Assembly: GCA_030427905.1 (NCBI GenBank)
Contig: JAUICL010000001.1
Span: 806,001-870,000, forward strand
Length of the DNA stretch: 64,000 bases
From: Bacteroidia bacterium
GTDB taxonomy: Bacteria; Bacteroidota; Bacteroidia; Flavobacteriales_D; Cryomorphaceae
Reading direction: 5' to 3'
A program made the position numbers and the translations under genes. Numbering within the stretch: position 1 is the first letter of the stretch; the number at the start of each line of letters is the position of its first letter. This document shows positions 1-64,000 of the stretch, in pieces. The notes under the pieces are model-generated. The model worked only from the letters and a program-made list of their open reading frames with translations. It was not told the origin of the DNA and did no database searches.

Positions 1-1193
1 AGTACAGAGATCAAAAACTCTACGACGATGCGCTTCCATTCTGGAGAGTGGCATTTCAGACATGTCCTAAGAGTAGTAAGACCCTTTACATCGATGGAGC
101 TAAGTTTTACGGCGATATCCTAGATGAGATTTACGAAGATTCAACCAAAATTGATGTGCGCAACGCATATATCGATACTTTGATGATGGTGTACGATAAG
201 CGTATTGAAAATTTTGGAGAAGAAGGAAAAGTGCTTGGGTACAAAGGGGCTGATTTGTTTCAATACGACCGCTCTAGATCTTCTGAAGCCAACGCTATCT
301 TAAAGCGTTCGATGGAGTTACAGGGTAATGATACGGATGCTAAGGTGGCTTCAAAATACTATCAGTCACTATATGAGATGTACAAGATGGATGAAGCTAC
401 AAAGTCTGATTTGCTTGTAGAATACATGCCTGTACTAGAAATTTTGGATTACAATATCCTTAATACGGAAGATGAGAAACAAAGAAGCCGTTTCGAAAAA
501 GCCAAAGGCAACCTCGACGCATTCTTCATCAAAATCGCTGAATGTGATGACATCTACCGCATCCTTGGTGAGCGAATTGCCGAGTCGCCCAACGATATTG
601 AATTAAACAAGAAGGCACTCGCCGTAATGAATAAGCGTGACTGCTCAGACAATGAGCTTTATCTACAAGTAGCTGAACGCGTTTATGCAGATGAGCCTAC
701 TCAAGTGGCTGCCTACTCTATTGGGATTCAGAAATTGAAAGTAAAGGAGTATGCCGATGCTCTGAAGTACTTCGAAGAAGCTGTTGAACTCTGTGGAGAT
801 TGTGCGTACAGCAGTCAAATCCACCTGCGAGCAGGTCAAGCTGCTACGATTCTTGGAAGAGTGAGTACGGCAAAGTCTCACGCCAATAGCATCCTAGCAA
901 AAGAGCCCAAAAACGGAGAAGCCTATATTCTGATTGGTGATGCTATCGTAGGATCAGCTGCATCATGTGGAGATAAGCTTGGTTCTGGGGCTGTTTATTG
1001 GGTCGCAACCGACTACTACAACAAAGCAAAATCTGTTGATTCATCAGTAGCCGACAAAGCAAATCAGAAGATTGCTGGTTACAAAAAATACTTCCCAGAC
1101 AAGCAAGCCATCTTTTTTAATAACTTAGAGATAGGCGGAAAGTACACAGTAAGCTGCCTTGGTGAAACAACGACGATACGATCAAGTGACTAA
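1..1193 (+). CDS. TPR-repeat protein, 5' end outside the window
   Basis: The reading frame is open from the first bases and continues upstream, so this is the C-terminal part (about 397 residues) of a larger protein. A GTG at 48 is an internal valine rather than the start: the codons before it read smoothly as YRDQKLYDDALPFWRVAF, a TPR-like helix pair. The whole visible part consists of amphipathic helices of TPR type, for example around 690-880, where residues such as AEYA/ALKYFEEA alternate with short turns. Its end overlaps lptC by about 30 bases, which suggests translational coupling. TPR proteins next to lptC are common in Bacteroidota, and a role in outer-envelope assembly is possible, but the sequence alone gives no specific function. 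Confidence 0.85.
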   Translation, partial: YRDQKLYDDALPFWRVAFQTCPKSSKTLYIDGAKFYGDILDEIYEDSTKIDVRNAYIDTLMMVYDKRIENFGEEGKVLGYKGADLFQYDRSRSSEANAILKRSMELQGNDTDAKVASKYYQSLYEMYKMDEATKSDLLVEYMPVLEILDYNILNTEDEKQRSRFEKAKGNLDAFFIKIAECDDIYRILGERIAESPNDIELNKKALAVMNKRDCSDNELYLQVAERVYADEPTQVAAYSIGIQKLKVKEYADALKYFEEAVELCGDCAYSSQIHLRAGQAATILGRVSTAKSHANSILAKEPKNGEAYILIGDAIVGSAASCGDKLGSGAVYWVATDYYNKAKSVDSSVADKANQKIAGYKKYFPDKQAIFFNNLEIGGKYTVSCLGETTTIRSSD

Positions 1194-1761
1194 ATTCTCT
1201 AAGAGATATCGATTCTTATTCAAACTAACACCGGTTGCACTTGTGGCCGGTGTTTTGTTTTCGTGCTCGTCTAACGACTTGGAAGAAGTGCTCGAGTTTT
1301 CGGAAGGGCAGCTACTTCCGGTGCAAACCACCCGAAATGTGACCTACACCTACACCGATTCGGGACGAGTCAAAAATACCTTGGAAGCTGCTTTGATGGA
1401 GAGATTCCAACAAGGCGATTCTACATACAGCAATCTTTCTGGTGGGTTTGCCCTAACTTTTTATACTGCCAATGGCAATTTTGATGGCAGATTGACGGCT
1501 AAGAATGGAATGATCTCCAACAACAACGGCTTGATGGTGGCGCGAGATTCAGTGGTGTTTGTCAATCGAGATGGCGAAACCCTGCATACCGAAGAGCTGA
1601 CTTGGTACCAGGATAGCGCTAAGGTATTTACAGATAAATTTGTGACCATAGAGCGAAAGGAAGCCGTGATATACGGAAAAGGCTTGGAGTCAAATCAGAA
1701 TTTTACGAACTATGTGATTAATGAAGTCACAGGATTAATTAATATTGACGAAGATGAGTAA
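1162..1761 (+). CDS. lptC: LPS export protein LptC (YrbK family)
   Basis: This is a protein of about 200 residues with an N-terminal membrane segment that ends in a lipobox-like LFSC near residue 35, followed by an all-beta periplasmic domain. The order of motifs, an acidic patch (LEEVLEF), then TTRNVTYTYTDSG, then a repeated beta pattern ending in NFTNYVINEVTG, matches the LptC/YrbK family, which carries lipopolysaccharide from the inner-membrane LptBFG transporter towards LptA. GTG at 1162 or TTG at 1159 are the only starts that keep the membrane segment. The gene overlaps the preceding TPR gene, and the next gene starts inside its 3' end, so the three are probably co-translated. The family call is from recalled motifs and is fairly secure. 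Confidence 0.8.
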   Translation: MKQRRYDQVTKFSKRYRFLFKLTPVALVAGVLFSCSSNDLEEVLEFSEGQLLPVQTTRNVTYTYTDSGRVKNTLEAALMERFQQGDSTYSNLSGGFALTFYTANGNFDGRLTAKNGMISNNNGLMVARDSVVFVNRDGETLHTEELTWYQDSAKVFTDKFVTIERKEAVIYGKGLESNQNFTNYVINEVTGLINIDEDE

Positions 1762-1993
1762 GGAAAAAGATCAAAAGCGATTTCAAACGGTGAGCAAAGT
1801 GATGGAGAAGTTTTGGCTCGCAACGGCTATCGTTTCCTTTGTCTTTGTACTGTACGTGTTCTACCAGAGTGGTGGAATTAATGGACAGAACGTTCAATAT
1901 TTGGTTTTTCCGTTGCTCGCAGGTGTCATGTATGCATTTAGGAAGACCTTTCGAACCCGAATGGAAAAACAGCAAAAATCTGATTCAGAATAA
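1754..1993 (+). CDS. small two-helix membrane protein
   Basis: This 79-residue protein starts at ATG 1754, eight bases inside the end of lptC. A TTG at 1748 or earlier is possible but not needed. A charged N-terminus (MSKEKDQKRF) is followed by two hydrophobic segments, roughly residues 17-36 and 46-62, and a basic C-terminal tail. I recognise no domain. Its place between lptC and a CorC/CNNM-type gene, with overlap on one side and 5 bases on the other, says it belongs to this operon. Similar tiny membrane proteins sit here in other Bacteroidota as far as I recall, but no function is known to me. Confidence 0.75.
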   Translation: MSKEKDQKRFQTVSKVMEKFWLATAIVSFVFVLYVFYQSGGINGQNVQYLVFPLLAGVMYAFRKTFRTRMEKQQKSDSE

Positions 1994-1998
1994 TCGTG

Positions 1999-3261
1999 AT
2001 GGAAATCGTCATAATTGTTGCAGTCTCCCTGCTATTCTCGGCTTTCTTTTCGGGAATGGAGATCGCTTTTTTGACATCAAACAAGCTCAAGATTGAGCTC
2101 GACAATAAACAGGGCGTTCTCTCGGCAAAGATTATTTCAAGATTCATAAAGCAGCCATCCAAGTTTATTGGAAGCATGCTGGTAGGAAACAATGTGGCCT
2201 TGGTTCTCTATGGGATTTTTATGGCAGAACTCTTAGATCCCGTTTTTAGAGACTGGGGTCTCACGGGTGTTTGGGCGCTTTTGGCTCAAACCTTGGTGTC
2301 GACGATTGTCATACTTTTTGGAGGCGAATTTGTGCCCAAAACCCTATTTCGGATTAATTCGAATTTTATCCTCGGCATTTTCGCTATTCCACTTCAGATT
2401 CTATACTACATTCTCTGGATACCGATGTTCCTGATGGTTGGGCTATCTGAACTCATTTTAAAGTATTTGTTTAGAGTGGATACTTCAGACCAAGATGTAG
2501 CTCTGACGCGGGTAGACTTGAATAACTATGTCAGAGAAATCAGCAGTTCCGCAGAAAGTAAGGAAGATGAGATAGATCACGAGCTTCAACTCTTTCAGAA
2601 TGCACTCGAGTTCTCGAAAGTGAAAGCCCGAGATTGTATGGTGCCCCGTACAGAAATCTGTGCTGTTTCTTTGGAAGAATCAGTTGAGAATCTCCGCGAG
2701 CAATTCGTAGAATCGGGGTACTCCAAAATCTTGGTTTATCGCGATAATATTGACAATATAATCGGGTACGTTAATTCTTCTCAACTTTTTGAGCTCCCCG
2801 AATCGGTTAAGCATATGCTGGTTCCAGTCATCTTTGTACCCGAGACTATTTCGGCTCAGGAAGTACTCGAAATGCTGATTCACAAAAACAAGAACCTGGC
2901 TGTTGTTCTCGATGAATTTGGCGGAACGAGTGGAATACTTACAATCGAAGACATTATTGAAGAGATTTTTGGTGATATCGAAGATGAGCACGATAATGAA
3001 GAGTTGCTAGAAGAGGAAATCAATGAGCACAAATACCATTTCGCAGGACGTCTTGAAATAGACTACATCAACGACAAGTATAAAATTGGTCTACCAGAAG
3101 GCGAAGAGTACGAGACTTTAGCCGGACTGATCCTCCATGAATCTGAGCAAATTCCAGAGCTCAATACCATCATTCGTATTGATCAATTTCAATTAAAAGT
3201 AACAGGTGTGACTAACGTGCGTATAGAAAGTGTTTTGGTCGAGATAATGCCCGTCGAATAG
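1999..3261 (+). CDS. CNNM/CorC-type transporter (DUF21, CBS pair, CorC_HlyC domain)
   Basis: This 420-residue protein has an N-terminal DUF21/CNNM membrane domain (four hydrophobic segments within about residues 1-150, with the typical SAFFSGMEIAF opening), then a CBS-domain pair at about 200-330 (MVPRTEICAV and VVLDEFGGTSGILTIEDI are its hallmarks) and a C-terminal CorC_HlyC domain. Members of this family are linked to Mg2+ or Co2+ efflux, and older annotation calls them hemolysins. GldE, encoded at 36041-37402 in this window, is a paralogue with the same domain order. ATG 1999 is preferred over the GTG at 1996. The substrate cannot be told from sequence. Confidence 0.88.
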   Translation: MEIVIIVAVSLLFSAFFSGMEIAFLTSNKLKIELDNKQGVLSAKIISRFIKQPSKFIGSMLVGNNVALVLYGIFMAELLDPVFRDWGLTGVWALLAQTLVSTIVILFGGEFVPKTLFRINSNFILGIFAIPLQILYYILWIPMFLMVGLSELILKYLFRVDTSDQDVALTRVDLNNYVREISSSAESKEDEIDHELQLFQNALEFSKVKARDCMVPRTEICAVSLEESVENLREQFVESGYSKILVYRDNIDNIIGYVNSSQLFELPESVKHMLVPVIFVPETISAQEVLEMLIHKNKNLAVVLDEFGGTSGILTIEDIIEEIFGDIEDEHDNEELLEEEINEHKYHFAGRLEIDYINDKYKIGLPEGEEYETLAGLILHESEQIPELNTIIRIDQFQLKVTGVTNVRIESVLVEIMPVE

Positions 3262-3292
3262 TTTATTTCGATCAATGATATTTGTATATTCG
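3262..3292 (+). promoter_or_regulatory. candidate promoter of the PpiD/SurA-like gene
   Basis: A -33 box TTTA at 3262-3265 is followed after exactly 19 bases by TATATTCG at 3285-3292, close to the Bacteroidota consensus TTTG-N19-TAnnTTTG. Predicted transcription would begin near 3296, leaving about 20 bases before the ATG at 3317. Confidence 0.5.
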
Positions 3293-3316
3293 CAACCTTC
3301 TTAAAAAGCAGAATTA

Positions 3317-5398
3317 ATGGCAGCTATAGGAAAAATCCGTGAGCAATCGACCCTTCTATTAATTATTATCGGTGGGGCCATGGTAGCATTCGTTCTTGGC
3401 GACCTCATGTCCAATAATGGTGGAGGCGTTCAGGATCAGTATGTTGGTGAAGTATTTGGTGAAGAGATCAATATGATCGATTACGAACGTCGCGTTGAAG
3501 CTGAAAAGCAGAGCTTGGCTAGTATTGGTCAGTCTGTTTCAAGTGCACAAGAGCAACAAATTCGAAACCAAGTGTGGAACGCAATGATTCAAGAGCGAAT
3601 CATGTACACCGAGATGAACAAAATCGGAATGCGGATCGGACAAGAAGAGTTCGATGATGTGCGTTTTGGAGAGAATATTCGATCTGATTTTAGAACGAAT
3701 CAGACTTTCCTCAATGAGAATGGACAGTTTGACCCACAATTGGTTCAAAACTACTTTGCGTTCTTAAAGACTGATTACCCACTTTACTACGAAACTCAAG
3801 TTAATCGTATTGTAAACGAAAGACTTTATCAGAAGTATAATAACTTGGTGAAAGATGGTGTTTACAGCAACTCTATAGATGCGAAAGACGAGTACTTCCG
3901 CCAGGAGCGAAAAGTAAACTTCAACTATGTAGTAAAGGAGTTTAGCAGCCTTGAAGATAGTTTGGTGGATGTGAGTGAAGCAGACTTGAAAGCTTTCTAC
4001 AACAAGCACAAGGATGATGGCAGATTTGATAAAGATGCCTACACATCGGTTGAGTTCGTTGTTTTCGATGTAGCGCCTACAGCCGAAGATGAAGAAGAGA
4101 TCAAAGAAGAGCTAAGCTCGTACATGACCGAGTTTAAGAATGCTGACAATGACTCTATTTTCGTATTGAGAAATAGCGATACGCGAAATGCAGCACTTCG
4201 TGAACTCAATGCCAATGGCGATGAAGAGCTTCAAGCCATGATGGATGCAGCTCAAGAAGGCGATGTGATTGGACCTTATAAAAAGGGGAATAGCTACGCC
4301 ATCGCTAAAGTGATTGAAGTAGGAACGGAAGAGCAAGCTACAGCTAGACACATTTTGTTGTCTAACCAGACTGAGCCAGACATGGAAGTGCTTAAGACAC
4401 GTGCCGACAGCATTAAGCGAGTGATCCAGAAGAATGACAATTTCGAAGAAATGGTCGTTGAGTTCAGCGAAGATCCAGGATCTAAAGATAAAGGTGGGGT
4501 TTACGAGTGGTTTGATCGCCAGACAATGGTTGAGCCTTTCACTGAAGCTTCATTTGATAAGCCAATTGGATCAATCAATATTGTTGAGACCACTTATGGA
4601 ATTCACATTGTTGAGCCACTGGAAAGACGCGAAGCGAATGTGATCAAAGGGCGTGAAGTAGATGCGCGTATTGAGCCGTCAAACAATACTTTCAATGCCG
4701 TTTACGACGAAGCGAATGAGTTTTCAATCGCTGCTGAGAATATTGACGGTATGATGGAACTTGCCAATGAGCGCGGGTATGAGCTTAAGGAAGGTAAAGA
4801 GATTACGGGCCAGGCGAGAAACCTACCAGGTGTAGCTAATTCAGCTGAAGCCGTGCGTTGGACACACAAGAGAGAAACTGAAGTTGGAGCGGTTAGCCAG
4901 CCATTTGAGTTCGATCGTAAGATTGTGGTTGTAGGCTTGAAGAGCCGTTTCAAAGGTGGTTTAGCTGATTTTGAATCGGTAAAAGAAGACATTAAACCAG
5001 AAGTGATTCGCGAGAAGAAAGTAGCGATGTTTAAAGCAGATATGGACGGAAAAGGTGTAGATGCATTGCAATCTGAGCTTGGACTTCCTCTGAAGAACGC
5101 TGTGAACGCTACAGGAAGCCGTCCAACACTAGCTGGTGGTGCCAATGAGCCTTACATTGTTGGATATGCACTTACCTTGAACGCAGGCGACGAGAGCCCA
5201 GCTCTTGAAGGAGTGAAAGGAGTTTATGTAATCCGAGTAAACTCGAAAGACGAAATTGAACCGAGAGAAGAATACGTGACTTACCAAGACGAACTAGCAG
5301 AACGCAAGTCAAATAGCATGAGTACATACAACAATGGTGTGTACAGAGCGCTAAGAGACTTTGCTGATGTGAAAGACGAAAGGTCAAGCGTGTATTAA
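3317..5398 (+). CDS. membrane-anchored peptidyl-prolyl isomerase (PpiD/SurA-like)
   Basis: This 693-residue protein has one N-terminal membrane anchor (about residues 12-30, LLLIIIGGAMVAFVLG), a helical SurA_N/PpiD-like chaperone region, a parvulin rotamase domain at about 340-437 (ATARHILLSN ... GGVYEWF ... TTYGIHIVEP) and a C-terminal segment. It should act in the periplasm on outer-membrane proteins in transit, like E. coli PpiD. The rotamase keeps the family's HILL and the later GIHIV signature. A conserved neighbourhood with lptC fits an envelope role. It has its own candidate promoter and ends in a strong terminator, so it can be expressed apart from the preceding genes. Confidence 0.88.
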   Translation: MAAIGKIREQSTLLLIIIGGAMVAFVLGDLMSNNGGGVQDQYVGEVFGEEINMIDYERRVEAEKQSLASIGQSVSSAQEQQIRNQVWNAMIQERIMYTEMNKIGMRIGQEEFDDVRFGENIRSDFRTNQTFLNENGQFDPQLVQNYFAFLKTDYPLYYETQVNRIVNERLYQKYNNLVKDGVYSNSIDAKDEYFRQERKVNFNYVVKEFSSLEDSLVDVSEADLKAFYNKHKDDGRFDKDAYTSVEFVVFDVAPTAEDEEEIKEELSSYMTEFKNADNDSIFVLRNSDTRNAALRELNANGDEELQAMMDAAQEGDVIGPYKKGNSYAIAKVIEVGTEEQATARHILLSNQTEPDMEVLKTRADSIKRVIQKNDNFEEMVVEFSEDPGSKDKGGVYEWFDRQTMVEPFTEASFDKPIGSINIVETTYGIHIVEPLERREANVIKGREVDARIEPSNNTFNAVYDEANEFSIAAENIDGMMELANERGYELKEGKEITGQARNLPGVANSAEAVRWTHKRETEVGAVSQPFEFDRKIVVVGLKSRFKGGLADFESVKEDIKPEVIREKKVAMFKADMDGKGVDALQSELGLPLKNAVNATGSRPTLAGGANEPYIVGYALTLNAGDESPALEGVKGVYVIRVNSKDEIEPREEYVTYQDELAERKSNSMSTYNNGVYRALRDFADVKDERSSVY

Positions 5399-5421
5399 TC
5401 ATCAAGTGATTATTTGATAAG

Positions 5422-5455
5422 AAGGCCTGTCGATTGTTCGACAGGCCTTTTTTTT
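5422..5455 (+). terminator. rho-independent terminator after the isomerase gene
   Basis: A perfect 12-bp stem (5422-5433 with 5438-5449) with a 4-base loop is followed by a run of T ending at 5455. It lies 23 bases after the stop codon at 5398. On the minus strand the T-run is missing, so it acts mainly for the plus strand. Confidence 0.9.
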
Positions 5456-5467
5456 GTGCTGGGTTTT

Positions 5468-5713
5468 ACTTCCCTGATTAGAGTTGACTGTTTATCATCT
5501 GCCAATTTTCAATTATTCATTGTCCATTCGTTTGGTCTCGTCCTTACAGGACTTTTTCTAATTCGTGTTTCATCGCAACCGGTTTCACCGAATGCTCGAG
5601 TTTTTTCGCCCCTTCAGGGCTCACCAGGAAAATCAGCGCTTTGGACATGTACTTCCCTGATTAGCATTGACCCATTGTCAATTATCACATGTTCATTGTC
5701 AATTCGTTTCTGC
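5468..5713. repeat. imperfect direct repeat in a gene-free gap
   Basis: The interval 5399-5777 holds no credible gene. Two copies of a unit of about 60 bases lie at about 5468-5535 and 5651-5710. Both begin with the identical 14-mer ACTTCCCTGATTAG and end with a near-identical CATTGTC(C/A)ATTCGTTT. Between them are two small hairpin-forming motifs, GTCCT/AGGAC at 5531-5543 and GCCC/GGGC near 5608-5620. This looks like a degenerate intergenic repeat element; nothing in it codes for a transposase. Confidence 0.5.
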
Positions 5714-5777
5714 CCTAAGAAGCATACTGCTCCATTTGTTTCTAGCATCTCATCATAACCAGAACGATGCGAATAGA

Positions 5778-7097
5778 CTAACGCAGTATAACCAATCGCT
5801 CAGTATCGAGCTTAAGAAGGATAAAAAGGAGAATAGTGAACCCCCAGAGCGATGACCCACCATAACTAAAGAAGGGTAACGGAATTCCGATTACGGGAGC
5901 CAAACCGATGGCCATACCCACATTGATCAGCAAGTGCATAAACAGAATGCAGGCTACACAGTATCCATAAATTCGGGTGAATTTAGATCGCTGTCTCTCC
6001 GCGATAAAAATGAGCCGCAGCATCAGGATTACAAACATCAAAACAACAAAGGTACTTCCCGCAAAACCCCATTCTTCACCAATGGTACAGAAGATAAAGT
6101 CGGTGCTTTGCATGGGGACATACTTGTACTTTGTTAGCGTTCCGTCAAGATAACCCTTGCCGAGTAAGCCACCGGAACCAATTGCCGTTTTCGACTGCTT
6201 TACATTGTAGCCAGCTCCCTGCGGGTCTTCTTCAAGCCCAAGGAGAATGTTGATCCGAATCTTTTGGTGTGGTTCAAGTACATTTTCGAAAATTTGATCG
6301 AGCGTACCGATAAAGAGCAAGCTTCCAAGCGCTGTACCTACTAGGAGAACCTGATTTCGCTTTCTGAATCGCGGTCTCACAAATCGTCTAATTCCGAAGA
6401 AAACCGCAACGGTTATCACCGCGATCAAAATCATCAGGAAGTAATGTCCGGGCATCGAAAAGGAGCCAAATTCAACATCAGTAGCTTTGAGCAAAAGCGA
6501 AAGAACCGATAAAGTCATGGCTAAGAGCCCGAGGAGCAAGATGTTCCCAGAAAGCCCCTCTCGGTAGAGAACGAGTACATAGGCTGTAAAAACCAGAACT
6601 GTACCCGTATCGGGCTGAAGAAGAATAAGCAAGGCTGGTAGCGCAAGTATTCCTACAGATGTTGCTTTGGTTCTGAAATTCTCAATACGCACATTTGCTT
6701 GGTTGAGGTAATAGGCTAGCATCAGACTGGTCCCCAACTTAGCGAATTCCGAAGGCTGAATTCCAAAGCTTCCAAAGCCAAACCAAGCCTTAGCTCCGTT
6801 TACTTCCTTACCAAAGATCAATACCAGTATCAAGAGAAAGGTGGTGACGCCATAGATCGCCGGAGCAGATCTCCGAATAAAGTCGCCATCGAAAAGCATA
6901 ATCACTGAAGCGAGCACTCCCGCGGTAATAATCCAGATAAACTGCTTTCCGTACTCCTGTGTATTGTCAAAGATGGATGGATGATCAACGTTGTAGCTAG
7001 CAGAGTATATATTCAGCCAACCCATGAGAAGTAGCAGGGCGAAAAGTCCAACGGTGAACCAATCCAAATTTTTAATTATGCTACTCTGTCTTCCCAT
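5778..7097 (-). CDS. rodA: SEDS peptidoglycan polymerase RodA
   Basis: RodA is the SEDS-family glycosyltransferase that polymerises peptidoglycan with PBP2 during cell elongation. The 439 residues form about ten membrane segments. The signature LQPDTGTVLVF and the C-terminal GIPLPFFSYGGSS are intact, as is the GGLLGKGYLDGT loop. It is the last gene of the purH-mreBCD-mrdA-rodA transcription unit and begins 4 bases after mrdA ends. A somewhat longer central loop with basic residues (RRFVRPRFRKRN) is normal for Bacteroidota RodA. No clear terminator follows on this strand. Confidence 0.95.
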   Translation of the reverse strand: MGRQSSIIKNLDWFTVGLFALLLLMGWLNIYSASYNVDHPSIFDNTQEYGKQFIWIITAGVLASVIMLFDGDFIRRSAPAIYGVTTFLLILVLIFGKEVNGAKAWFGFGSFGIQPSEFAKLGTSLMLAYYLNQANVRIENFRTKATSVGILALPALLILLQPDTGTVLVFTAYVLVLYREGLSGNILLLGLLAMTLSVLSLLLKATDVEFGSFSMPGHYFLMILIAVITVAVFFGIRRFVRPRFRKRNQVLLVGTALGSLLFIGTLDQIFENVLEPHQKIRINILLGLEEDPQGAGYNVKQSKTAIGSGGLLGKGYLDGTLTKYKYVPMQSTDFIFCTIGEEWGFAGSTFVVLMFVILMLRLIFIAERQRSKFTRIYGYCVACILFMHLLINVGMAIGLAPVIGIPLPFFSYGGSSLWGFTILLFILLKLDTERLVILR

Positions 7098-7101
7098 TCA
7101 A

Positions 7102-8910
7102 TCAGTCATTGTGGAGTAAGTCGGCTTCCGTCATGCGAGTTTCAACCCAGGGTCTCGTGATGGTGTCGGTTAGGTACTTTTCAATCATCAAGCTCGTAAT
7201 TGGTGCTGCCCACGTCGATCCAAATCCAACATTTTCAACATACACAGCTACAGCAATCTTTGGATCATCTTTCGGTGCAAAAGCAATGAAAATGGAGTGG
7301 TCTTTTCCGTGTGGGTTTTGAGCAGTACCTGTCTTCCCACAGATTTCGATGTCTTTTGAAAAGCGCACTCCGCGCCCAGTACCCGATTCAATTACGCGAT
7401 ACATTCCATCGATCACGCTCTCGTAGTGCTCAGGAGAAATACCCGTATGGTGCTTTTCGGTATAAGTGGAATCGGAAATTCCTTGGCCGTCTATTTTACG
7501 AATGATGTGCGGAGTGTAGTACCATCCACGATTGGCAATGGTTGCACAAAAGTTGGCCATTTGGATCGGAGTCACACCCAACTCACCCTGACCGATGGCT
7601 AGGGAAATGATGGTGTGCGCATTCCAATGGTGACGACCATAAAACTTATCGTAGTACGTAGATTCAGGTACGAAGCCACTGATCTCACTCGTCATATCTA
7701 CCATTAGCCTGCTTCCCAATCCAAATTTTTCGAGATAATTTCTCCAAACGATATAGCCTTCTTCGCTGTTTTCGTACTTGTCTAGAACCCGCTTAAAGAC
7801 ATTGCAGTAATAGGCATTACAGCTGGTCTGAACGCTAAACTTCAGATCTACCGGTGAGCTGTGAGCATGACAGCCCAAGCGCCGACCTGAGTAATAATAA
7901 CCACCATTGCAAGAGAAACGCGTATGCTCATCGATTACACCTTCTTCCAAACCAATAAGCCCCTGTATAAGCTTGAATGTCGAACCCGGAGGGTAGCGTG
8001 CCATGAGCGCCCGGTTAAAAAGCGGCTTCAAAGTATCGCGGCTCAGTTTTCCGTAATTCTCTCCACGTACACGCCCAACCAAAAGGTTTGGGTCGTAATT
8101 GGGATTTGTCACCAAAGTCAAGATTTCTCCCGTCTTTGGCTCTATGGCTACGATACTTCCTCGCTTATTTTGCATAAGCAGCTCGCCGTATTCTTGAAGA
8201 TCCAGATCAAGACTTGACTCGAGATTTTTACCCGATTGGGCGGCTGTATCGATAGCTCCACCAGCGAAGGGTCCTTGCTCATTGTTGTGCACATCTACCA
8301 GAACATATCTCTTTCCTCGCTGGCCACGGAGGGCTTCTTCATAAATGCTCTCGACACCATTGGCCCCGATGTAGTCACCCCGCTCGTAGTAGCTGTTCTT
8401 CTCGATAATGCTTGGCGTTACTTCACTTACATAGCCCATACTGTGGGCAGCCACTGGCTTGGGGTAGAAACGCAGTGTTCTAGGAACCCCGTAAAAACCA
8501 TTGAAACGGTGCAAATTCTCCGCAATATTTACATAGTCGCTAGCTGGTATCTGCTTTTGAAAAATAGAAGGCTTGTAACGGCTGTAGGCTTTGGCTTCAT
8601 TGATTTGCGATCGAAAAAGAGCCGTGTCTATCTCAAGAAGTTCGCATAAGGCCAAAGTATCCAAGTCTTTTACTTCCTTGGGAATAACCATGAGATCGTA
8701 AACGGCCGTATTGGCCACCACCAACTTTCCATTTCGGTCGTAAATCAAGCCACGAGCTGGGTATTCCGTAATGGTTCTCTCCGATGCCCTTGCGGCCATT
8801 TGTTTCCACTTGTCATCTACCACCTGGAGAATAAACAAACGGATAGAAAAGATGACACCGACGGTGATGAAAATGAAAATGATAACGAATTTTCGTTCAC
8901 TCAAATTCAT
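7102..8910 (-). CDS. mrdA: penicillin-binding protein 2
   Basis: This 602-residue protein is the class B transpeptidase that partners RodA in the elongasome. One N-terminal membrane anchor (about residues 8-28) is followed by a pedestal domain starting at RGLIYDRNG and the transpeptidase domain. The three active-site motifs are visible: SxxK as PPGSTFK near residue 306, SxN as TSCNAYY, and KTGT near residue 525. The start overlaps the mreD stop by 4 bases (ATGA), a sign of coupling. All catalytic residues are present, so it should be active and a beta-lactam target. Confidence 0.95.
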   Translation of the reverse strand: MNLSERKFVIIFIFITVGVIFSIRLFILQVVDDKWKQMAARASERTITEYPARGLIYDRNGKLVVANTAVYDLMVIPKEVKDLDTLALCELLEIDTALFRSQINEAKAYSRYKPSIFQKQIPASDYVNIAENLHRFNGFYGVPRTLRFYPKPVAAHSMGYVSEVTPSIIEKNSYYERGDYIGANGVESIYEEALRGQRGKRYVLVDVHNNEQGPFAGGAIDTAAQSGKNLESSLDLDLQEYGELLMQNKRGSIVAIEPKTGEILTLVTNPNYDPNLLVGRVRGENYGKLSRDTLKPLFNRALMARYPPGSTFKLIQGLIGLEEGVIDEHTRFSCNGGYYYSGRRLGCHAHSSPVDLKFSVQTSCNAYYCNVFKRVLDKYENSEEGYIVWRNYLEKFGLGSRLMVDMTSEISGFVPESTYYDKFYGRHHWNAHTIISLAIGQGELGVTPIQMANFCATIANRGWYYTPHIIRKIDGQGISDSTYTEKHHTGISPEHYESVIDGMYRVIESGTGRGVRFSKDIEICGKTGTAQNPHGKDHSIFIAFAPKDDPKIAVAVYVENVGFGSTWAAPITSLMIEKYLTDTITRPWVETRMTEADLLHND

Positions 8911-9434
8911 ATGATGGTACTTGATCTACGTGTTGAAACAAGGTACTGGGCAAGTATGGCCAGAACGAGTGTGAAGGCAGCACTTATCAAAGCGCGAACG
9001 AGGGTGTGGAAGAAGCCTGTAAACGAGTAGACTTCAATAAAGAACAGCCACACGTGATGGATCAATATCAGTACGCCGGCATATTTCAGATACCAGGACA
9101 ACCCTAGGTCAGCTATGGTTGGTTTTACGCCAAACTCGTACCCATCTCTAGGTGCAATCCACTTGAGCAATACAGGGCGCATAAAGGCGAGCAAGACGGT
9201 AGCCGATGCGTGAATACCCAAGGTATTGGTAAACATATCGATTGATAGACCCACAACCAATCCGATGATCAGCTCAAGCCAACGCGGCGTTTCAAGCGGA
9301 AGAAGCAGGATAATAATCACGTAGAGATAGGGGATAGCCATGCCATCCATCAGCGAAGCATCGTTTAAGATGATTCCTTGAAAAAGAACCATGATCACGA
9401 AGCGACCTATATTTCTAACGACTTCATTGAGCAT
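8907..9434 (-). CDS. mreD: rod shape-determining protein MreD
   Basis: This 175-residue integral membrane protein has about five hydrophobic segments and no catalytic motif, as expected for MreD, a scaffold that links MreC to the elongation machinery. Identification rests on size, topology and position: it overlaps mreC upstream by 11 bases and mrdA downstream by 4. Sequence conservation in MreD is weak, so the operon context carries much of the call. Confidence 0.9.
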   Translation of the reverse strand: MLNEVVRNIGRFVIMVLFQGIILNDASLMDGMAIPYLYVIIILLLPLETPRWLELIIGLVVGLSIDMFTNTLGIHASATVLLAFMRPVLLKWIAPRDGYEFGVKPTIADLGLSWYLKYAGVLILIHHVWLFFIEVYSFTGFFHTLVRALISAAFTLVLAILAQYLVSTRRSSTII

Positions 9435-10260
9435 CTTCGGCAGTTTCAGTTTCCAAATCCTTTTGCTCTTTCTTCAGTAGGTTCTCCACAACGTACACGT
9501 AACGCAGTTTGCTGAAGTCATTGTTTAAGGCTACACGAATTTTTTGAAAATTCGACCCTTCAATCTCCGACACCTGATCTACTACTCCGATTGGAATACC
9601 CTTCGGGTAAATAGCCGATGCGCCACGAGTTACCACGGTATCGCCTTCTTGCACGTTGGCATATCGCGGTATGTCTTGCACATAAGAGTAGCGGAAATCT
9701 TCACCATCCCACTTGAGCAATCCAAAATTTCCGATCCGCGCTATCTCAGCACTTGCGGTGTACTTCAAGTTGATGATTGGGATGACCGTGCTGAAATGCT
9801 CCGATACATCCTTTACAACTCCCACCAATCCATTGGTGTTGATCACCCCCATTTCTGGTTTGATGCCTTCGCTACGCCCTTTGTTGATGGTGATGTAGTT
9901 GAGCTGCTTAGTGATAGAGCTATTGATAACTTCGGCCGTTTTGTACCAATATTTCCTACGTCGAAGGGTGTCGTTGATCATGACAAAATGATCGTTGACG
10001 TTCACAAAAGTACCTTGAAGACGATTTCGGAGTTCTTCGTTTTCAGCAGCTAGTTCATCATTGACGCGCTGCAGCTCGATGTATTGGGTCACGTTGCTTT
10101 TCCACCTATAAATAGTTCCAACAACGGTGTTGGAAGAGTTTACAAAGCTGGCTTCGTGAAAGGAATTGTTCTGATAAATCAGCGTGAAGCAAAGTACTTG
10201 AAGCCCCAAGAAAAATATGAAGATGTGATATTTTACGAGGAATTGGATGAAATTCCGCAT
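9424..10260 (-). CDS. mreC: rod shape-determining protein MreC
   Basis: This 278-residue protein has a short cytoplasmic start, one membrane helix (about residues 8-28), a coiled coil (about 62-95, ELQRVNDELAAENEELRN) and a beta-rich periplasmic domain containing NKGRSEGIKPEMGVIN and the GLVGVVKDVS motif typical of MreC. It organises the elongation complex in the periplasm by binding PBP2. A short acidic tail follows the folded domain. It lies 15 bases after mreB. Confidence 0.94.
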   Translation of the reverse strand: MRNFIQFLVKYHIFIFFLGLQVLCFTLIYQNNSFHEASFVNSSNTVVGTIYRWKSNVTQYIELQRVNDELAAENEELRNRLQGTFVNVNDHFVMINDTLRRRKYWYKTAEVINSSITKQLNYITINKGRSEGIKPEMGVINTNGLVGVVKDVSEHFSTVIPIINLKYTASAEIARIGNFGLLKWDGEDFRYSYVQDIPRYANVQEGDTVVTRGASAIYPKGIPIGVVDQVSEIEGSNFQKIRVALNNDFSKLRYVYVVENLLKKEQKDLETETAEDAQ

Positions 10261-10275
10261 GGGGCTCTATCGGTT

Positions 10276-11301
10276 TTAGTCGCGCATAAGGAATTGGAAG
10301 CGATCAATATTCTTCAATGCTATCCCCGTACCACGAGCTACTGCTCTTAGTGGATCTTCTGCAATGTGAACCGGAAGTTTAGTCTTCATGGAAATTCTGC
10401 GATCCAATCCGCGAAGCATCGATCCACCACCGGCAAGGTAAATACCCGTGCGGTAAATGTCGGCAGAAAGCTCAGGTGGAGTTTGCTCAAGCGCACTCAA
10501 TATAGCTTCTTCAATCTTGGAGATAGATTTATCTAGTGCATGCGCGATTTCGACATACGAGACGTGGATTTCCTTCGGAATACCCGTCATTAGGTCACGC
10601 CCACGAACGGCAAAGTCTTCTGGTGGATCGCTCAATTCTGGTAGTGCAGCTCCAACTTCGATTTTAATTTGCTCAGCAGTGCGCTCTCCAACCAAAATGT
10701 TGTGCTGGCGGCGCATGTATTCTTCGATATCGCTGGTGAATTCATCTCCTGCTACGCGAATATTCTTATCACAAACAATTCCTCCAAGAGCGATAACGGC
10801 GATTTCACTCGTACCCCCTCCGATATCGATAATCATGTTACCCATCGGCTCTTCCACGTCTATTCCAATACCGATTGCGGCGGCCATCGGCTCGTGGATT
10901 AGGTAAACGTCTTTAGCTCCGGCGTGCTCAGCAGAATCTCTAACAGCCCGCTTTTCTACTTCCGTGATTCCCGAAGGGATACAGATTACCATACGGAGTG
11001 AAGGAGTAAAGAAAGATTTTCCGGGTTTGATCATTTTGATCATACCACGTATCATGGCTTCGGCTGCCTGGAAATCGGCAATTACTCCGTCTTTCAGTGG
11101 CCTAATGGTCTTGATGTTTTCATGGGTCTTTCCGTGCATCTGTTGCGCCATTCGACCTATGGCGATAACCTTATCGGTCATGCGGTCTTTGGCTACGATT
11201 GACGGCTCGTCAACGACTACCTTGTCGTTGTAGATGATTAGCGTATTGGCCGTTCCAAGGTCAATGGCTATTTCTTGAGTAAAAAAGCTAAATAAGCCCA
11301 T
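10276..11301 (-). CDS. mreB: actin-like cell shape protein MreB
   Basis: This 341-residue actin homologue polymerises on the inner face of the membrane and directs lateral wall synthesis. Nucleotide-binding signatures are clear: IDLGTANT near residue 14, IDIGGGTSEIAV near 160 and AGGGSMLRGLD near 290. Length and all phosphate-binding loops agree with the family. The gene lies 18 bases downstream of purH, so both probably share a transcript, a gene order I recall from other Bacteroidota. Confidence 0.97.
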   Translation of the reverse strand: MGLFSFFTQEIAIDLGTANTLIIYNDKVVVDEPSIVAKDRMTDKVIAIGRMAQQMHGKTHENIKTIRPLKDGVIADFQAAEAMIRGMIKMIKPGKSFFTPSLRMVICIPSGITEVEKRAVRDSAEHAGAKDVYLIHEPMAAAIGIGIDVEEPMGNMIIDIGGGTSEIAVIALGGIVCDKNIRVAGDEFTSDIEEYMRRQHNILVGERTAEQIKIEVGAALPELSDPPEDFAVRGRDLMTGIPKEIHVSYVEIAHALDKSISKIEEAILSALEQTPPELSADIYRTGIYLAGGGSMLRGLDRRISMKTKLPVHIAEDPLRAVARGTGIALKNIDRFQFLMRD

Positions 11302-11319
11302 GAATTTCTTACCTCTTAA

Positions 11320-12864
11320 TTAGTGCTTAAAATGTCTTGTTCCAGTAAATACCATCGATACGCCGTTTTCGTTACAATAATCGATAGAAAGTTGGTCTTT
11401 AATTGACCCACCTGGTTGTATCACTGCGGTAATCCCGGCTTCTTTGGCGATCTCCACACAATCGGGGAAAGGGAAGAAGGCATCAGATGCCATTGAAGCG
11501 CCGTTCAAATCAAAACCAAAATGCTTGGCTTTAGCGATGGCCTGCTGCAGTGCATCTACACGTGATGTTTGCCCAGTTCCGCTGGCCAATAGCTGATTTC
11601 CTTTCGCCAAGACTATCGTGTTTGACTTGGTGTGCTTGCAAATGCGCGACGCGAAAAGCAAATCGTTTACTTCGCTATCGCTCGGCTTTTCATTGGTCAC
11701 AAAATCAAAATCTTCGGCCTTGTCCGAAACTTCATCACGGTCTTGCCACAGCACGCCATTCAAGGCAGAGCGAAGCACCACTGAAGGGAAATCAGCAGAC
11801 TTCTGGACTAGAATAATTCTGTTTTTGCGCGAACAAAGAATGTCCAATGCTTTGTCGGAATAGCCCGGTGCAATGACCACTTCACAAAACAGTTTATTGA
11901 TTTCTTCAGCCGTAGCCGTGTCAATTTCCTTGTTTGAAATCAAGACTCCACCAAACGCCGACGTAGGGTCGCCAGCTAGGGCGTCCGTATAGGCATCTTT
12001 TAGTTTTATTCGAGTTGCAAGACCACAGGCATTATTGTGCTTGAGAATGGCAAATGTTGGCTTATCGTCTAGAAATTCGCTCATGAGTTGAACGGCCGCA
12101 TCTACATCCAGCAAGTTGTTATAGGAAAGATCTTTTCCGTTGAGCTGATCGAATATCTCATTCAAGTCACCGTAGAATCTTCCTTTCTGGTGCGGATTTT
12201 CTCCGTAACGTAGTGGAAGGAAAGACGATTCGCTCACTTTGAGCGAAGCCACGTCTCGATCGTCGGTGAAGTATCCGTAGATGGCAGAATCGTAATGCGA
12301 GCTGATATCGAATGCAGCTCCTGCAAACATTTTGCGTTCTTCGATTGTCGTTGCTCCATTGTTAGACTCTAGGATGCGAAGTAGCTCAGGGTAGAGCTCC
12401 ATGCTCGGCACAATCATCACATCTTTGAAGTTCTTAGCCGCAGCGCGAATCAAAGAAATTCCTCCAATGTCAATTTTCTCGATGATGTCGGCTTCAGAAG
12501 CTCCTGAAGCTACCGTTTCTTCGAATGGGTATAGATCTACGATTACCAAATCAATGTTTGGAATCTCGTACTTTGCCATCTCTTCTTTATCCCCATCTAA
12601 ATCTCTTCTTCCGAGAATACCACCGAAAATTTTTGGGTGAAGTGTCTTCACGCGACCGCCCATGATGCTCGGGTATGCAGTCAAATCTTCAACGGGAACA
12701 ACCGGAACATCCAATCCGCGAATGAAGGCTTCTGTACCACCCGTCGAATAAATTGTGACGTTCAACGCGTGTAATTTCTTGATGATCGGTTCCAGATTCT
12801 CTTTGTGGTAAACCGAGATAAGGGCAGATTTAATCTGTGTCAATGGGATAAATTTAGGGGGCAT
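11320..12864 (-). CDS. purH: bifunctional AICAR formyltransferase/IMP cyclohydrolase
   Basis: PurH performs the last two steps of de novo IMP synthesis. The N-terminal MGS-like cyclohydrolase domain is marked by YSTGGTEAF, TLHPKIFGGIL and DLVIVDLYPF. The C-terminal formyltransferase domain carries LKHNNACGLA, with the catalytic Lys-His pair. The frame is open back to 12984, but the family N-terminus aligns with ATG 12864 (MPPKFIPLTQIKSALISVYH), giving 514 residues, the normal length. The extra 40 codons upstream are not purH-like. It heads the purH-mre-rod unit, and its upstream region carries a duplicated 9-mer. Confidence 0.95.
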   Translation of the reverse strand: MPPKFIPLTQIKSALISVYHKENLEPIIKKLHALNVTIYSTGGTEAFIRGLDVPVVPVEDLTAYPSIMGGRVKTLHPKIFGGILGRRDLDGDKEEMAKYEIPNIDLVIVDLYPFEETVASGASEADIIEKIDIGGISLIRAAAKNFKDVMIVPSMELYPELLRILESNNGATTIEERKMFAGAAFDISSHYDSAIYGYFTDDRDVASLKVSESSFLPLRYGENPHQKGRFYGDLNEIFDQLNGKDLSYNNLLDVDAAVQLMSEFLDDKPTFAILKHNNACGLATRIKLKDAYTDALAGDPTSAFGGVLISNKEIDTATAEEINKLFCEVVIAPGYSDKALDILCSRKNRIILVQKSADFPSVVLRSALNGVLWQDRDEVSDKAEDFDFVTNEKPSDSEVNDLLFASRICKHTKSNTIVLAKGNQLLASGTGQTSRVDALQQAIAKAKHFGFDLNGASMASDAFFPFPDCVEIAKEAGITAVIQPGGSIKDQLSIDYCNENGVSMVFTGTRHFKH

Positions 12865-12930
12865 TAAACCACACAATGTTAACAAGAATAATTGTTTCAA
12901 AGCCCTATCAAACATGGGTTTTCGCGGTAA

Positions 12931-12959
12931 TGTTGATAAAAATAGACGAGTGTTGATAA
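12931..12959. promoter_or_regulatory. duplicated 9-mer TGTTGATAA upstream of purH
   Basis: Two exact copies of TGTTGATAA lie at 12931-12939 and 12951-12959, 20 bases apart from start to start. On the minus strand each reads TTATCAACA, one base different from the DnaA box TTATCCACA. They lie between the divergently transcribed purH and the permease gene at 13048, an expected place for an operator. The repeat is seen directly; the role is inference. Confidence 0.45.
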
Positions 12960-13047
12960 CACGTCGATTTAACGAATTACACAAGCGGTAAACCAGCCGC
13001 TTAAATTGATCTTAAATTTGGCTTCGATCTGATTCTGAAATTGGCCA

Positions 13048-14307
13048 ATGAGCAAGCTCAAAATATACAACCGACTACTGAAAGAAGGTAGTGCATTTGC
13101 CGTGCAGGCTCTCGTTGTAAATAAGCTTCGAACCTTGCTTTCTCTACTAGGGGTCACGATCGGAATATTCTTGATTATTTCCGTTTTCACACTTGTAGAT
13201 AGTCTCGAATCGAGTTTGCGCGGTGCCTTTTCGAGTTTGGGTGATGATGCTTTGTTTATTGAGAAAATGCCCTGGGGACCCGAGCCTGGCGATGAAGCTT
13301 ATGCCTGGTGGAAGTACATGCAGCGCCCGAATGTAAACTACGACGAACTCAAAAGTTTGAAAGGGCGTATGACCACGGCCAAATCGGTGAGTTTGTTGGC
13401 TGGAGCGCGCCGGTTGGCAGAGAATGGAAATAGCTCAGCATCAATTACTGTTGTCTCCGTTTCAGAGGGTTACGACGATTTTATTTCAGTCGAAATTGAA
13501 AAAGGCAGAGGGTTTACATCCCAAGATCTCAAGTCAAATAATCGGTATTGTCTTATAGGCCACGATGTGGCAAATCAACTTTTTGGAGCTATGGAACCGG
13601 TAGGGCGTCAGTTGAAAGTGGCTGGATACAAAGCCACAGTAATTGGCGTGATGGAGAAGGAAGGAACGAGCATCTTCGGCGATAGCAACGATGAACGGAT
13701 TCTGATTCCAACTCAATTTGGTCGGTTGATCATGAACATGCGTAACTCCAATGTTCAAATAGCTCTGAAACCTAAGGATGGGATCGAGAAAGAAGTGATG
13801 GAAAGCGAGGCCTTAATGCACATGCGAAACATAAGGCGACTCCGACCAAATGAGAGTAAGAATTTTGCCTTAAATAAGTCTTCCATGCTCAACAAGGGTT
13901 TGGATGAGGTGTTTGGGGTGCTCAAAATGGTCGGTGCCTTTATCGGAGGCTTTTCTATTTTGGTCGGCGGCTTTAGCATTGCCAACATCATGTTTGTCTC
14001 CGTGCGTGAACGCACATCGATCATCGGTATTCAAAAAGCCTTAGGTGCCAAGCGAAGTTTTATACTCTTCCAGTTCCTGTTCGAATCAGTTTTTCTCTGT
14101 TTTATTGGTGGGAGCATTGGCTTGCTCGTGATATGGCTAGGGACTTATCTTGCCAGCCTTGCCACCGGATTTGACCTCACACTAACATTGGAGAATATCC
14201 TAATTGGCGTCGGTTTTTCGGTGTCAATTGGATTAATCGCCGGAATTATTCCAGCCAGTATCGCGGCGAGAATGGAGCCTGTTGAAGCTATTCGATCGAC
14301 GGGGTGA
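13048..14307 (+). CDS. MacB/FtsX-type ABC transporter permease
   Basis: This 419-residue protein has a membrane helix near residues 30-53, a large periplasmic MacB-type domain (about 54-280) and three C-terminal helices with the FtsX-like signature VRERTSIIGIQKALGAKR. The end IIPASIAARMEPVEAIRSTG is the usual tail of MacB/LolC-like permeases. Such proteins pair with a LolD/MacB ATPase, yet none is encoded next to it here. It is expected to drive periplasmic export of a peptide, lipid or lipoprotein by mechanotransmission. A TAAATTTG box at 13013-13020 may be its -7 element, although the -33 box is poor. The next gene overlaps by one base. Confidence 0.88.
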   Translation: MSKLKIYNRLLKEGSAFAVQALVVNKLRTLLSLLGVTIGIFLIISVFTLVDSLESSLRGAFSSLGDDALFIEKMPWGPEPGDEAYAWWKYMQRPNVNYDELKSLKGRMTTAKSVSLLAGARRLAENGNSSASITVVSVSEGYDDFISVEIEKGRGFTSQDLKSNNRYCLIGHDVANQLFGAMEPVGRQLKVAGYKATVIGVMEKEGTSIFGDSNDERILIPTQFGRLIMNMRNSNVQIALKPKDGIEKEVMESEALMHMRNIRRLRPNESKNFALNKSSMLNKGLDEVFGVLKMVGAFIGGFSILVGGFSIANIMFVSVRERTSIIGIQKALGAKRSFILFQFLFESVFLCFIGGSIGLLVIWLGTYLASLATGFDLTLTLENILIGVGFSVSIGLIAGIIPASIAARMEPVEAIRSTG

Positions 14308-14573
14308 TGACTGCACTTTTAGTTTCAATTGCGATTATAGCTGTTTTTCGAGCCGAGGCCAAAGATTACGGAAAGGGTGTTTTTAAATGGGTAGTATTCG
14401 GTTTGCTCTCTTTTTGGGTGTCGTTTGGGCTGCCATTGTTTATTATTGTTGAGTTGGTTCCAAACCCTAATGAAACTATGGGGATTGCTATAATTTCGAT
14501 AGGAGGGTTGATCTTTTTTGGAATCGGCCTGTGGGTGTGCAAAAAAGTATTTGATCAAATAAAATTGAAATAG
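14307..14573 (+). CDS. small three-helix membrane protein
   Basis: This 88-residue protein starts at ATG 14307, sharing one base with the TGA of the permease gene (TGATG), a classic coupling arrangement. Hydrophobic segments lie at about residues 2-14, 25-46 and 55-75, with the end KKVFDQIKLK lying on the inside by charge. No domain is recognised. The tight overlap suggests that it works with, or modulates, the permease, but that is inference from position alone. The 79 bases after it, up to the convergent mfd gene, show no clear terminator. Confidence 0.7.
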   Translation: MTALLVSIAIIAVFRAEAKDYGKGVFKWVVFGLLSFWVSFGLPLFIIVELVPNPNETMGIAIISIGGLIFFGIGLWVCKKVFDQIKLK

Positions 14574-14652
14574 AAAAACTTAAGAGTTACTTCAAATGCA
14601 ACTATTTCAAAATACCCAGAGAAGCGAGTGTCGGTATAACTTCAAACAAGTT

Positions 14653-17600
14653 TTAAGTCTCTAGAATCGGAGAAAGCGCGTTAATCGCGCTGCGCACGTT
14701 GGTCACATCTACCTTGGCCAATCTCAAATTGTCGCCTTTCTCGTACATCTTGTAGCCAATCGGATTTCCTTTTATGAAGTTCAGAACCCTTGTAAATGCT
14801 GAGCTTTGATAGTATGCGCTGTTTTGATTCGAAACGAAGAACCCGATCAGTTTTCCGCCTTTCAGCGTGAGTTTTTCAAACCCAATTTCCTTGGCCATCC
14901 ATCTCAGGCGCATGGTGTCTATCAGGTCTTCCGTCTCGCGCGGAATATCGCCGAAACGATCTTTGAGTTGAAGTCGATACTCTTCCAATTCCGTCTCGCT
15001 GCCAAGTGAGTCAAGGTCGCGATAAACCTGAAGTCGTTCCTTGATGTCGGTGATGTATCCATCTGGAATCAGAATCTCAAAATCGGTTTCCAGCACACAA
15101 TCCTTCACGTATTCGCCGAGTTTTTCGCTCTCTTCGTGATAGAGCTCTTTAAACTCATTTTCCTTGAGTTCCTGTATGGTCTCATCCAGGATTTTCTGAT
15201 AGGTCTCAATCCCCAAATCGTTGATAAACCCACTTTGCTCTCCACCGAGCAAGTTTCCAGCACCACGGATATCCAGATCGCGCATGGCGATATTGAGTCC
15301 GCTTCCGAGGTCGCTAAACTGGGTGATGGCTTGCAATCGCTTTCGCGCTTCAGACGAAACTGCCGAAAGCGGTGGTGCAATCAAATAGCAAAAGGCTTTT
15401 TTATTGCTTCGCCCTACACGACCACGTAGCTGGTGAAGGTCACTCAGGCCGAAGTCTTGTGCTTGGTTGATGATAATCGTATTGGCATTTGGAATGTCAA
15501 TCCCCGATTCAATGATGGTGGTGGCCAGAAGCACGTCGTAAACCCCTTCAATAAAGTCGGTCATGACATTCTCGAGCTCTTTTCCGTCCATTTGTCCATG
15601 GCCGATCACCACTTTCACATCTGGGCACAGCCGCTGGATCATCCCAGCCACTTCCTTGATGTTTTGGATTTTGTTGTGAACGAAAAACACCTGTCCACCC
15701 CGGCTTACTTCGTATTGAATGGCATCTCTGATCACTTCTTCATTGAAGCTGAAAAGCTCGGTTTGGACTGGAAATCTATTGGGTGGTGGGGTGCTGATGA
15801 TGCTCAAATCTCGAGCGCCCATCATCGAAAATTGCAGGGTTCGCGGAATTGGGGTGGCTGTAAGCGTAAGGGTATCAATATTGGCTTTGAGCGTTTTTAA
15901 CTTGTCTTTTACGCCAACGCCAAACTTCTGCTCTTCATCGATGATCATCAAGCCGAGATCGTGAAATTTCACCTGTTTCCCAACGAGTTTGTGCGTCCCG
16001 ATAATGATGTCAATTTCGCCGTTAGCCAAGGCTTTGAGTGTCTCGGTTTGCTTTTTGCCTGAGACGAAGCGGTTGAGGAAACCAACTTTTGCCGGAAACT
16101 CTTCCAGACGCTTTGAAAAGTTCTTGTAGTGCTGAAGGGATAGGACGGTAGTCGGCACGAGCACAGCCACTTGCTTATTGTCGCAAACAGCCTTGAAGGC
16201 AGCGCGAATCGCAATTTCCGTCTTTCCGAAACCAACATCACCGCAAACCAACCTGTCCATCGGCGACTCAGACTCCATGTCTTCTTTTACGGCCTGAATG
16301 GATGTCTCCTGATCGGGGGTGTCTTCGTAAATAAACGAAGCTTCGAGCTCCGTCTGTAGGTAGTTGTCCTTCGAATAGGCGAATCCCTTTTTGGCCTTTC
16401 GTTCGGCGTAGAGCTTGATCAAATCGTAGGCGAGCTCCTTGACTCGTTTCTTGGTCTTCGCCTTGGCTTTTTGCCAGGCCCCACTACCGAGTTTGTTTAC
16501 CGATGGAACCGATCCATCCTTGCCGCTGTATTTGCTGATGCGGTGCAAGGAGTGGATGCTCACGTAGAGAATGTCGTTGTCGCGATACACCAAGCGGATC
16601 GCTTCTTGCTCCTTTCCGTTTACGTCGATCTTTTCGAGACCCGAAAACTTCCCGACCCCGTGGTCGATGTGGGTTACATAATCGCCCGGCACCAGGCTAC
16701 TGAGTTCTTTCAGCGTAAGGGCTTCCTTGTTTTTCTTGAAGCCTTCTTTGAGGTAAAACCGGTGGTGACGCTCAAATATCTGGTGATCGGTGTAGCAGCA
16801 GATTTGCAGTTGGTGATCGATAAACCCTTCTGTCAGCTCTTCGATAACGGGCTCAAACTTCACCTTGGCGTTGAGATCGTGGAAAATGCGTTCCAGTCGC
16901 TCAATTTGCTTTTCATTTCCAGAGAAAATGAAATTGGCATAACCCTTATCGGCGTTTTTTGATAAATCGCCGATAAGCATGTCAAAGTTCTTGTGGAAAA
17001 TGGGCTGTGGGCCTTGGTGGAACTCCACTTTCAGCGCTTCATCTCCTTCGCTTTGGCCGGAAAAGTTTACTGATCTGAGTTCCGAAAACTCAGACAGAAA
17101 GGTGTCACCTTGGGTAAACCCATCCTCAGGAGCAATGTGCTTCAAAGGCGAATTGATCTTGGCGTATTGCTTCTCGGCCTGTTCGAACTTTTGATCGAGC
17201 CTATCGCTTACATACCCTTCGTCTCTCAGCCAGACGACTACATCTTGCCCAAGGAATTTCAAAAAGGTTTCCTGCTTCTCAAGGAGAGACTTCTGCTGGA
17301 CATTCGGAATGATGGTGAAAGCTGGTACATCTCCCGTCGAGAGCTGATTGGATGGGTTGAATTTTCTCAGCGATTCAACTTCATCCCCAAAGAATTCGAT
17401 TCGGTAAGGATGATCATCTCCGAATGAAAAAACGTCAACGATACCCCCACGAATGGAAAACTGTCCCGGTTCATAAACAAAGTCAACGCGCTCGAATTCG
17501 TACTCTGTCAGCAATTCATTGAGAAAGGAAATGCTAAATGACTCGCCCATTTTTACTTTAAAGCTATTCGATTCGAGCTGAGCTTTGGTAACGACGGTCT

Positions 17601-17994
17601 CGCTCAGCGCGTCGGGGTAAGTAACGATGGCTAGCGGATTCGTTCCACGTTCGGCCACCGTTTTTAGTACTTCTGCACGGAGTACAATATTGGAGTTGTC
17701 GGTATTCTCTACCTGATAGGGTACACGGTAAGATGCCGGGTAAAAAAGCGTTTGGTAAGTATTGTTCTCAAACCGCTGCAGATCATTGTAAAAATAGGCG
17801 GCTTCTTCTTTGTCTTCGAAGATAAAGATGTGGTCGCGGTCGTCTTTTTTGACAACGGCTTGAGCCACCAGAGCTAGACCAGATCCCGAAGTGCCACGCA
17901 GGCCTACTTTGTTGCCTTTTTGCGAAAGGCTATTGGAGATGACATTTGTTTTATTGTCACGCTCGTAAAATTCGGCAATCTCGGCAATGGTCAT
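14653..17994 (-). CDS. mfd: transcription-repair coupling factor
   Basis: Mfd is the DNA translocase that removes stalled RNA polymerase and recruits UvrA. The 1113 residues show the UvrB-like N-terminal module, the RNA-polymerase-interacting domain around residue 430 ([20 protein letters not shown]), the RecG-like helicase core with Walker [10 protein letters not shown] near 586 and DEEQ box near 686, the RGRVGRS motif VI near 858 and the C-terminal TRCF domain. All core motifs are intact. Its ATG overlaps the fbp stop by 4 bases, so the two genes are co-translated. Confidence 0.96.
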
Positions 17995-19025
17995 GATTTT
18001 GCTGCAACGGGGTCCGCTTCCGCTAGGAACGCCTCCGCTTTTTCTACCATTTCTTTTGACCCAATAAATAGGGGAGTTCGCTGGTGAAGATCTTCGGGTT
18101 GAATTTCGAGAATTCGCTGTTTCCCATTCGTAGCTTTACCACCTGCTTGTTCGGCGATAAAGGCTAGCGGTATGTTTTCGTACATCAGGCGCAGCTTACC
18201 ATTTGGGTTCGTACCGGTAGATGGGTACATGTAGATCCCACCTTTGATCATATTTCGGTGGAAATCGGCTACCAAACTACCGATATAGCGGCTGGTGTAC
18301 GGTCTATCTGTCTCGGCGTCTTCTTCCTGGCAGTACTTGATGTAGCGCTTCACACCTTCGGGAAACTGCTTGTAATTTCCTTCGTTGATGCTGTAGATAC
18401 GCCCCGTTTTTGGGATGCGCATATTGGGGTGGGATAGGCAGAAAACCCCTATCGACGTGTCGAGTGTAAATCCATTTACGCCATTACCCGTACTGAACAC
18501 GAGCATGGTCGATGAACCGTAGATGATGTAGCCTGCAGCAACCAAATCCAAGCCTGGTTGAAGAAAGTCTTTTAACTCTGCTTTAGTCCCGGGTTTGGTT
18601 TTTCTTCGGTAAATGGAGAAAATCGTTCCGATGGAGACATTCACATCGATGTTTGACGATCCATCAAGAGGATCCATCAGCACCACATATTTTCCCCAGA
18701 TTGCTTCACCCTGATCAAAAGCGATAAAGTCTTCATTTTCTTCCGAGCCAATTCCACAAACTTCTTGCTGGGCTTTCAAGGCGTTTATCATCTGGTTGTT
18801 TGCGTAAACATCCAGTTTTTGCTGGGCTTCCCCTTGAACGTTTTCGTTTCCAGCGGCACCCAAAATATCGTCTACAAGTCCCGCTTTGTTTACTTCACGG
18901 TTTACGACTTTGGCAGCGAGTCTGATGGCACTTAATAATCTTGAAAGTTCTCCCTTGGCAAATGGGAAATCGGCTTGGCGCTCAACGATAAACTCGCTCA
19001 GCGTGGTTACTTTGGTCATAGTCAT
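17991..19025 (-). CDS. fbp: class 1 fructose-1,6-bisphosphatase
   Basis: This 344-residue enzyme dephosphorylates fructose-1,6-bisphosphate in gluconeogenesis. The metal-binding signature [20 protein letters not shown] is intact near residue 122, with an upstream GSEENEDF acidic site and the C-terminal [17 protein letters not shown] substrate loop. Two in-frame ATGs lie at 19025 and 19019; either fits. A CAAATATC box at 19040-19047 (minus GATATTTG) may be the -7 element. The stop overlaps the start of mfd. Confidence 0.95.
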
Positions 19026-19110
19026 CTTCAGTAGTAGCGCAAATATCGTTAATTTCTCTTTTTACCTCCACCCAGCCGCCCTTCGTTTGATTATTTATTT
19101 CTTTTGTGGT

Positions 19111-19584
19111 GTGAAGAATTCCATCCATATCCGCCCAGGGCAAGTCTCAGATTTGCAAGATGTACACGATTTGATCAGGGAGCTGGCCCGCTATGAGCGC
19201 GCGGAGAAGGAAGTAGAGATCACGCAAGATCAGTTGGCCGAAGATGCCTTCGGAGAAAATCCGATTGTAGAAATCTGGGTGGCCGAAATGGAGCGTGAAG
19301 TGGTGGGCGCTGCACTCATTTACGAAAAGTACAGCACGTGGAAAGGCCGATCCGTTCATCTCGAAGACCTGATTGTAGCTGAAGAGCACCGCGGTCAAGG
19401 GATTGGGAAAATGTTGTTTGAGAAAATTATTGGCCTGGCCAAAGAGCGCAACTATGCTCGAATGGAATGGCAGGTACTGGATTGGAACAAACCGGCCATC
19501 GAGTTTTATCAAAGTTATGGAGCTGAATTCTTAAACGAGTGGCTCGACTGTAGATTGAGCAAGAACGAATTAGATAAATTTTAA
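19111..19584 (+). CDS. GNAT-family N-acetyltransferase
   Basis: The real start is GTG 19111 (VKNSIHIRPGQVSDL). The frame is open to 18886, but that part is antisense to fbp and reads as noise. The 157 residues form one GNAT fold: beta-1 with the IRPG opening, an acidic helix (LIRELARYERAEKEVEI), and the acetyl-CoA loop EEHRGQGIGKMLFEKI near residue 90. The pattern resembles diamine or small-molecule acetyltransferases of the SAT type, such as WQVLDWNKPAIEFYQSYGA. The substrate is unknown. Aspartokinase starts 5 bases after the stop, implying one transcript, though I see no link between the functions. Confidence 0.85.
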   Translation: MKNSIHIRPGQVSDLQDVHDLIRELARYERAEKEVEITQDQLAEDAFGENPIVEIWVAEMEREVVGAALIYEKYSTWKGRSVHLEDLIVAEEHRGQGIGKMLFEKIIGLAKERNYARMEWQVLDWNKPAIEFYQSYGAEFLNEWLDCRLSKNELDKF

Positions 19585-19589
19585 GAGCC

Positions 19590-20858
19590 TTGAAGGTATT
19601 TAAGTTTGGAGGTGCATCGCTAAAAGATGCTGAGTCAGTAAAAAACGTGGTGCGGATTGTTGAGAAGCACAAGAAGCAAGATCTCATCATTATTGCTTCG
19701 GCAATGGGGAAGATGACCAATGCCTTCGAAAAGCTCATCGCTGAGTTTCGCGGTCAGACTAGTGGTGTGGCCAAGGAGCTGGAATCTATCCGCAAGTACC
19801 ACACCGATATCATCTCAAAGCTCGAGTTCAGTTCGGATGATGTTCATCAGCATTTTGAAAGTCACTTTCGGAAACTGGAGCTATACCTGGAAGGGATGCC
19901 AGCCGACGACTACGACTTCGATTATGACCAGCTTGTCGTTTTTGGTGAGCTGTTCTCCACCACCATTCTTTCGGCTTACCTCAATTCGAAAGGGCATGCT
20001 AATCAATGGACAGATGCGCGGACATTAATTCGCACCAACAATGTGTACCGTGAAGCGAATGTGCAGTGGGAAAAGACCGAAGAGCTTTGCCAGCGCGCTT
20101 GGAATTCCTGCAAGGAAAATGGTATGAAAATTCTTTTGACTCAGGGGTTTATGGGGCATACCCGCGAGCGAAATACCACCACCTTGGGCAGGGAAGGATC
20201 CGACTTTTCTGCAGCTATCCTGGCTTATTCCTTGAATGCTGACTCAGTGACCATCTGGAAAGATGTGCCTGGGGTGCTCAATGCCGATCCAAAGTATTTT
20301 TCAGAAGCCGTACGCTTGCCACGAATCAGCTACAAAGAAGCCATCGAGTTGGCCTACTACGGCGCTTCGGTTATCCACCCGAAAACCATCAAACCCCTTC
20401 AAAACAAGAAGATTGATCTTTTCGTGAAGTCATTTCTCGACATGGATGCACCCGGTACGCAGATCGACTCGAGCACGTTTAGCGATTCGCTGGTGCCATC
20501 TTACATTTTTAAGGTCGATCAGATTCTGGTATCCTTCACTCCCCGCGATTTTTCATTTATCGCTGAAGACAATCTAAGCGAGCTTTTTGGACTCTTTGCC
20601 GCTCACCGATTGAAGATTCACCTGATGCAAAATTCGGCTATCAACTTTTCGATTTGTGCAGACTACGACAAGCAAAAGCTCGATGCCATTCTTCAAAGCT
20701 GTAAGGAGAACTACGAAGTGCTATACAACACCGGCTGCGAACTCGTGACTATTCGCCATTACGATCAAGAGACCATCAGCCGCTTGTTAATAGGCAAGAA
20801 GGTGCTCGTAGAGCAAAAAAGCCGAAGTACCGTTAGGATGGTGTTGCAGGATGCGTAA
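19590..20858 (+). CDS. lysC: aspartate kinase, monofunctional
   Basis: This 422-residue enzyme phosphorylates aspartate, the first step to lysine, threonine, methionine and diaminopimelate. The opening MKVFKFGGAS is the family's kinase signature with Ala in place of the common Thr. TTLGREGSDFSAAILAY is the substrate loop, and the last about 130 residues contain ACT regulatory repeats. It starts at TTG 19590, the only start that keeps the first beta strand. Many Bacteroidota also have fused aspartokinases with homoserine dehydrogenase; this one is not fused. Confidence 0.9.
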   Translation: MKVFKFGGASLKDAESVKNVVRIVEKHKKQDLIIIASAMGKMTNAFEKLIAEFRGQTSGVAKELESIRKYHTDIISKLEFSSDDVHQHFESHFRKLELYLEGMPADDYDFDYDQLVVFGELFSTTILSAYLNSKGHANQWTDARTLIRTNNVYREANVQWEKTEELCQRAWNSCKENGMKILLTQGFMGHTRERNTTTLGREGSDFSAAILAYSLNADSVTIWKDVPGVLNADPKYFSEAVRLPRISYKEAIELAYYGASVIHPKTIKPLQNKKIDLFVKSFLDMDAPGTQIDSSTFSDSLVPSYIFKVDQILVSFTPRDFSFIAEDNLSELFGLFAAHRLKIHLMQNSAINFSICADYDKQKLDAILQSCKENYEVLYNTGCELVTIRHYDQETISRLLIGKKVLVEQKSRSTVRMVLQDA

Positions 20859-20879
20859 AAAGTAGCAACTAATAAGGAG

Positions 20880-22070
20880 TCAGTTTCTCGTGTATTGATA
20901 CTGCATAAGTTTCAGGCTGAATGGATCGGAGTCGTCATCTTTGTTCCAACGCATAAAATACCAACCCATCTCAGAAACAGCGAAGAAGTAAGGGAAAATT
21001 TGATTCCGCTTATCAAGAGATACTTCTCCAACGTACGCGAATTCATCGTCCCAAATTCTTAAAGTCCAATCCAATTCTTGCTGATCTGGAAGAATGATAG
21101 AATCTGATAAGTCGATGTACTTCTTGTATGCTCTGATGTAAAGATCGTTGTAGGGATCGTTTACGAGGTTGAGATACGCTGCGGATGACAGCTCAGTAGT
21201 CTGCTTCAGTTTTATATTGCCCAATTCTGAAGCCTTCACGAGTTTGAATTCGGGCTTGCTATTACTCAGAAGCGTTCTAGATTCAAACCTTCCATCTCCA
21301 TGAAGGTGGTGGATACCCACATCCTCGCAATACTTATACCCGTTCAATACAACGGTTGAGTCTGAATTGAAACAGATTTGAGTATATACATCGCCAATCC
21401 GATCATCTGAAAAATCAAAACAGGATTGAAAGTCCCCAACCGATTCGACTAGCCCTGTATTTACATCAATCGATGAATAGGGTGCCGACTCATAGTAATC
21501 CAATCTGCCTTTCTCTTCCCTTCGATCAAAATTTCGATACGCTCTTAATGCGAATAGCTGGTTTTTCGAGTATATACTGGGAGTCTGCGCAAAACTATAA
21601 TGCTCAAAATTAGTTACATCAGTCTTTAAAGCAATCGATTCAGAAGCATCGGAAACCGTGGAGAAGCGAAACAAGAAGTTATCGGGATTTGTGATCAATA
21701 GGTCGTTTCTCGATTGGAGCGTAAAACTGTGCCGGTGTGCAGCGTCCAGAGTTTGGGGAAACAATTCACTTATATTGAACACCCTGCATTCCCTTGACTG
21801 AATGTTAATGCTGTAGTAGCTCGTATCGGAATGGTTGAAGATGTTGACATAGACACTGTCACTCACGGTACGCAAACTTAGTTTTGAGACGCGCTCGTAG
21901 TTTTCGGGAAGGAAATCTCTCAGGTCAATGCTCACCGAGTCCACAAGTGCTATACTCCCCAGTCTATTTGATTCGGATTGTACGGCGCAACTGTTAAGAA
22001 ACGCGGTGATAAGAGCTCCGAAAAGAATGCTTGAGATCAGTTTGATGTTTTCAGAAAAAGTGGAGTTCAT
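20880..22070 (-). CDS. lipoprotein of unknown function (DUF4221-like)
   Basis: This is a 396-residue protein whose N-terminus has a membrane segment ending in a lipobox (FLNSC near residue 28), so it is probably a lipoprotein. The rest is beta-rich without a catalytic motif. The overall look, a six-bladed repeat-like spacing of aromatic residues and the end MGWYFMRWNK, reminds me of DUF4221 proteins of Bacteroidota, with low certainty. The ATG at 22070 is chosen because a strong promoter (22080-22109) covers the alternative TTG at 22082. Transcription should start about 6 bases before this ATG, so the mRNA is nearly leaderless. Confidence 0.65.
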   Translation of the reverse strand: MNSTFSENIKLISSILFGALITAFLNSCAVQSESNRLGSIALVDSVSIDLRDFLPENYERVSKLSLRTVSDSVYVNIFNHSDTSYYSINIQSRECRVFNISELFPQTLDAAHRHSFTLQSRNDLLITNPDNFLFRFSTVSDASESIALKTDVTNFEHYSFAQTPSIYSKNQLFALRAYRNFDRREEKGRLDYYESAPYSSIDVNTGLVESVGDFQSCFDFSDDRIGDVYTQICFNSDSTVVLNGYKYCEDVGIHHLHGDGRFESRTLLSNSKPEFKLVKASELGNIKLKQTTELSSAAYLNLVNDPYNDLYIRAYKKYIDLSDSIILPDQQELDWTLRIWDDEFAYVGEVSLDKRNQIFPYFFAVSEMGWYFMRWNKDDDSDPFSLKLMQYQYTRN

Positions 22071-22079
22071 CGGCGGATG

Positions 22080-22109
22080 CAAATTTAATAGGCCGCTTGA
22101 GCTGACAAA
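22080..22109 (-). promoter_or_regulatory. strong promoter of the DUF4221-like lipoprotein gene
   Basis: Read on the minus strand, TTTG (22106-22109) is followed by 18 bases and TAAATTTG (22080-22087), both exact matches to the Bacteroidota consensus. The predicted start of transcription is near 22076, only about 6 bases from the ATG at 22070. Confidence 0.65.
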
Positions 22110-22218
22110 ATGCAGTCACTCGTTTTACTGAATGGCTTGTGTTTTGCATTAGTGGTTTCGCAAAAAAACTCGGCGAATGTGTAAAGCAATTTATTCTAAG
22201 ACAGTTCGTTTCTCCCAT

Positions 22219-22779
22219 ATGCGATTCGCGATTTTACTCTTATTTACCTTAGTTTTCGGTGGATGGTCGTCTCTTCCAAAGGAATCAATGATTGATTGGA
22301 ATCATAACCGTCCCTTGCGTTGGTCAGACTTCAAGGCTAAAGCGCCGGCGGCTACGAAGCACGCGGCCCTTTCACATACGGGCATTGACTTGGCGCTGAG
22401 CTACGAGAATGGCGAGTTTCATATCGAAATCGTCGCTCAGTTTGATCAAGCCAAGTCGTGGAAGATTGAAAAAGCGCAGTCCGATCACCTACTTAAACAC
22501 GAGCAAGTGCATTTTGATATCACCGAGCTCTACGCGCGAAAATTGAGAAAGACTATCCTAACGACTCGATGGAAATCTTCAGATGAATTGAAAGAAGAAC
22601 TTACGGGAATTTACCAAGCTAACGCCGCAGCACTTTCAAACGCTCAAAAACTCTACGACCGCGAAACAGAGCACTCGCTTGTCAAAGAAGAACAAGCGCG
22701 ATGGAATTCGAGTATGGAAGACTCCTTGAAGGCATATTCGAAATATGCTGGTCAGGAGATCCATCTCAAGCTGAGATAA
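22219..22779 (+). CDS. DUF922-type secreted zinc-protease-like protein
   Basis: The ATG at 22219 gives a clean signal peptide (MRFAILLLFTLVFGGWS); an ATG at 22177 would add 14 residues. The mature part of about 170 residues begins with IDWNHNRPLRWSDFKAKAP, typical of DUF922 proteins, and carries HEQVHFDITELYARK, a HExxH zinc site near residue 95 of the protein. Its context is isolated: a divergent lipoprotein gene upstream and a convergent dehydrogenase gene 5 bases downstream. DUF922 members are described as putative secreted metalloproteases, and activity is unproven. I see no clear promoter. Confidence 0.75.
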   Translation: MRFAILLLFTLVFGGWSSLPKESMIDWNHNRPLRWSDFKAKAPAATKHAALSHTGIDLALSYENGEFHIEIVAQFDQAKSWKIEKAQSDHLLKHEQVHFDITELYARKLRKTILTTRWKSSDELKEELTGIYQANAAALSNAQKLYDRETEHSLVKEEQARWNSSMEDSLKAYSKYAGQEIHLKLR

Positions 22780-22783
22780 GAGT

Positions 22784-23722
22784 CTAGAGATTTTTGATCT
22801 TCTCGGCGAGAACCTTCGACAGCTTGATATAGCTCTCCACGGTCCATCCCGCCACATGCGGACTCAATACTACATTCTTCATTTTGACCAATTCTTGGAG
22901 CGGCTCAGGGAAATCGGCCGACTCCAAACCTTGAAGTGATTTCTTCTCGTATTCCAGTACGTCCAGACAAGCACCACGTATTTTTCCCGATTTCAAACCA
23001 TCAACCAGGTCAGCCGTGTTCACGTGCTTTCCGCGAGCTGTATTGATGAGAAAAAAGGGATTTGCAATTTCTTCTACAATTGCTCGATCTACATAGTGCT
23101 CGGTCTCTTTGCTTAGCGGAAGGTGAATAGAGATAACTTCAGCGCGGGCTTTTAAGCTCTCCAGCTCTACTTCTTCGACATAGCTGGGGCTGTAACCGGG
23201 TTCGAGGTACTTGTCGTAGGATAGAATCGTGCAATCAAATCCACGAAGGCGCTGGGCAAAGGCTCTTCCCATTCTTCCAAACCCAATGATTCCAACGGTT
23301 TTGCCTTCGAGCTCCAGGCCGCGATTCTCTTCTCTCTGCCAGACTCCAGCTCTTACTTCGCCATCTGCAGTGATCATCTTATTGAATAGCGCTAGCAACA
23401 TCCCAACGCAGTGCTCTGCAACAGCACCCATATTCCCCTCCGCAGCGCTGATCACTTCAATGTTGTGATCTACGGCGGCTTCCAAATCGATGTTTTCCAG
23501 CCCGGCACCCGATCTGGCAATGAACTTTAAATTGCTTCCTGCTTCCATAAAAGCCCGATCGACAGGGATTCTACTCCGAATTACAATTCCGGAGTATTCA
23601 GGAAGCTTGTTGAGAATGGTTGAATAATCTGATTGGTAATCATGATCGCAGGTGTAGCCGATTTTGATCAGCTCATCTTCGAGCAGCGGGTGTACCGAAT
23701 CGAGAAACAAAACCTTGCTCAT
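22784..23722 (-). CDS. D-isomer-specific 2-hydroxyacid dehydrogenase (phosphoglycerate dehydrogenase-like)
   Basis: This 312-residue NAD-dependent enzyme has the fold of D-3-phosphoglycerate dehydrogenase without a C-terminal ACT domain. Visible motifs are the Rossmann loop VGIIGFGRMG near residue 145, the catalytic Arg in FLINTARG, an acid-base Glu region and the catalytic His in SPHVAGWT near residue 295. Substrate could be 3-phosphoglycerate or another 2-hydroxyacid such as glycerate, so I give no gene symbol. The start overlaps the mgtE stop by 4 bases, so both belong to one unit. Confidence 0.85.
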   Translation of the reverse strand: MSKVLFLDSVHPLLEDELIKIGYTCDHDYQSDYSTILNKLPEYSGIVIRSRIPVDRAFMEAGSNLKFIARSGAGLENIDLEAAVDHNIEVISAAEGNMGAVAEHCVGMLLALFNKMITADGEVRAGVWQREENRGLELEGKTVGIIGFGRMGRAFAQRLRGFDCTILSYDKYLEPGYSPSYVEEVELESLKARAEVISIHLPLSKETEHYVDRAIVEEIANPFFLINTARGKHVNTADLVDGLKSGKIRGACLDVLEYEKKSLQGLESADFPEPLQELVKMKNVVLSPHVAGWTVESYIKLSKVLAEKIKNL

Positions 23723-25083
23723 ATTCCGAAGAAGTACTTGGCGTAGATGAAGTAAACGCTCAGACCAATAATGTCGTTCATAGTGGTGATAAACGGGCCT
23801 GTCGCTAGCGCGGGATCAATCTTAACACGATCTAGCATGAGTGGTACAATGGTACCGAAAAGAGCTGCGATGATTATCACGGTGAAAAGCGATATGCCGA
23901 CAGTATAGCTCAATGCAAGGCTATCCATAAACAAAATGCTGTATACGAGAATGGCGGCACCGCAAATAGATCCATTCACCAGTGCAACAGCTAGCTCTTT
24001 GACCAGTTTTGGAAAAATAGCCTTCGTGCTGAGACTGTTGTTGGCCAAACCTTGTACCACGATGGCCGACGATTGTACTCCCACATTTCCAGCCATAGCG
24101 GCTATGAGCGGAACAAAGACCATCAATGTAGCCACTTGTGCAAGTTGTTCTTCAAAAATGCCGATCACTTGAGCCACCAGTACACCGCCCATCAAGCCGA
24201 TCAAGAGCCACGGGAGACGCGCGCGGGTGAGAAGCCAGATGGTGTCATCAGATTCTACTGACTCAGAGATACCGGAAGCGAGTTGGTAATCGCGTTCGGC
24301 TTCTTCCTTGATCACATCCACCACGTCATCGATCGTGATTCGTCCGAGAAGTTTTTCATTCTCGTCAACTACCGGCAAGGCTATCAAGTCGTACTTCTCC
24401 ATAATGTTAGCGCAATTCTCGGCCGTTTCATCGGGCGTTACGTAGCGCATGGATTCCTGATTGTAAATGTCAGAAATCAACGTTTTGATGGATGAAGATG
24501 AAAAGAGGAGACGCTTAAGTGAAAGGCTACCAACTAAGCGGTCATTGTCGTCGGTGACGTATATGGTATAAACCTGATCGATATTTTCGGCTTGCTTTCG
24601 CATTTCGCGGATCCCGCGTGCTATGCTCCAAGAGCGGCGCACTTTCACAAGCTCTTTCCCCATGATACCCCCAGCCGTATCTTCATCGTATTGGAGTAGG
24701 GCGTTTATTACCTTCTTCTGCTCTTCATCGGTGATGAGAGAGATGACTTCGTCTTTTTTCTCTTCCGGAAGTTCACCCAATACATCGGCTGCATCATCAG
24801 AGTCAATGTTGTCGATGACCTGCTCGGCAATCTCTTTAGATGTAAGTGTGGCCAGAAGTTTTTCTCGATCGTCTTCATCGAGCTCTACCAGTACATCGGC
24901 AGCTCTTTCTTCTTCGAGAAGTCGGTAGATGTAATTGGCTTCAGCCGCTTTTACTTCGTCAAAAATCTCGGCAATATCGGCAGGGTGAAGCCCCTTTAAA
25001 GACTCTTCGAGCTCATGATCTTTTCCGCTCGAAATGTTCTTGCGGAGTTGGTCGAGAAATTCCTTTGTGAGCTCGAACTGCAT
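23719..25083 (-). CDS. mgtE: magnesium transporter MgtE
   Basis: MgtE is a homodimeric Mg2+ channel gated by its cytosolic part. The 454 residues show the MgtE_N helical domain (repeats of LxxLHPADIAEIFDE type, about residues 30-130), a CBS pair (about 140-265, with VPVVDENEKLLGRITIDDVV-like order) and five C-terminal membrane helices beginning near residue 285. ATG 25083 is preferred to the upstream TTG. A CAAAGCTA box at 25105-25112 (minus TAGCTTTG) fits a -7 element. The gene sits between rsmA and the dehydrogenase, a flavobacterial order. Confidence 0.93.
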   Translation of the reverse strand: MQFELTKEFLDQLRKNISSGKDHELEESLKGLHPADIAEIFDEVKAAEANYIYRLLEEERAADVLVELDEDDREKLLATLTSKEIAEQVIDNIDSDDAADVLGELPEEKKDEVISLITDEEQKKVINALLQYDEDTAGGIMGKELVKVRRSWSIARGIREMRKQAENIDQVYTIYVTDDNDRLVGSLSLKRLLFSSSSIKTLISDIYNQESMRYVTPDETAENCANIMEKYDLIALPVVDENEKLLGRITIDDVVDVIKEEAERDYQLASGISESVESDDTIWLLTRARLPWLLIGLMGGVLVAQVIGIFEEQLAQVATLMVFVPLIAAMAGNVGVQSSAIVVQGLANNSLSTKAIFPKLVKELAVALVNGSICGAAILVYSILFMDSLALSYTVGISLFTVIIIAALFGTIVPLMLDRVKIDPALATGPFITTMNDIIGLSVYFIYAKYFFGI

Positions 25084-25104
25084 GAGGGCCAATTAGGGTT
25101 TGTG

Positions 25105-25112
25105 CAAAGCTA
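25105..25112 (-). promoter_or_regulatory. -7 element upstream of mgtE
   Basis: TAGCTTTG on the minus strand matches TAnnTTTG exactly. I do not find a good -33 box at the right distance, so this rests on one element only. Confidence 0.35.
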
Positions 25113-25151
25113 AAAATATAAAAGAAACCCTTCTGAAACGCGGAGGCGAGA

Positions 25152-25934
25152 CTATTGTTCTAGTTGGTAGATAGCGACGGCTAATTCCAAGAAACCTTCG
25201 GGTGATACTTGCTCTGGTCTGAGCTTCATGAAGGCATCGAGGCTCGAAACGTCTTTCCCAGCTATCAAGCTCGAAAGGCTATTCTTCAGAGTTTTTCTCC
25301 GCTGATTGAAGGCGAGCTTGACGACCGTTTTGAAAAACTTGTCGGTGACGGGGAGCTCCTTCCGTTCGTTTCGGGTTAGCCTGATTACGCCGCTTTTTAC
25401 CTTTGGTGGTGGATTAAAAGCCTGTTCGTCAATCGTAAATAGGTATTCACCTTTGTAGTAGATCCCAAGTAGTACACTCAGAATCCCGTAGATTTTTGAT
25501 CCAGGGCCGGCAATAGCTCGCTCGGCCACTTCCTTCTGAAACATACCCACCATTTCGGGGATCAAATCTTTGTTCTCGAAGATTCGGAACAAGATCTGAG
25601 ATGAAATATTGTAGGGAAAGTTTCCAGCCAAGACAAAGGGAGAACCGTTGAAAAGCACTTCGAGATCCATTTTTAGAAAATCTCCATCAATCACTTTTCC
25701 CTGAAGCTGTGGAAAGTGTTGGTTGAGGTAGTCTATCGACTCCTTATCGATTTCAACTACCTTAAAATCTTCAAACCCGAGAGCCAGAATCTCTTGAGTG
25801 AGCACACCTGTTCCTGGTCCAATCTCTAAGACTGGCGTACCTTCCTTCGGCGATTGAATGGCCTGCGCTATCGAGGCTGCTACTCCATCTTGAACGAGAA
25901 AATGCTGACCGAGGTGTTTTTTTGGTTTTACCAT
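25152..25934 (-). CDS. rsmA: 16S rRNA dimethyladenosine transferase RsmA (KsgA)
   Basis: This 260-residue methyltransferase adds four methyl groups to two adjacent adenines near the 3' end of 16S rRNA, a late check on small-subunit assembly. The S-adenosylmethionine site VLEIGPGTGVLTQEI, the acidic EIDKESI and the catalytic NFPYN (usually NLPY) are intact, as is the N-terminal KKHLGQHFL. It begins 2 bases after the DUF4286 gene ends, so the two are coupled. Confidence 0.96.
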   Translation of the reverse strand: MVKPKKHLGQHFLVQDGVAASIAQAIQSPKEGTPVLEIGPGTGVLTQEILALGFEDFKVVEIDKESIDYLNQHFPQLQGKVIDGDFLKMDLEVLFNGSPFVLAGNFPYNISSQILFRIFENKDLIPEMVGMFQKEVAERAIAGPGSKIYGILSVLLGIYYKGEYLFTIDEQAFNPPPKVKSGVIRLTRNERKELPVTDKFFKTVVKLAFNQRRKTLKNSLSSLIAGKDVSSLDAFMKLRPEQVSPEGFLELAVAIYQLEQ

Positions 25935-25936
25935 AA

Positions 25937-26245
25937 TTACTTGTGGTCAATCACGTCGAGTAAGGTGCGAAAGGCTGCGGTATATCTTCCGTAACGATCG
26001 GTGTGATCTTTTTGGAGCCTTGGTGCATCTTCTTTCTGGTAAGTCTCAAGCGCATCCATCGATTTGGCTCGGTATTGAATGCTGTAGGCAAACCCACCGG
26101 CTTCTTCCGCCAAAATTTTAGAAAATGTGGAGCCATGGAAGTGTCCAGTTGCCAGTACATCTGGAATGTGCTCATCCTTCATCCATTTCACCCACTCCTC
26201 GTGGACTGACTCGTCTACGTTTACCGTTACATTGTATATGACCAT
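25937..26245 (-). CDS. DUF4286-family protein
   Basis: This 102-residue protein starts at ATG 26245 (MVIYNVTVNVDESV); the frame is open further but the family N-terminus is here. The order VHEEWVKWMKDEHIPDVLATGHF, then the YSIQYRAKSMDALETY repeat of a ferredoxin-like (alpha-beta barrel) fold, matches the small DUF4286 family, found next to rsmA in many Bacteroidota. No function is known to me. A TACCTTTG -7 box lies at 26267-26274 on the minus strand. Confidence 0.8.
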   Translation of the reverse strand: MVIYNVTVNVDESVHEEWVKWMKDEHIPDVLATGHFHGSTFSKILAEEAGGFAYSIQYRAKSMDALETYQKEDAPRLQKDHTDRYGRYTAAFRTLLDVIDHK

Positions 26246-26266
26246 GTCCGAATTGTCGATTTTCAG

Positions 26267-26274
26267 CAAAGGTA
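26267..26274 (-). promoter_or_regulatory. -7 element for the DUF4286-rsmA unit
   Basis: TACCTTTG on the minus strand is an exact TAnnTTTG match about 22 bases before the start of the DUF4286 gene. No convincing -33 box is seen. Confidence 0.35.
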
Positions 26275-26332
26275 GTTTATTTCAATGGCGGAGACTTGAG
26301 ACCTATTCATCGAATTGCTTAATTTGGTGCTT

Positions 26333-27556
26333 ATGGATCCCGTAATCTTATCGATTCCAATATTCTTTATCCTTATAGGGATGGAAGTGGCCTATGGCTA
26401 CTTCAAAAACAGAAAGCTCTACAGGCTAAACGACGCTGTGGCAAATATCAGCTGTGGTATAGTGGAACAGTTGACGGGTGTTTTTGCTAAGGTTTTCACC
26501 GTGGCAGCTTACGACTTTATCTTTCGACACTACGCCATTTTTGAACTTGAGAATACCTGGTATTGGATTGTTTTGTGCTTTATCGGAGTTGACTTTTTCT
26601 ACTATTGGGCACATAGGATGAGTCACGAAGTAAATCTGTTTTGGCTTGGCCACGTGGTACATCACCAAAGCGAAGATTACAATCTTTCGGTGGCATTGCG
26701 TCAGAGTACCTTCCAGAAAATGTTCACTTTCTACTTCTATTTTCCTTTGGCGTTCTTGGGATTTAAAACTGAGTGGTTCCTCCTGATGGGTGCATTTAAT
26801 CTGCTTTATCAGTTTTGGATCCACACCGAAGTGGTCAAGAAGATGCCTCGGTGGTATGAGTACTTGTTTAATACCCCTTCGCACCACCGCGTTCACCACG
26901 GAAGAAACCCGATTTACATAGACCGAAACCACGCCGCTACCCTCATGATTTGGGATCGCATGTTTGGTACTTTTCAAGAAGAGAAGGAAGCACCGATATA
27001 CGGTATCACCTCGCCGACTAATTCATGGAATCCGGTTACGGCCAATGTCCAACCCTTCGTACGCTTGTGGCATGAGCTGAAGACAATTCCTGGTTGGTGG
27101 AACAAGTTCAAGTTTGTGTGGGCTCCTCCGGGTTGGTATCCGGCAGAAATGGGCGGGTTTCGAGCCGCTCCAGAAGTAGACCGAAGTACCTACCATAAGT
27201 ACGAGGTAACTCTGAGCCCCAAGCTCAATTTTTACTTGTTCTTCCAATATCTGATTTTATTGGTTGGGACTGCTTTGTTTCTCTTCACTTTGGGCAACTA
27301 TACCACCATTCAGCAAATCGTTATTGCTGGGCTTCTTATCGGATCGGTAGGTGTGCTCGGTTCTATTTTTGACAACAAGCAAAAGGCGATTCGAATAGAG
27401 CTTATCCGAGTTTTTGCTTCGATTTTGGTTTTGTCATTTTTAGTGATTCAGGGCTTAATGCCCCTGGGCATAGCTATCGGTTTTGGTCTATTCGGCTTCG
27501 TTTCGGTTGGCGTTTTGAGTCGAATCGATGTTCATCAAATCTCATTGCGACCTTGA
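26333..27556 (+). CDS. alkylglycerol-monooxygenase-like fatty acid hydroxylase
   Basis: This 407-residue membrane protein belongs to the fatty acid hydroxylase/sterol desaturase superfamily of di-iron enzymes. Its eight-His cluster is visible: HRMSHE near residue 102, HVVHHQSEDYNLSVALRQS near 113 and HRVHHGRNPIYIDRNHAAT near 188, followed by IWDRMFGTF. The second and third boxes resemble animal alkylglycerol monooxygenase (TMEM195), which cleaves the ether bond of alkylglycerols, more than they resemble sterol desaturases. The later part (about 300-400) adds four hydrophobic segments. ATG 26333 is chosen over the upstream TTG. The next gene, a lysoplasmalogenase, overlaps it by 4 bases, supporting an ether-lipid role, although the substrate is inferred. 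Confidence 0.8.
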   Translation: MDPVILSIPIFFILIGMEVAYGYFKNRKLYRLNDAVANISCGIVEQLTGVFAKVFTVAAYDFIFRHYAIFELENTWYWIVLCFIGVDFFYYWAHRMSHEVNLFWLGHVVHHQSEDYNLSVALRQSTFQKMFTFYFYFPLAFLGFKTEWFLLMGAFNLLYQFWIHTEVVKKMPRWYEYLFNTPSHHRVHHGRNPIYIDRNHAATLMIWDRMFGTFQEEKEAPIYGITSPTNSWNPVTANVQPFVRLWHELKTIPGWWNKFKFVWAPPGWYPAEMGGFRAAPEVDRSTYHKYEVTLSPKLNFYLFFQYLILLVGTALFLFTLGNYTTIQQIVIAGLLIGSVGVLGSIFDNKQKAIRIELIRVFASILVLSFLVIQGLMPLGIAIGFGLFGFVSVGVLSRIDVHQISLRP

Positions 27557-28260
27557 GTAAAATTTCTGCTGGATTATTCATCCTCGCTTTGGCTGTTCAC
27601 ATCGTTTCTGGAGAACTAGGTCAAGCCATGATTGCCCTCGGCTCAAAAATCCTTTTGATGCCTATCCTTTTTGGGGTGTGGTTACGAAAGATTGGTTTGA
27701 ACTCCATCTTTAAGAAGTCGATTTTTTTAGGGATGATCATGTGTTGGCTCGGGGATATACTCTTGATTTATCAGCGCGTAGACGGGGTTTACTTCATACT
27801 GGGTCTGAGTGCTTTTTTGCTGGGGCACATCGGTTACATCGTAGCTTTTACCCGCACCGGTGATGAAGGTCATAACATTGCTCTGATAAAAAGACAGGGG
27901 TGGGTGATGGTCCTTGTTTTTGCTTACGGCTACTTCTTTTTTAAACGTCTTGAGCCACATCTGGGAGAAATGATTTTCCCAGTAATTCTCTACACCATCG
28001 TAATCTGCTTGATGCTACTGATGGCTGTAAATCGATATGAACGAGTTGAGCGAAAGAGCTTTCAGCTAGTAGTGATTGGGGCCATTCTCTTTGTCGCTTC
28101 AGATAGCATTTTGGCCTGGAACAAGTTTGTTGACCCACTTGTATTCAGCCATACGCTCATCATGAGTACCTATGGATTGGCTCAACTTTTCATCGCATCA
28201 GGAGCGATGATTCAAGGAAATAACGAATCTGTAATTACGGATTCTTCTCGATCGGTGTGA
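27553..28260 (+). CDS. YhhN-family lysoplasmalogenase
   Basis: This 235-residue protein has about eight membrane segments and the YhhN/TMEM86 signatures WLGDILLIYQ, AFLLGHIGYIVAF and VASDSILAWNKF, with conserved acidic residues thought to form the active site. Family members hydrolyse the vinyl-ether bond of lysoplasmalogens to an aldehyde and a glycerophospho-compound. It starts at TTG 27553, inside the stop of the hydroxylase gene, so the two are translated together. Its 3' end overlaps the convergent TPR gene by 26 bases. YhhN activity in bacteria has been shown for some members only. Confidence 0.82.
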   Translation: MSKISAGLFILALAVHIVSGELGQAMIALGSKILLMPILFGVWLRKIGLNSIFKKSIFLGMIMCWLGDILLIYQRVDGVYFILGLSAFLLGHIGYIVAFTRTGDEGHNIALIKRQGWVMVLVFAYGYFFFKRLEPHLGEMIFPVILYTIVICLMLLMAVNRYERVERKSFQLVVIGAILFVASDSILAWNKFVDPLVFSHTLIMSTYGLAQLFIASGAMIQGNNESVITDSSRSV

Positions 28261-30097
28261 TCTCGGCTGGCCCAGATTCCCCATCTCCACGCAAGGCTCT
28301 GAACCGCTTTCGGGCGTCAACTACGAAAAGACTACCCGGAAAATCTACAAGGAGCTGCTTGTAAAGTTCTTTTGCTTTTTCTTCATCACCCAATTTCTCT
28401 TCGTAGATCAAAGCCATCTCATAAAGGGCATTGTCGGCCGTGATATCAAAATAGTGATTAGCGACCACTGATTGGTAATAAGAAATAGCCTGTTCGAAAT
28501 CGTATTGCTCTTCGGCTATTTGGGCTTTTCGCATCAAGATTTCATCGCTCAGTGCGTGGCCAGGGTACTCGGTGAGTATGCTGTCCATTGCCGAAATGGC
28601 CGTCTCGTATTGTCTTTGGACGATCATCAGATCTGCTCGGGCAAACATGAGCATAGGCTCCATGATGGTGTCGAGGTTCATATTGTCGGTGATCAGTAGG
28701 GAAAGCTCCATGGCATCGTTGCTGATCAGTTTCGAAGTACTCCCTTTAAGTACATCCAGCTGAGCTTGAGCCCATGAAAAGTCTCCTGCATAGTAGCTAA
28801 TTTCCGCATTCAGAAACTTAGCTCGGTAACCAAGAATATCATTCTTATAGTCCTTGTCGACTTGGGAGCAGAGTAAGCTAGCATCCCAGATATAGTCGCG
28901 AGCGATGAGAATTTCTGCGAGATCTAGCTTAATCTCGCTGCGTGTGTCTGGGTGAATACCTGGTAAATCCAGCGCATCATTCAGGGTCACGTTGGCTGCT
29001 TCGAAATCACTGAGATAATAGGCTTCTAGCACGGCTTTTTGACGCATCATTCCCACCACTTCACTCTGACCTTGCAGATCGGCTATATTCTGCTCATAAT
29101 CTTGCTTGAGCAAAATGAGCTGAGTACTATCGGGTGGAAAATTCGATCTGATGGTTTCAAAACGCGCCTTGAGAATTCCCGCTTTAGCAAAAGGGTAGTA
29201 TGGATTGTCGGGCCCTTTCTCGACGATGTATTCATAAGACTTTTCAGCAACATCATAGGCCTGATTATTCATACACAGGCTAGCTAAATTCAGTAGTCTA
29301 TGCCCGTCTTCTCCAAGTCGCTTATCGATTGCTTTGAGCTGCACATAGGCCGAGTTAAACTCTTTTTGCTGCAAAAACAACCAGATGAGCATCTGTGAAT
29401 AAACCGTGTTTTGGGGTGACTTTTGAACGCGTCTTAGTAGTTCAGTTCTGAGGAGCTCAACTTTTTCAAAGTCGTTTTCAAAGTTGATACTCCGATTTAG
29501 GGCATTCTGAACGGTTTGAAGGTAGGCGTCGTTGAACTCGATCAGATCCAAATAGGATGTAATCATAAGTTCTGTGTCGCCCATGGTTCCGTAGAGGCTA
29601 GCCAACTCGTAGCTAAACGGGTAGGCCCCGTCCAGGAGTTTTTTGCCATAATTGTACGTGTCCAGCGCCAAGTTGAGTTTATTCATTCTGATAAACTCAT
29701 TGGCCGTGCGGATCACCGTTCCTTGGCTCTTAGGCATTTTTTGAATGGCATCGCGGTACGCATCGTCTGCATCCTTCGTTTCATCCTGCGCTTCGTAGAC
29801 TTTACCCAAATCGATGTAGAGCAGATTCGAACCAAATCGCTTCATCTGCCTTTTGATCAACTTCTCTGATTCTTTGTACATCTGAAGCTCCATCTGGCAT
29901 TTCAGCAGGCCCCGGTAGTGCGCATTCGATGGCTTTTCAGTGTATATCTTCTCGTAGTAGAGTAGGGCTTTATCGAATTCTCCCGTGTCGAAGTAGTAAT
30001 TAGCTAACTCCTCATCACTCGACTGACCATACGCATGGTTGACTTCCACTGAAAACAGGGATATAAACAAACAGACGATGGCAGTTCTTAAAATCAT
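28235..30097 (-). CDS. secreted TPR-repeat protein
   Basis: This 620-residue protein has a signal peptide (about residues 1-25, ending HAYGQ) and then TPR repeats over nearly its whole length, for example ANYYFDTGEFDKALLYYEKI near the start and EQAISYYQSVVANHY near the end. The C-terminus is polar and unstructured (RGDGESGPAEITPIEK). It is probably a periplasmic or outer-membrane-associated scaffold. The upstream lipoprotein gene overlaps by 4 bases, so the two may form a complex. The convergent lysoplasmalogenase gene overlaps its stop. Confidence 0.85.
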   Translation of the reverse strand: MILRTAIVCLFISLFSVEVNHAYGQSSDEELANYYFDTGEFDKALLYYEKIYTEKPSNAHYRGLLKCQMELQMYKESEKLIKRQMKRFGSNLLYIDLGKVYEAQDETKDADDAYRDAIQKMPKSQGTVIRTANEFIRMNKLNLALDTYNYGKKLLDGAYPFSYELASLYGTMGDTELMITSYLDLIEFNDAYLQTVQNALNRSINFENDFEKVELLRTELLRRVQKSPQNTVYSQMLIWLFLQQKEFNSAYVQLKAIDKRLGEDGHRLLNLASLCMNNQAYDVAEKSYEYIVEKGPDNPYYPFAKAGILKARFETIRSNFPPDSTQLILLKQDYEQNIADLQGQSEVVGMMRQKAVLEAYYLSDFEAANVTLNDALDLPGIHPDTRSEIKLDLAEILIARDYIWDASLLCSQVDKDYKNDILGYRAKFLNAEISYYAGDFSWAQAQLDVLKGSTSKLISNDAMELSLLITDNMNLDTIMEPMLMFARADLMIVQRQYETAISAMDSILTEYPGHALSDEILMRKAQIAEEQYDFEQAISYYQSVVANHYFDITADNALYEMALIYEEKLGDEEKAKELYKQLLVDFPGSLFVVDARKRFRALRGDGESGPAEITPIEKNP

Positions 30098-30642
30098 TCC
30101 AGACTTTTTAGGACGACGATGACGCTATCCATTTTTGGTTCGAGGGTTGAAGCCAACTCACGGGTGTAATCATCTCCAAAATCGATTCGCTTCACAAGGT
30201 CTACAATCGCATTGGTTTCTTCTACTTCTCGATCAAACATTTTTCTAACGACTATGCTGTCGAGGAGATTGTGCTCGAGATCGTGTTTTAGTGTGAGAAG
30301 TTGTTTCTCGGTAAATTCTAAATCTCGTGCAGCTTGATCGTAGGTGCTGTGAAAATTGAGATATGGCTTCTTTAGACTTCTGTAATCGGCCATGAACAAT
30401 GCCAGATCGCGATCTATCGTGTCTTTTGAATTTCGAAAGTGGTTAGTCACAAAATTCAGATTGCTTTGAAAGCGTTTGGCATAATCGCGGTACCCATTCG
30501 TATCAACATTCTGAAGAATGTTTTTGGCAGAATCGAGTTTAACGATAAGTCTATCCAGCTCGGCTATCTCAGCTTTGTAAGGAGTCTGATTGCAACTTGC
30601 AAAAAGGGCTGCAAGCGATAGAAGTAGAATAGTCTTTCTCAT
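30094..30642 (-). CDS. helical lipoprotein of unknown function
   Basis: This 182-residue protein has a lipoprotein signal (LLLSLAALFASC, cleavage before Cys 17) and then an almost wholly helical body with long amphipathic stretches (AEIAELDRLIVKLDSAKNIL near residue 24 and LEFTEKQLLTLKHDLEHNLL near 108), suggesting a coiled coil or helical bundle. No domain is recognised. The stop overlaps the start of the TPR gene and serS ends 1 base away, so it belongs to the serS operon. I infer a partner role for the TPR protein from the overlap only. Confidence 0.75.
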   Translation of the reverse strand: MRKTILLLSLAALFASCNQTPYKAEIAELDRLIVKLDSAKNILQNVDTNGYRDYAKRFQSNLNFVTNHFRNSKDTIDRDLALFMADYRSLKKPYLNFHSTYDQAARDLEFTEKQLLTLKHDLEHNLLDSIVVRKMFDREVEETNAIVDLVKRIDFGDDYTRELASTLEPKMDSVIVVLKSLE

Positions 30643-30643
30643 A

Positions 30644-31918
30644 TCAGTTGATCATTTCAAATCCAGTAAATCGTTGAAGTGCCTTTGGAATTCGAATTCC
30701 TTCTGGCTCTTGATGATTTTCAAGTAGGGCTGCAACTATACGAGGCAAAGCCAGAGCGCTACCATTGAGCGTGTGTGCTAAATGCGTCTTTTTATCATCG
30801 CCTCGGTAGCGGCACATGAGTCTAGTAGACTGGTAGGTCTCGAAGTTTGAAACAGAGCTCACTTCCAGCCATTTGTTTTGAGCTGCAGAGTACACTTCAA
30901 AATCGTAGGTGATCGCTGCGGCAAAACCTAAGTCACCGCCGCACAATCTCAAAATGCGATATGGAAGCTCAAGCTTCTCTAGGATTCCTTTCACGTGGTT
31001 CACCATATCACCCAAGCGTGTGTAGCTTTCGTTGGGGTGAACGATCTGTACAATCTCCACCTTGTCGAATTGGTGCAGTCTGTTCAATCCTCGGACATCT
31101 TTTCCATAAGAACCCGCTTCTCGGCGAAAGCAAGGAGTAAACCCTGTTACCTTCACGGGTAGCTGGTCTTGAGATAGGATCACATCGCGAAACATGTTCG
31201 TGATCGGTACTTCGGCAGTTGGAATAAGGTATAGGTCATCTTCTGTGATGTGGTACATCTGCCCTTCCTTGTCGGGGAGCTGGCCTGTACCGTACCCTGA
31301 TGCTTCATTTACCACAAGAGGTGGAATCACTTCGGCATATCCAGCAGCGATAGCTTCATCCAGAAAAAAGTTGATCAAAGCGCGCTGTAATTGAGCACCT
31401 TTACCAAGGTATAGGGGAAACCCCGCACCAGTAATTTTCACGCCCAATTCAAAGTCGATCAAATTGTACTTGGCAGCTAGGTCCCAGTGTGGCTGAGCTC
31501 CATCGTGAAGTTGCGGGATTTCTCCGCTGCGCTCCACTTCTTCGTTATCGGTTTCGCTTTTCCCTTCCTTAACGTCAAGGTTTGGGGCGTTTGGTATTTG
31601 ATAGAGCAATTGCTTGAGTTCTTCTTCGGCTTTAGCTAAGTCTTGCTTCAATTCCTGAGAGCGCGATTTGATCTCAGCAACTTTGGCTTTGGCTTCTTCA
31701 GCGGCATCTTTCATACCCTTCTTCATGAGCGCACCAATCTCTTTGGAATGTGCATTCATTTCAGCCAATAAGCCTTCCACTTCGTGTTGGATCTTTCTCT
31801 TCTTAACGTCCACAGCGAGCACTTCATCTACCAGTGCTTCGTATGTGTCGTTTACTCTTCTTTTAAGCCGCTCTACGGCTTCATCTCTTTTCTCTCTGAG
31901 ATAGTTAAGTTCAAGCAT
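30644..31918 (-). CDS. serS: seryl-tRNA synthetase
   Basis: This 424-residue class II synthetase charges tRNA-Ser. The N-terminal antiparallel coiled coil (about residues 28-100, with many Lys and Glu) is followed by the catalytic core with the motif 2 sequence TGFTPCFRREAGSYGKDVRG and the motif 3 sequence NGSALALPRIVAALLE. ATG 31918 (MLELNYLREKRDEA) is the family start; the longer frame to 31972 adds residues that do not fit. No terminator separates serS from the next gene. Confidence 0.95.
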   Translation of the reverse strand: MLELNYLREKRDEAVERLKRRVNDTYEALVDEVLAVDVKKRKIQHEVEGLLAEMNAHSKEIGALMKKGMKDAAEEAKAKVAEIKSRSQELKQDLAKAEEELKQLLYQIPNAPNLDVKEGKSETDNEEVERSGEIPQLHDGAQPHWDLAAKYNLIDFELGVKITGAGFPLYLGKGAQLQRALINFFLDEAIAAGYAEVIPPLVVNEASGYGTGQLPDKEGQMYHITEDDLYLIPTAEVPITNMFRDVILSQDQLPVKVTGFTPCFRREAGSYGKDVRGLNRLHQFDKVEIVQIVHPNESYTRLGDMVNHVKGILEKLELPYRILRLCGGDLGFAAAITYDFEVYSAAQNKWLEVSSVSNFETYQSTRLMCRYRGDDKKTHLAHTLNGSALALPRIVAALLENHQEPEGIRIPKALQRFTGFEMIN

Positions 31919-31974
31919 TTGTGTTTCAAAATTTCGATTCGAAATTAGCAATAATTGCTGCCAAATGGGCATAA

Positions 31975-32002
31975 AAAAACTCCTGCGCTAACAGGAGTTT
32001 TT
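31975..32002 (-). terminator. terminator of the rplU-rpmA unit
   Basis: A perfect 11-bp stem (31975-31985 with 31992-32002) with loop CGCTAA carries A-rich and T-rich flanks, so it can work in both directions. It lies 34 bases after the rpmA stop and just ahead of serS. Confidence 0.85.
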
Positions 32003-32035
32003 CATTGAATAGGGTTGTATCAATTACTTTCCTGC

Positions 32036-32290
32036 TTATTCAGGAACAACGGATACGAACGACTTATTTCCTTGTCTTTTGTTGAACTCAACAACACCAT
32101 CTTTCAATGCGAAAAGTGTGTGGTCTTTACCAATACCTACATTGAGACCAGCGTGATGCTTTGTTCCACGTTGACGAACCAGGATGTTTCCTGCAATAGC
32201 CTTTTGGCCACCAAAAATCTTAATCCCGAGACGTTTACTTTCTGACTCCCGTCCGTTCTTCGAACTACCGACTCCTTTCTTATGTGCCAT
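32036..32290 (-). CDS. rpmA: 50S ribosomal protein L27
   Basis: This 84-residue protein of the large subunit, near the peptidyl transferase centre, starts [20 protein letters not shown] and contains the usual [20 protein letters not shown]. It lacks the N-terminal extension that some Firmicutes cleave off. It follows rplU by 13 bases in the conserved L21-L27 pair and ends at the shared terminator. Confidence 0.97.
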
Positions 32291-32303
32291 TGTCTATAGG
32301 GTT

Positions 32304-32795
32304 TTAGTCTTTTTTAGGTTCTTCTTTTTTAGCTTTTGGAGCTGCTGCCTTTTTAGGAGCTTCCTTTTTTGCTGCTGCTTCTTTCTTAGGAGCTGCTGCT
32401 TTTTTAGGAGCTTCTTTCTTTGCTTCAGTCTTCTTAGCGTCAGCTTTTGGAGCTTCTTCTTTCGAAGCTGCTTTCTTAGCGCCACCTACAGTGATACCAT
32501 CAATAGCAACTTTTGTTAAATACTGACGGTGACCATTTCTCGTTTGGTAACCTTTACGTCTTTTCTTCTTGAAGACAATCACTTTGTCTCCTTTCAAGTG
32601 CTCGACAATCTTACCTGTCACTTTAGCACCTGATACAGCTGGGGCGCCAACTTCTACTTTACCGTTGTTGTCAACGAGTAAAACCTGATCGAAAGTCACT
32701 TTATCTCCTTCTTTGTTAGGAAGACGGTGAACAAAGATCTGTTGGTCTTTTTCTACTTTAAACTGCTGCCCCGCGATGTTTACAATTGCGTACAT
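32304..32795 (-). CDS. rplU: 50S ribosomal protein L21 with lysine/alanine-rich tail
   Basis: The first 103 or so residues form the normal L21 domain ([18 protein letters not shown] ... [17 protein letters not shown]). They are followed by a tail of about 55 residues made of Lys, Ala, Glu and Pro, in which APKKAAAPK appears twice. Such tails on L21 are common in Bacteroidota and are likely disordered. The total of 163 compares with about 103 in E. coli. The tail uses repetitive codons, visible as an unusual composition at 32310-32470. Confidence 0.95.
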
Positions 32796-32872
32796 AGCTT
32801 TATGTGGCGTTAATTAAATGATTTAAAAAGGGCGGCAAATATACGTATTAATTCTTGCTTCACAAACTATTC

Positions 32873-33760
32873 TTACTTCCTGTTGATCAATATAATTCCA
32901 CCCAGCATGCAGAGTGCGCAAATGATCTGAAGTAAATTGAGCATTTCTCCGTCCATAACACCCCACACAATGGCTACAAGTGGGATGAGGTATGTGACCG
33001 ACGATGCGAAAATAGTATTGGTGTCTTGAACCAACTTATTAAAGAGCATCAAGGCTAGAGCTGTTCCAAAAATGGCTAGTGTTGATACGGCAGCAAATCC
33101 AGACAAACTTCCCGGGGTATCTGAAACGGTGCCTACAAAGTCGGTGGCTAAAAGTACGGCAATACCAATGGGGCTGACTAGTATCAAGGCTAAACCCGTG
33201 ATGGCAATTGCCGATACATTTTGGAGATACTGCTTAATGGTGTTTAGGCTTATGGCATAGCAGATGGTAGCTAAAACGACCAAAAAGGCGTATCCGATCT
33301 CAAAGCTTCCACCGAAATTGCTGCCCGATGCTAAAAGTAGTCCCGCTGATGCAATTAAGCCTAGAAAGAGCCCTGCGACCTGCCAAGACTTTACCTTCAC
33401 TTTGAAAATGAAGAATGCAATAATCAAGCTGAATAGAGGGACCATGGAGTTGATCATTCCGGCAAGCGCAGAAGGAATTTTGGTCTGAGCTGTGGCAAAA
33501 AGAAAGGCGGGAATTGCATTTCCACACAGGCCAACCACGAGGATAGGAATGAAATTGGCATTTTTTAACAAAGTGAACTTTTTCCATACAAATGGAAGCA
33601 TGAAAACCGCGGCAACCACTATTCTAAGCGCACCTACCTGCACGCCCGAAAAGAGCGGTAACCCTTCATTTGTGAATAGTCCACGCTTAATCAATATGAA
33701 AGAGCTTCCCCAAATCAGAGCGAGTAGGGCCAACTGGAACCAATGCTTTGTCTGTGCCAA
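32873..33760 (-). CDS. EamA/DMT-family transporter
   Basis: This 295-residue protein has ten hydrophobic segments in two EamA halves (FQLALLALIWGSSFILIKRGL at the start and a second near residue 150), as in drug/metabolite transporters. The Bacteroidota signature WGSSFI near the start is kept. Substrate is unknown. The gene is divergent from the HMA-like lipoprotein gene, with about 110 bases between the two starts. Confidence 0.88.
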   Translation of the reverse strand: MAQTKHWFQLALLALIWGSSFILIKRGLFTNEGLPLFSGVQVGALRIVVAAVFMLPFVWKKFTLLKNANFIPILVVGLCGNAIPAFLFATAQTKIPSALAGMINSMVPLFSLIIAFFIFKVKVKSWQVAGLFLGLIASAGLLLASGSNFGGSFEIGYAFLVVLATICYAISLNTIKQYLQNVSAIAITGLALILVSPIGIAVLLATDFVGTVSDTPGSLSGFAAVSTLAIFGTALALMLFNKLVQDTNTIFASSVTYLIPLVAIVWGVMDGEMLNLLQIICALCMLGGIILINRK

Positions 33761-33795
33761 TCTTCAAAATTGAAGCGCGAAACTACTCAATTTAA

Positions 33796-33826
33796 TTGCT
33801 GGAAATCTGGCTTATATGTATTTTTG
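33796..33826 (+). promoter_or_regulatory. candidate promoter of the HMA-like lipoprotein gene
   Basis: TTGC at 33796-33799 lies 19 bases before TATTTTTG at 33819-33826, an exact -7 match. The predicted leader is about 39 bases to the ATG at 33869. Confidence 0.5.
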
Positions 33827-33868
33827 ACCCTCCAAATTCTTAAAACTTGGATCCCAAATAGAATTAGC

Positions 33869-34366
33869 ATGAAAAAGGCTCAATTATTCAAGGCATCTCT
33901 TGCGTTTTGTGCAGTATTGTTTTTCGCTGCATGTAGCTCTTCAACTCAGAAAGAAGAAGCTAAGGCCGACGTGAACATTACTTACAAAGATGCGGTGTCA
34001 GCTGAAGGCGAAAAATACGTGGCAAGTCTTGCAATAGACGGTATGGCTTGTGAGATGATGTGTGGCAATAAAATTTCATCGACTCTTGCGGCTATCAATG
34101 GTGTAAAGCATACGGAGATTGAGTTTAACGGGGCTGAAGAAGATAATTTTGCCATTGTTGAATATGACGTTGAAGTTGTTTCTGAAGGTGAAATGGTTAA
34201 AGCAGTTGAAGCGCTAGCCAATGGTCATTACAAAGTGAAATCGGTAGAAGTAGTACACTACAAGAAAGGCGACGCCACAGAAGAAGTTGAAGAAGAGCTG
34301 TCTTATTCACCACATTTCGATTACGAGTTACCGAATATTTTTAGCGCTTTTGCGCGATTGTTCTAA
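33869..34366 (+). CDS. HMA-like lipoprotein with a CxxxC metal site
   Basis: This 165-residue protein starts at ATG 33869 with a lipoprotein signal (ALFAFCAVLFF-type, lipobox FAAC). The body resembles a heavy-metal-associated domain: VASLAIDGMACEMMCGNKISSTLAAINGVKHTEIEF. The two metal Cys are three residues apart (GMACEMMC) rather than the usual CxxC. The C-terminal part is acidic and then ends YSPHFDYELPNIFSAFARLF. A periplasmic or outer-membrane metal-handling role is inferred. The gene stands alone with its own promoter and terminator, next to heme A synthase, which fits a link with copper or cytochrome oxidase assembly, unproven. Confidence 0.75.
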   Translation: MKKAQLFKASLAFCAVLFFAACSSSTQKEEAKADVNITYKDAVSAEGEKYVASLAIDGMACEMMCGNKISSTLAAINGVKHTEIEFNGAEEDNFAIVEYDVEVVSEGEMVKAVEALANGHYKVKSVEVVHYKKGDATEEVEEELSYSPHFDYELPNIFSAFARLF

Positions 34367-34387
34367 AAGAAATTTATCTGTAAAATT

Positions 34388-34408
34388 AGCCCCGCTGGGG
34401 CTTTTTTT
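34388..34408 (+). terminator. terminator after the HMA-like gene
   Basis: A 6-bp G+C-rich stem (AGCCCC/GGGGCT, 34388-34402) with a 3-base loop is followed by seven T. It lies 22 bases after the stop codon and before ctaA. Confidence 0.85.
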
Positions 34409-34432
34409 ATACCCTGTGTTTTCATTTGAATT

Positions 34433-35461
34433 ATGACAAGATTACTTTATCGCCTATCCCTTACATCCCTGGTCTGTATCTACCTGGTGGTACTGGCTGG
34501 TAGTGTAGTTCGCATGACGGGCTCCGGCATGGGTTGCCCCGATTGGCCCAAGTGTTTTGGGTATTATATCCCACCAACTGATATTGAAACGTTGACTTGG
34601 AAATCAGGACGCGAATTTGAAAAGGGGAATGTGATTATTCGGGATGAAGCCCTATACGTGGCGGAGATTGATTTTGTAGCTGGCGATCGATTCGAATCAT
34701 CCAACTGGGCTCCTTATACCAAACACGACTATGCTCTGTTTAACCCAACGCATACTTGGATCGAGTTCATCAACCGCTTGGTCGGTGCCTTCACAGGGCT
34801 TCCTGTTTTGCTCTTGTTTTTGTTTTCACTGAGAAGACTTAAAAAAGATCCGATAATTTCTGTGATAGCCTTTGCTGGATTATTGCTTTTAGGTTTTGAA
34901 GCTTGGCTGGGAAAAGAAGTGGTAGATGGGAATTTGATACCGCATCAAATTACGTATCACATGTTTGGCGCCATCGCCCTCGTGGCAGTTTACACCTACT
35001 TAACAGTGCGGCTTAAGCCCATTTCCCTGACGTTCAAATCGAAGCGCGATACAAGGCTGATCTGGATCGGTATCATGGGGTTTCTCCTACTTTTGGTTCA
35101 AGTTTATCTGGGTACATCAGTGCGAGAAACTGTTGATGCAATTGGTAAAGCGGAACTTCTCAGCACACCGTCCTGGATCGATGAGTTAGGTGTTTCATTC
35201 AAGATCCATCGAACTTTTAGTTTGATCGTCCTCGGGATTGTAGGATGGTTTGGTGTTCGCGTTCTGCGCACCCAGCATATTTCAGTATGGCCAAGGGTCT
35301 TGCTAGCGATTATTGTTCTCGAAACATTGGTGGGAGTGGGCTTGGCTTATTTGGGTATGCCAGCTATCCTTCAGCCATTACACCTCTTGATGGCTATTTT
35401 TGAATTGGGAACAATTCTTTTGATTCTCTTTACCTACATGAAGCAAACCACCAGGTCTTAA
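34433..35461 (+). CDS. ctaA: heme A synthase (COX15/CtaA family)
   Basis: This 342-residue membrane protein oxidises heme O to heme A for the aa3-type terminal oxidase. It shows about eight hydrophobic segments in two halves, the opening GSVVRMTGSGMGCPDWPKCFG, WIEFINRLVGAFTG, HQITYHMFGA and KIHRTFSLIVLG; the conserved His residues that bind heme are present. It lies between the HMA-like gene and the gliding block. A convergent gldD ends 9 bases away. The COX15 type (type 1) is inferred from the GCPDWPKC motif. Confidence 0.93.
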   Translation: MTRLLYRLSLTSLVCIYLVVLAGSVVRMTGSGMGCPDWPKCFGYYIPPTDIETLTWKSGREFEKGNVIIRDEALYVAEIDFVAGDRFESSNWAPYTKHDYALFNPTHTWIEFINRLVGAFTGLPVLLLFLFSLRRLKKDPIISVIAFAGLLLLGFEAWLGKEVVDGNLIPHQITYHMFGAIALVAVYTYLTVRLKPISLTFKSKRDTRLIWIGIMGFLLLLVQVYLGTSVRETVDAIGKAELLSTPSWIDELGVSFKIHRTFSLIVLGIVGWFGVRVLRTQHISVWPRVLLAIIVLETLVGVGLAYLGMPAILQPLHLLMAIFELGTILLILFTYMKQTTRS

Positions 35462-35469
35462 ATAAAGAC

Positions 35470-36051
35470 CTACTTCCATTCAAAAGTCTCGACCAAGTGC
35501 TCCAAGTCTTTTTTTACAAAGTTGAAGGAAGGTTTTAGCGAATCGGGGTTGGGCTTGGCATTGAAGTATAGCGCACCTCGTAGAAAATGATTAGCGCTGT
35601 CGGTCACAAAAAACTGATAAGGCGACGCTACCGTACCACCTAGCTCGTAAGTCAGACCGTAAACATGGGCGTTAGGGGTATTTATGCGTTTTGAATCAAT
35701 CCGGTTGGCTTTTACCTGATGCTCGTAGGTCATGCTTCGGGACTCCTCCAAAAGCTCTCTCAAATTGCCTTGCACCGGTTTGTAGGTGATATGCACGGTG
35801 GCTCCTAGGTTGGGATATTCAATGTTGAACCAGCATTGCTCTTTGGTGTCTTCAAAAAACAGCAGTCTACTTTCTTTTGAAATCTCGAAACTAAAAGGAC
35901 AGTCCAATTCCTTGGGTTGGTAATCGTTTTCTGGAAGATCAATCCTGAAATACCCAACGGGTTTGGGTGTTGGTGGGTCGCTTTTACAACCTACTATCAC
36001 TCCAGCTCCGAGCAGAGCCAAACACCAGACTATAAAATTCCTACTCTCCAT
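35470..36051 (-). CDS. gldD: gliding motility lipoprotein GldD
   Basis: This 193-residue protein has a lipoprotein signal (LLGAGVIVGC near residue 20) and the family features PKPVGYFRIDLPENDYQ and CPFSFEISKESRL. GldD is needed for gliding and type IX secretion in Flavobacterium johnsoniae. ATG 36051 is chosen; it lies 11 bases inside the end of gldE. The pair order gldE-gldD behind ssb and mutY is the one known from Flavobacteriales. GldD can remain in non-gliding members because it supports secretion. Confidence 0.88.
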   Translation of the reverse strand: MESRNFIVWCLALLGAGVIVGCKSDPPTPKPVGYFRIDLPENDYQPKELDCPFSFEISKESRLLFFEDTKEQCWFNIEYPNLGATVHITYKPVQGNLRELLEESRSMTYEHQVKANRIDSKRINTPNAHVYGLTYELGGTVASPYQFFVTDSANHFLRGALYFNAKPNPDSLKPSFNFVKKDLEHLVETFEWK

Positions 36052-37402
36052 CAGTCTCAGCAATTTCGTTTATCGAAAGTTTGATTCGCTTCAATCTTCG
36101 CTTATCGGCTGATTCGATTGTGAAGGTGTAGTTTTCGAAGGAAACTTTTTCTCCTCGTGTCGGAAACTTCCCCGTAATCTCCAAGATAAAACCAGCTAGC
36201 GTATCACTTTCACCCTTCTCAGACTCAAAGTTTGCCCCATCTATTTCTAGAATTTTGTAGAGGTCTACCAGTTGGGTTTTTCCTTCGAAAATAAAGTTCT
36301 GATCATCCAGCTTTGAATAGAAGATGTCTTCGTCGTCGAACTCGTCTGTGATCTCTCCAACGATTTCTTCCAGTATATCCTCAAGGGACACAATTCCTGA
36401 AGTTCCGCCATACTCATCAACTACAATGGCCATGTGCATTTTTCTCTCCTGAAATTCCTTCAAGAGATCATCCAACTTTTTGTTTTCTGGTACAAAGTAA
36501 GGCGAGCGCACGAGCGATTGCCAGTTCATATCGGTTCGCTCGGCATACGGAAGTAAATCTTTAAGGTAGAGTATCCCAATGACCTGGTCTAAGGAGTCTT
36601 TATATATAGGTACTCTAGAGTAGCCTGACTCCAGTAAGTCTTTCAACAGCTCAGGATACTCTGTTTTAAGATCGAACGACAAGACCTCTGTGCGCGGAGT
36701 CATAATCTGCTTTACATCCGTATTTCCAAAGCGTACAATGCCTTTGAGTATTTTCTCGTCATCGGGCGAAGTCTGCTCATCGATAGTCAGATCAATGGCT
36801 TGCTCAAGCTCATTAGAAGAGAATTCGGTTTCCCTTTTCTTTACCCTTTTGTTTATGAAACTCGTACTCGACATTAAGATGGAACTCAATGGATAGAAAA
36901 GCTTCATCAGAAACTCGAGCGGAATAGCCATGATTTTGCACAGCGCCGTCGCTTTTTTTGTGGCGTATACCTTTGGGATTACTTCTCCAAGAAGGAGTAG
37001 CAAGAAGGTAACAACCCCAACTTGAATGAGCAACATCAGCCAAGTAGGAGCTTCATCGAAATTGAAAACTCCGGCAATGATGTATGAGGACAAGATAACG
37101 ATCCCAATATTCACAAAGTTGTTGGTAATCAATATCGTCGCGAGAAGGCGGTGGGGCTTTTGGTAGAGTCTTACCACTCGGCTACTTGAGCCCGTTTTAT
37201 CACTTTCAAATTCTTCTTTCTCCACGGGGCCTAAAGAAAAGAAAGCCACTTCTGATCCGCTGATGAGCGCTGACATGCCCAACAATACGCAGGCTACAGC
37301 AATAGATATGATAACATCAAGGCCTGGAGCCTTGAGAATTGAGATGAGTTCTATGCTTAGGTATAAACTGGGAGGTTCCAATGAGGGGGTGTTGGTTAAC
37401 AA
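36041..37402 (-). CDS. gldE: gliding motility-associated protein GldE
   Basis: This 453-residue protein of the CNNM/CorC family has DUF21 membrane segments (about residues 28-200), a CBS pair (TPRTEVLSFDLKTEYPELL, then VVDEYGGTSGIVSLEDILEE) and a C-terminal CorC_HlyC domain. GldE supports GldD function in F. johnsoniae. It begins at TTG 37402 because no ATG lies near the family start, so the first residues are uncertain. It starts 9 bases after ssb ends. A paralogue without gliding context is at 1999-3261. Confidence 0.88.
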   Translation of the reverse strand: MLTNTPSLEPPSLYLSIELISILKAPGLDVIISIAVACVLLGMSALISGSEVAFFSLGPVEKEEFESDKTGSSSRVVRLYQKPHRLLATILITNNFVNIGIVILSSYIIAGVFNFDEAPTWLMLLIQVGVVTFLLLLLGEVIPKVYATKKATALCKIMAIPLEFLMKLFYPLSSILMSSTSFINKRVKKRETEFSSNELEQAIDLTIDEQTSPDDEKILKGIVRFGNTDVKQIMTPRTEVLSFDLKTEYPELLKDLLESGYSRVPIYKDSLDQVIGILYLKDLLPYAERTDMNWQSLVRSPYFVPENKKLDDLLKEFQERKMHMAIVVDEYGGTSGIVSLEDILEEIVGEITDEFDDEDIFYSKLDDQNFIFEGKTQLVDLYKILEIDGANFESEKGESDTLAGFILEITGKFPTRGEKVSFENYTFTIESADKRRLKRIKLSINEIAETDGE

Positions 37403-37411
37403 TAACGAGTG

Positions 37412-37849
37412 TTAGAATGGAAGGTCATCACTTTCATCACCCGTGTTTGAAGGTGCCTGGGAAGGGCTGGCTTGTGGCTGGCTGGCTGCTTGTGGTCTCG
37501 ATTGGTCTCCACTTTCATTCCCTCTACCCAACATCTGCATGGTGTTTCCGACTACTTCTGTCGCGTATCGATCGTTGCCGTCTTCACCTTTCCAAGATCT
37601 CGTTTGGAGCTTGCCTTCTATATATACCTGTCTACCTTTTGCCAGGTACTTCTCTGCGATTTCGGCTAACTGTCTCCAGAGGGTCACTGTGTGCCATTCT
37701 ACTTGGTCCACTTTTACCCCTTCGCGGTTTGTGTACGATTCCGAAGTTGCAACGCGAAGACGCGCAACTTTCACACCGCTCTCAAGCGTTCTCACTTCTG
37801 GGTCGGCGCCCAAATTTCCTACTAGTATCACTTTGTTTACTCCAGCCAT
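37412..37849 (-). CDS. ssb: single-stranded DNA-binding protein
   Basis: This 145-residue protein has an N-terminal OB fold ([19 protein letters not shown], with [21 protein letters not shown]) and a disordered Gln/Ser/Pro-rich linker leading to the C-terminal DESDDLPF, the acidic tip that binds repair and replication proteins. A promoter with -7 box TATATTTG lies at 37870-37900, so ssb-gldE-gldD can be transcribed separately from mutY. Confidence 0.96.
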
Positions 37850-37869
37850 AATCTCTGTCGAAAAAGGTG

Positions 37870-37900
37870 CAAATATAGTTTAAAGGGTGGGCTATATCAA
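37870..37900 (-). promoter_or_regulatory. candidate promoter of the ssb-gldE-gldD unit
   Basis: On the minus strand TTGA (37897-37900) is followed by 19 bases and TATATTTG (37870-37877), an exact -7 match. Transcription would start near 37866, about 17 bases before the ssb ATG. The promoter overlaps the end of mutY. Confidence 0.55.
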
Positions 37901-38950
37901 TGATGAATCCGTTAAATACTGTTGGATCAATCGCGGAACTGGCACTTCACCCAATTGGGTTTTATTCTTCCTTAAATATATAGAATTCTCTTGGAACGGT
38001 TCTTCGACTTTGAAATGCCAGAATCGAGCTTTGAGTTTTTGGTGAGAAAGCACGTGTTGATAGGTTTTAACGGGAGCTTTTTGAATCTTAATCTTGGCCG
38101 AATCATGCTCCGATAGAGCTTCTTTGACGTATTTGTAAATCTCATCGGGTTTAGCCGGTCGGCCAAGTTCAATGCTGGGAAAATCGAAGAGTCCCTGCCA
38201 AATATCTTTGTCTGTTCTCTTTCGCATCAAGATTCGATTATCGTTTTGTAGAATGATGTAGTCAATCTGCCTTTCTTTTGCCTTCTTACTCTTTATTTTC
38301 TGAGGCCTGTCCTGGATGGTTTCACGCGCCATGCTCAAACAATGCGATGCTAGAGGACAGGTATTACATGATGGGTTTCGGGGTGAGCATACGAGAGCTC
38401 CCAATTCCATCATGGCTTGGTTGTGCAAGTCGGGCCGTTTTGTGCTTAAGCATTTGTCGGCCAGATCTTGAAAGAGTTTTTTACCCGCAGAGCTATTAAT
38501 AGGTGTAGATTCATCAAAAAGTCGTGATAGTACCCGACTCACGTTGCCATCTACCACGGCGTAAGGCAACCGAAACGCAAAGCTGGCAATGGCGGCTGCC
38601 GTGTATGGGCCAACCCCAGGAAGTGACAGTATATCTGTATAAGTCTTCGGAAAAACCCCGTTAAAGTCGTCGGCCACTTTCTGTGCGGCTTTCAATAGAT
38701 TTCTTCCTCTCGAATAGTATCCAAGGCCCTGCCAGAGTTTTAGTACTTCTTCTTCATCAGCCTTGGCTAATGAATTTAATGTTGGGTAAGTCTCTGAAAA
38801 TCTGTGGTAATACGCCATTCCTTGGTCTACCCGAGTTTGTTGAAGGATAATCTCGGAAAGCCATATCAAGTAAGGATTTGTGGTATTTCTCCAGGGAAGA
38901 TCTCGCTTGTTGACTAAATACCAAGAAATCAGGTCGTCATGAATATCCAT
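37892..38950 (-). CDS. mutY: A/G-specific adenine glycosylase
   Basis: MutY removes adenine mispaired with 8-oxoguanine. The 352 residues contain the helix-hairpin-helix with PGVGPYTAAAIASFAF, the catalytic Asp in the VVDGNVSRVLSR segment, the iron-sulfur Cys set ending CNTCPLASHC, and a C-terminal NUDIX-like recognition domain. All four Fe-S cysteines are visible. It is upstream of ssb and divergent from HU. Confidence 0.95.
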   Translation of the reverse strand: MDIHDDLISWYLVNKRDLPWRNTTNPYLIWLSEIILQQTRVDQGMAYYHRFSETYPTLNSLAKADEEEVLKLWQGLGYYSRGRNLLKAAQKVADDFNGVFPKTYTDILSLPGVGPYTAAAIASFAFRLPYAVVDGNVSRVLSRLFDESTPINSSAGKKLFQDLADKCLSTKRPDLHNQAMMELGALVCSPRNPSCNTCPLASHCLSMARETIQDRPQKIKSKKAKERQIDYIILQNDNRILMRKRTDKDIWQGLFDFPSIELGRPAKPDEIYKYVKEALSEHDSAKIKIQKAPVKTYQHVLSHQKLKARFWHFKVEEPFQENSIYLRKNKTQLGEVPVPRLIQQYLTDSSLI

Positions 38951-39003
38951 CGGGAAAGTACTAAGGACTCGTAGAGTAAAAAGCCGAATTTAGCGAAAAT
39001 GCC

Positions 39004-39034
39004 TTTTATACAATCTTAATATCCAATATCTTTG
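39004..39034 (+). promoter_or_regulatory. promoter of the HU gene
   Basis: TTTT (39004-39007), 19 bases and TATCTTTG (39027-39034) match the Bacteroidota sigma-A consensus with one mismatch. Transcription would start near 39038, leaving a leader of about 45 bases. Confidence 0.65.
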
Positions 39035-39083
39035 CGCCCGTCAATTCTCATTTTTAAAAAATCACGACTAAGTACAATATACT

Positions 39084-39374
39084 ATGACTAAAGCAGATGT
39101 AGTTGCCGAAATTGCAGACCAAACAGGTATTGAGAAAGTTGCAGTGCAGACGACAGTTGAGGCATTTATGAATTCAGTAAAAAAGTCCCTTTCTACAGGC
39201 GAGAATGTATACCTTAGAGGTTTTGGTAGCTTTATCGTTAAGGAAAGAGCTGAAAAAATTGGACGAAACATTTCAGCCAAAGAGCCGATTGTTATTCCAG
39301 CACACAATATTCCAGCTTTCAAACCTTCTAAGACTTTTGTTGACAAGGTTAAGACAAGCGTTAAGGTGAAGTAA
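39084..39374 (+). CDS. HU-family nucleoid protein
   Basis: This 96-residue protein is a typical HU/IHF dimer subunit: MTKADVVAEIADQTG, the beta-arm GSFIVKERAEKIGRNI with the tip PIVIPAHNIPAFKPSK, and a basic end. It bends DNA and shapes the nucleoid. It has its own promoter and is followed after 10 bases by a TPR gene. It cannot be assigned to alpha or beta type. Confidence 0.95.
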   Translation: MTKADVVAEIADQTGIEKVAVQTTVEAFMNSVKKSLSTGENVYLRGFGSFIVKERAEKIGRNISAKEPIVIPAHNIPAFKPSKTFVDKVKTSVKVK

Positions 39375-39384
39375 TTTTTTCGAT

Positions 39385-39876
39385 ATGAAAACTAGTGTCC
39401 GAGTTACGCAAATACTATTGATCTCGGGTGCTTTACTTCTAATTTTCGGGTTGGTTTTTGCGCCACGGCTGTCTTCTGAAGATCGCCAGGATGCAGAATC
39501 CAACCCGACTGATTTAAAGCTCTCTCAAGCGATCAGCATGGTTGAAAATGGGGAAAACCCTATGCAAGGAATCATGATGATGAGAGAAATTTTGGAGGAA
39601 GATTCGACAAATGTCGATGTTCATTGGCAACTTGCACAATTTTCCATAACTTCGCGGCAAATTGAGAACGCTGCTTTTCGATTTGAAAAAGTGCTGCAAT
39701 TTGATGAAAGTCAGAAATATCCAGAAGCATACTTCTGGTTGGCTCAGACAAAAATTGCACTAGAACAGAAAAAAGAAGCTATTCCGCTTCTTGAAAAATA
39801 TTTAACCCTTGAAACGGATACGATCATTCTCAACGGTGTTGAAGATATGATTGTTGAGTTAAAAAAGGAATTGTAA
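39385..39876 (+). CDS. membrane-anchored TPR protein
   Basis: This 163-residue protein has one N-terminal membrane helix (about residues 8-27, ILLISGALLLIFGLVF) and two or three TPR motifs (NVDVHWQLAQFSITSRQIENA and EAYFWLAQTKIALEQKKEAI). The topology places the TPRs outside the cytoplasm. It sits between HU and a small basic protein, in front of rng, a neighbourhood I recall as conserved in Flavobacteriales. No specific function is known. Confidence 0.8.
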   Translation: MKTSVRVTQILLISGALLLIFGLVFAPRLSSEDRQDAESNPTDLKLSQAISMVENGENPMQGIMMMREILEEDSTNVDVHWQLAQFSITSRQIENAAFRFEKVLQFDESQKYPEAYFWLAQTKIALEQKKEAIPLLEKYLTLETDTIILNGVEDMIVELKKEL

Positions 39877-39898
39877 AACGGTTTTAAACTAACGAATT

Positions 39899-39991
39899 AT
39901 GCCAAGCGGTAAAAAACGTAAGCGTCATAAGATGGCCACGCATAAGCGTAAAAAGCGTCTTCGTAAGAATCGACACAAGAAGAAGAAGTAA
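39899..39991 (+). CDS. 30-residue very basic protein (AURKAIP1/COX24-like)
   Basis: ATG at 39899 opens a frame of 30 codons: MPSGKKRKRHKMATHKRKKR, then a run of Lys, Arg and His to the stop at 39989-39991. Half of the residues are basic. Bacteroidota carry such a conserved peptide, often annotated with an AURKAIP1/COX24 domain, related to the mitochondrial ribosomal protein mS38. Its conservation and extreme basicity point to a ribosomal or RNA-binding role. It is too short for most gene finders and lies just ahead of rng. Confidence 0.8.
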   Translation: MPSGKKRKRHKMATHKRKKRLRKNRHKKKK

Positions 39992-40024
39992 TTACTCTTT
40001 GACGTAATCATTTCCAATTTTGTT

Positions 40025-40053
40025 GAAACAGTCGCAAGGCTGTTTCGCGGTTT
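40025..40053 (+). terminator. weak hairpin between the basic peptide and rng
   Basis: A 7-bp stem (40025-40031 with 40040-40046) is followed by a short T-run interrupted by GCGG. It could be a weak terminator or attenuator. rng starts at 40072. Confidence 0.35.
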
Positions 40054-40071
40054 TTATATAATCTTTTTTTC

Positions 40072-41631
40072 GTGAATCTTGAGCTAGTAATAAATGCCAA
40101 GGCCAACGAAGTAGATATTGCTTATCTGAATGATAAGGTTCTAACAGAGCTGCATAAGGAAAAAGGGAAGCAGGACTTTGCTGTAGGTGATATATACCTT
40201 GGTAAGGTACACCGAGTAATCCCTAGTCTTAATGCGGCATTTGTTGATGTAGGTTATGAGAAAGATGCCTTTCTTCATTACCTGGATTTAGGCCCCCAGT
40301 TTAAGTCGCTTAACAAGTTTGTGAAGCGCACGATGACGGGCAAGCAACATACAGCTGACCTGACAAAGTTTCGTGGGGAAGCTGATATTGACAAGAACGG
40401 CAAGATCAACGATGTGGTTTCAGGTAGCCAGCACATTCTCGTGCAGGTGGCCAAAGAACCCATTTCTTCGAAGGGCCCAAGGCTAACTTCAGAAATTACG
40501 CTTGCAGGACGGTACCTCGTACTTGTTCCTTTTGGAGAAAAAATATCCCTTTCTCAAAGGATTAAGAACCAAGAAGAGCGCACCCGATTGAGGCGTCTCA
40601 TGCAGTCTATCAAACCCAAAAACTTTGGTGTGATAGTGCGAACAGTTGCCGAAAACAAAAAGGTAGCTGAACTTGATGCGGATCTTAAGGATCTGCACAA
40701 TAGGTGGATAAAAATCCACGAGAATCTTAAAACGGCAAAGCCACCCAAAAGAGTACTTGGTGAGCTAAACCGAACATCCACTATTCTTCGTGATCTCTTG
40801 AGTGAAAACTTCAAGAACATCCATGTCAACAGCGAGAAAATTGCTGAAGACATTCGAGAGTACTTGAGAAAAGTTGCGCCTGATCACGAGAAAATTGTCA
40901 AATTTCATCAAAAGGAAGACCTATTTGAGTCATTTGGTGTCAATAGACAAATCAAAGCGTCATTTGGACGCCAGGTCAATCTGAAAAGTGGAGCTTACCT
41001 TATTATAGAGCACACCGAAGCCATGCACGTTATAGACGTGAACAGTGGTAGTAGGAAAGGAGGCGATCGCGGGCAAGAGCAAAATGCCCTTGAGACAAAC
41101 CTTGAGTGTGCCGAAGAAATTGCCCGTATTTTGCGATTGCGAGATATGGGGGGAATCATTGCCATCGACTTCATTGACATGGGGCAACGAGCACATCAGA
41201 AAATGCTCTACGAGAAGCTGCGTGAATATCTGAAGCTCGATAAGGCGAAACACAACGTGCTTCCACCAAGCCGCTTTGGAGTAGTCGAAATTACCCGACA
41301 GCGCGTGCGCGAGGTGACCGATATTACAACCGAAGAAAAATGTCCGTGTTGTGAAGGATCGGGTAATGTGGAAGCCACCGTGTTGATTACCGACCAAATT
41401 GAGAACAATTTGCGCTATGTGGTTGAAGAGTTTAAGCCGAAAAAGGTGATTTTGAAAACGCACCCTTTCTTAGCGGCTTACTTAAACCACGCCGAAGGTT
41501 TCTTTGGAACATCTGAAAGAAAACGGTGGAGCAAAAAGTATCAAACGGTATTGAGAGTTGATGGAGATACCAACTACTCCTATCTCAAATATCGTTTTCA
41601 AAATGAAAAAGGTGAAGGGCTTGATGATTAA
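40072..41631 (+). CDS. rng: ribonuclease G/E family endoribonuclease
   Basis: This 519-residue enzyme matures 5S or 16S rRNA and starts mRNA decay. It starts at GTG 40072 (V-N-L-E-L-V-I-N-A). An S1 domain near residues 35-105 is followed by the RNase core with the metal-binding motif IDVNSGSRKGG near 320 and the DFIDM segment near 370. The zinc-link CPCCEGSG near 425 is intact. A long RNase E-type C-terminal scaffold is lacking, as in RNase G. Confidence 0.94.
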   Translation: MNLELVINAKANEVDIAYLNDKVLTELHKEKGKQDFAVGDIYLGKVHRVIPSLNAAFVDVGYEKDAFLHYLDLGPQFKSLNKFVKRTMTGKQHTADLTKFRGEADIDKNGKINDVVSGSQHILVQVAKEPISSKGPRLTSEITLAGRYLVLVPFGEKISLSQRIKNQEERTRLRRLMQSIKPKNFGVIVRTVAENKKVAELDADLKDLHNRWIKIHENLKTAKPPKRVLGELNRTSTILRDLLSENFKNIHVNSEKIAEDIREYLRKVAPDHEKIVKFHQKEDLFESFGVNRQIKASFGRQVNLKSGAYLIIEHTEAMHVIDVNSGSRKGGDRGQEQNALETNLECAEEIARILRLRDMGGIIAIDFIDMGQRAHQKMLYEKLREYLKLDKAKHNVLPPSRFGVVEITRQRVREVTDITTEEKCPCCEGSGNVEATVLITDQIENNLRYVVEEFKPKKVILKTHPFLAAYLNHAEGFFGTSERKRWSKKYQTVLRVDGDTNYSYLKYRFQNEKGEGLDD

Positions 41632-41669
41632 TCGAGCCTTTCGTTTTTTATCTTGCAAGGGTGAGTTAC

Positions 41670-42125
41670 ATGCCCAAATACCCACCTTTTGAAACCCGTG
41701 CCAGAATTAAGAAGTGGTGCGACCTTCAGGAGAGAGCACAAATAGAAGTTAAGGAGAAGCTTCGCACCTGGAATGTGGCTTCAGATGATATAGACCAGAT
41801 TATCGCTGAGCTTATTGAAGGAAATTATCTCAATGAAATCAGGTTTGCCAAAGCGTTTACCACTGGCAAGTACCGCATAAAGCGGTGGGGTTGGAAGAAA
41901 ATCGAGATGAGCCTGAAGGCCAAGCGAATATCACCCTACTGTATTGCTGAAGCCAAGAAAGAAATAGATGATGCAGAGTACAGTGAAAACCTCAGAAAGG
42001 TGATCGAATCTAAGCTCAAGTTGGTTTCGGGGAAATCGGAGTGGGAGAAAAAACAAAAGGTCCTGAAGTACGCCGTAAGTAGGGGATATTCTTTTGATGA
42101 TGCGAAAGAATTTTTAGATCTATAA
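41670..42125 (+). CDS. recX: regulatory protein RecX
   Basis: This 151-residue protein has the three-helix repeats of RecX (ERAQIEVKEKLRTWNVAS, RFAKAFTTGKYRIKRWGW, KKQKVLKYAVSRGYSFDDA). RecX binds RecA filaments and restrains recombination. ATG 41670 is preferred over the GTG at 41661. It sits between rng and prfB. Confidence 0.85.
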   Translation: MPKYPPFETRARIKKWCDLQERAQIEVKEKLRTWNVASDDIDQIIAELIEGNYLNEIRFAKAFTTGKYRIKRWGWKKIEMSLKAKRISPYCIAEAKKEIDDAEYSENLRKVIESKLKLVSGKSEWEKKQKVLKYAVSRGYSFDDAKEFLDL

Positions 42126-42138
42126 TTCGGAAATTCTA

Positions 42139-42169
42139 TTCGGCGAACTGTCAATAGTTCTTACTTTTG
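42139..42169 (+). promoter_or_regulatory. promoter of prfB, almost without a leader
   Basis: TTCG (42139-42142), 19 bases and TACTTTTG (42162-42169) fit the Bacteroidota consensus. Transcription would start near 42173, two bases before the ATG at 42175. Confidence 0.6.
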
Positions 42170-42174
42170 CGGCT

Positions 42175-43270
42175 ATGATTACAACAGAAGTTATTGCTGA
42201 TTTTGCTGGGCGCCTGGAAGCGTTAAGGGGGTATCTTTGACATACCCGGCAAATTAATGGAGATCGCTGAAGACGAGAAGCATACACTCGATCCGGATTT
42301 TTGGAATGACCCCAAAAAAGCCGAAGCGATCGTAAAGCAAATCCGAAATAAGAAAGTTTGGACCGAGTCCTACGCCGATGTTTCTTCTAAAATTGAAGAC
42401 CTTTCTGCTATCTACGAATTCTATAAGGAAGGAGAGGCAGAAGAGTCGGATGTAGAAGAGCAATATGAGCTGGCTAAGATAGCCCTTGAAGAACTCGAAT
42501 TCAAGAATATGCTCTCAGCTGAAGAGGATAGCTTGAGTGCGGTCATGCAGATTACTGCCGGCGCTGGTGGTACCGAAAGCTGCGATTGGGCTTCCATGCT
42601 CATGCGGATGTACATCATGTGGGGCGAAAAGTCGGGTATGAAGATCAAGGAGCTCGATATGCAGGAGGGCGATGTGGCTGGAATCAAATCTGTCACCTTG
42701 GAGTTTGAAGGTGAGTTTGCCTTTGGCTATCTCAAAGGAGAAAATGGGGTTCACAGACTTGTTCGAATAAGCCCATTTGACTCCAACGCTAAGCGTCACA
42801 CTTCTTTCGTTTCGGTCTATGTTTATCCGTTGGTCGACGATACGATCGAAATAGCGGTGAACCCTGCAGATATTTCTTGGGATACCTTCCGATCGGGTGG
42901 AGCTGGTGGACAAAACGTAAACAAAGTAGAGACTGGGGTTCGACTTCGCCATAAGCCAACAGGAATCGTAATCGACAATACCGAAACGAGATCTCAGCTA
43001 GGAAATAAGGAGAAGGCGATGCAACTTCTCAAGTCGCAACTTTACGAGATCGAAATGCAAAAACGCCTCGAAGCTCGAAACGAAATTGAAGCTGGGAAGA
43101 AGAAAATTGAATGGGGCTCCCAAATCCGAAACTATGTCATGCAACCATATCAGTTGGTAAAAGACGTTCGAACTGGAGTCGAAACATCTGCGGTTGATGA
43201 CGTTTTAAATGGTGGGCTCGACGAGTTCATCAAAGGGTATCTAATGGAATACGGAAAAGCAAAAGCGTAA
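42175..43270 (+). CDS. prfB: peptide chain release factor 2, programmed +1 frameshift
   Basis: RF2 reads UGA and UAA stop codons. The gene has two frames: 42175-42237, then a +1 shift that skips T 42238 and continues at 42239-43270, giving 364 residues. The site at 42226-42241 is the canonical one, AGG GGG TAT CTT TGA C, where the stop codon UGA reports RF2 levels. The protein has the anticodon-like SPF ([11 protein letters not shown]) and the catalytic GGQ ([15 protein letters not shown]). The bare second frame starts with an ATG at 42257, which could mislead gene calling. The next gene overlaps the stop by one base. Confidence 0.95.
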
Positions 43271-43620
43271 TGGCAGAAGAAACGGTGATATACCACAATC
43301 CACGCTGCAGAAAGAGTAGAGAGACTTTGGCTCTAATTAGAGAAAATGGAGTGGAGCCAAAAATCGTAGAATACCTGAAAGAAATGCCTTCGAGCTCGGA
43401 ATTGAAGCTGATTCTCGCAAAACTCAATCTCTCAGTACAAGATGTTTTGCGAAAAGGTGAAGCTGAATACAAAGAGAAATTTAAGGGGAAGTCATTCACG
43501 GATGATGAGTGGCTCGAAATTATTCAGGAGTACCCTAAATTATTGGAGCGACCTATTGTAGTCAAAGGCTCAAAAGCCGCTATGGGGCGTCCACCAGAAA
43601 ACGTAAATAAACTGTTTTAA
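43270..43620 (+). CDS. ArsC-family (arsenate reductase-like) protein
   Basis: This 116-residue thioredoxin-fold protein has the motif [13 protein letters not shown] near residue 8 with the single Cys of the ArsC/Spx family, and the ending of the fold [20 protein letters not shown]. Members reduce arsenate with glutathione or serve as regulators. The catalytic Arg in the LLERPIV segment is present. It starts one base inside the prfB stop (TAATG), and fumC follows. The operon context gives no arsenic genes, so the substrate is open. Confidence 0.85.
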
Positions 43621-43631
43621 CATCGCATAAG

Positions 43632-45029
43632 ATGGAGTATAGAATAGAAAAAGATACCATGGGCGAGGTAAAAGTGCCCGCCGACAAGTATTGGGGGGCA
43701 CAAACGGAGCGCTCCAGAGAAAACTTCAAAATAGGGCCTGCGGCGAGTATGCCCCATGAAGTGATTGAAGGGTTTGCTTACTTGAAGAAAGCGGCTGCGA
43801 TTACCAATAACGCCCTGGGCGTATTGGCTGATGATAAGGCTAAAGCCATTGGTGAAGTATGTGATGAGATCCTTGCCGGTAAGCTTGACGACCAGTTTCC
43901 ACTGGTAATTTGGCAAACGGGTTCGGGTACTCAAAGCAACATGAACGTGAATGAAGTTGTGGCCAATAAGGCACATGTCAATCGCGGGGGTAAGTTGACC
44001 GATTCTGAGAAATTTATCCATCCGAACGATGATGTAAATAAGTCGCAGTCAAGCAATGACACTTATCCAACTGGAATGCACATTGCGATCTACAAGAAAG
44101 TTGTAGAGCACACGATTCCGTCGGTAATTAAACTCAAAGAGAGTTTGAAGGCCAAGTCGGAAGCCTTTATGGACGTCGTGAAGATTGGGCGAACGCACTT
44201 GATGGATGCAACACCGCTTACGCTTGGACAAGAATTTTCGGGTTACGTATCTCAGCTGGATCACGGATTGAGAGCACTCAACAATTCGCTTGACCATATG
44301 AGCGAATTAGCTTTGGGGGGAACTGCCGTAGGTACTGGGATTAATACGCCCAAGGGTTATGCTGAGAAGGTAGCAGAAACAATAGCTGACCTAACTGGAC
44401 TCCCATTTAAATCAGCTGAGAACAAATTTGAAGCCCTTGCCGCTCATGACGCGCTTGTGGAAACACACGGTGCTCTAAAGCAACTGGCGGTTTCTTTAAA
44501 TAAAATTGCCAACGATATCCGAATGCTGGCATCTGGGCCGCGTAGTGGTATTGGTGAGATCATCATTCCAGCCAATGAGCCTGGATCATCAATTATGCCT
44601 GGAAAGGTAAACCCAACTCAATGCGAAGCCATGACGATGGTTTGTGCTCAAGTAATGGGTAATGATGCGACAATAACATTTGCTGGTTCACAAGGACAAT
44701 ACGAGCTGAATGTGTTCAAGCCGGTGATGGCTTACAATGTGCTTCAGTCGGCTACCTTGTTGGCTGATGCATGTGTTTCTTTTGATGATCACTGTGTTTC
44801 GGGTATTGAGCCAAATCATAGCCAAATAAAGCAGCATCTTGATAACTCGTTGATGCTGGTCACAGCTTTGAATACGCACATCGGATACGAGAAGGCAGCA
44901 CTAATTGCCAAAACAGCTCATAAAAATGGTACAACGCTTAAAGAGGAAGCGATCAACCTTGGCTTGCTGACTGCAGAGCAGTTTGATGAGTGGGTAGTAC
45001 CTATGAAAATGACTGGCCTAGAACTTTAG
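43632..45029 (+). CDS. fumC: class II fumarate hydratase
   Basis: This 465-residue iron-free fumarase converts fumarate to malate in the citric acid cycle. The signature [15 protein letters not shown] near residue 318 is intact, with [12 protein letters not shown], the catalytic-site SSNDTYPT and the B-site IHPNDDVN. It is the last gene of the prfB unit and ends at a strong bidirectional terminator. Confidence 0.97.
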
Positions 45030-45047
45030 GCAATCGAAATAAAGCTA

Positions 45048-45081
45048 AAAGCCCCCTGATTTTTGTCAGGGGGCTTTTTCT
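45048..45081. terminator. bidirectional terminator between fumC and the mannosyl gene
   Basis: A 12-bp stem (45048-45059 with 45066-45077) with a 6-base loop has T-runs on both strands. It lies between two convergent genes ending at 45029 and 45081. Confidence 0.9.
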
Positions 45082-46172
45082 TATACGAATTTCTCTTTTT
45101 TCTTATTGACCTTCAGGTCATTGACGATCTGTTTGATCTTCTGCTCATCTTCTTTTGGGCAAAGCATCAATACGTCAGGTGTGTCTACAAGTATGAAGTT
45201 TTCAAGCCCTTGAATCACCATGAGCTTGTCTTCTTGGGCGCTGATCATATTGCCTTCACTTTTTGTGAGCATTACATTTTTCCCAACTACCGCGTTTCCT
45301 TGCTCGTCCTTCTTGATTTGAGCGTATAGAGATCCCCATGTTCCAAGGTCACTCCATCCAAAATCACTCAAAACCACATTTACATTTTTCGCTTTTTCAA
45401 GGACGCCATAGTCAATTGAGATGCTCTCTGAAACAGAATAGACAGAAGCTATTTTAGCTCCTTCTTCTTCCGTTTTAAAGCTATCAGCTATACCAACGAA
45501 AAGGTCATTAATCTCAGGAAGAAACGATTCAAAAGCTGATAGAATAGCATCAACGGTCCAGATGAAAATTCCGGAGTTCCAATAGAAATCGCCGCTCTTG
45601 ATAAACTCCCTTGCGAGTTCTATGTCGGGTTTTTCCGTAAAGGTTTTCACCTTTTTCACCCCTTCAAGTTTTATGTCTTTATCATCCATAAACTGGATGT
45701 ACCCATACCCTGTGTCGGGGCGGCTAGGCTTTATGCCTAGGGTTACCAGGTTGTTTGAAGTCTCGGCCTGCTCGATGGCACATTCAACCGTTTTTTGAAA
45801 GGCGTTTTCCTTCAATACTAGGTGGTCTGAAGGCGCAACGATCATAACCGCATCTGGATTCTCCTGCTTGATACGATGACTCGCGTAGGCAATGCACGGA
45901 GCGGTATTTCTACGATTGGGCTCCAAGAGAATGTTCTCTTCCAAAATGTCGGGAAGCTGCTCTTGAACGAGACTTTTATAGATGTCGCTCGTTACCACGA
46001 GAATGTTCTCGGCTGGACAGATGGACAAAAACCGTTCAAACGTCTGTTGGATCAGGGTAGAGCCGGTTCCCAAAACATCGTGAAACTGCTTGGGAAAGGA
46101 AGTTCTACTCATCGGCCAGAATCGACTTCCGATTCCACCAGCCATGATCACGCAATATGTATTCTGTTTCAT
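45081..46172 (-). CDS. manC: mannose-1-phosphate guanylyltransferase
   Basis: This 363-residue enzyme makes GDP-mannose for polysaccharides and glycoproteins. The nucleotide-binding start VIMAGGIGSRFWPMSRTSFPKQF is typical, with the later FTEKPDIELAREF, WNSGIFIWTVDAIL and IDYGVLEKAKNVNVV. It lacks the C-terminal mannose-6-phosphate isomerase domain of bifunctional ManC, so it is monofunctional. It starts 1 base after the aminotransferase gene ends, which may reflect shared expression only. Confidence 0.9.
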   Translation of the reverse strand: MKQNTYCVIMAGGIGSRFWPMSRTSFPKQFHDVLGTGSTLIQQTFERFLSICPAENILVVTSDIYKSLVQEQLPDILEENILLEPNRRNTAPCIAYASHRIKQENPDAVMIVAPSDHLVLKENAFQKTVECAIEQAETSNNLVTLGIKPSRPDTGYGYIQFMDDKDIKLEGVKKVKTFTEKPDIELAREFIKSGDFYWNSGIFIWTVDAILSAFESFLPEINDLFVGIADSFKTEEEGAKIASVYSVSESISIDYGVLEKAKNVNVVLSDFGWSDLGTWGSLYAQIKKDEQGNAVVGKNVMLTKSEGNMISAQEDKLMVIQGLENFILVDTPDVLMLCPKEDEQKIKQIVNDLKVNKKKEKFV

Positions 46173-46173
46173 G

Positions 46174-47457
46174 CTAATTCAATCTTATGATAGAAGATCT
46201 CAAGTTATCTAAGACGGCATTGATTTCTTCCATTTTACTTGTTCCCACACTAAGTCTGAACCATTTATCATCGCCTTCAGCTCCAAAAGCCGAGAAAGGA
46301 ACGATGGCTAATTGTGCTTCGTTCAGGATGTACTGGGTTACGTCTCCAATATTTTCTAATGTCCTTCCTTCAGGGGGCGTTCGGCCTATTAGATCGATTT
46401 GAATAGTTAGGTATATAGCAGCTTGCGGGCTAATGACATCCACTGGCAAGCCTTCTGCTTTTAGTGCTTTAAATCCGTTGTAAAAAGCATTCAGCCTTTC
46501 AAGTATTTCCGACTTGAACCCTTTCATAAAACGATCAGGGTCGGCTGTGCTCAGGTATTGTGCCGATGCAACTTGTTCGGGTTTAGGGGCCCAGGCACCT
46601 ATATGGCCTAAAATAGACTTCATTTTACCCATAATTCGCGCAGGCCCAAAGGCCCATCCAACTCTGACACCAGTGGCGGCAAAGGCTTTACTCAGTCCAT
46701 CAATATACACGGTATAAGGGCGAATTTCAGGCACGAGCGACACAGGATCGTGGTGCTTTGACTCACCGTGACACAGTTGCCAGTATATTTGATCGTAAAT
46801 CAAGTAGACTGGTTTGCGAACCCCTTCGCGTTTCTTGTTCTCTTCGACGATTAATTCAGAGATTTCTCTGAGATCGTTTTCCGAGAACACAGTCCCCGTT
46901 GGGTTCAAGGGCGAGCACAATGCAATGAGTCCTGCCTCGTTCATATGCGGTCTCAAATCATCGGCCGTTGGCATAAAATTGTTCTCCGCCGTGGTCTGTA
47001 GGGCTACCTGGTTCCCTCTTGTTAAGGTAGTATAGTGGTTGTTATTCCAGCTTGGCACTGGAAATACGGCCTTCTCGCCTGGGTCGAGCATGGCTTGGTA
47101 GGCTGCATAAATCAATGGGCGTGCGCCACCCGAAACCAAAATCTCTTCGCTCGAATACGAAAGTCCGAGCTTGTTTTTTAGGTATGTAGAAAGCGTTTCG
47201 CGAAGCGGTGCTATTCCATTCGACGGTGGGTAGTTTGTTTCGCCTTCTTGATAGGCAGAGACTATACCATCACGTAAGGTAGTTGGAATTGGAAAAATCT
47301 TTGGATCAAAATCCCCAATGGTATAGTTGTATATTTTAGCACCAAGAGCGAGCTTCGATTTAATTTCACCCGCCAGTTTAATGATTTCTGAACCCTTCAG
47401 CTCTTCTGCCAATTCACTTAATTGTCCCTCCGAATTCAAGACTACTTCCTTCTCCAT
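46174..47457 (-). CDS. class I/II pyridoxal phosphate aminotransferase
   Basis: This 427-residue enzyme belongs to the aspartate-aminotransferase superfamily. The PLP lysine lies in YIDGLSKAFAATGVRVGW near residue 190; SSEEILVSGGARPLIYAAYQ, the NPTGTV turn and the FRLSVGTS end are seen. Substrates might be aspartate or another amino acid; the sequence does not say. A TACATTTG box at 47480-47487 (minus strand) may be the -7 element, with no good -33 box. The start at ATG 47457 agrees with the family. Confidence 0.88.
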   Translation of the reverse strand: MEKEVVLNSEGQLSELAEELKGSEIIKLAGEIKSKLALGAKIYNYTIGDFDPKIFPIPTTLRDGIVSAYQEGETNYPPSNGIAPLRETLSTYLKNKLGLSYSSEEILVSGGARPLIYAAYQAMLDPGEKAVFPVPSWNNNHYTTLTRGNQVALQTTAENNFMPTADDLRPHMNEAGLIALCSPLNPTGTVFSENDLREISELIVEENKKREGVRKPVYLIYDQIYWQLCHGESKHHDPVSLVPEIRPYTVYIDGLSKAFAATGVRVGWAFGPARIMGKMKSILGHIGAWAPKPEQVASAQYLSTADPDRFMKGFKSEILERLNAFYNGFKALKAEGLPVDVISPQAAIYLTIQIDLIGRTPPEGRTLENIGDVTQYILNEAQLAIVPFSAFGAEGDDKWFRLSVGTSKMEEINAVLDNLRSSIIRLN

Positions 47458-47511
47458 TCCCTTCTATTTTTAGGCCATGCAAATGTAGTAAATCAACGGG
47501 CTTTTAGCGGC

Positions 47512-48129
47512 TTATAATGGCTTCACTTTTGCGGATCCCGAGATGAGGTATTTCCGACTGTTTGCAAGGTTCCTGCAAAGGAAACGAGTTCTTCTTTTTT
47601 CTATTATTTCGAAAGCGATGTTTCTAAACTCAAATTGACCGCCATTTTGTAGCTCGAGCAACAAGGTGGCTGGATTCTCATCGAATTTACTCATTGCCAG
47701 ATTGAGTTTCAGACTGGAGCAGCTCGATGCCTTCGGATTTCTGAGATAGGATTGAAGAGCCACTAGAATCTCTTCGGGAAATACCTGAGAAACGACAAAC
47801 GGCTTGAGCAATTTTTGAAATTCTTTCTTCCATTCAGCTCCGTGTGGCTTTACACTGTTGCCGTGTAAAAGGTAGCACCCAAGATGAGCAAATTCGTGAA
47901 TGGTGGTCAGTAAAAACTGGAATGGGTTTAGATCGGAGTTCACTGAGATCCTGGCTGGCTTCCCTTTAAATGGTGGCCTGAAGTCGCCTAACTTGGTGGT
48001 GCGTGGTTTCGAAATAACGAATACAACTCCCAATTCGACAATCCAATTTGCAATAATGCTGGATGTATTCCGCGGAATGTGACTATCGAGCTTAGTAGTC
48101 CACCTCGCTTTTAGCGCTTCTTTACTCAC
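47512..48129 (-). CDS. SprT-like zinc metallopeptidase-fold protein
   Basis: This 205-residue protein has a SprT-like domain: FLLTTIHEFAHLGCYLLHG near residue 75 carries HExxH, and a further His lies in KPHGAEWKKEFQKLL. SprT-like proteins in eukaryotes (Spartan) degrade DNA-protein crosslinks; bacterial functions are less clear. It starts at GTG 48129, overlapping the stop of a tiny lipoprotein gene (GTGA). The C-terminal part, about 80 residues, is basic (RRTRFLCRNLANSRKYL). Confidence 0.8.
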   Translation of the reverse strand: MSKEALKARWTTKLDSHIPRNTSSIIANWIVELGVVFVISKPRTTKLGDFRPPFKGKPARISVNSDLNPFQFLLTTIHEFAHLGCYLLHGNSVKPHGAEWKKEFQKLLKPFVVSQVFPEEILVALQSYLRNPKASSCSSLKLNLAMSKFDENPATLLLELQNGGQFEFRNIAFEIIEKRRTRFLCRNLANSRKYLISGSAKVKPL

Positions 48130-48269
48130 GCTTTATTGGAAAGGTCGGTGGTATGAATTTCATACGTCCATTTAGGACAGGTATTACACTTCTTCTTTTT
48201 GTTGGTAGTACAGGCTGAAAGTAAAACTACTCCAAACAACATGACACCGATGTAGGCCGTTCTTTTCAT
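48126..48269 (-). CDS. 47-residue lipoprotein with a CxxC motif
   Basis: This small gene starts at ATG 48269 and is easily missed. The protein is MKRTAYIGVMLFGVVLLSAC as a lipoprotein signal, then TTNKKKKCNTCPKWTYEIHTTDLSNKA. After lipidation only 28 residues remain, with CNTC able to hold a metal or form a disulfide. The stop overlaps the GTG of the SprT-like gene, so it is translated in concert. No family is recognised. Confidence 0.7.
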   Translation of the reverse strand: MKRTAYIGVMLFGVVLLSACTTNKKKKCNTCPKWTYEIHTTDLSNKA

Positions 48270-48321
48270 AGCATGTAAAATTACGAATACACTCAACTGT
48301 GAAAAAATAAATTTTTGATGA

Positions 48322-48352
48322 ATTGTATCTTTCTCGAAGTACCATACTTTTA
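48322..48352 (+). promoter_or_regulatory. candidate promoter of the mlaE-mlaF pair
   Basis: ATTG (48322-48325), 19 bases and TACTTTTA (48345-48352) fit the consensus with one mismatch in each box. Transcription would start near 48356, which argues against the TTG at 48323 and supports the TTG at 48368. Confidence 0.45.
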
Positions 48353-48367
48353 CAAAAAACCCAGAGT

Positions 48368-49108
48368 TTGAACCTCGCCTATCACATCGGAAGATACTTT
48401 ATGTTGTTGGGACGCGTCTTTCGACGCCCTGAGAAGATGGCTATTTACAGACGCCAGTTTGTTCAGGAAGTAGACAAGATCGGTATCAGTTCTCTCGGAA
48501 TCGTGGCTTTGATGTCGGTTTTTATGGGTGCTGTAATTACCTTGCAGACGGCTTCTAATATGGAGAGTCCCTTACTGCCTTCATACACGGTTGGGTTTAT
48601 TACGCGTCAGTCTATTATCCTGGAGTTTTCCCCGACTATGATTGCGCTAATTTTAGCAGGTAAAGTAGGGTCTAATATTGCATCAGAACTTGGTACCATG
48701 AGGGTAACAGAGCAAATAGATGCACTTGATATCATGGGAGTAAATTCAGCGGGTTTTTTAATTCTGCCTAAAGTGCTTGCTGGAGTTTTTATAATTCCAT
48801 TTTTGATTGTCATCAGCATGTTTCTCGGTGTTTTCGGTGGATGGTTTATTTGTATTGTAACAGGTATTGTCACATCCAATGAGTACATCCATGGTATTCA
48901 GTACGATTTCAGACAATTTCACGTATACTACGGTCTAATCAAGACACTCGTTTTCGCCTTTATTATCACTTCTGTTTCTTCGTATCAGGGATATTACGCC
49001 AAGGGAAGTGCTCTGGAAGTTGGAAAGAGCAGTACCCAAGCTGTCGTGTACAGTAGTATTCTCATTCTGGTGTTGAACTATATCATTACCCAATTGGTCT
49101 TGATATGA
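48368..49108 (+). CDS. mlaE: MlaE-family lipid ABC transporter permease
   Basis: This 246-residue permease has about six hydrophobic segments and the MlaE signature SIILEFSPTMIALILAGKVG, then SNIASELGTMRVTEQIDALDIMG. The family moves phospholipids between inner and outer membrane to keep lipid asymmetry. TTG 48368 is chosen, giving LNLAYHIGRYFMLLGRVFRRPEK, which matches Bacteroidota homologues recalled from memory. The ATPase gene overlaps by 4 bases. A periplasmic MlaD subunit is not encoded beside it in this window. Confidence 0.88.
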   Translation: MNLAYHIGRYFMLLGRVFRRPEKMAIYRRQFVQEVDKIGISSLGIVALMSVFMGAVITLQTASNMESPLLPSYTVGFITRQSIILEFSPTMIALILAGKVGSNIASELGTMRVTEQIDALDIMGVNSAGFLILPKVLAGVFIIPFLIVISMFLGVFGGWFICIVTGIVTSNEYIHGIQYDFRQFHVYYGLIKTLVFAFIITSVSSYQGYYAKGSALEVGKSSTQAVVYSSILILVLNYIITQLVLI

Positions 49109-49860
49109 TTTCAATTGAGCACATATCGAAATCCTTTGGTGAAACGAAGGTTCTGAAGGATATTTCATTTGATTTTCAGCAGGGTAAAGTCAATATGATT
49201 ATTGGCCAGAGTGGAAGTGGAAAGTCGGTCCTTGCCAAGTGCATCGTAGGTTTACACACCCCCGAGAAGGGTCGAATTCTTTATGATGGGCAGGATTTTA
49301 TTCCAATGAATTCGAGAGAACGAATCGAGATACGAAAGCATATCGGAATGCTGTTTCAAGCCAGTGCTTTGTTCGACTCTATGACTGTGGAAGAGAATGT
49401 CATGTTTCCGCTCACAATGTTTTCGGACATGAAGAAGGAGGAGATGCTCAAACGAGCTAATGAGTGTTTGGAACGGGTAAACTTATCTGGAAAGAACAAG
49501 CTGTACCCAGCAGAGACTAGTGGTGGAATGCAGAAGCGAATCGCCATAGCCAGAGCCATTGCCATGAAGCCAAAGTACTTGTTTTGCGATGAGCCAAACT
49601 CAGGCCTAGATCCACAAACATCTATTGTGATCGACAATTTGATCAAAGATTTGACCACAGAGATGAATATCACCACCATCGTCATCTCACACGACATGAA
49701 TTCGGTGATCGAAATCGGAGATCATATTATGTTTCTCTACGGTGGAGAAAAGTGGTGGGAAGGCGATAAAAAGGACATACTCAGAGCTGAAAACAAAGAG
49801 CTCACCGATTTCGTCTACGCATCCAAGTTTATGCGAAATCTTAAGGAAAAACTAGCATAG
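49105..49860 (+). CDS. mlaF: MlaF-family ABC transporter ATPase
   Basis: This 251-residue ATPase has Walker A IIGQSGSGKSVLAK near residue 32, the ABC signature SGGMQKRIAIARAIAMKPK and Walker B LFCDEPNSGLDPQ. The Q-loop LFQASALFDSMTVEENV is present. It pairs with the MlaE-type permease, forming the core of a phospholipid transporter. No MlaC or MlaB gene follows. The next 64 bases carry a hairpin shared with the convergent T9SS cargo gene. Confidence 0.92.
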   Translation: MISIEHISKSFGETKVLKDISFDFQQGKVNMIIGQSGSGKSVLAKCIVGLHTPEKGRILYDGQDFIPMNSRERIEIRKHIGMLFQASALFDSMTVEENVMFPLTMFSDMKKEEMLKRANECLERVNLSGKNKLYPAETSGGMQKRIAIARAIAMKPKYLFCDEPNSGLDPQTSIVIDNLIKDLTTEMNITTIVISHDMNSVIEIGDHIMFLYGGEKWWEGDKKDILRAENKELTDFVYASKFMRNLKEKLA

Positions 49861-49876
49861 CCTTTTAAAACTAGAA

Positions 49877-49902
49877 AGCCCCCCAAATTGCTTCAGGGGG
49901 CT
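49877..49902. terminator. hairpin between mlaF and the first T9SS cargo gene
   Basis: A 7-bp stem AGCCCCC/GGGGGCT (49877-49883 with 49896-49902) has short T-rich stretches on both sides, so it may stop transcription from both convergent genes. The T-runs are not strong. Confidence 0.6.
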
Positions 49903-49924
49903 CGAAAATCTAAAATCAGTTGGT

Positions 49925-52012
49925 TTATTCAACCATCATTTTTCTCGTAACTCGATCGTTTGCCGTTACAATGCTGTAGGTGTATACACCTGGAGCAAGA
50001 TGGGTGGCGTCAAAGTCTAAGCGGTTTGCCAATCCGGCAGGAACCATTCCCAGATCTTGTGAGTGAACCAGTTTTCCAGTCATGTCTAGCACCTCGAATT
50101 TTGCTTGGCTTGTCTCATCAAGTTGGTATTGAATGAGTGTGTTGCCTACTACGGGGTTCGGGTAGTTTTGAATAAGCTTAATCCCCGATTCGTAAGTAAC
50201 AGACTCTACAGACAAGGCTTGAGTCACTCTGAATCTGATAAGTGGAGCCGCATCACCGGTGGTCCACCAACCTTGCGGGCCTCCCGAGGGGTCTGCAAAC
50301 TCATATAGTACTCCGGCCGCAGGTTCTTGAAGATTTGAGTGGGCTATAATAGCCACGTTGTCTCCTGCAGCGGGAACTTGCATCTCTGCTTGGTAGATTT
50401 TGTTCGCTTCTACAGGCACAGGAACAGGGAGTTCCAATGAGATCCAGTTGGTCGTATTGGTAGTGAGATCACTTTCTTCAATTATATACTCTACTTCTTC
50501 ATCACCGAAGTAGCGAAACATTTCGTTATCGGCTCCTTCTTCTGTGAGTACTGACCCTGTACGAACATTGACATACACAGGCTCACCCGGAAAAGATGGG
50601 GCTGCACTAGCACCTGAAAGTACGATCTCAACATGAGTGATTACCGCGTCTTGATCCATTTCAGTAAACTTCATTCTATTCCCCCAGATCACATCTTGAC
50701 CGAGTGTAGCATAAAAGTTTGTATAAGCATTTCGATCATTCTCCATGATAGATCCAGTTGAAGAAGATGCATCAGAAGATACGCGGGTCGTTTTGGAAGT
50801 TCCAATATTATCATTTGGACGCGCGTCGTTTTCATTTTGGATCACTCTAAAGTCGATGGTGTAAACTCCGTCGACTGGGTCAGCCCAGGCTGTGGGGATT
50901 TCATCATAAATCCTCAGGGTATCACTCGCTCCGCTTTCCAACTCTATTGGGGCTGATAGTATGATCTGCGGCTCCACATCTCCAGGAGGTTGAAATGTTA
51001 CTTCAAGCTGAACACCAGTCTGAACATTTGTTCCGTTGTTCACAACTTCCGCGGCGAAGTTGAACGGACGTGTATTGTAGTTTGGTTGATTCCAAAATTC
51101 GAATTTTCCCACATAGTCCACGTCTGCTTCTTCTTCAGGTGATTCAAAATAGTTGTTGTACCAAGTTCCGCCGATAGCAACATCGTTTTCAGGAATCGAT
51201 ACAATGGCGATATCATCGAGTTGAAGAAAGTACTGTGTCATAGCTCCTTCTAGGTTTGGATCCCAGACGAACCTGATTTTACATTCAGTTAAGTCGGCTG
51301 CACCCTGAAGCACATCAGAAATGTTGATTCCAGCTTCTCCAGTGATTTGTACGTTCCCTTCTCCTCCGTAGAGATCAAAAACATCGTACATAATCCACGT
51401 ATCACCATCATCTACAGAAAACTCGACATTCCATGCGTAGTTGTTGCAACAAAAACGCCAGTCTTGAAAGAACGACAGCAATGCAAAGTCGACGCCGGTT
51501 AGGTCAAACGCCGGTGACTCAAGCACCGCGTGAATCGGATTGGAAGTTGATGCTGCTACTCCTGTTTCGCTTGGAATAGTGGCTGTAGAGTTCCATCTAT
51601 CGGCATCCAGCATCATAAACCCATTGTCTTGGGTGGTAGAAGGGATAGTGGGCCCGCCATAAAAGTTTGGGATTGAATCACCATAGACTGCGGCCGCGTC
51701 GCCGGTCAATGGTGCATCGGGGTCATAGCCATTTGCAGACCCAAGGGGAAAAGCGTGAAACCACAAGTTCCCCTGGTCGCCACTCACTGTCCAAGGGCCG
51801 TTGTCGCCTTGACCGTCAAATCCGTTCGAAAAATCTTCAGACCAGTAGACAGTTGTTGGATCATCTCCCTTGGCGTTGGCGGATTTTGAGTGGTTTCTTA
51901 CTGTGTTTTTTGAAAGCAGACTCGCTGCTTGGGCCTCGTGTTGGACGTGAGATTGGGCACTAAGAAGTGACGCCACGCCCAAGAACGACCCAACTAGGTA
52001 GATCTTAGTCAT
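49925..52012 (-). CDS. T9SS cargo protein 1
   Basis: This 695-residue protein has a signal peptide (about residues 1-20), a beta-sandwich domain that resembles choice-of-anchor J (about 55-272, opening YWSEDFSNGFDGQGDNGPW, with a Cys pair RFCCNNY), a middle module (WYNNYF at 284 to about 600, with PVYVNVRTGSVLTEEGADNE near 479-496) and a type A T9SS sorting domain at about 613-695 (NYPNP ... GKLVHSQDLG ... VTRKMMVE). It should be exported by T9SS and anchored or released. Two paralogues follow upstream. Substrate is unknown. Confidence 0.85.
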   Translation of the reverse strand: MTKIYLVGSFLGVASLLSAQSHVQHEAQAASLLSKNTVRNHSKSANAKGDDPTTVYWSEDFSNGFDGQGDNGPWTVSGDQGNLWFHAFPLGSANGYDPDAPLTGDAAAVYGDSIPNFYGGPTIPSTTQDNGFMMLDADRWNSTATIPSETGVAASTSNPIHAVLESPAFDLTGVDFALLSFFQDWRFCCNNYAWNVEFSVDDGDTWIMYDVFDLYGGEGNVQITGEAGINISDVLQGAADLTECKIRFVWDPNLEGAMTQYFLQLDDIAIVSIPENDVAIGGTWYNNYFESPEEEADVDYVGKFEFWNQPNYNTRPFNFAAEVVNNGTNVQTGVQLEVTFQPPGDVEPQIILSAPIELESGASDTLRIYDEIPTAWADPVDGVYTIDFRVIQNENDARPNDNIGTSKTTRVSSDASSSTGSIMENDRNAYTNFYATLGQDVIWGNRMKFTEMDQDAVITHVEIVLSGASAAPSFPGEPVYVNVRTGSVLTEEGADNEMFRYFGDEEVEYIIEESDLTTNTTNWISLELPVPVPVEANKIYQAEMQVPAAGDNVAIIAHSNLQEPAAGVLYEFADPSGGPQGWWTTGDAAPLIRFRVTQALSVESVTYESGIKLIQNYPNPVVGNTLIQYQLDETSQAKFEVLDMTGKLVHSQDLGMVPAGLANRLDFDATHLAPGVYTYSIVTANDRVTRKMMVE

Positions 52013-52040
52013 AGTAATGTTTAGTTTAGTTTAGTGCCGT

Positions 52041-52070
52041 CAAAGTAGTGATTCTTGAAAAGATCACAAG
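52041..52070 (-). promoter_or_regulatory. candidate promoter of T9SS cargo gene 1
   Basis: On the minus strand CTTG (52067-52070), 18 bases and CTACTTTG (52041-52048) approach the consensus, allowing one shift. The rest of the gap 52013-52260 holds a terminator and nothing else of note. Confidence 0.4.
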
Positions 52071-52209
52071 TCCGAAAAAATTACATTTTCTTACATCCTT
52101 AGTTCCCTATTTGATGGGAGAATATTAAGAATCTCAGCAGTGAAGGGGGGTTGAGAATTGAGATTCTTTGAATTGCTTTCTAGGCATTTGAAAAATTTTA
52201 ACAAAAAAA

Positions 52210-52237
52210 AGCCTCCCGACAGTTAAGTCGGGAGGCT
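52210..52237 (-). terminator. terminator of T9SS cargo gene 2
   Basis: A perfect 11-bp stem (52210-52220 with 52227-52237) and, on the minus strand, a run of eight T make a strong terminator 24 bases after the stop codon. Confidence 0.9.
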
Positions 52238-52260
52238 CCTATTAGTTTTTGGACTTCGAA

Positions 52261-54405
52261 TTACTCGACAGTCAACTTTCTTGTTACTACGTAGTCTGGA
52301 GTAACGATGCTGTAAGTGTAAACACCAGCAGAAAGAGAGCCTTTGTTAAGCTCGATGAAGTTTACAACTCCTGGAGCAACAGTTCCAAGGTTTTCGTTGT
52401 AAACAACTTTTCCTGTAATGTCACGCACTTCGAAGTTTGCTGTAGAAGCTTCGTCTAGCATGTACTGAATACGAGTAGAAGTGTTGAATGGGTTAGGGAA
52501 GTTTTGCATCAATGTGATTCCATCTTGCACTGTTGCAAAATCTTCAACTCCATCAGGACCACTAGCAGTTCTAAAGCGAATAGGCATTGCATTTGTTCCT
52601 AGGAAGAACCATGCACCATCAGCGAAGTCGTAAAGTACAGAAGCGTACTTCTCTTGTGGACCTGTTACTGGTGGGAAAACAATTCCACCACCAGCAGCTG
52701 GGATACGATACTCAGCTTGGTAGATCTTATTTTCTTCGATCATGATTGGCTCTGGAAGTTCAAAAGAAGCCCAAACAAATGGGAAACCATCGGCAGAACT
52801 CCAAATATCTTCTTCTTCGATAGTGTACTCCAACTCGCTATCTTCATATGTAAGCGGGTTTTCAGAATCAAAGAATACAGTCGTAATCGTTTCTGGGTCT
52901 GTGTCGTCTTCCTCCAGTACAGAACCTTCACGTACGTTGAAGTAGATTACTTCACCCGCAAGAGTTTCGGCAAAATCTGCACTAAATAAGAAAACAGTTT
53001 CAATGTGAGTGATGAATTTTTGTTCTTCTGTAGATGTGAAAACATATGGAGTACCCCAAATTACGTCTTGACCATTGTCAACATAGGCTCCTTCATAGTT
53101 GTTACCATCATTTCTGAAGTATGCTGGTACATCACCATTCTCCATAGAAACGTTAGTTGCACGAGTAGCTCCCATGTTGTCATCTGGTCTTGAGTCTGTC
53201 TCATCTTGTGAAACATTGTACTCAATTAGGTATTCACCTTCTTCGATTGGCGCACCATCAAGAATGTCAGCGTAAGTAACATTTTCGATCATCAAAGTAT
53301 CTGTCACTGTAGTTTCGATTGAAACTCCTGGCTCGCTAGATGCAGTGTAAACAACTCCACTAGGACTAGTAACAGTTACATTCAATTGAACGTTAGTCTG
53401 TGTCAAAGCACCCGCATTCGTAACTTCCATTGCGAAGTCGAATGGACGTGTAAAGTAGTCTGGTGTGTTCAAGTATTCGAACTCACGGTAGTAATCTACA
53501 GCTGGGAGTGCATTCTCAGCTAATTCGAAATCGTCGATAAGATCGAAGTAGTTATTGTACCAAGTTTCTCCAGCAACCATGTCGTTGTCAGGAAGAGATT
53601 GAATTTGGATGTCATCAATACTCCAGAAATAGTGAGATTGAGAACCATTCCAGAAGAAACGAAGACGAACGTCAGTAAGGTCAGTAGCACCCTGTAGTAC
53701 TTCTGAGATGTTCAAACTTACTTGAATATCCACATCATCATTTCCATCACCGTAGGGAGTGAAAACATCGTAAGGGATCCAAGTGTCACCACCATCAACT
53801 GAGATGTCTGTTGAAAGGGCGTAACCACTACAGCAAACTCGTGAGTAGTGATAAAATGTAAGAAGTGCATTGTCTACCCCTGAAAGGTCGATCGATGGTG
53901 AAATCAAAGCGGCCAAGAATGGGTTCTGCGTAAGCGTACCATCTGGAGCTTCTTCAGTTGACGTTGAGTTCCAACGGTCTCCATCCACCATAACTACACC
54001 GTTGTCGCGAGTAGGAGAGTTTACAACATCACGCGTTCCAAAGTAGTTTGGAATATTCGTTCCGTAGGCATCACTAGCTCCAACCAAAGCAGCAGCTGGA
54101 TCATATGCTTCAGGTTCAGATGAACCAACTGGGAATGTATAAAACCAAAGATCTCCTTGATCTTCTTCAGTGTCCCAAGCTCCGTTTGAGCCCATTCCAT
54201 CAAATCCGTTGCTAAAGTCTTCTTGCCAGTAAATGATTGTTTCATCATCTCCCTTCGCAGTAGAAAATGTAGTCTTTACTTTGTCTTTCTTAATAGACGT
54301 AAGCGGATGAGTCAATTCCGCGTCGAGTTGTTGAACCTGAGCAAATGATTGCGTCGAAAACGCACCAACAGCTAGGGCCATACCGATAGTGTACAGTCTT
54401 TTCAT
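52261..54405 (-). CDS. T9SS cargo protein 2
   Basis: This 714-residue paralogue of the protein at 49925-52012 has the same layout: a signal peptide (MKRLYTIGMALAVGAFSTQSFAQ), the jelly-roll-like domain opening YWQEDFSNGFDGMGSNGAW with RVCCSGY, the middle module (ETWYNNYF, then VIYFNVREGSVLEEDD) and a sorting domain at the end (NFPNPFNTST ... VTRKLTVE). The start is ATG 54405, since the longer frame adds no signal-like sequence. It is the most similar of the trio to protein 1, which suggests tandem duplication. It has its own terminator. Confidence 0.85.
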   Translation of the reverse strand: MKRLYTIGMALAVGAFSTQSFAQVQQLDAELTHPLTSIKKDKVKTTFSTAKGDDETIIYWQEDFSNGFDGMGSNGAWDTEEDQGDLWFYTFPVGSSEPEAYDPAAALVGASDAYGTNIPNYFGTRDVVNSPTRDNGVVMVDGDRWNSTSTEEAPDGTLTQNPFLAALISPSIDLSGVDNALLTFYHYSRVCCSGYALSTDISVDGGDTWIPYDVFTPYGDGNDDVDIQVSLNISEVLQGATDLTDVRLRFFWNGSQSHYFWSIDDIQIQSLPDNDMVAGETWYNNYFDLIDDFELAENALPAVDYYREFEYLNTPDYFTRPFDFAMEVTNAGALTQTNVQLNVTVTSPSGVVYTASSEPGVSIETTVTDTLMIENVTYADILDGAPIEEGEYLIEYNVSQDETDSRPDDNMGATRATNVSMENGDVPAYFRNDGNNYEGAYVDNGQDVIWGTPYVFTSTEEQKFITHIETVFLFSADFAETLAGEVIYFNVREGSVLEEDDTDPETITTVFFDSENPLTYEDSELEYTIEEEDIWSSADGFPFVWASFELPEPIMIEENKIYQAEYRIPAAGGGIVFPPVTGPQEKYASVLYDFADGAWFFLGTNAMPIRFRTASGPDGVEDFATVQDGITLMQNFPNPFNTSTRIQYMLDEASTANFEVRDITGKVVYNENLGTVAPGVVNFIELNKGSLSAGVYTYSIVTPDYVVTRKLTVE

Positions 54406-54510
54406 ATGGTTTAATTTAGTTTTAAGAAGCCTAAATGTAGGGAATCTCTTTTTCAATTTGACTATTGGATGGTCACGAATTTTACGCATCCTTTAGAAGC
54501 TAAAATGAAA

Positions 54511-54532
54511 AAACCTCGCCGAAGCGAGGTTT
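54511..54532 (-). terminator. terminator of T9SS cargo gene 3
   Basis: A 9-bp stem (54511-54519 with 54524-54532) with loop CGAA is followed on the minus strand by six T. It lies 28 bases after the stop codon of the third cargo gene. Confidence 0.85.
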
Positions 54533-54560
54533 CACACTTTAGAAATGTTGTTAGCGTGAC

Positions 54561-56459
54561 TTACTTAGTTACGATCATCTTTCTTACAAGGCGCTGGTTA
54601 CCAATCTGTAGTGCGTATTGATAGGTGCCTGCAGGTAGGTCAAGACTCAAATTCATTTGTTCTTGTACACCTGCTGGACGGCTTCCAAAACTCTTGCTGT
54701 AAACGATTTTACCGGTTACATCTGTAATGAAGAAGTCTACATTGTTAGCGGGCTCAAGAAGCTCCCATTTAACAGATGTAGTTCCATTAGACGGATTCGG
54801 GAAGTTCTGATCCATTTTAAAGTTTAAGTCTGATCTTTCATCAGTTCCAACAGATCCACTGAATCCTAGGCGAAGGTGTGGGTTGTTTTGTCCTAAAGTC
54901 CACCATCCTTGTGGTCCACCTGATTGCTCGTAGTAGTCGAATAAAAGTCCAGTGTATTCTGATTGACCGTTTGAGAAAGGAATCCACAGGTAGCTTTCAC
55001 CCAAAGCTGGGATTTCAAGCTCTGCTTGGTAAACTACACCTGGCTCTACATCAACACCATCGTTATCGATAATCATCGTGATCCATGTTGTTACTTCGCT
55101 TGTAGTGAAGTCAGCTTCGGTAAGCACGTATTCTACTTCTTCTTCGTCGAAGTATCGGAACATTTCGTTGTCTTCTCCTTCCGCTTCCAACACTGATCCA
55201 CGACGCATATTTAAGTAGCATACATCACCTGGTGAAGATGGTGCATCATCGGTATTCAAAATACCAAATTGAATTGCGTTTACCTGATCTTCATTTTCGA
55301 ACATCACACGACTTGCCCAAATCGCATTTTCTCCAAGAGTTGGGTAGTAAGTCGTCCAATCTGTATCAAGGTCAGAAGCCATGAAATCTTCATCAACTTT
55401 AAATGATTTGGTGATGGGCATGTTGTTGTCTGGAATTTCATCTTCCTGATCTTGTGAAATAGAGATCTCAACACTGTAGTCTCCGATAGATCCTGTTCCT
55501 CCATCAAATGCATCAAGCATCACATCTGGAATCATAACGTAAGAGCGCTCTCCAGCAGCAATACTAGTAGCGTCGGAAGTATAAGTCTCAGTGCCATCGG
55601 GTGTTGAGACAACAGCAGTTACTGTAACCCCAGTTTGTTCGTTAACCCCTGTGTTTTCGATGTCGGCAATGAATGTCAAAGGTCTAACTTGGTTTGCCTT
55701 ATACTGTGAATGCTCTAGATGCTGAACGTAGTCTACATCAAGAAATTCATCTAAATCAAGGAATGTGACATACTCGTCGTAGTAAGCACCTTTAAGCGAC
55801 AAGTCATTTGCAGGCGGAGCTGCTAATTTAATATCGTCGATCATCCAAGCATAGTCACACCCACCTTCGTAACGGAAACGGATGTATGCAGTAGAGCTTC
55901 CAGCGATTCCATCAAGAGTAAGTGTGAAAAGAGTAGGGTTGTCAGTCGAGTTGTTTACACCGACATTCAGAATTTCAACAGAATTACCCCAGGTTTCACC
56001 ATCTACAGAAGTCTCGATATAACAAGTTCCTTGGTATTGACGATAATACGTCTCCATCTGAATCGCAATCAATGATTCGTTAGAAAGATCGATTGGGTCT
56101 GTGTTTCTGATCCAAGCATCTTGATTTCCGCTACACAGTAAATCCGAGTCAAACAGTGCAAATCCATTGGCTGCTGTGGTTGATGCAATCCCGTCGATAG
56201 CAAAGGCACCTGAAGGAACGTCAGTTCCGATCACCCAGTTGTCTTCATTACCAGCATTGTTGTCAATGGTCCAAACGGATGGGTCAGAAAAATCGTCTTC
56301 CCATACTGGATCATTAAAGTCTTTAGCAGTTGAAACGCTTGTTTTATCGGTGTGTCGATCAACCCCTTTTTTCTCGATTGTGTGTGTCTTTGACACCTGT
56401 CCAATTGCGAGAGTAGAAGTCAACAAACCACCTACTAATAGGTAAAATGTTCTTTTCAT
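54561..56459 (-). CDS. T9SS cargo protein 3
   Basis: This 632-residue protein is a more divergent paralogue: a signal peptide (MKRTFYLLVGGLLTSTLAIGQ), a first beta domain without the FSNGFDG motif but with WEDDFSDPSVW and LLCSGNQDAW, the same middle module (AYYDEYV, then CYLNMRRGSVLEAEGEDNEM) and a T9SS sorting domain (NFPNPSNGTT ... LVRKMIVTK). A TATATTTG -7 box lies at 56486-56493 on the minus strand. The three genes are probably separate transcripts, given their own terminators. Confidence 0.85.
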   Translation of the reverse strand: MKRTFYLLVGGLLTSTLAIGQVSKTHTIEKKGVDRHTDKTSVSTAKDFNDPVWEDDFSDPSVWTIDNNAGNEDNWVIGTDVPSGAFAIDGIASTTAANGFALFDSDLLCSGNQDAWIRNTDPIDLSNESLIAIQMETYYRQYQGTCYIETSVDGETWGNSVEILNVGVNNSTDNPTLFTLTLDGIAGSSTAYIRFRYEGGCDYAWMIDDIKLAAPPANDLSLKGAYYDEYVTFLDLDEFLDVDYVQHLEHSQYKANQVRPLTFIADIENTGVNEQTGVTVTAVVSTPDGTETYTSDATSIAAGERSYVMIPDVMLDAFDGGTGSIGDYSVEISISQDQEDEIPDNNMPITKSFKVDEDFMASDLDTDWTTYYPTLGENAIWASRVMFENEDQVNAIQFGILNTDDAPSSPGDVCYLNMRRGSVLEAEGEDNEMFRYFDEEEVEYVLTEADFTTSEVTTWITMIIDNDGVDVEPGVVYQAELEIPALGESYLWIPFSNGQSEYTGLLFDYYEQSGGPQGWWTLGQNNPHLRLGFSGSVGTDERSDLNFKMDQNFPNPSNGTTSVKWELLEPANNVDFFITDVTGKIVYSKSFGSRPAGVQEQMNLSLDLPAGTYQYALQIGNQRLVRKMIVTK

Positions 56460-56485
56460 AAGCTTTAGTTTAATTTTTAGACGCT

Positions 56486-56493
56486 CAAATATA
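56486..56493 (-). promoter_or_regulatory. -7 element upstream of T9SS cargo gene 3
   Basis: TATATTTG on the minus strand is an exact match to TAnnTTTG about 27 bases before the ATG. The -33 box is unclear. Confidence 0.35.
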
Positions 56494-56569
56494 ACTAAAG
56501 CTTAACGCTACTTCCCACCAGAAAACGAATTCTATTGGAATTTTAGCGCAACTGGCTTGTAATTTCAGG

Positions 56570-59440
56570 TTATGATGCCACGGGCTCATAAGAATCTACA
56601 GGTGGACAAGAACACATGAGATTTCGATCTCCATATGCGTTATCCACTCTTCCTACAGAAGACCAGAACTTGGCTTGAGCGATGTAGGGCAGTGGGTATG
56701 CTGCTTTTTGGCGCGCATAGCTGTGTTCCCATTCATCACCAGTTACCTCTAGTGCCGTATGTGGAGCATTAACGAGTACGTTGTCGTCTTTTGGATAAAT
56801 TTCTTGAGCTACTTCTTTGATCTCTTGTCTAATTTGAAGCATGGCATCACAAAAGCGATCCAACTCTTCTTTCGACTCACTTTCAGTAGGCTCTACCATC
56901 ATGGTTCCCGGTACTGGGAATGAAACGGTTGGTGCGTGGAAACCGTAATCGATCAGGCGCTTAGCGATATCCATTACTTCGATTCCATCCTTTTTAAAAG
57001 GTCTGCAATCTAAAATCATTTCGTGAGCTACGGTACCGTGCTTTCCAGAATAGAGAATGCTGTACTCGCCTTCGAGCTTCTTTTTAATGTAGTTGGCGTT
57101 TAGAATGGCAAATCTTGTTGCATTGGTGATTCCATCATTCCCGAGCATTTTGATGTAGCCGTAGGAAATTAGCAGGATCAAAGCGCTACCCCATGGCGCA
57201 GCTGAAACGGCGCTGGTATGACCCATTCCACCTGTTTCTACCACGCTGTGGCCAGGAAGGAACGGTACCAAGTGCTCAGCTACTCCGATAGGACCCATTC
57301 CAGGTCCGCCACCTCCGTGAGGAATGGCAAAAGTCTTGTGCAAGTTGAGGTGACAAACGTCGGCACCAATCAATCCAGGATTGGTCAATCCTACCTGGGC
57401 ATTCATGTTAGCCCCATCCATATACACTTGACCGCCATTATCGTGAATGATCTTGGTGATATCCATTACCGATTCTTCAAATACGCCATGTGTAGACGGA
57501 TAAGTGATCATCAAAGCGGATAAGTGATCGGCGTTTGCTTCGGCTTTTTCCTTGAGATCTTCTACGTCGATATTTCCTTTGTCGTCGCACTTTACTACAA
57601 CCACCTTCATGCCAGCCATAACAGCACTAGCAGGGTTGGTACCGTGCGCACTGCTTGGAATTAAGGCAATGTTTCGGTGTCCTTCTCCGCGACTAATATG
57701 ATAATTTCTGATCACCATCAGTCCGGCGTACTCTCCTTGTGCACCACTGTTGGGCTGTAGGGAAACGCCTGCAAATCCGGTAACTTCGCAGAGCATGTGT
57801 TTCAGCTCTTCGAACATCTCTCGATAACCAGCCGTCTGGTCCTGTGGAGCAAACGGGTGAATGTTTGCCCATTCTGGCCAGGTAATTGGCATAAGCTCAC
57901 TGGCGGCATTGAGTTTCATGGTACAAGATCCCAGAGAGATCATGCTGTGCGTCAATGAAAGGTCTTTGTTTTCGAGGCGCTTGATGTAGCGCATCATCTC
58001 GGTTTCACTGTGGAATGAGCTGAAAATAGGGTGAGTCAAATATTCAGAAGTACGCTTAAAAACGCCTTTTATTGGAGTCTCATGATTGCCGTTTAATTCT
58101 GGTTTTTCATCCACTTGTGCAGAAAAGACTTCTACAATGTCTTGGAAATCTTGTCGGCTAATGGTCTCATCCAGGCTAATTCCAACGTGATTTGACGTAA
58201 AATATCTCAAGTTGATATCCTTTTCTGCCGCGGCTTCTTCGATACCGACCTTAGTCACGCGTTCGGGCAATTCGATCAACAACGTATCGAAATAAACATC
58301 ATTGACAATTGTGTACCCAAGTTGACTTAAGATGCCAGCTAAAGAATAAGTTCGTTCGTGGATAAACTCACCGATTTCCTTCAAGCCTTTTGGTCCGTGG
58401 TAAACGGCATACATCGAAGCCATGATGGCTAGCAAGGCCTGGGCTGTGCAGATGTTTGAAGTGGCTTTATCTCTTTTGATGTGTTGCTCTCGCGTTTGCA
58501 AGGCCAAGCGGTAGGCCGGTTTGCCATGAGAATCGGTTGAGACACCAACTATACGGCCAGGTATATTCCGTTTGAACTCTTCACGCGTTGCAAAAAATGC
58601 AGCGTGTGGTCCACCAAATCCCATCGGCACTCCAAAACGCTGAGTTGTTCCTACTACCACATCGGCGCCCCATTCGCCAGGGGGTGTCAATAAGGTGAGC
58701 GACATAAGGTCTGCTGCTACACCAACGTAAGTACCATTTTCATGAGCTTCGTTCACAAATGCGCGCATGTCTTCGGCATTTCCGGTATTGTCTGGGTATT
58801 GAAGAAGACTTCCGAAAACCTGCTCGTTGAATACGAAGTTGTTATGATCCCCAATAATCAATTCAATACCCATTGGGACAGCTCGTGTCTTGAGTACTTC
58901 AATTGTTTGCGGAAAACACTGTTTTGAGATGAAAAATTTATTCGCTCCGCGCTTTACCGCATCTCTCTTGCGCATGGCAAAGAACATGGACATACACTCT
59001 GCAGCTGCAGTAGCTTCATCGAGCAAGGAAGCGTTTGCGATTTCCATTTTTGTCAAGTCCATGACCATGGTTTGGAAATTGACTAGCGCTTCCAATCTTC
59101 CCTGAGAGATCTCACTTTGATAAGGCGTGTAGGCCGTGTACCATCCTGGATTTTCAAGGATGTTTCTCTGGATAACCGGTGGTACAATCGTGTTGTAGTA
59201 CCCCATACCGATGTAGGTGCGGTTCACCTTGTTTTTGTTGGCCAATTTTTCCAGTTCTCGCAAATACCAATGCTCACTTCGCGAGCCATGCATTTCAAGC
59301 TTTTTCTTGAGCCTGATCTGCTGTGGGATGGTCTTGTCGATAAGCTCATCAATCGAGTTTAGGCCTATTGTTTTCAACATCTCGTTTGCGTCGTTCTCAC
59401 GAGGGCCAATATGTCTTTCTGGAAAATTTCTTAGTGGCAT
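56570..59440 (-). CDS. gcvP: glycine dehydrogenase (decarboxylating), P protein
   Basis: This 956-residue single-chain P protein releases CO2 from glycine in the glycine cleavage system. Both halves (P1 and P2 homologues) are fused, and the PLP lysine lies in [18 protein letters not shown] near residue 705. The opening [21 protein letters not shown] is characteristic. The other system genes gcvT and gcvH are not in this window. It has a TATATTTG -7 box at 59476-59483. I looked for a glycine riboswitch upstream and did not see one. Confidence 0.96.
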
Positions 59441-59475
59441 AAGTATGGGGTTTTACCATCAAAATTTTGGAGGTG

Positions 59476-59504
59476 CAAATATACAGACAAAACTCATTTT
59501 AAAA
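59476..59504 (-). promoter_or_regulatory. candidate promoter of gcvP
   Basis: TATATTTG on the minus strand (59476-59483) is exact, and a TTTT stretch lies 17 bases upstream (59501-59504). Leader length would be about 32 bases. Confidence 0.45.
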
Positions 59505-59544
59505 GCTATTAAATACATGCTGAGTTTGGTGATGAAAAATGATT

Positions 59545-59574
59545 TTTGAGAAGGGGATAAGACGATTATCTTTG
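59545..59574 (+). promoter_or_regulatory. strong promoter of the secreted protein gene at 59585
   Basis: TTTG (59545-59548), 18 bases and TATCTTTG (59567-59574) are both exact. Transcription would begin near 59578, about 7 bases before the ATG, another near-leaderless case. Confidence 0.65.
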
Positions 59575-59584
59575 ATCGCTAGAT

Positions 59585-60301
59585 ATGCATCAAAAAACCG
59601 TTTTTCTTCTAGGGTTGATGGCTCTCTGCTCATCTCTTCTTTTTGGACAGGATACGTCTAGAATCTATTTCATGAACGGACGGGTTCTAGACGTGATTAA
59701 TTTAGATGATTCGTCTAGAACCAATTTGGTTTACGATTTCGACAAAAATTACTTCAAGCGTGAGCGCCAGCGTATGAAGGAGTGCCGAAAAATGGAACTC
59801 GCGTACGACCCTGACTATAAATTGGGATTGCCACCGCGAGATCCGGAGTGGAAGTCTGGAAGTAGTGACCGGGAAGAAGTTTTCTCCATTGTGAAAAACG
59901 GAGAAGAGCACTTCATTTACACCCAAGATGAAGGGTTGGGAAATGTCATGACTCAACCAGAGATGAAAGCCTATGTGACGGGAAGAAGAGATGCTCGTTT
60001 TGGGGTGACCGGTAGGCAATGGTTTTACTCAGGCTTAGCGCTTGGAGCCATTACGGGATATGCAGCCAAGGGGAGTATGTATTCACTTGCGGTTCCCCCA
60101 ATCTTCGCATTGTCGAGCCAGATTCCGACCGTCAAGATTCGAAAACATCACATGTCTGATCCGGCATACTATCAGAACAATGATTACGCACTGGGCTACG
60201 GATCGCAAGCCAGAAGTAAGCATGCGCTTGAAGCCCTGAAGGGAAGCTTGCTCGGATCACTCGTCGGAATTGCGCTATACAGTATTGTTGGGGAAGATTG
60301 A
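59585..60301 (+). CDS. secreted protein with glycine-rich hydrophobic segments
   Basis: This 238-residue protein has a signal peptide (MHQKTVFLLGLMALCSSLLFGQ), a polar middle part (RIYFMNGRVLDVINLDDSS, then many charged residues) and two hydrophobic glycine-rich segments at about 143-175 and 215-236 (LKGSLLGSLVGIALYSIVG). Such segments are typical of small membrane-bound proteins that show glycine zippers. No domain is recognised. The downstream UbiA-like gene overlaps the end by 32 bases. The promoter supports the chosen ATG, which leaves almost no leader. Confidence 0.75.
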   Translation: MHQKTVFLLGLMALCSSLLFGQDTSRIYFMNGRVLDVINLDDSSRTNLVYDFDKNYFKRERQRMKECRKMELAYDPDYKLGLPPRDPEWKSGSSDREEVFSIVKNGEEHFIYTQDEGLGNVMTQPEMKAYVTGRRDARFGVTGRQWFYSGLALGAITGYAAKGSMYSLAVPPIFALSSQIPTVKIRKHHMSDPAYYQNNDYALGYGSQARSKHALEALKGSLLGSLVGIALYSIVGED

Positions 60302-61130
60302 TCCAGATAACGACCAGTTGAAAGCGCAAGGCATAGGCGCTCTCTTTCTCCAAGGAAATCTCTTCATCGGAATATGCGCTTTCACTTTGACAGCGGGCCT
60401 TTATCAAAAGCTTTATTCATTTATCGACTGGCCTGTTTCTATGGCTATCGGTTTAGGCACGGTGTTTTTATATCACCTTCAGCGGGCTTTGTCAAAATCT
60501 GACTTGAGTGGAATCAGAGATGTGTCCTGGGCGGTGTGGCTCATCGGGGTGATCAGTAGTTTGCTCTGTGTGTTTTATCTTAATTTCGCGGCGCTAGTCT
60601 TGATGGCGATTTGTGGTGTGGTTGGTGTAATCTATGCTTATCCAGTCTTCAAAAGTAGGGGGCGTAGAGCGGCTTTGAGAGATCTCCCGTACTTGAAAAT
60701 TTGGACGATCGCTTTTGTGTGGTTGGCGGTTTGCTTATGGGTTCCGCGCTTAGATGTGGGTCAGCCTATTCTCGAAAGTCGTTTCCTGCTCCATAGTTTC
60801 GGACTAGTCACCTTTATTATAGCATTGACTATTCCGTTTGATATCCGCGACTCGAAGTCAGATAACCCCAACCTACGAACCTTACCCATGCTTCTAGGGC
60901 ACCAGAGAGCAATGTTGCTGGCCAGGAGCTTGATTCTCGTTTCGCTTGGAACCTGGATGTTTCTTACACCAAGTGATACACCTAAACTTGGACTAATTTT
61001 AGAGCTTCTAGCCTTTGTGTATGCCTACGTTATATTGCGCGTAGATGAAAAAAGGCTCAAGCATTATCACCTTCTTTATGTCGACGGGGCACTCTTAGTG
61101 CTTGGCCTTTCGATGGTTCTTACGCCGTAA
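60270..61130 (+). CDS. UbiA-superfamily-like membrane protein
   Basis: This protein of up to 286 residues has about eight hydrophobic segments. The second half has IPFDIRDSKSDNPNLRTLPML, an Asp-rich motif like the second prenyl-diphosphate site of UbiA enzymes. The first canonical NDxxDxxxD motif is not evident, replaced by LYHLQRALSKSD. Many Flavobacteriales have such a protein, annotated as hypothetical or UbiA-like. Starts at TTG 60270 or TTG 60288 are both weak. Its 3' end overlaps the convergent hemL by 11 bases. A prenyltransferase function is uncertain. Confidence 0.65.
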   Translation: MRYTVLLGKIDPDNDQLKAQGIGALFLQGNLFIGICAFTLTAGLYQKLYSFIDWPVSMAIGLGTVFLYHLQRALSKSDLSGIRDVSWAVWLIGVISSLLCVFYLNFAALVLMAICGVVGVIYAYPVFKSRGRRAALRDLPYLKIWTIAFVWLAVCLWVPRLDVGQPILESRFLLHSFGLVTFIIALTIPFDIRDSKSDNPNLRTLPMLLGHQRAMLLARSLILVSLGTWMFLTPSDTPKLGLILELLAFVYAYVILRVDEKRLKHYHLLYVDGALLVLGLSMVLTP

Positions 61131-62415
61131 AGGTTTTGTCCAAGGCGTTTTTAAATGCCTCGATAGCTTTGTTTAGCTGATCTTCGGTGTGGGCTCTAGA
61201 AATGAATCCAACTTCGTACCCCGATGGTCCGAGGTAAATTCCTTGATCCAATAACTCGTGATGCAGAGTTTTGAAGAGGTCCATTCCTTCAGGTGAAATG
61301 TCAGTGCTTCTATTTACAATAGCTTTGTCAGAGAAAGAAAGCCAGAAAATGGAGCCAACTGAGAAAACCTTAAAGGCATATCCTTTTGAGCTAGAGTAAT
61401 GGTTGATAGCATCGACAAAGTAGGTCGTTTTTTTAGCTAACTCTTCGTAGAACCCATCTTTAAGGCATGCTTTGATTTGAGCAATTCCAGCGGCCATGGC
61501 TACTGGGTTTCCACTCAGTGTTCCTGCCTGATAAACAGGGCCATCAGGGGCAATGTGCCCCATTATTTTAGCACTTGCTCCGTATGCACCTACAGGTAAT
61601 CCACCACCGATTATTTTGCCGAAGGCGAGCAAATCAGGTTTCACATCGTAGTATCCAGCCGCTCCTTCAAATCCCACCCGAAATCCAGAAATGACCTCGT
61701 CGAAAAACAAAAGGATTCCTTCTTGATCACATACTTCGCGAAGGAAACTCAGATAATCTTTCCCTTGAAGCAATAGACCATTGTTGGCAGGGATAGGCTC
61801 GATGATGATACAGGCTATTTCACCTTTGTATTTTTCAACCGCCTTCCGAACGGCATCTTCATCGTGAAGGGGGAGAACGATCGTTTCTTTTGCATAGTTT
61901 TCAGGAACTCCAGCCGAAGATGATGTACCTAGCGTAGCCAATCCACTACCCGCTTCTACAAGCAGGCCATCGGCGTGTCCGTGATAGCACCCTTCAAACT
62001 TGATGATTTTATCTCTTCCGGTATATCCGCGAGCCAACCTAATTGCCGACATGGTTCCTTCTGTCCCTGAGTTTACAAACCTGATTTTTTCGAGAAAGCG
62101 GTGGTTCGAAATAATCAATTCAGCCAGGTCATTTTCGAGTCTGGTTGGCGCACCAAATGTAGTGCCGCGCTCGCAAGCCTCTTGCACTGCTTTTTTGACT
62201 TCTTCGGGGGCATGCCCCAAAATAAGTGGACCATACGAGCAGCAGAAATCCAAAAAGGTGTTTCCATCCGCATCGGTAATTTCGGCTCCTTCTCCTTTCT
62301 CGATAAACAAGGGGCTACCACCCACAGCTCTAAATGCTCGCACAGGGCTGTTTACACCTCCCGGAAATAGGGATTTTGACTTCTCGAACAATGCTTCTGA
62401 CGCTTCTCTTCTCAT
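61120..62415 (-). CDS. hemL: glutamate-1-semialdehyde 2,1-aminomutase
   Basis: This 431-residue PLP enzyme makes 5-aminolevulinate in the C5 route of heme synthesis. The catalytic lysine is in LLAFGKIIGGGLPVGAYG near residue 265; other hallmarks are FPGGVNSPVRAF, RFVNSGTEGTMSAIRLARG and YHGHADGLL. It ends 11 bases inside the UbiA-like gene. Its promoter (62471-62500) overlaps the start region of kynU. Confidence 0.96.
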   Translation of the reverse strand: MRREASEALFEKSKSLFPGGVNSPVRAFRAVGGSPLFIEKGEGAEITDADGNTFLDFCCSYGPLILGHAPEEVKKAVQEACERGTTFGAPTRLENDLAELIISNHRFLEKIRFVNSGTEGTMSAIRLARGYTGRDKIIKFEGCYHGHADGLLVEAGSGLATLGTSSSAGVPENYAKETIVLPLHDEDAVRKAVEKYKGEIACIIIEPIPANNGLLLQGKDYLSFLREVCDQEGILLFFDEVISGFRVGFEGAAGYYDVKPDLLAFGKIIGGGLPVGAYGASAKIMGHIAPDGPVYQAGTLSGNPVAMAAGIAQIKACLKDGFYEELAKKTTYFVDAINHYSSSKGYAFKVFSVGSIFWLSFSDKAIVNRSTDISPEGMDLFKTLHHELLDQGIYLGPSGYEVGFISRAHTEDQLNKAIEAFKNALDKTFTA

Positions 62416-62435
62416 TTCAGGTATTGAATTTCTGA

Positions 62436-62466
62436 TTGGGCATTTATCCCAAATGCCGTACTTTCG
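62436..62466 (+). promoter_or_regulatory. candidate promoter of kynU
   Basis: TTGG (62436-62439), 19 bases and TACTTTCG (62459-62466) fit with a mismatch in each box. The leader would be about 31 bases. It lies head-to-head with the hemL promoter. Confidence 0.45.
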
Positions 62467-62470
62467 GGGG

Positions 62471-62500
62471 CAAATTTACATTTAATATTCCCTCAATAAA
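62471..62500 (-). promoter_or_regulatory. promoter of hemL
   Basis: On the minus strand TTTA (62497-62500), 18 bases and TAAATTTG (62471-62478) give an exact -7 box. The leader would be about 52 bases. Confidence 0.55.
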
Positions 62501-63760
62501 ATGGATGATTTTCTTTCTCGTGCCAAAGCCTTGGATGCGGCCGACGAGCTGAGTTCATACCGAGATCAGTTTTATTTTCCCGAAACGCCGGGCGACCATT
62601 GTGTGTATTTTACAGGAAACTCCCTTGGACTACAGCCCAAAGCTGTTCGAGATGCCATAGAAGTAGAGCTCGATGATTGGGCCAAATATGGTGTGGAAGG
62701 ACATTTTGATGCGAGAAATCCCTGGTTTAGCTACCACGAACTCCTTATGAAACCCGCTGCCGATCTGGTTGGGGCAAAACGCGAAGAAGTCGTTCATATG
62801 AATGGGTTGACTACAAATATTCATCTGCTTATGGTGAGTTTTTACCGTCCAACTCAAGAGCGTTACAAGATTATCTGTGAAGCCAAGGCTTTTCCGAGTG
62901 ATCAATATGCGGTAGAGTCCCAAGTGAAATTTCATGGTTTTGACCCGGCTGATGCCATTGTGGAAGTGAAACCACGAGAAGGAGAACACACCATTCGAGA
63001 AGAAGATATTGAAGCGGCCATTGCCGAGCATGGCGATAGTGTGGCGCTCGTGTTCTGGGGTGGTGTGAATTACTACACCGGTCAGCTGTTTGACATAGAG
63101 CGAATCACTAAAGCTGGTCATGCAGCTGGAGCGATGGTGGGAATTGATTTAGCTCATGGAGCTGGAAATGTTCCACTTCAACTAAACCAATGGGGAGTTG
63201 ATTTTGCCGCGTGGTGTTCGTATAAGTATTTGAATTCGGGGCCGGGCTCAGTGTCTGGAATTTTCGTTCACGAAAAGCACCATACATCAGATCTACCCAG
63301 ATTTGCAGGCTGGTGGGGCTACAATAAAGAAAAGCGCTTCCAAATGGAGCAAGGCTTCGATCCGATCCCATCGGCTGAGTCGTGGCAGCTTAGCAATGCC
63401 CCGGTATTTGTTATGGCCCCGCATCTCGCTTCGTTGAAAATTTTTGCTGAAGTAGGCATGGAAAAGCTTCGAGCCAAAAGTGTGAAGCTCACGAATTTTC
63501 TCGAAGAAGTCATCCTTTCTGTGGCCAAATCGAAAGGAGCTACCATAGAAATCATTACACCTTCGGAAACCGACCGACGAGGGGCCCAATTGAGCTTGCT
63601 CACTCATGGCTACGGAAAAGAAGTGTTCAAAAAATTACAAGATGCAGGTGTTGTAGCCGACTGGCGAGAGCCAAATGTCATTCGGATTGCGCCTGTGCCC
63701 ATGTACAATTCATTCGAAGATTGTTATTTATTCGGAAAGATTCTCTCAGAATCACTTTAA
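62501..63760 (+). CDS. kynU: kynureninase
   Basis: This 419-residue PLP enzyme splits kynurenine or 3-hydroxykynurenine to anthranilates and alanine. Hallmarks are FTGNSLGLQPKAV near residue 38, the PLP lysine in AWCSYKYLNSGPGS near 242 and GWWGYNKEKRFQME. All fit the bacterial/eukaryotic KynU family. It is followed by kmo after 9 bases, so the pair forms the core of kynurenine degradation or NAD de novo synthesis. Confidence 0.96.
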   Translation: MDDFLSRAKALDAADELSSYRDQFYFPETPGDHCVYFTGNSLGLQPKAVRDAIEVELDDWAKYGVEGHFDARNPWFSYHELLMKPAADLVGAKREEVVHMNGLTTNIHLLMVSFYRPTQERYKIICEAKAFPSDQYAVESQVKFHGFDPADAIVEVKPREGEHTIREEDIEAAIAEHGDSVALVFWGGVNYYTGQLFDIERITKAGHAAGAMVGIDLAHGAGNVPLQLNQWGVDFAAWCSYKYLNSGPGSVSGIFVHEKHHTSDLPRFAGWWGYNKEKRFQMEQGFDPIPSAESWQLSNAPVFVMAPHLASLKIFAEVGMEKLRAKSVKLTNFLEEVILSVAKSKGATIEIITPSETDRRGAQLSLLTHGYGKEVFKKLQDAGVVADWREPNVIRIAPVPMYNSFEDCYLFGKILSESL

Positions 63761-63772
63761 GGAGATAAAATG
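63759..63772 (+). promoter_or_regulatory. Shine-Dalgarno-like AAGGAG before kmo
   Basis: AAGGAG (63759-63764) lies 5 bases before the ATG at 63770 and overlaps the kynU stop codon. It is worth noting because Bacteroidota rarely use such sequences for initiation. Confidence 0.4.
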
Positions 63773-64000
63773 AAAGCAGCACTGGTAATAGGCGGAGGAT
63801 TGGTTGGCTCGATGTTGGCCGCAAACTTGTCCCGACGTGGGTATGAAGTAAAAGTATTTGAAAGACGAAGAGATCTGAGATCTGTTGAGCTTGCGGCCGG
63901 TAAGTCCATAAATCTGGCCCTGAGCACAAGGGGTTGGAAGGGAATGGATATGCTCGGAATTCGCGAAGATGTCGAGTCCATAGCGATTCCGATGTACGGG
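63770..64000 (+). CDS. kmo: kynurenine 3-monooxygenase, 3' end outside the window
   Basis: Only the first 77 codons are inside the window. They show the FAD Rossmann site VIGGGLVGSMLAANLSRRG, the arginine-rich VFERRRDLRS and the KMO-type GKSINLALSTRGWKGM. The enzyme adds a hydroxyl group to kynurenine with NADPH and O2, before kynureninase acts. The start ATG 63770 follows the AAGGAG. It shares a transcript with kynU. Confidence 0.92.
   Translation, partial: MKAALVIGGGLVGSMLAANLSRRGYEVKVFERRRDLRSVELAAGKSINLALSTRGWKGMDMLGIREDVESIAIPMYG

Follow-up and report, generated by a model that had tools for sequence, protein, structure and literature searches.

What would a bacterium do with a hydroxylase gene resembling that of animal alkylglycerol monooxygenase (AGMO) when this gene runs directly into one for a YhhN/TMEM86-type protein? 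AGMO cuts the saturated alkyl ethers of alkylglycerols and lyso-alkyl-phospholipids with tetrahydrobiopterin and O2 and does not act on vinyl ethers (PMC7911779, PMC9131029). Lysoplasmalogenase cuts the vinyl ethers of lysoplasmalogens, and both enzymes release a fatty aldehyde (PMC9131029, PMC7911779). YhhN is a lysoplasmalogenase in Mycobacterium tuberculosis and Legionella, yet many microbes that carry it do not synthesize plasmalogens, and why such microbes keep the enzyme was stated to be an open question (PMC9052158). In our view the chances are about even that the two genes studied here form a translationally coupled module for the cleavage of lyso-ether-lipids.

The pair is located in a window of 64,000 nucleotides (G000:C5:806001-870000, the whole stretch that was analysed) of a 3.81-Mb genome that is 99.8% complete. 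Gene 1 (26333..27556, plus strand), for the 407-amino-acid AGMO-type di-iron membrane hydroxylase, starts with the ATG at 26333 and stops with the TGA at 27554-27556. This start is likelier than the longer TTG start at 26315 given in the open reading frame list, since homologues share the beginning (M)DPVILSIP. Gene 2 (27553..28260, plus strand), for the 235-amino-acid putative lysoplasmalogenase, starts with the TTG at 27553 and has its stop at 28260, and the start and stop codons of the two genes overlap in the sequence TTGA (27553..27556, plus strand). On one side are the genes for a DUF4286 protein (25937..26269, minus strand, start codon uncertain; PF14114, E 1.5e-36) and the 16S rRNA dimethyltransferase RsmA (25152..25934, minus strand; TIGR00755, 238.8 bits, above the cut-off). 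On the other side is a convergent gene for a protein matching TPR families (28235..30097, minus strand), whose final 26 bp are shared with the end of the YhhN gene. The pair is thus on the plus strand, and the flanking DUF4286/rsmA/mgtE and TPR/serS genes, which are housekeeping genes, are all on the minus strand. The initial annotation had the positions of both genes, the start of gene 2 within the stop codon of gene 1, and the strands of the pair and its flanks right, and the histidine boxes it quoted are present in gene 1. Promoter and terminator scans gave nothing exceeding shuffled controls.

The gene 1 protein belongs to the FA_hydroxylase family (PF04116, E 7.6e-28). Residues 298-375 match the C-terminal AGMO domain AGMP_C (PF24858) weakly (15 bits, E 0.025, under the 28.3-bit cut-off), and 21 of 36 relatives match the same domain at an E of 0.05 or lower, the best at 1.4e-7. 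Identity with human AGMO is 37% across 384 amino acids, which is nearly the full length. The human sequence used is sound enough for this comparison, because all 15 residues numbered in PMC7911779 land on the correct letters. Of these 15 essential residues of human AGMO, the gene 1 protein retains 14. Among them are all nine histidines of the metal site (H94, H98, H107, H110, H111, H164, H185, H188, and H189), which are invariant across the 36 relatives. Of the further essential residues Q162, D233, N235, Y236, W243, and D244 (PMC7911779), five are identical; Y236 corresponds to H200, and 19 of the 36 relatives also have histidine there. In a tree of 77 rows, human AGMO is nested among 60 bacterial proteins of the long type in one clade (SH-aLRT 98), on a long branch that makes its exact placement unsure, and eight sterol-desaturase-type paralogs, one of them from the same genome, fall outside this clade (support 97). 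The alignment, the essential residues, the tree, and the PF24858 matches of the relatives support the assignment of gene 1 to the AGMO type rather than to the sterol desaturases, as had been proposed from the histidine boxes, and the tree suggested at that time placed the protein with AGMO and away from the sterol-desaturase-type paralogs. The AlphaFold2 model has a mean pLDDT of 92.6. A Foldseek search with this model gave no significant match, and a second structure comparison returned yeast Scs7p (4zr0; Z 5.4 across 159 residues in the catalytic half) alongside many helical bundles, so that this likeness is weak support. A search of PDB sequences with both proteins of the pair found no relative, the match to PRELID1 being weak and off-family. 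The ornithine lipid hydroxylase OlsE (NF052566) belongs to the same FA_hydroxylase superfamily, but gene 1 scores only 60.3 bits against a cut-off of 475.

The gene 2 protein matches PF07947 (YhhN) with 149.1 bits (cut-off 25.6, E 1.4e-43). Its residues K32, G67, D68, H92, G176, S183, D184, and Y207 correspond to TMEM86A K43, G81, D82, H104, G182, S189, D190, and Y213, a set of eight put forward as the catalytic residues of TMEM86A/B (PMC11994398), with a spacing that closely matches TMEM86. Seven of these eight positions are invariant in nine AGMO-linked YhhN proteins, and H92 is replaced in two of them. The model is all-helical (mean pLDDT 87.1). These results support the assignment of gene 2, already annotated as a YhhN/TMEM86-type gene, to a putative lysoplasmalogenase with all eight proposed catalytic residues in place.

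Is the arrangement of the two genes conserved? We surveyed 60 genomes of the order to which the genome belongs, counting long AGMO at 44% identity or higher. Long AGMO is present in 18, YhhN in 26, and both in 16 (2x2 test, p = 6e-6, which is a guide only since the genomes are related), and in all 16 the genes are adjacent on one strand with AGMO first. A GTDB scan found the pair at nine Bacteroidota loci, including three Pedobacter species, Cytophagales, and others, and in an even draw across the phylum the AGMO gene adjoins YhhN in 6 of 26 YhhN-bearing genomes, including two additional families, f14 and f17. In the Rhodanobacteraceae (Gammaproteobacteria) the order is reversed, with YhhN before AGMO in 11 of 12 loci. 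The start/stop overlap of the N-TGA type is kept in six of eight genomes of the same family, with a start 2 nucleotides later in the other two, which indicates that the TTGA overlap is not due to chance, and the Rhodanobacteraceae have the same kind of overlap in 10 of 11 loci in the opposite gene order. On the tree, the pairing label needs 5 to 6 changes. Among 80 GTDB AGMO loci, no neighbour other than YhhN was discernible as recurrent outside Pseudomonas. The proposals that the two genes are translated together and that their pairing should recur in related genomes thus held up, and since the two genes also adjoin in another phylum with their order reversed, a joint role is very probable. 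Many bacterial AGMO-like genes in the GTDB scan have no adjacent YhhN, and in the even draw YhhN stands alone in many genomes. A fusion of the two proteins was looked for in the fetched loci and none was seen. In one genome of the order (G051), YhhN is followed almost directly by a gene for a shorter FA_hydroxylase protein (L134:8034-9647), downstream of a leuS-like gene. In Pseudomonas (L063-L105), AGMO-like genes are common, have no YhhN nearby, and are found in a conserved neighbourhood of their own. The other conserved genes of this neighbourhood gave no lead.

How could the two enzymes work together? The gene 1 enzyme would be a di-iron membrane monooxygenase that uses a reduced pterin and O2. 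It would hydroxylate alkylglycerols or lyso-alkyl-phospholipids at the carbon that adjoins the oxygen of the saturated alkyl ether, and the resulting hemiacetal would break down, releasing a glycerol derivative and a fatty aldehyde. Products of this kind would also arise when the YhhN enzyme hydrolyses the corresponding lysoplasmalogens at their vinyl-ether bond, so that between them the two enzymes would remove sn-1 ether chains of both types from lysolipids. These lysolipids would most likely be foreign, of eukaryotic origin, and serve as food or be detoxified, and the released aldehyde would pass to an aldehyde dehydrogenase. The analysis shows to which families the two proteins belong, that the catalytic residues are largely present, that the genes are coupled, and that the pair recurs in two phyla and in both orders. 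The role in ether-lipid breakdown is inferred, and with it the substrates and cofactor, the way in which the pathway runs, and the idea that the lipids are foreign. A broader and tentative possibility, somewhat short of an even chance, is that bacteria have at least twice assembled a two-enzyme module dedicated to degrading both the alkyl and the vinyl lyso-ether-lipids of other organisms. If true, such a module would be the bacterial equivalent of ether-lipid catabolism in animals, and it would explain the lysoplasmalogenases kept by plasmalogen-free bacteria.

CarF/PEDS1 was not found in 60 relatives, including the own genome, by a search that was positive in a Myxococcus control, and a search of 12 genomes, the own genome among them, did not find the PlsA-type DUF2229. 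Based on these searches for CarF and PlsA, the organism is not expected to make a vinyl-ether lipid of its own, and the substrate is more likely to be a foreign lyso-ether-lipid or a lipid not yet considered. In one Myxococcus sp. (G060; L119/L167), both an AGMO-like gene and CarF/PEDS1 are present, and this organism could make and cut ether lipids. The tetrahydrobiopterin genes, which the initial annotation had suggested looking for, were found in part. There are two separate tandem pairs of PTPS and folE (GTP cyclohydrolase) genes (L162:2900-3947 and L163:2866-4024) and a Biopterin_H protein (pterin-dependent aromatic amino acid hydroxylase), but PCD (PF01329), which serves in pterin recycling, had no match in the own genome and is present in most of the pair-bearing relatives tested. 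The pterin genes permit a tetrahydrobiopterin-type cofactor and do not prove it, as such genes have roles in queuosine, folate, and aromatic amino acid metabolism as well. One of the PTPS-folE pairs adjoins phytoene synthase- and IDI-like genes. The Biopterin_H protein has 587 amino acids and is matched in two separate stretches (L164:2023-3783; G000:C3:641380-642192); the own genome shares this long type and the lack of a PF01329 match with G010, and G003 and G004 have a shorter type (about 255-265 amino acids) together with PCD. At one locus (L050), an aldehyde dehydrogenase gene is located 140 bp downstream of the pair on the same strand, and no other fetched locus has one adjacent. Against the cleavage module we count the CarF, PlsA, and PCD searches, the change of Y236 to histidine, the single aldehyde dehydrogenase locus, and the many AGMO-like and YhhN genes that occur without each other.

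An alternative that accommodates the lack of ether-lipid synthesis genes in the CarF and PlsA searches is that the two enzymes remodel one of the organism's own lipids, other than a glycerol ether. In this case an aminolipid or sulfonolipid would be hydroxylated on an acyl chain by the AGMO-like enzyme, much as ornithine lipid is by OlsE, and the product, or the lyso form of it, would then be hydrolysed by YhhN. Unusual aminolipids are abundant in Bacteroidota, and the OlsE match of 60 bits, weak as it is, points the same way. We consider this explanation unlikely, because that match is far under the 475-bit cut-off, gene 1 keeps most of the AGMO-specific residues and a weak match to the C-terminal domain, and YhhN keeps the lysoplasmalogenase residues. 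It is also conceivable that gene 1 encodes a C-H oxidising enzyme of a small-molecule pathway, with YhhN as a general lysolipid detoxifier that is a neighbour by chance. A precedent is PRUB680 of Pseudoalteromonas rubra, a bacterial AGMO-like oxygenase that acts on the non-lipid prodigiosin and cyclises it (PMC6667630); we set it beside gene 1 by its description, and its substrate differs from the one we propose. With no biosynthetic cluster around gene 1, and with the repeated coupling to YhhN in two orders arguing against chance, this is quite improbable. Least probable of all, to the point that we give it little weight, is that the genes are co-transcribed hitchhikers linked by one old accident and without a shared function: the linkage in Bacteroidota may have few origins and many genomes have the genes apart or only one of them, but the number of changes on the tree, the reversed yet similarly overlapping pair of another phylum, and the fact that no other recurrent AGMO neighbours were seen outside Pseudomonas all argue against it.

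Returning to the cleavage module, its two components have well-known counterparts. Gene 1 resembles AGMO/TMEM195 in its nearly full-length similarity, its nine histidines, five of the six further essential residues, and a weakly matching C-terminal helical domain; it differs in being bacterial, in the histidine at Y236, and in its coupling to YhhN, and its pterin dependence and substrate are predicted. Gene 2 resembles the YhhN/TMEM86 lysoplasmalogenases (EC 3.3.2.2; Legionella, M. tuberculosis) in its PF07947 match, its eight catalytic positions, and its all-helical model, and differs in being translated with an AGMO-type gene in a genome where no plasmalogen-synthesis genes were found. Bacterial AGMO-like and YhhN enzymes are thus each already known, and it is the coupled module that looks new; no report of the pairing was found in the literature searched. 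The conserved coupling, present in two phyla and in both gene orders, is a direct clue to the question of the plasmalogen-free YhhN carriers and makes for a simple assay. It has proved difficult to purify AGMO reproducibly (PMC7911779), and a bacterial relative may be easier to study.

The chromosomal site gives some indication of how the pair arose. In families f3, f6, f8, and f10 the TPR and DUF4286 genes adjoin in one direction, and rsmA comes immediately after them in G012 and G036. In the own family, the pair lies between TPR and DUF4286; G002, G003, and G006 have an additional 1.3 kb or so between TPR and YhhN, with an MFS transporter gene there in G003. In several genomes of f4 and f9 the pair is beside DUF4286-rsmA and TPR is elsewhere. 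The uninterrupted TPR-DUF4286-rsmA order of related families agrees with the suggestion that the serS-rsmA region is otherwise continuous and that the pair may be an insertion, and insertion at the TPR/DUF4286 site is a reasonable reading of these gene orders. The G+C contents of the two genes (0.447 and 0.434) are like the surroundings, so that base composition gives no hint of a recent transfer. In family f7, YhhN without AGMO is located between TPR and DUF4286 on the opposite strand, directly in G013 and with further genes in G023 and G029. YhhN may have come first with AGMO added later, or AGMO may have been lost in f7. At the same site in f7 (L137:2859-5719 and L138:2857-5600), DUF4286 and YhhN are separated by a long gene (622-661 amino acids) and a deacylase-like gene.
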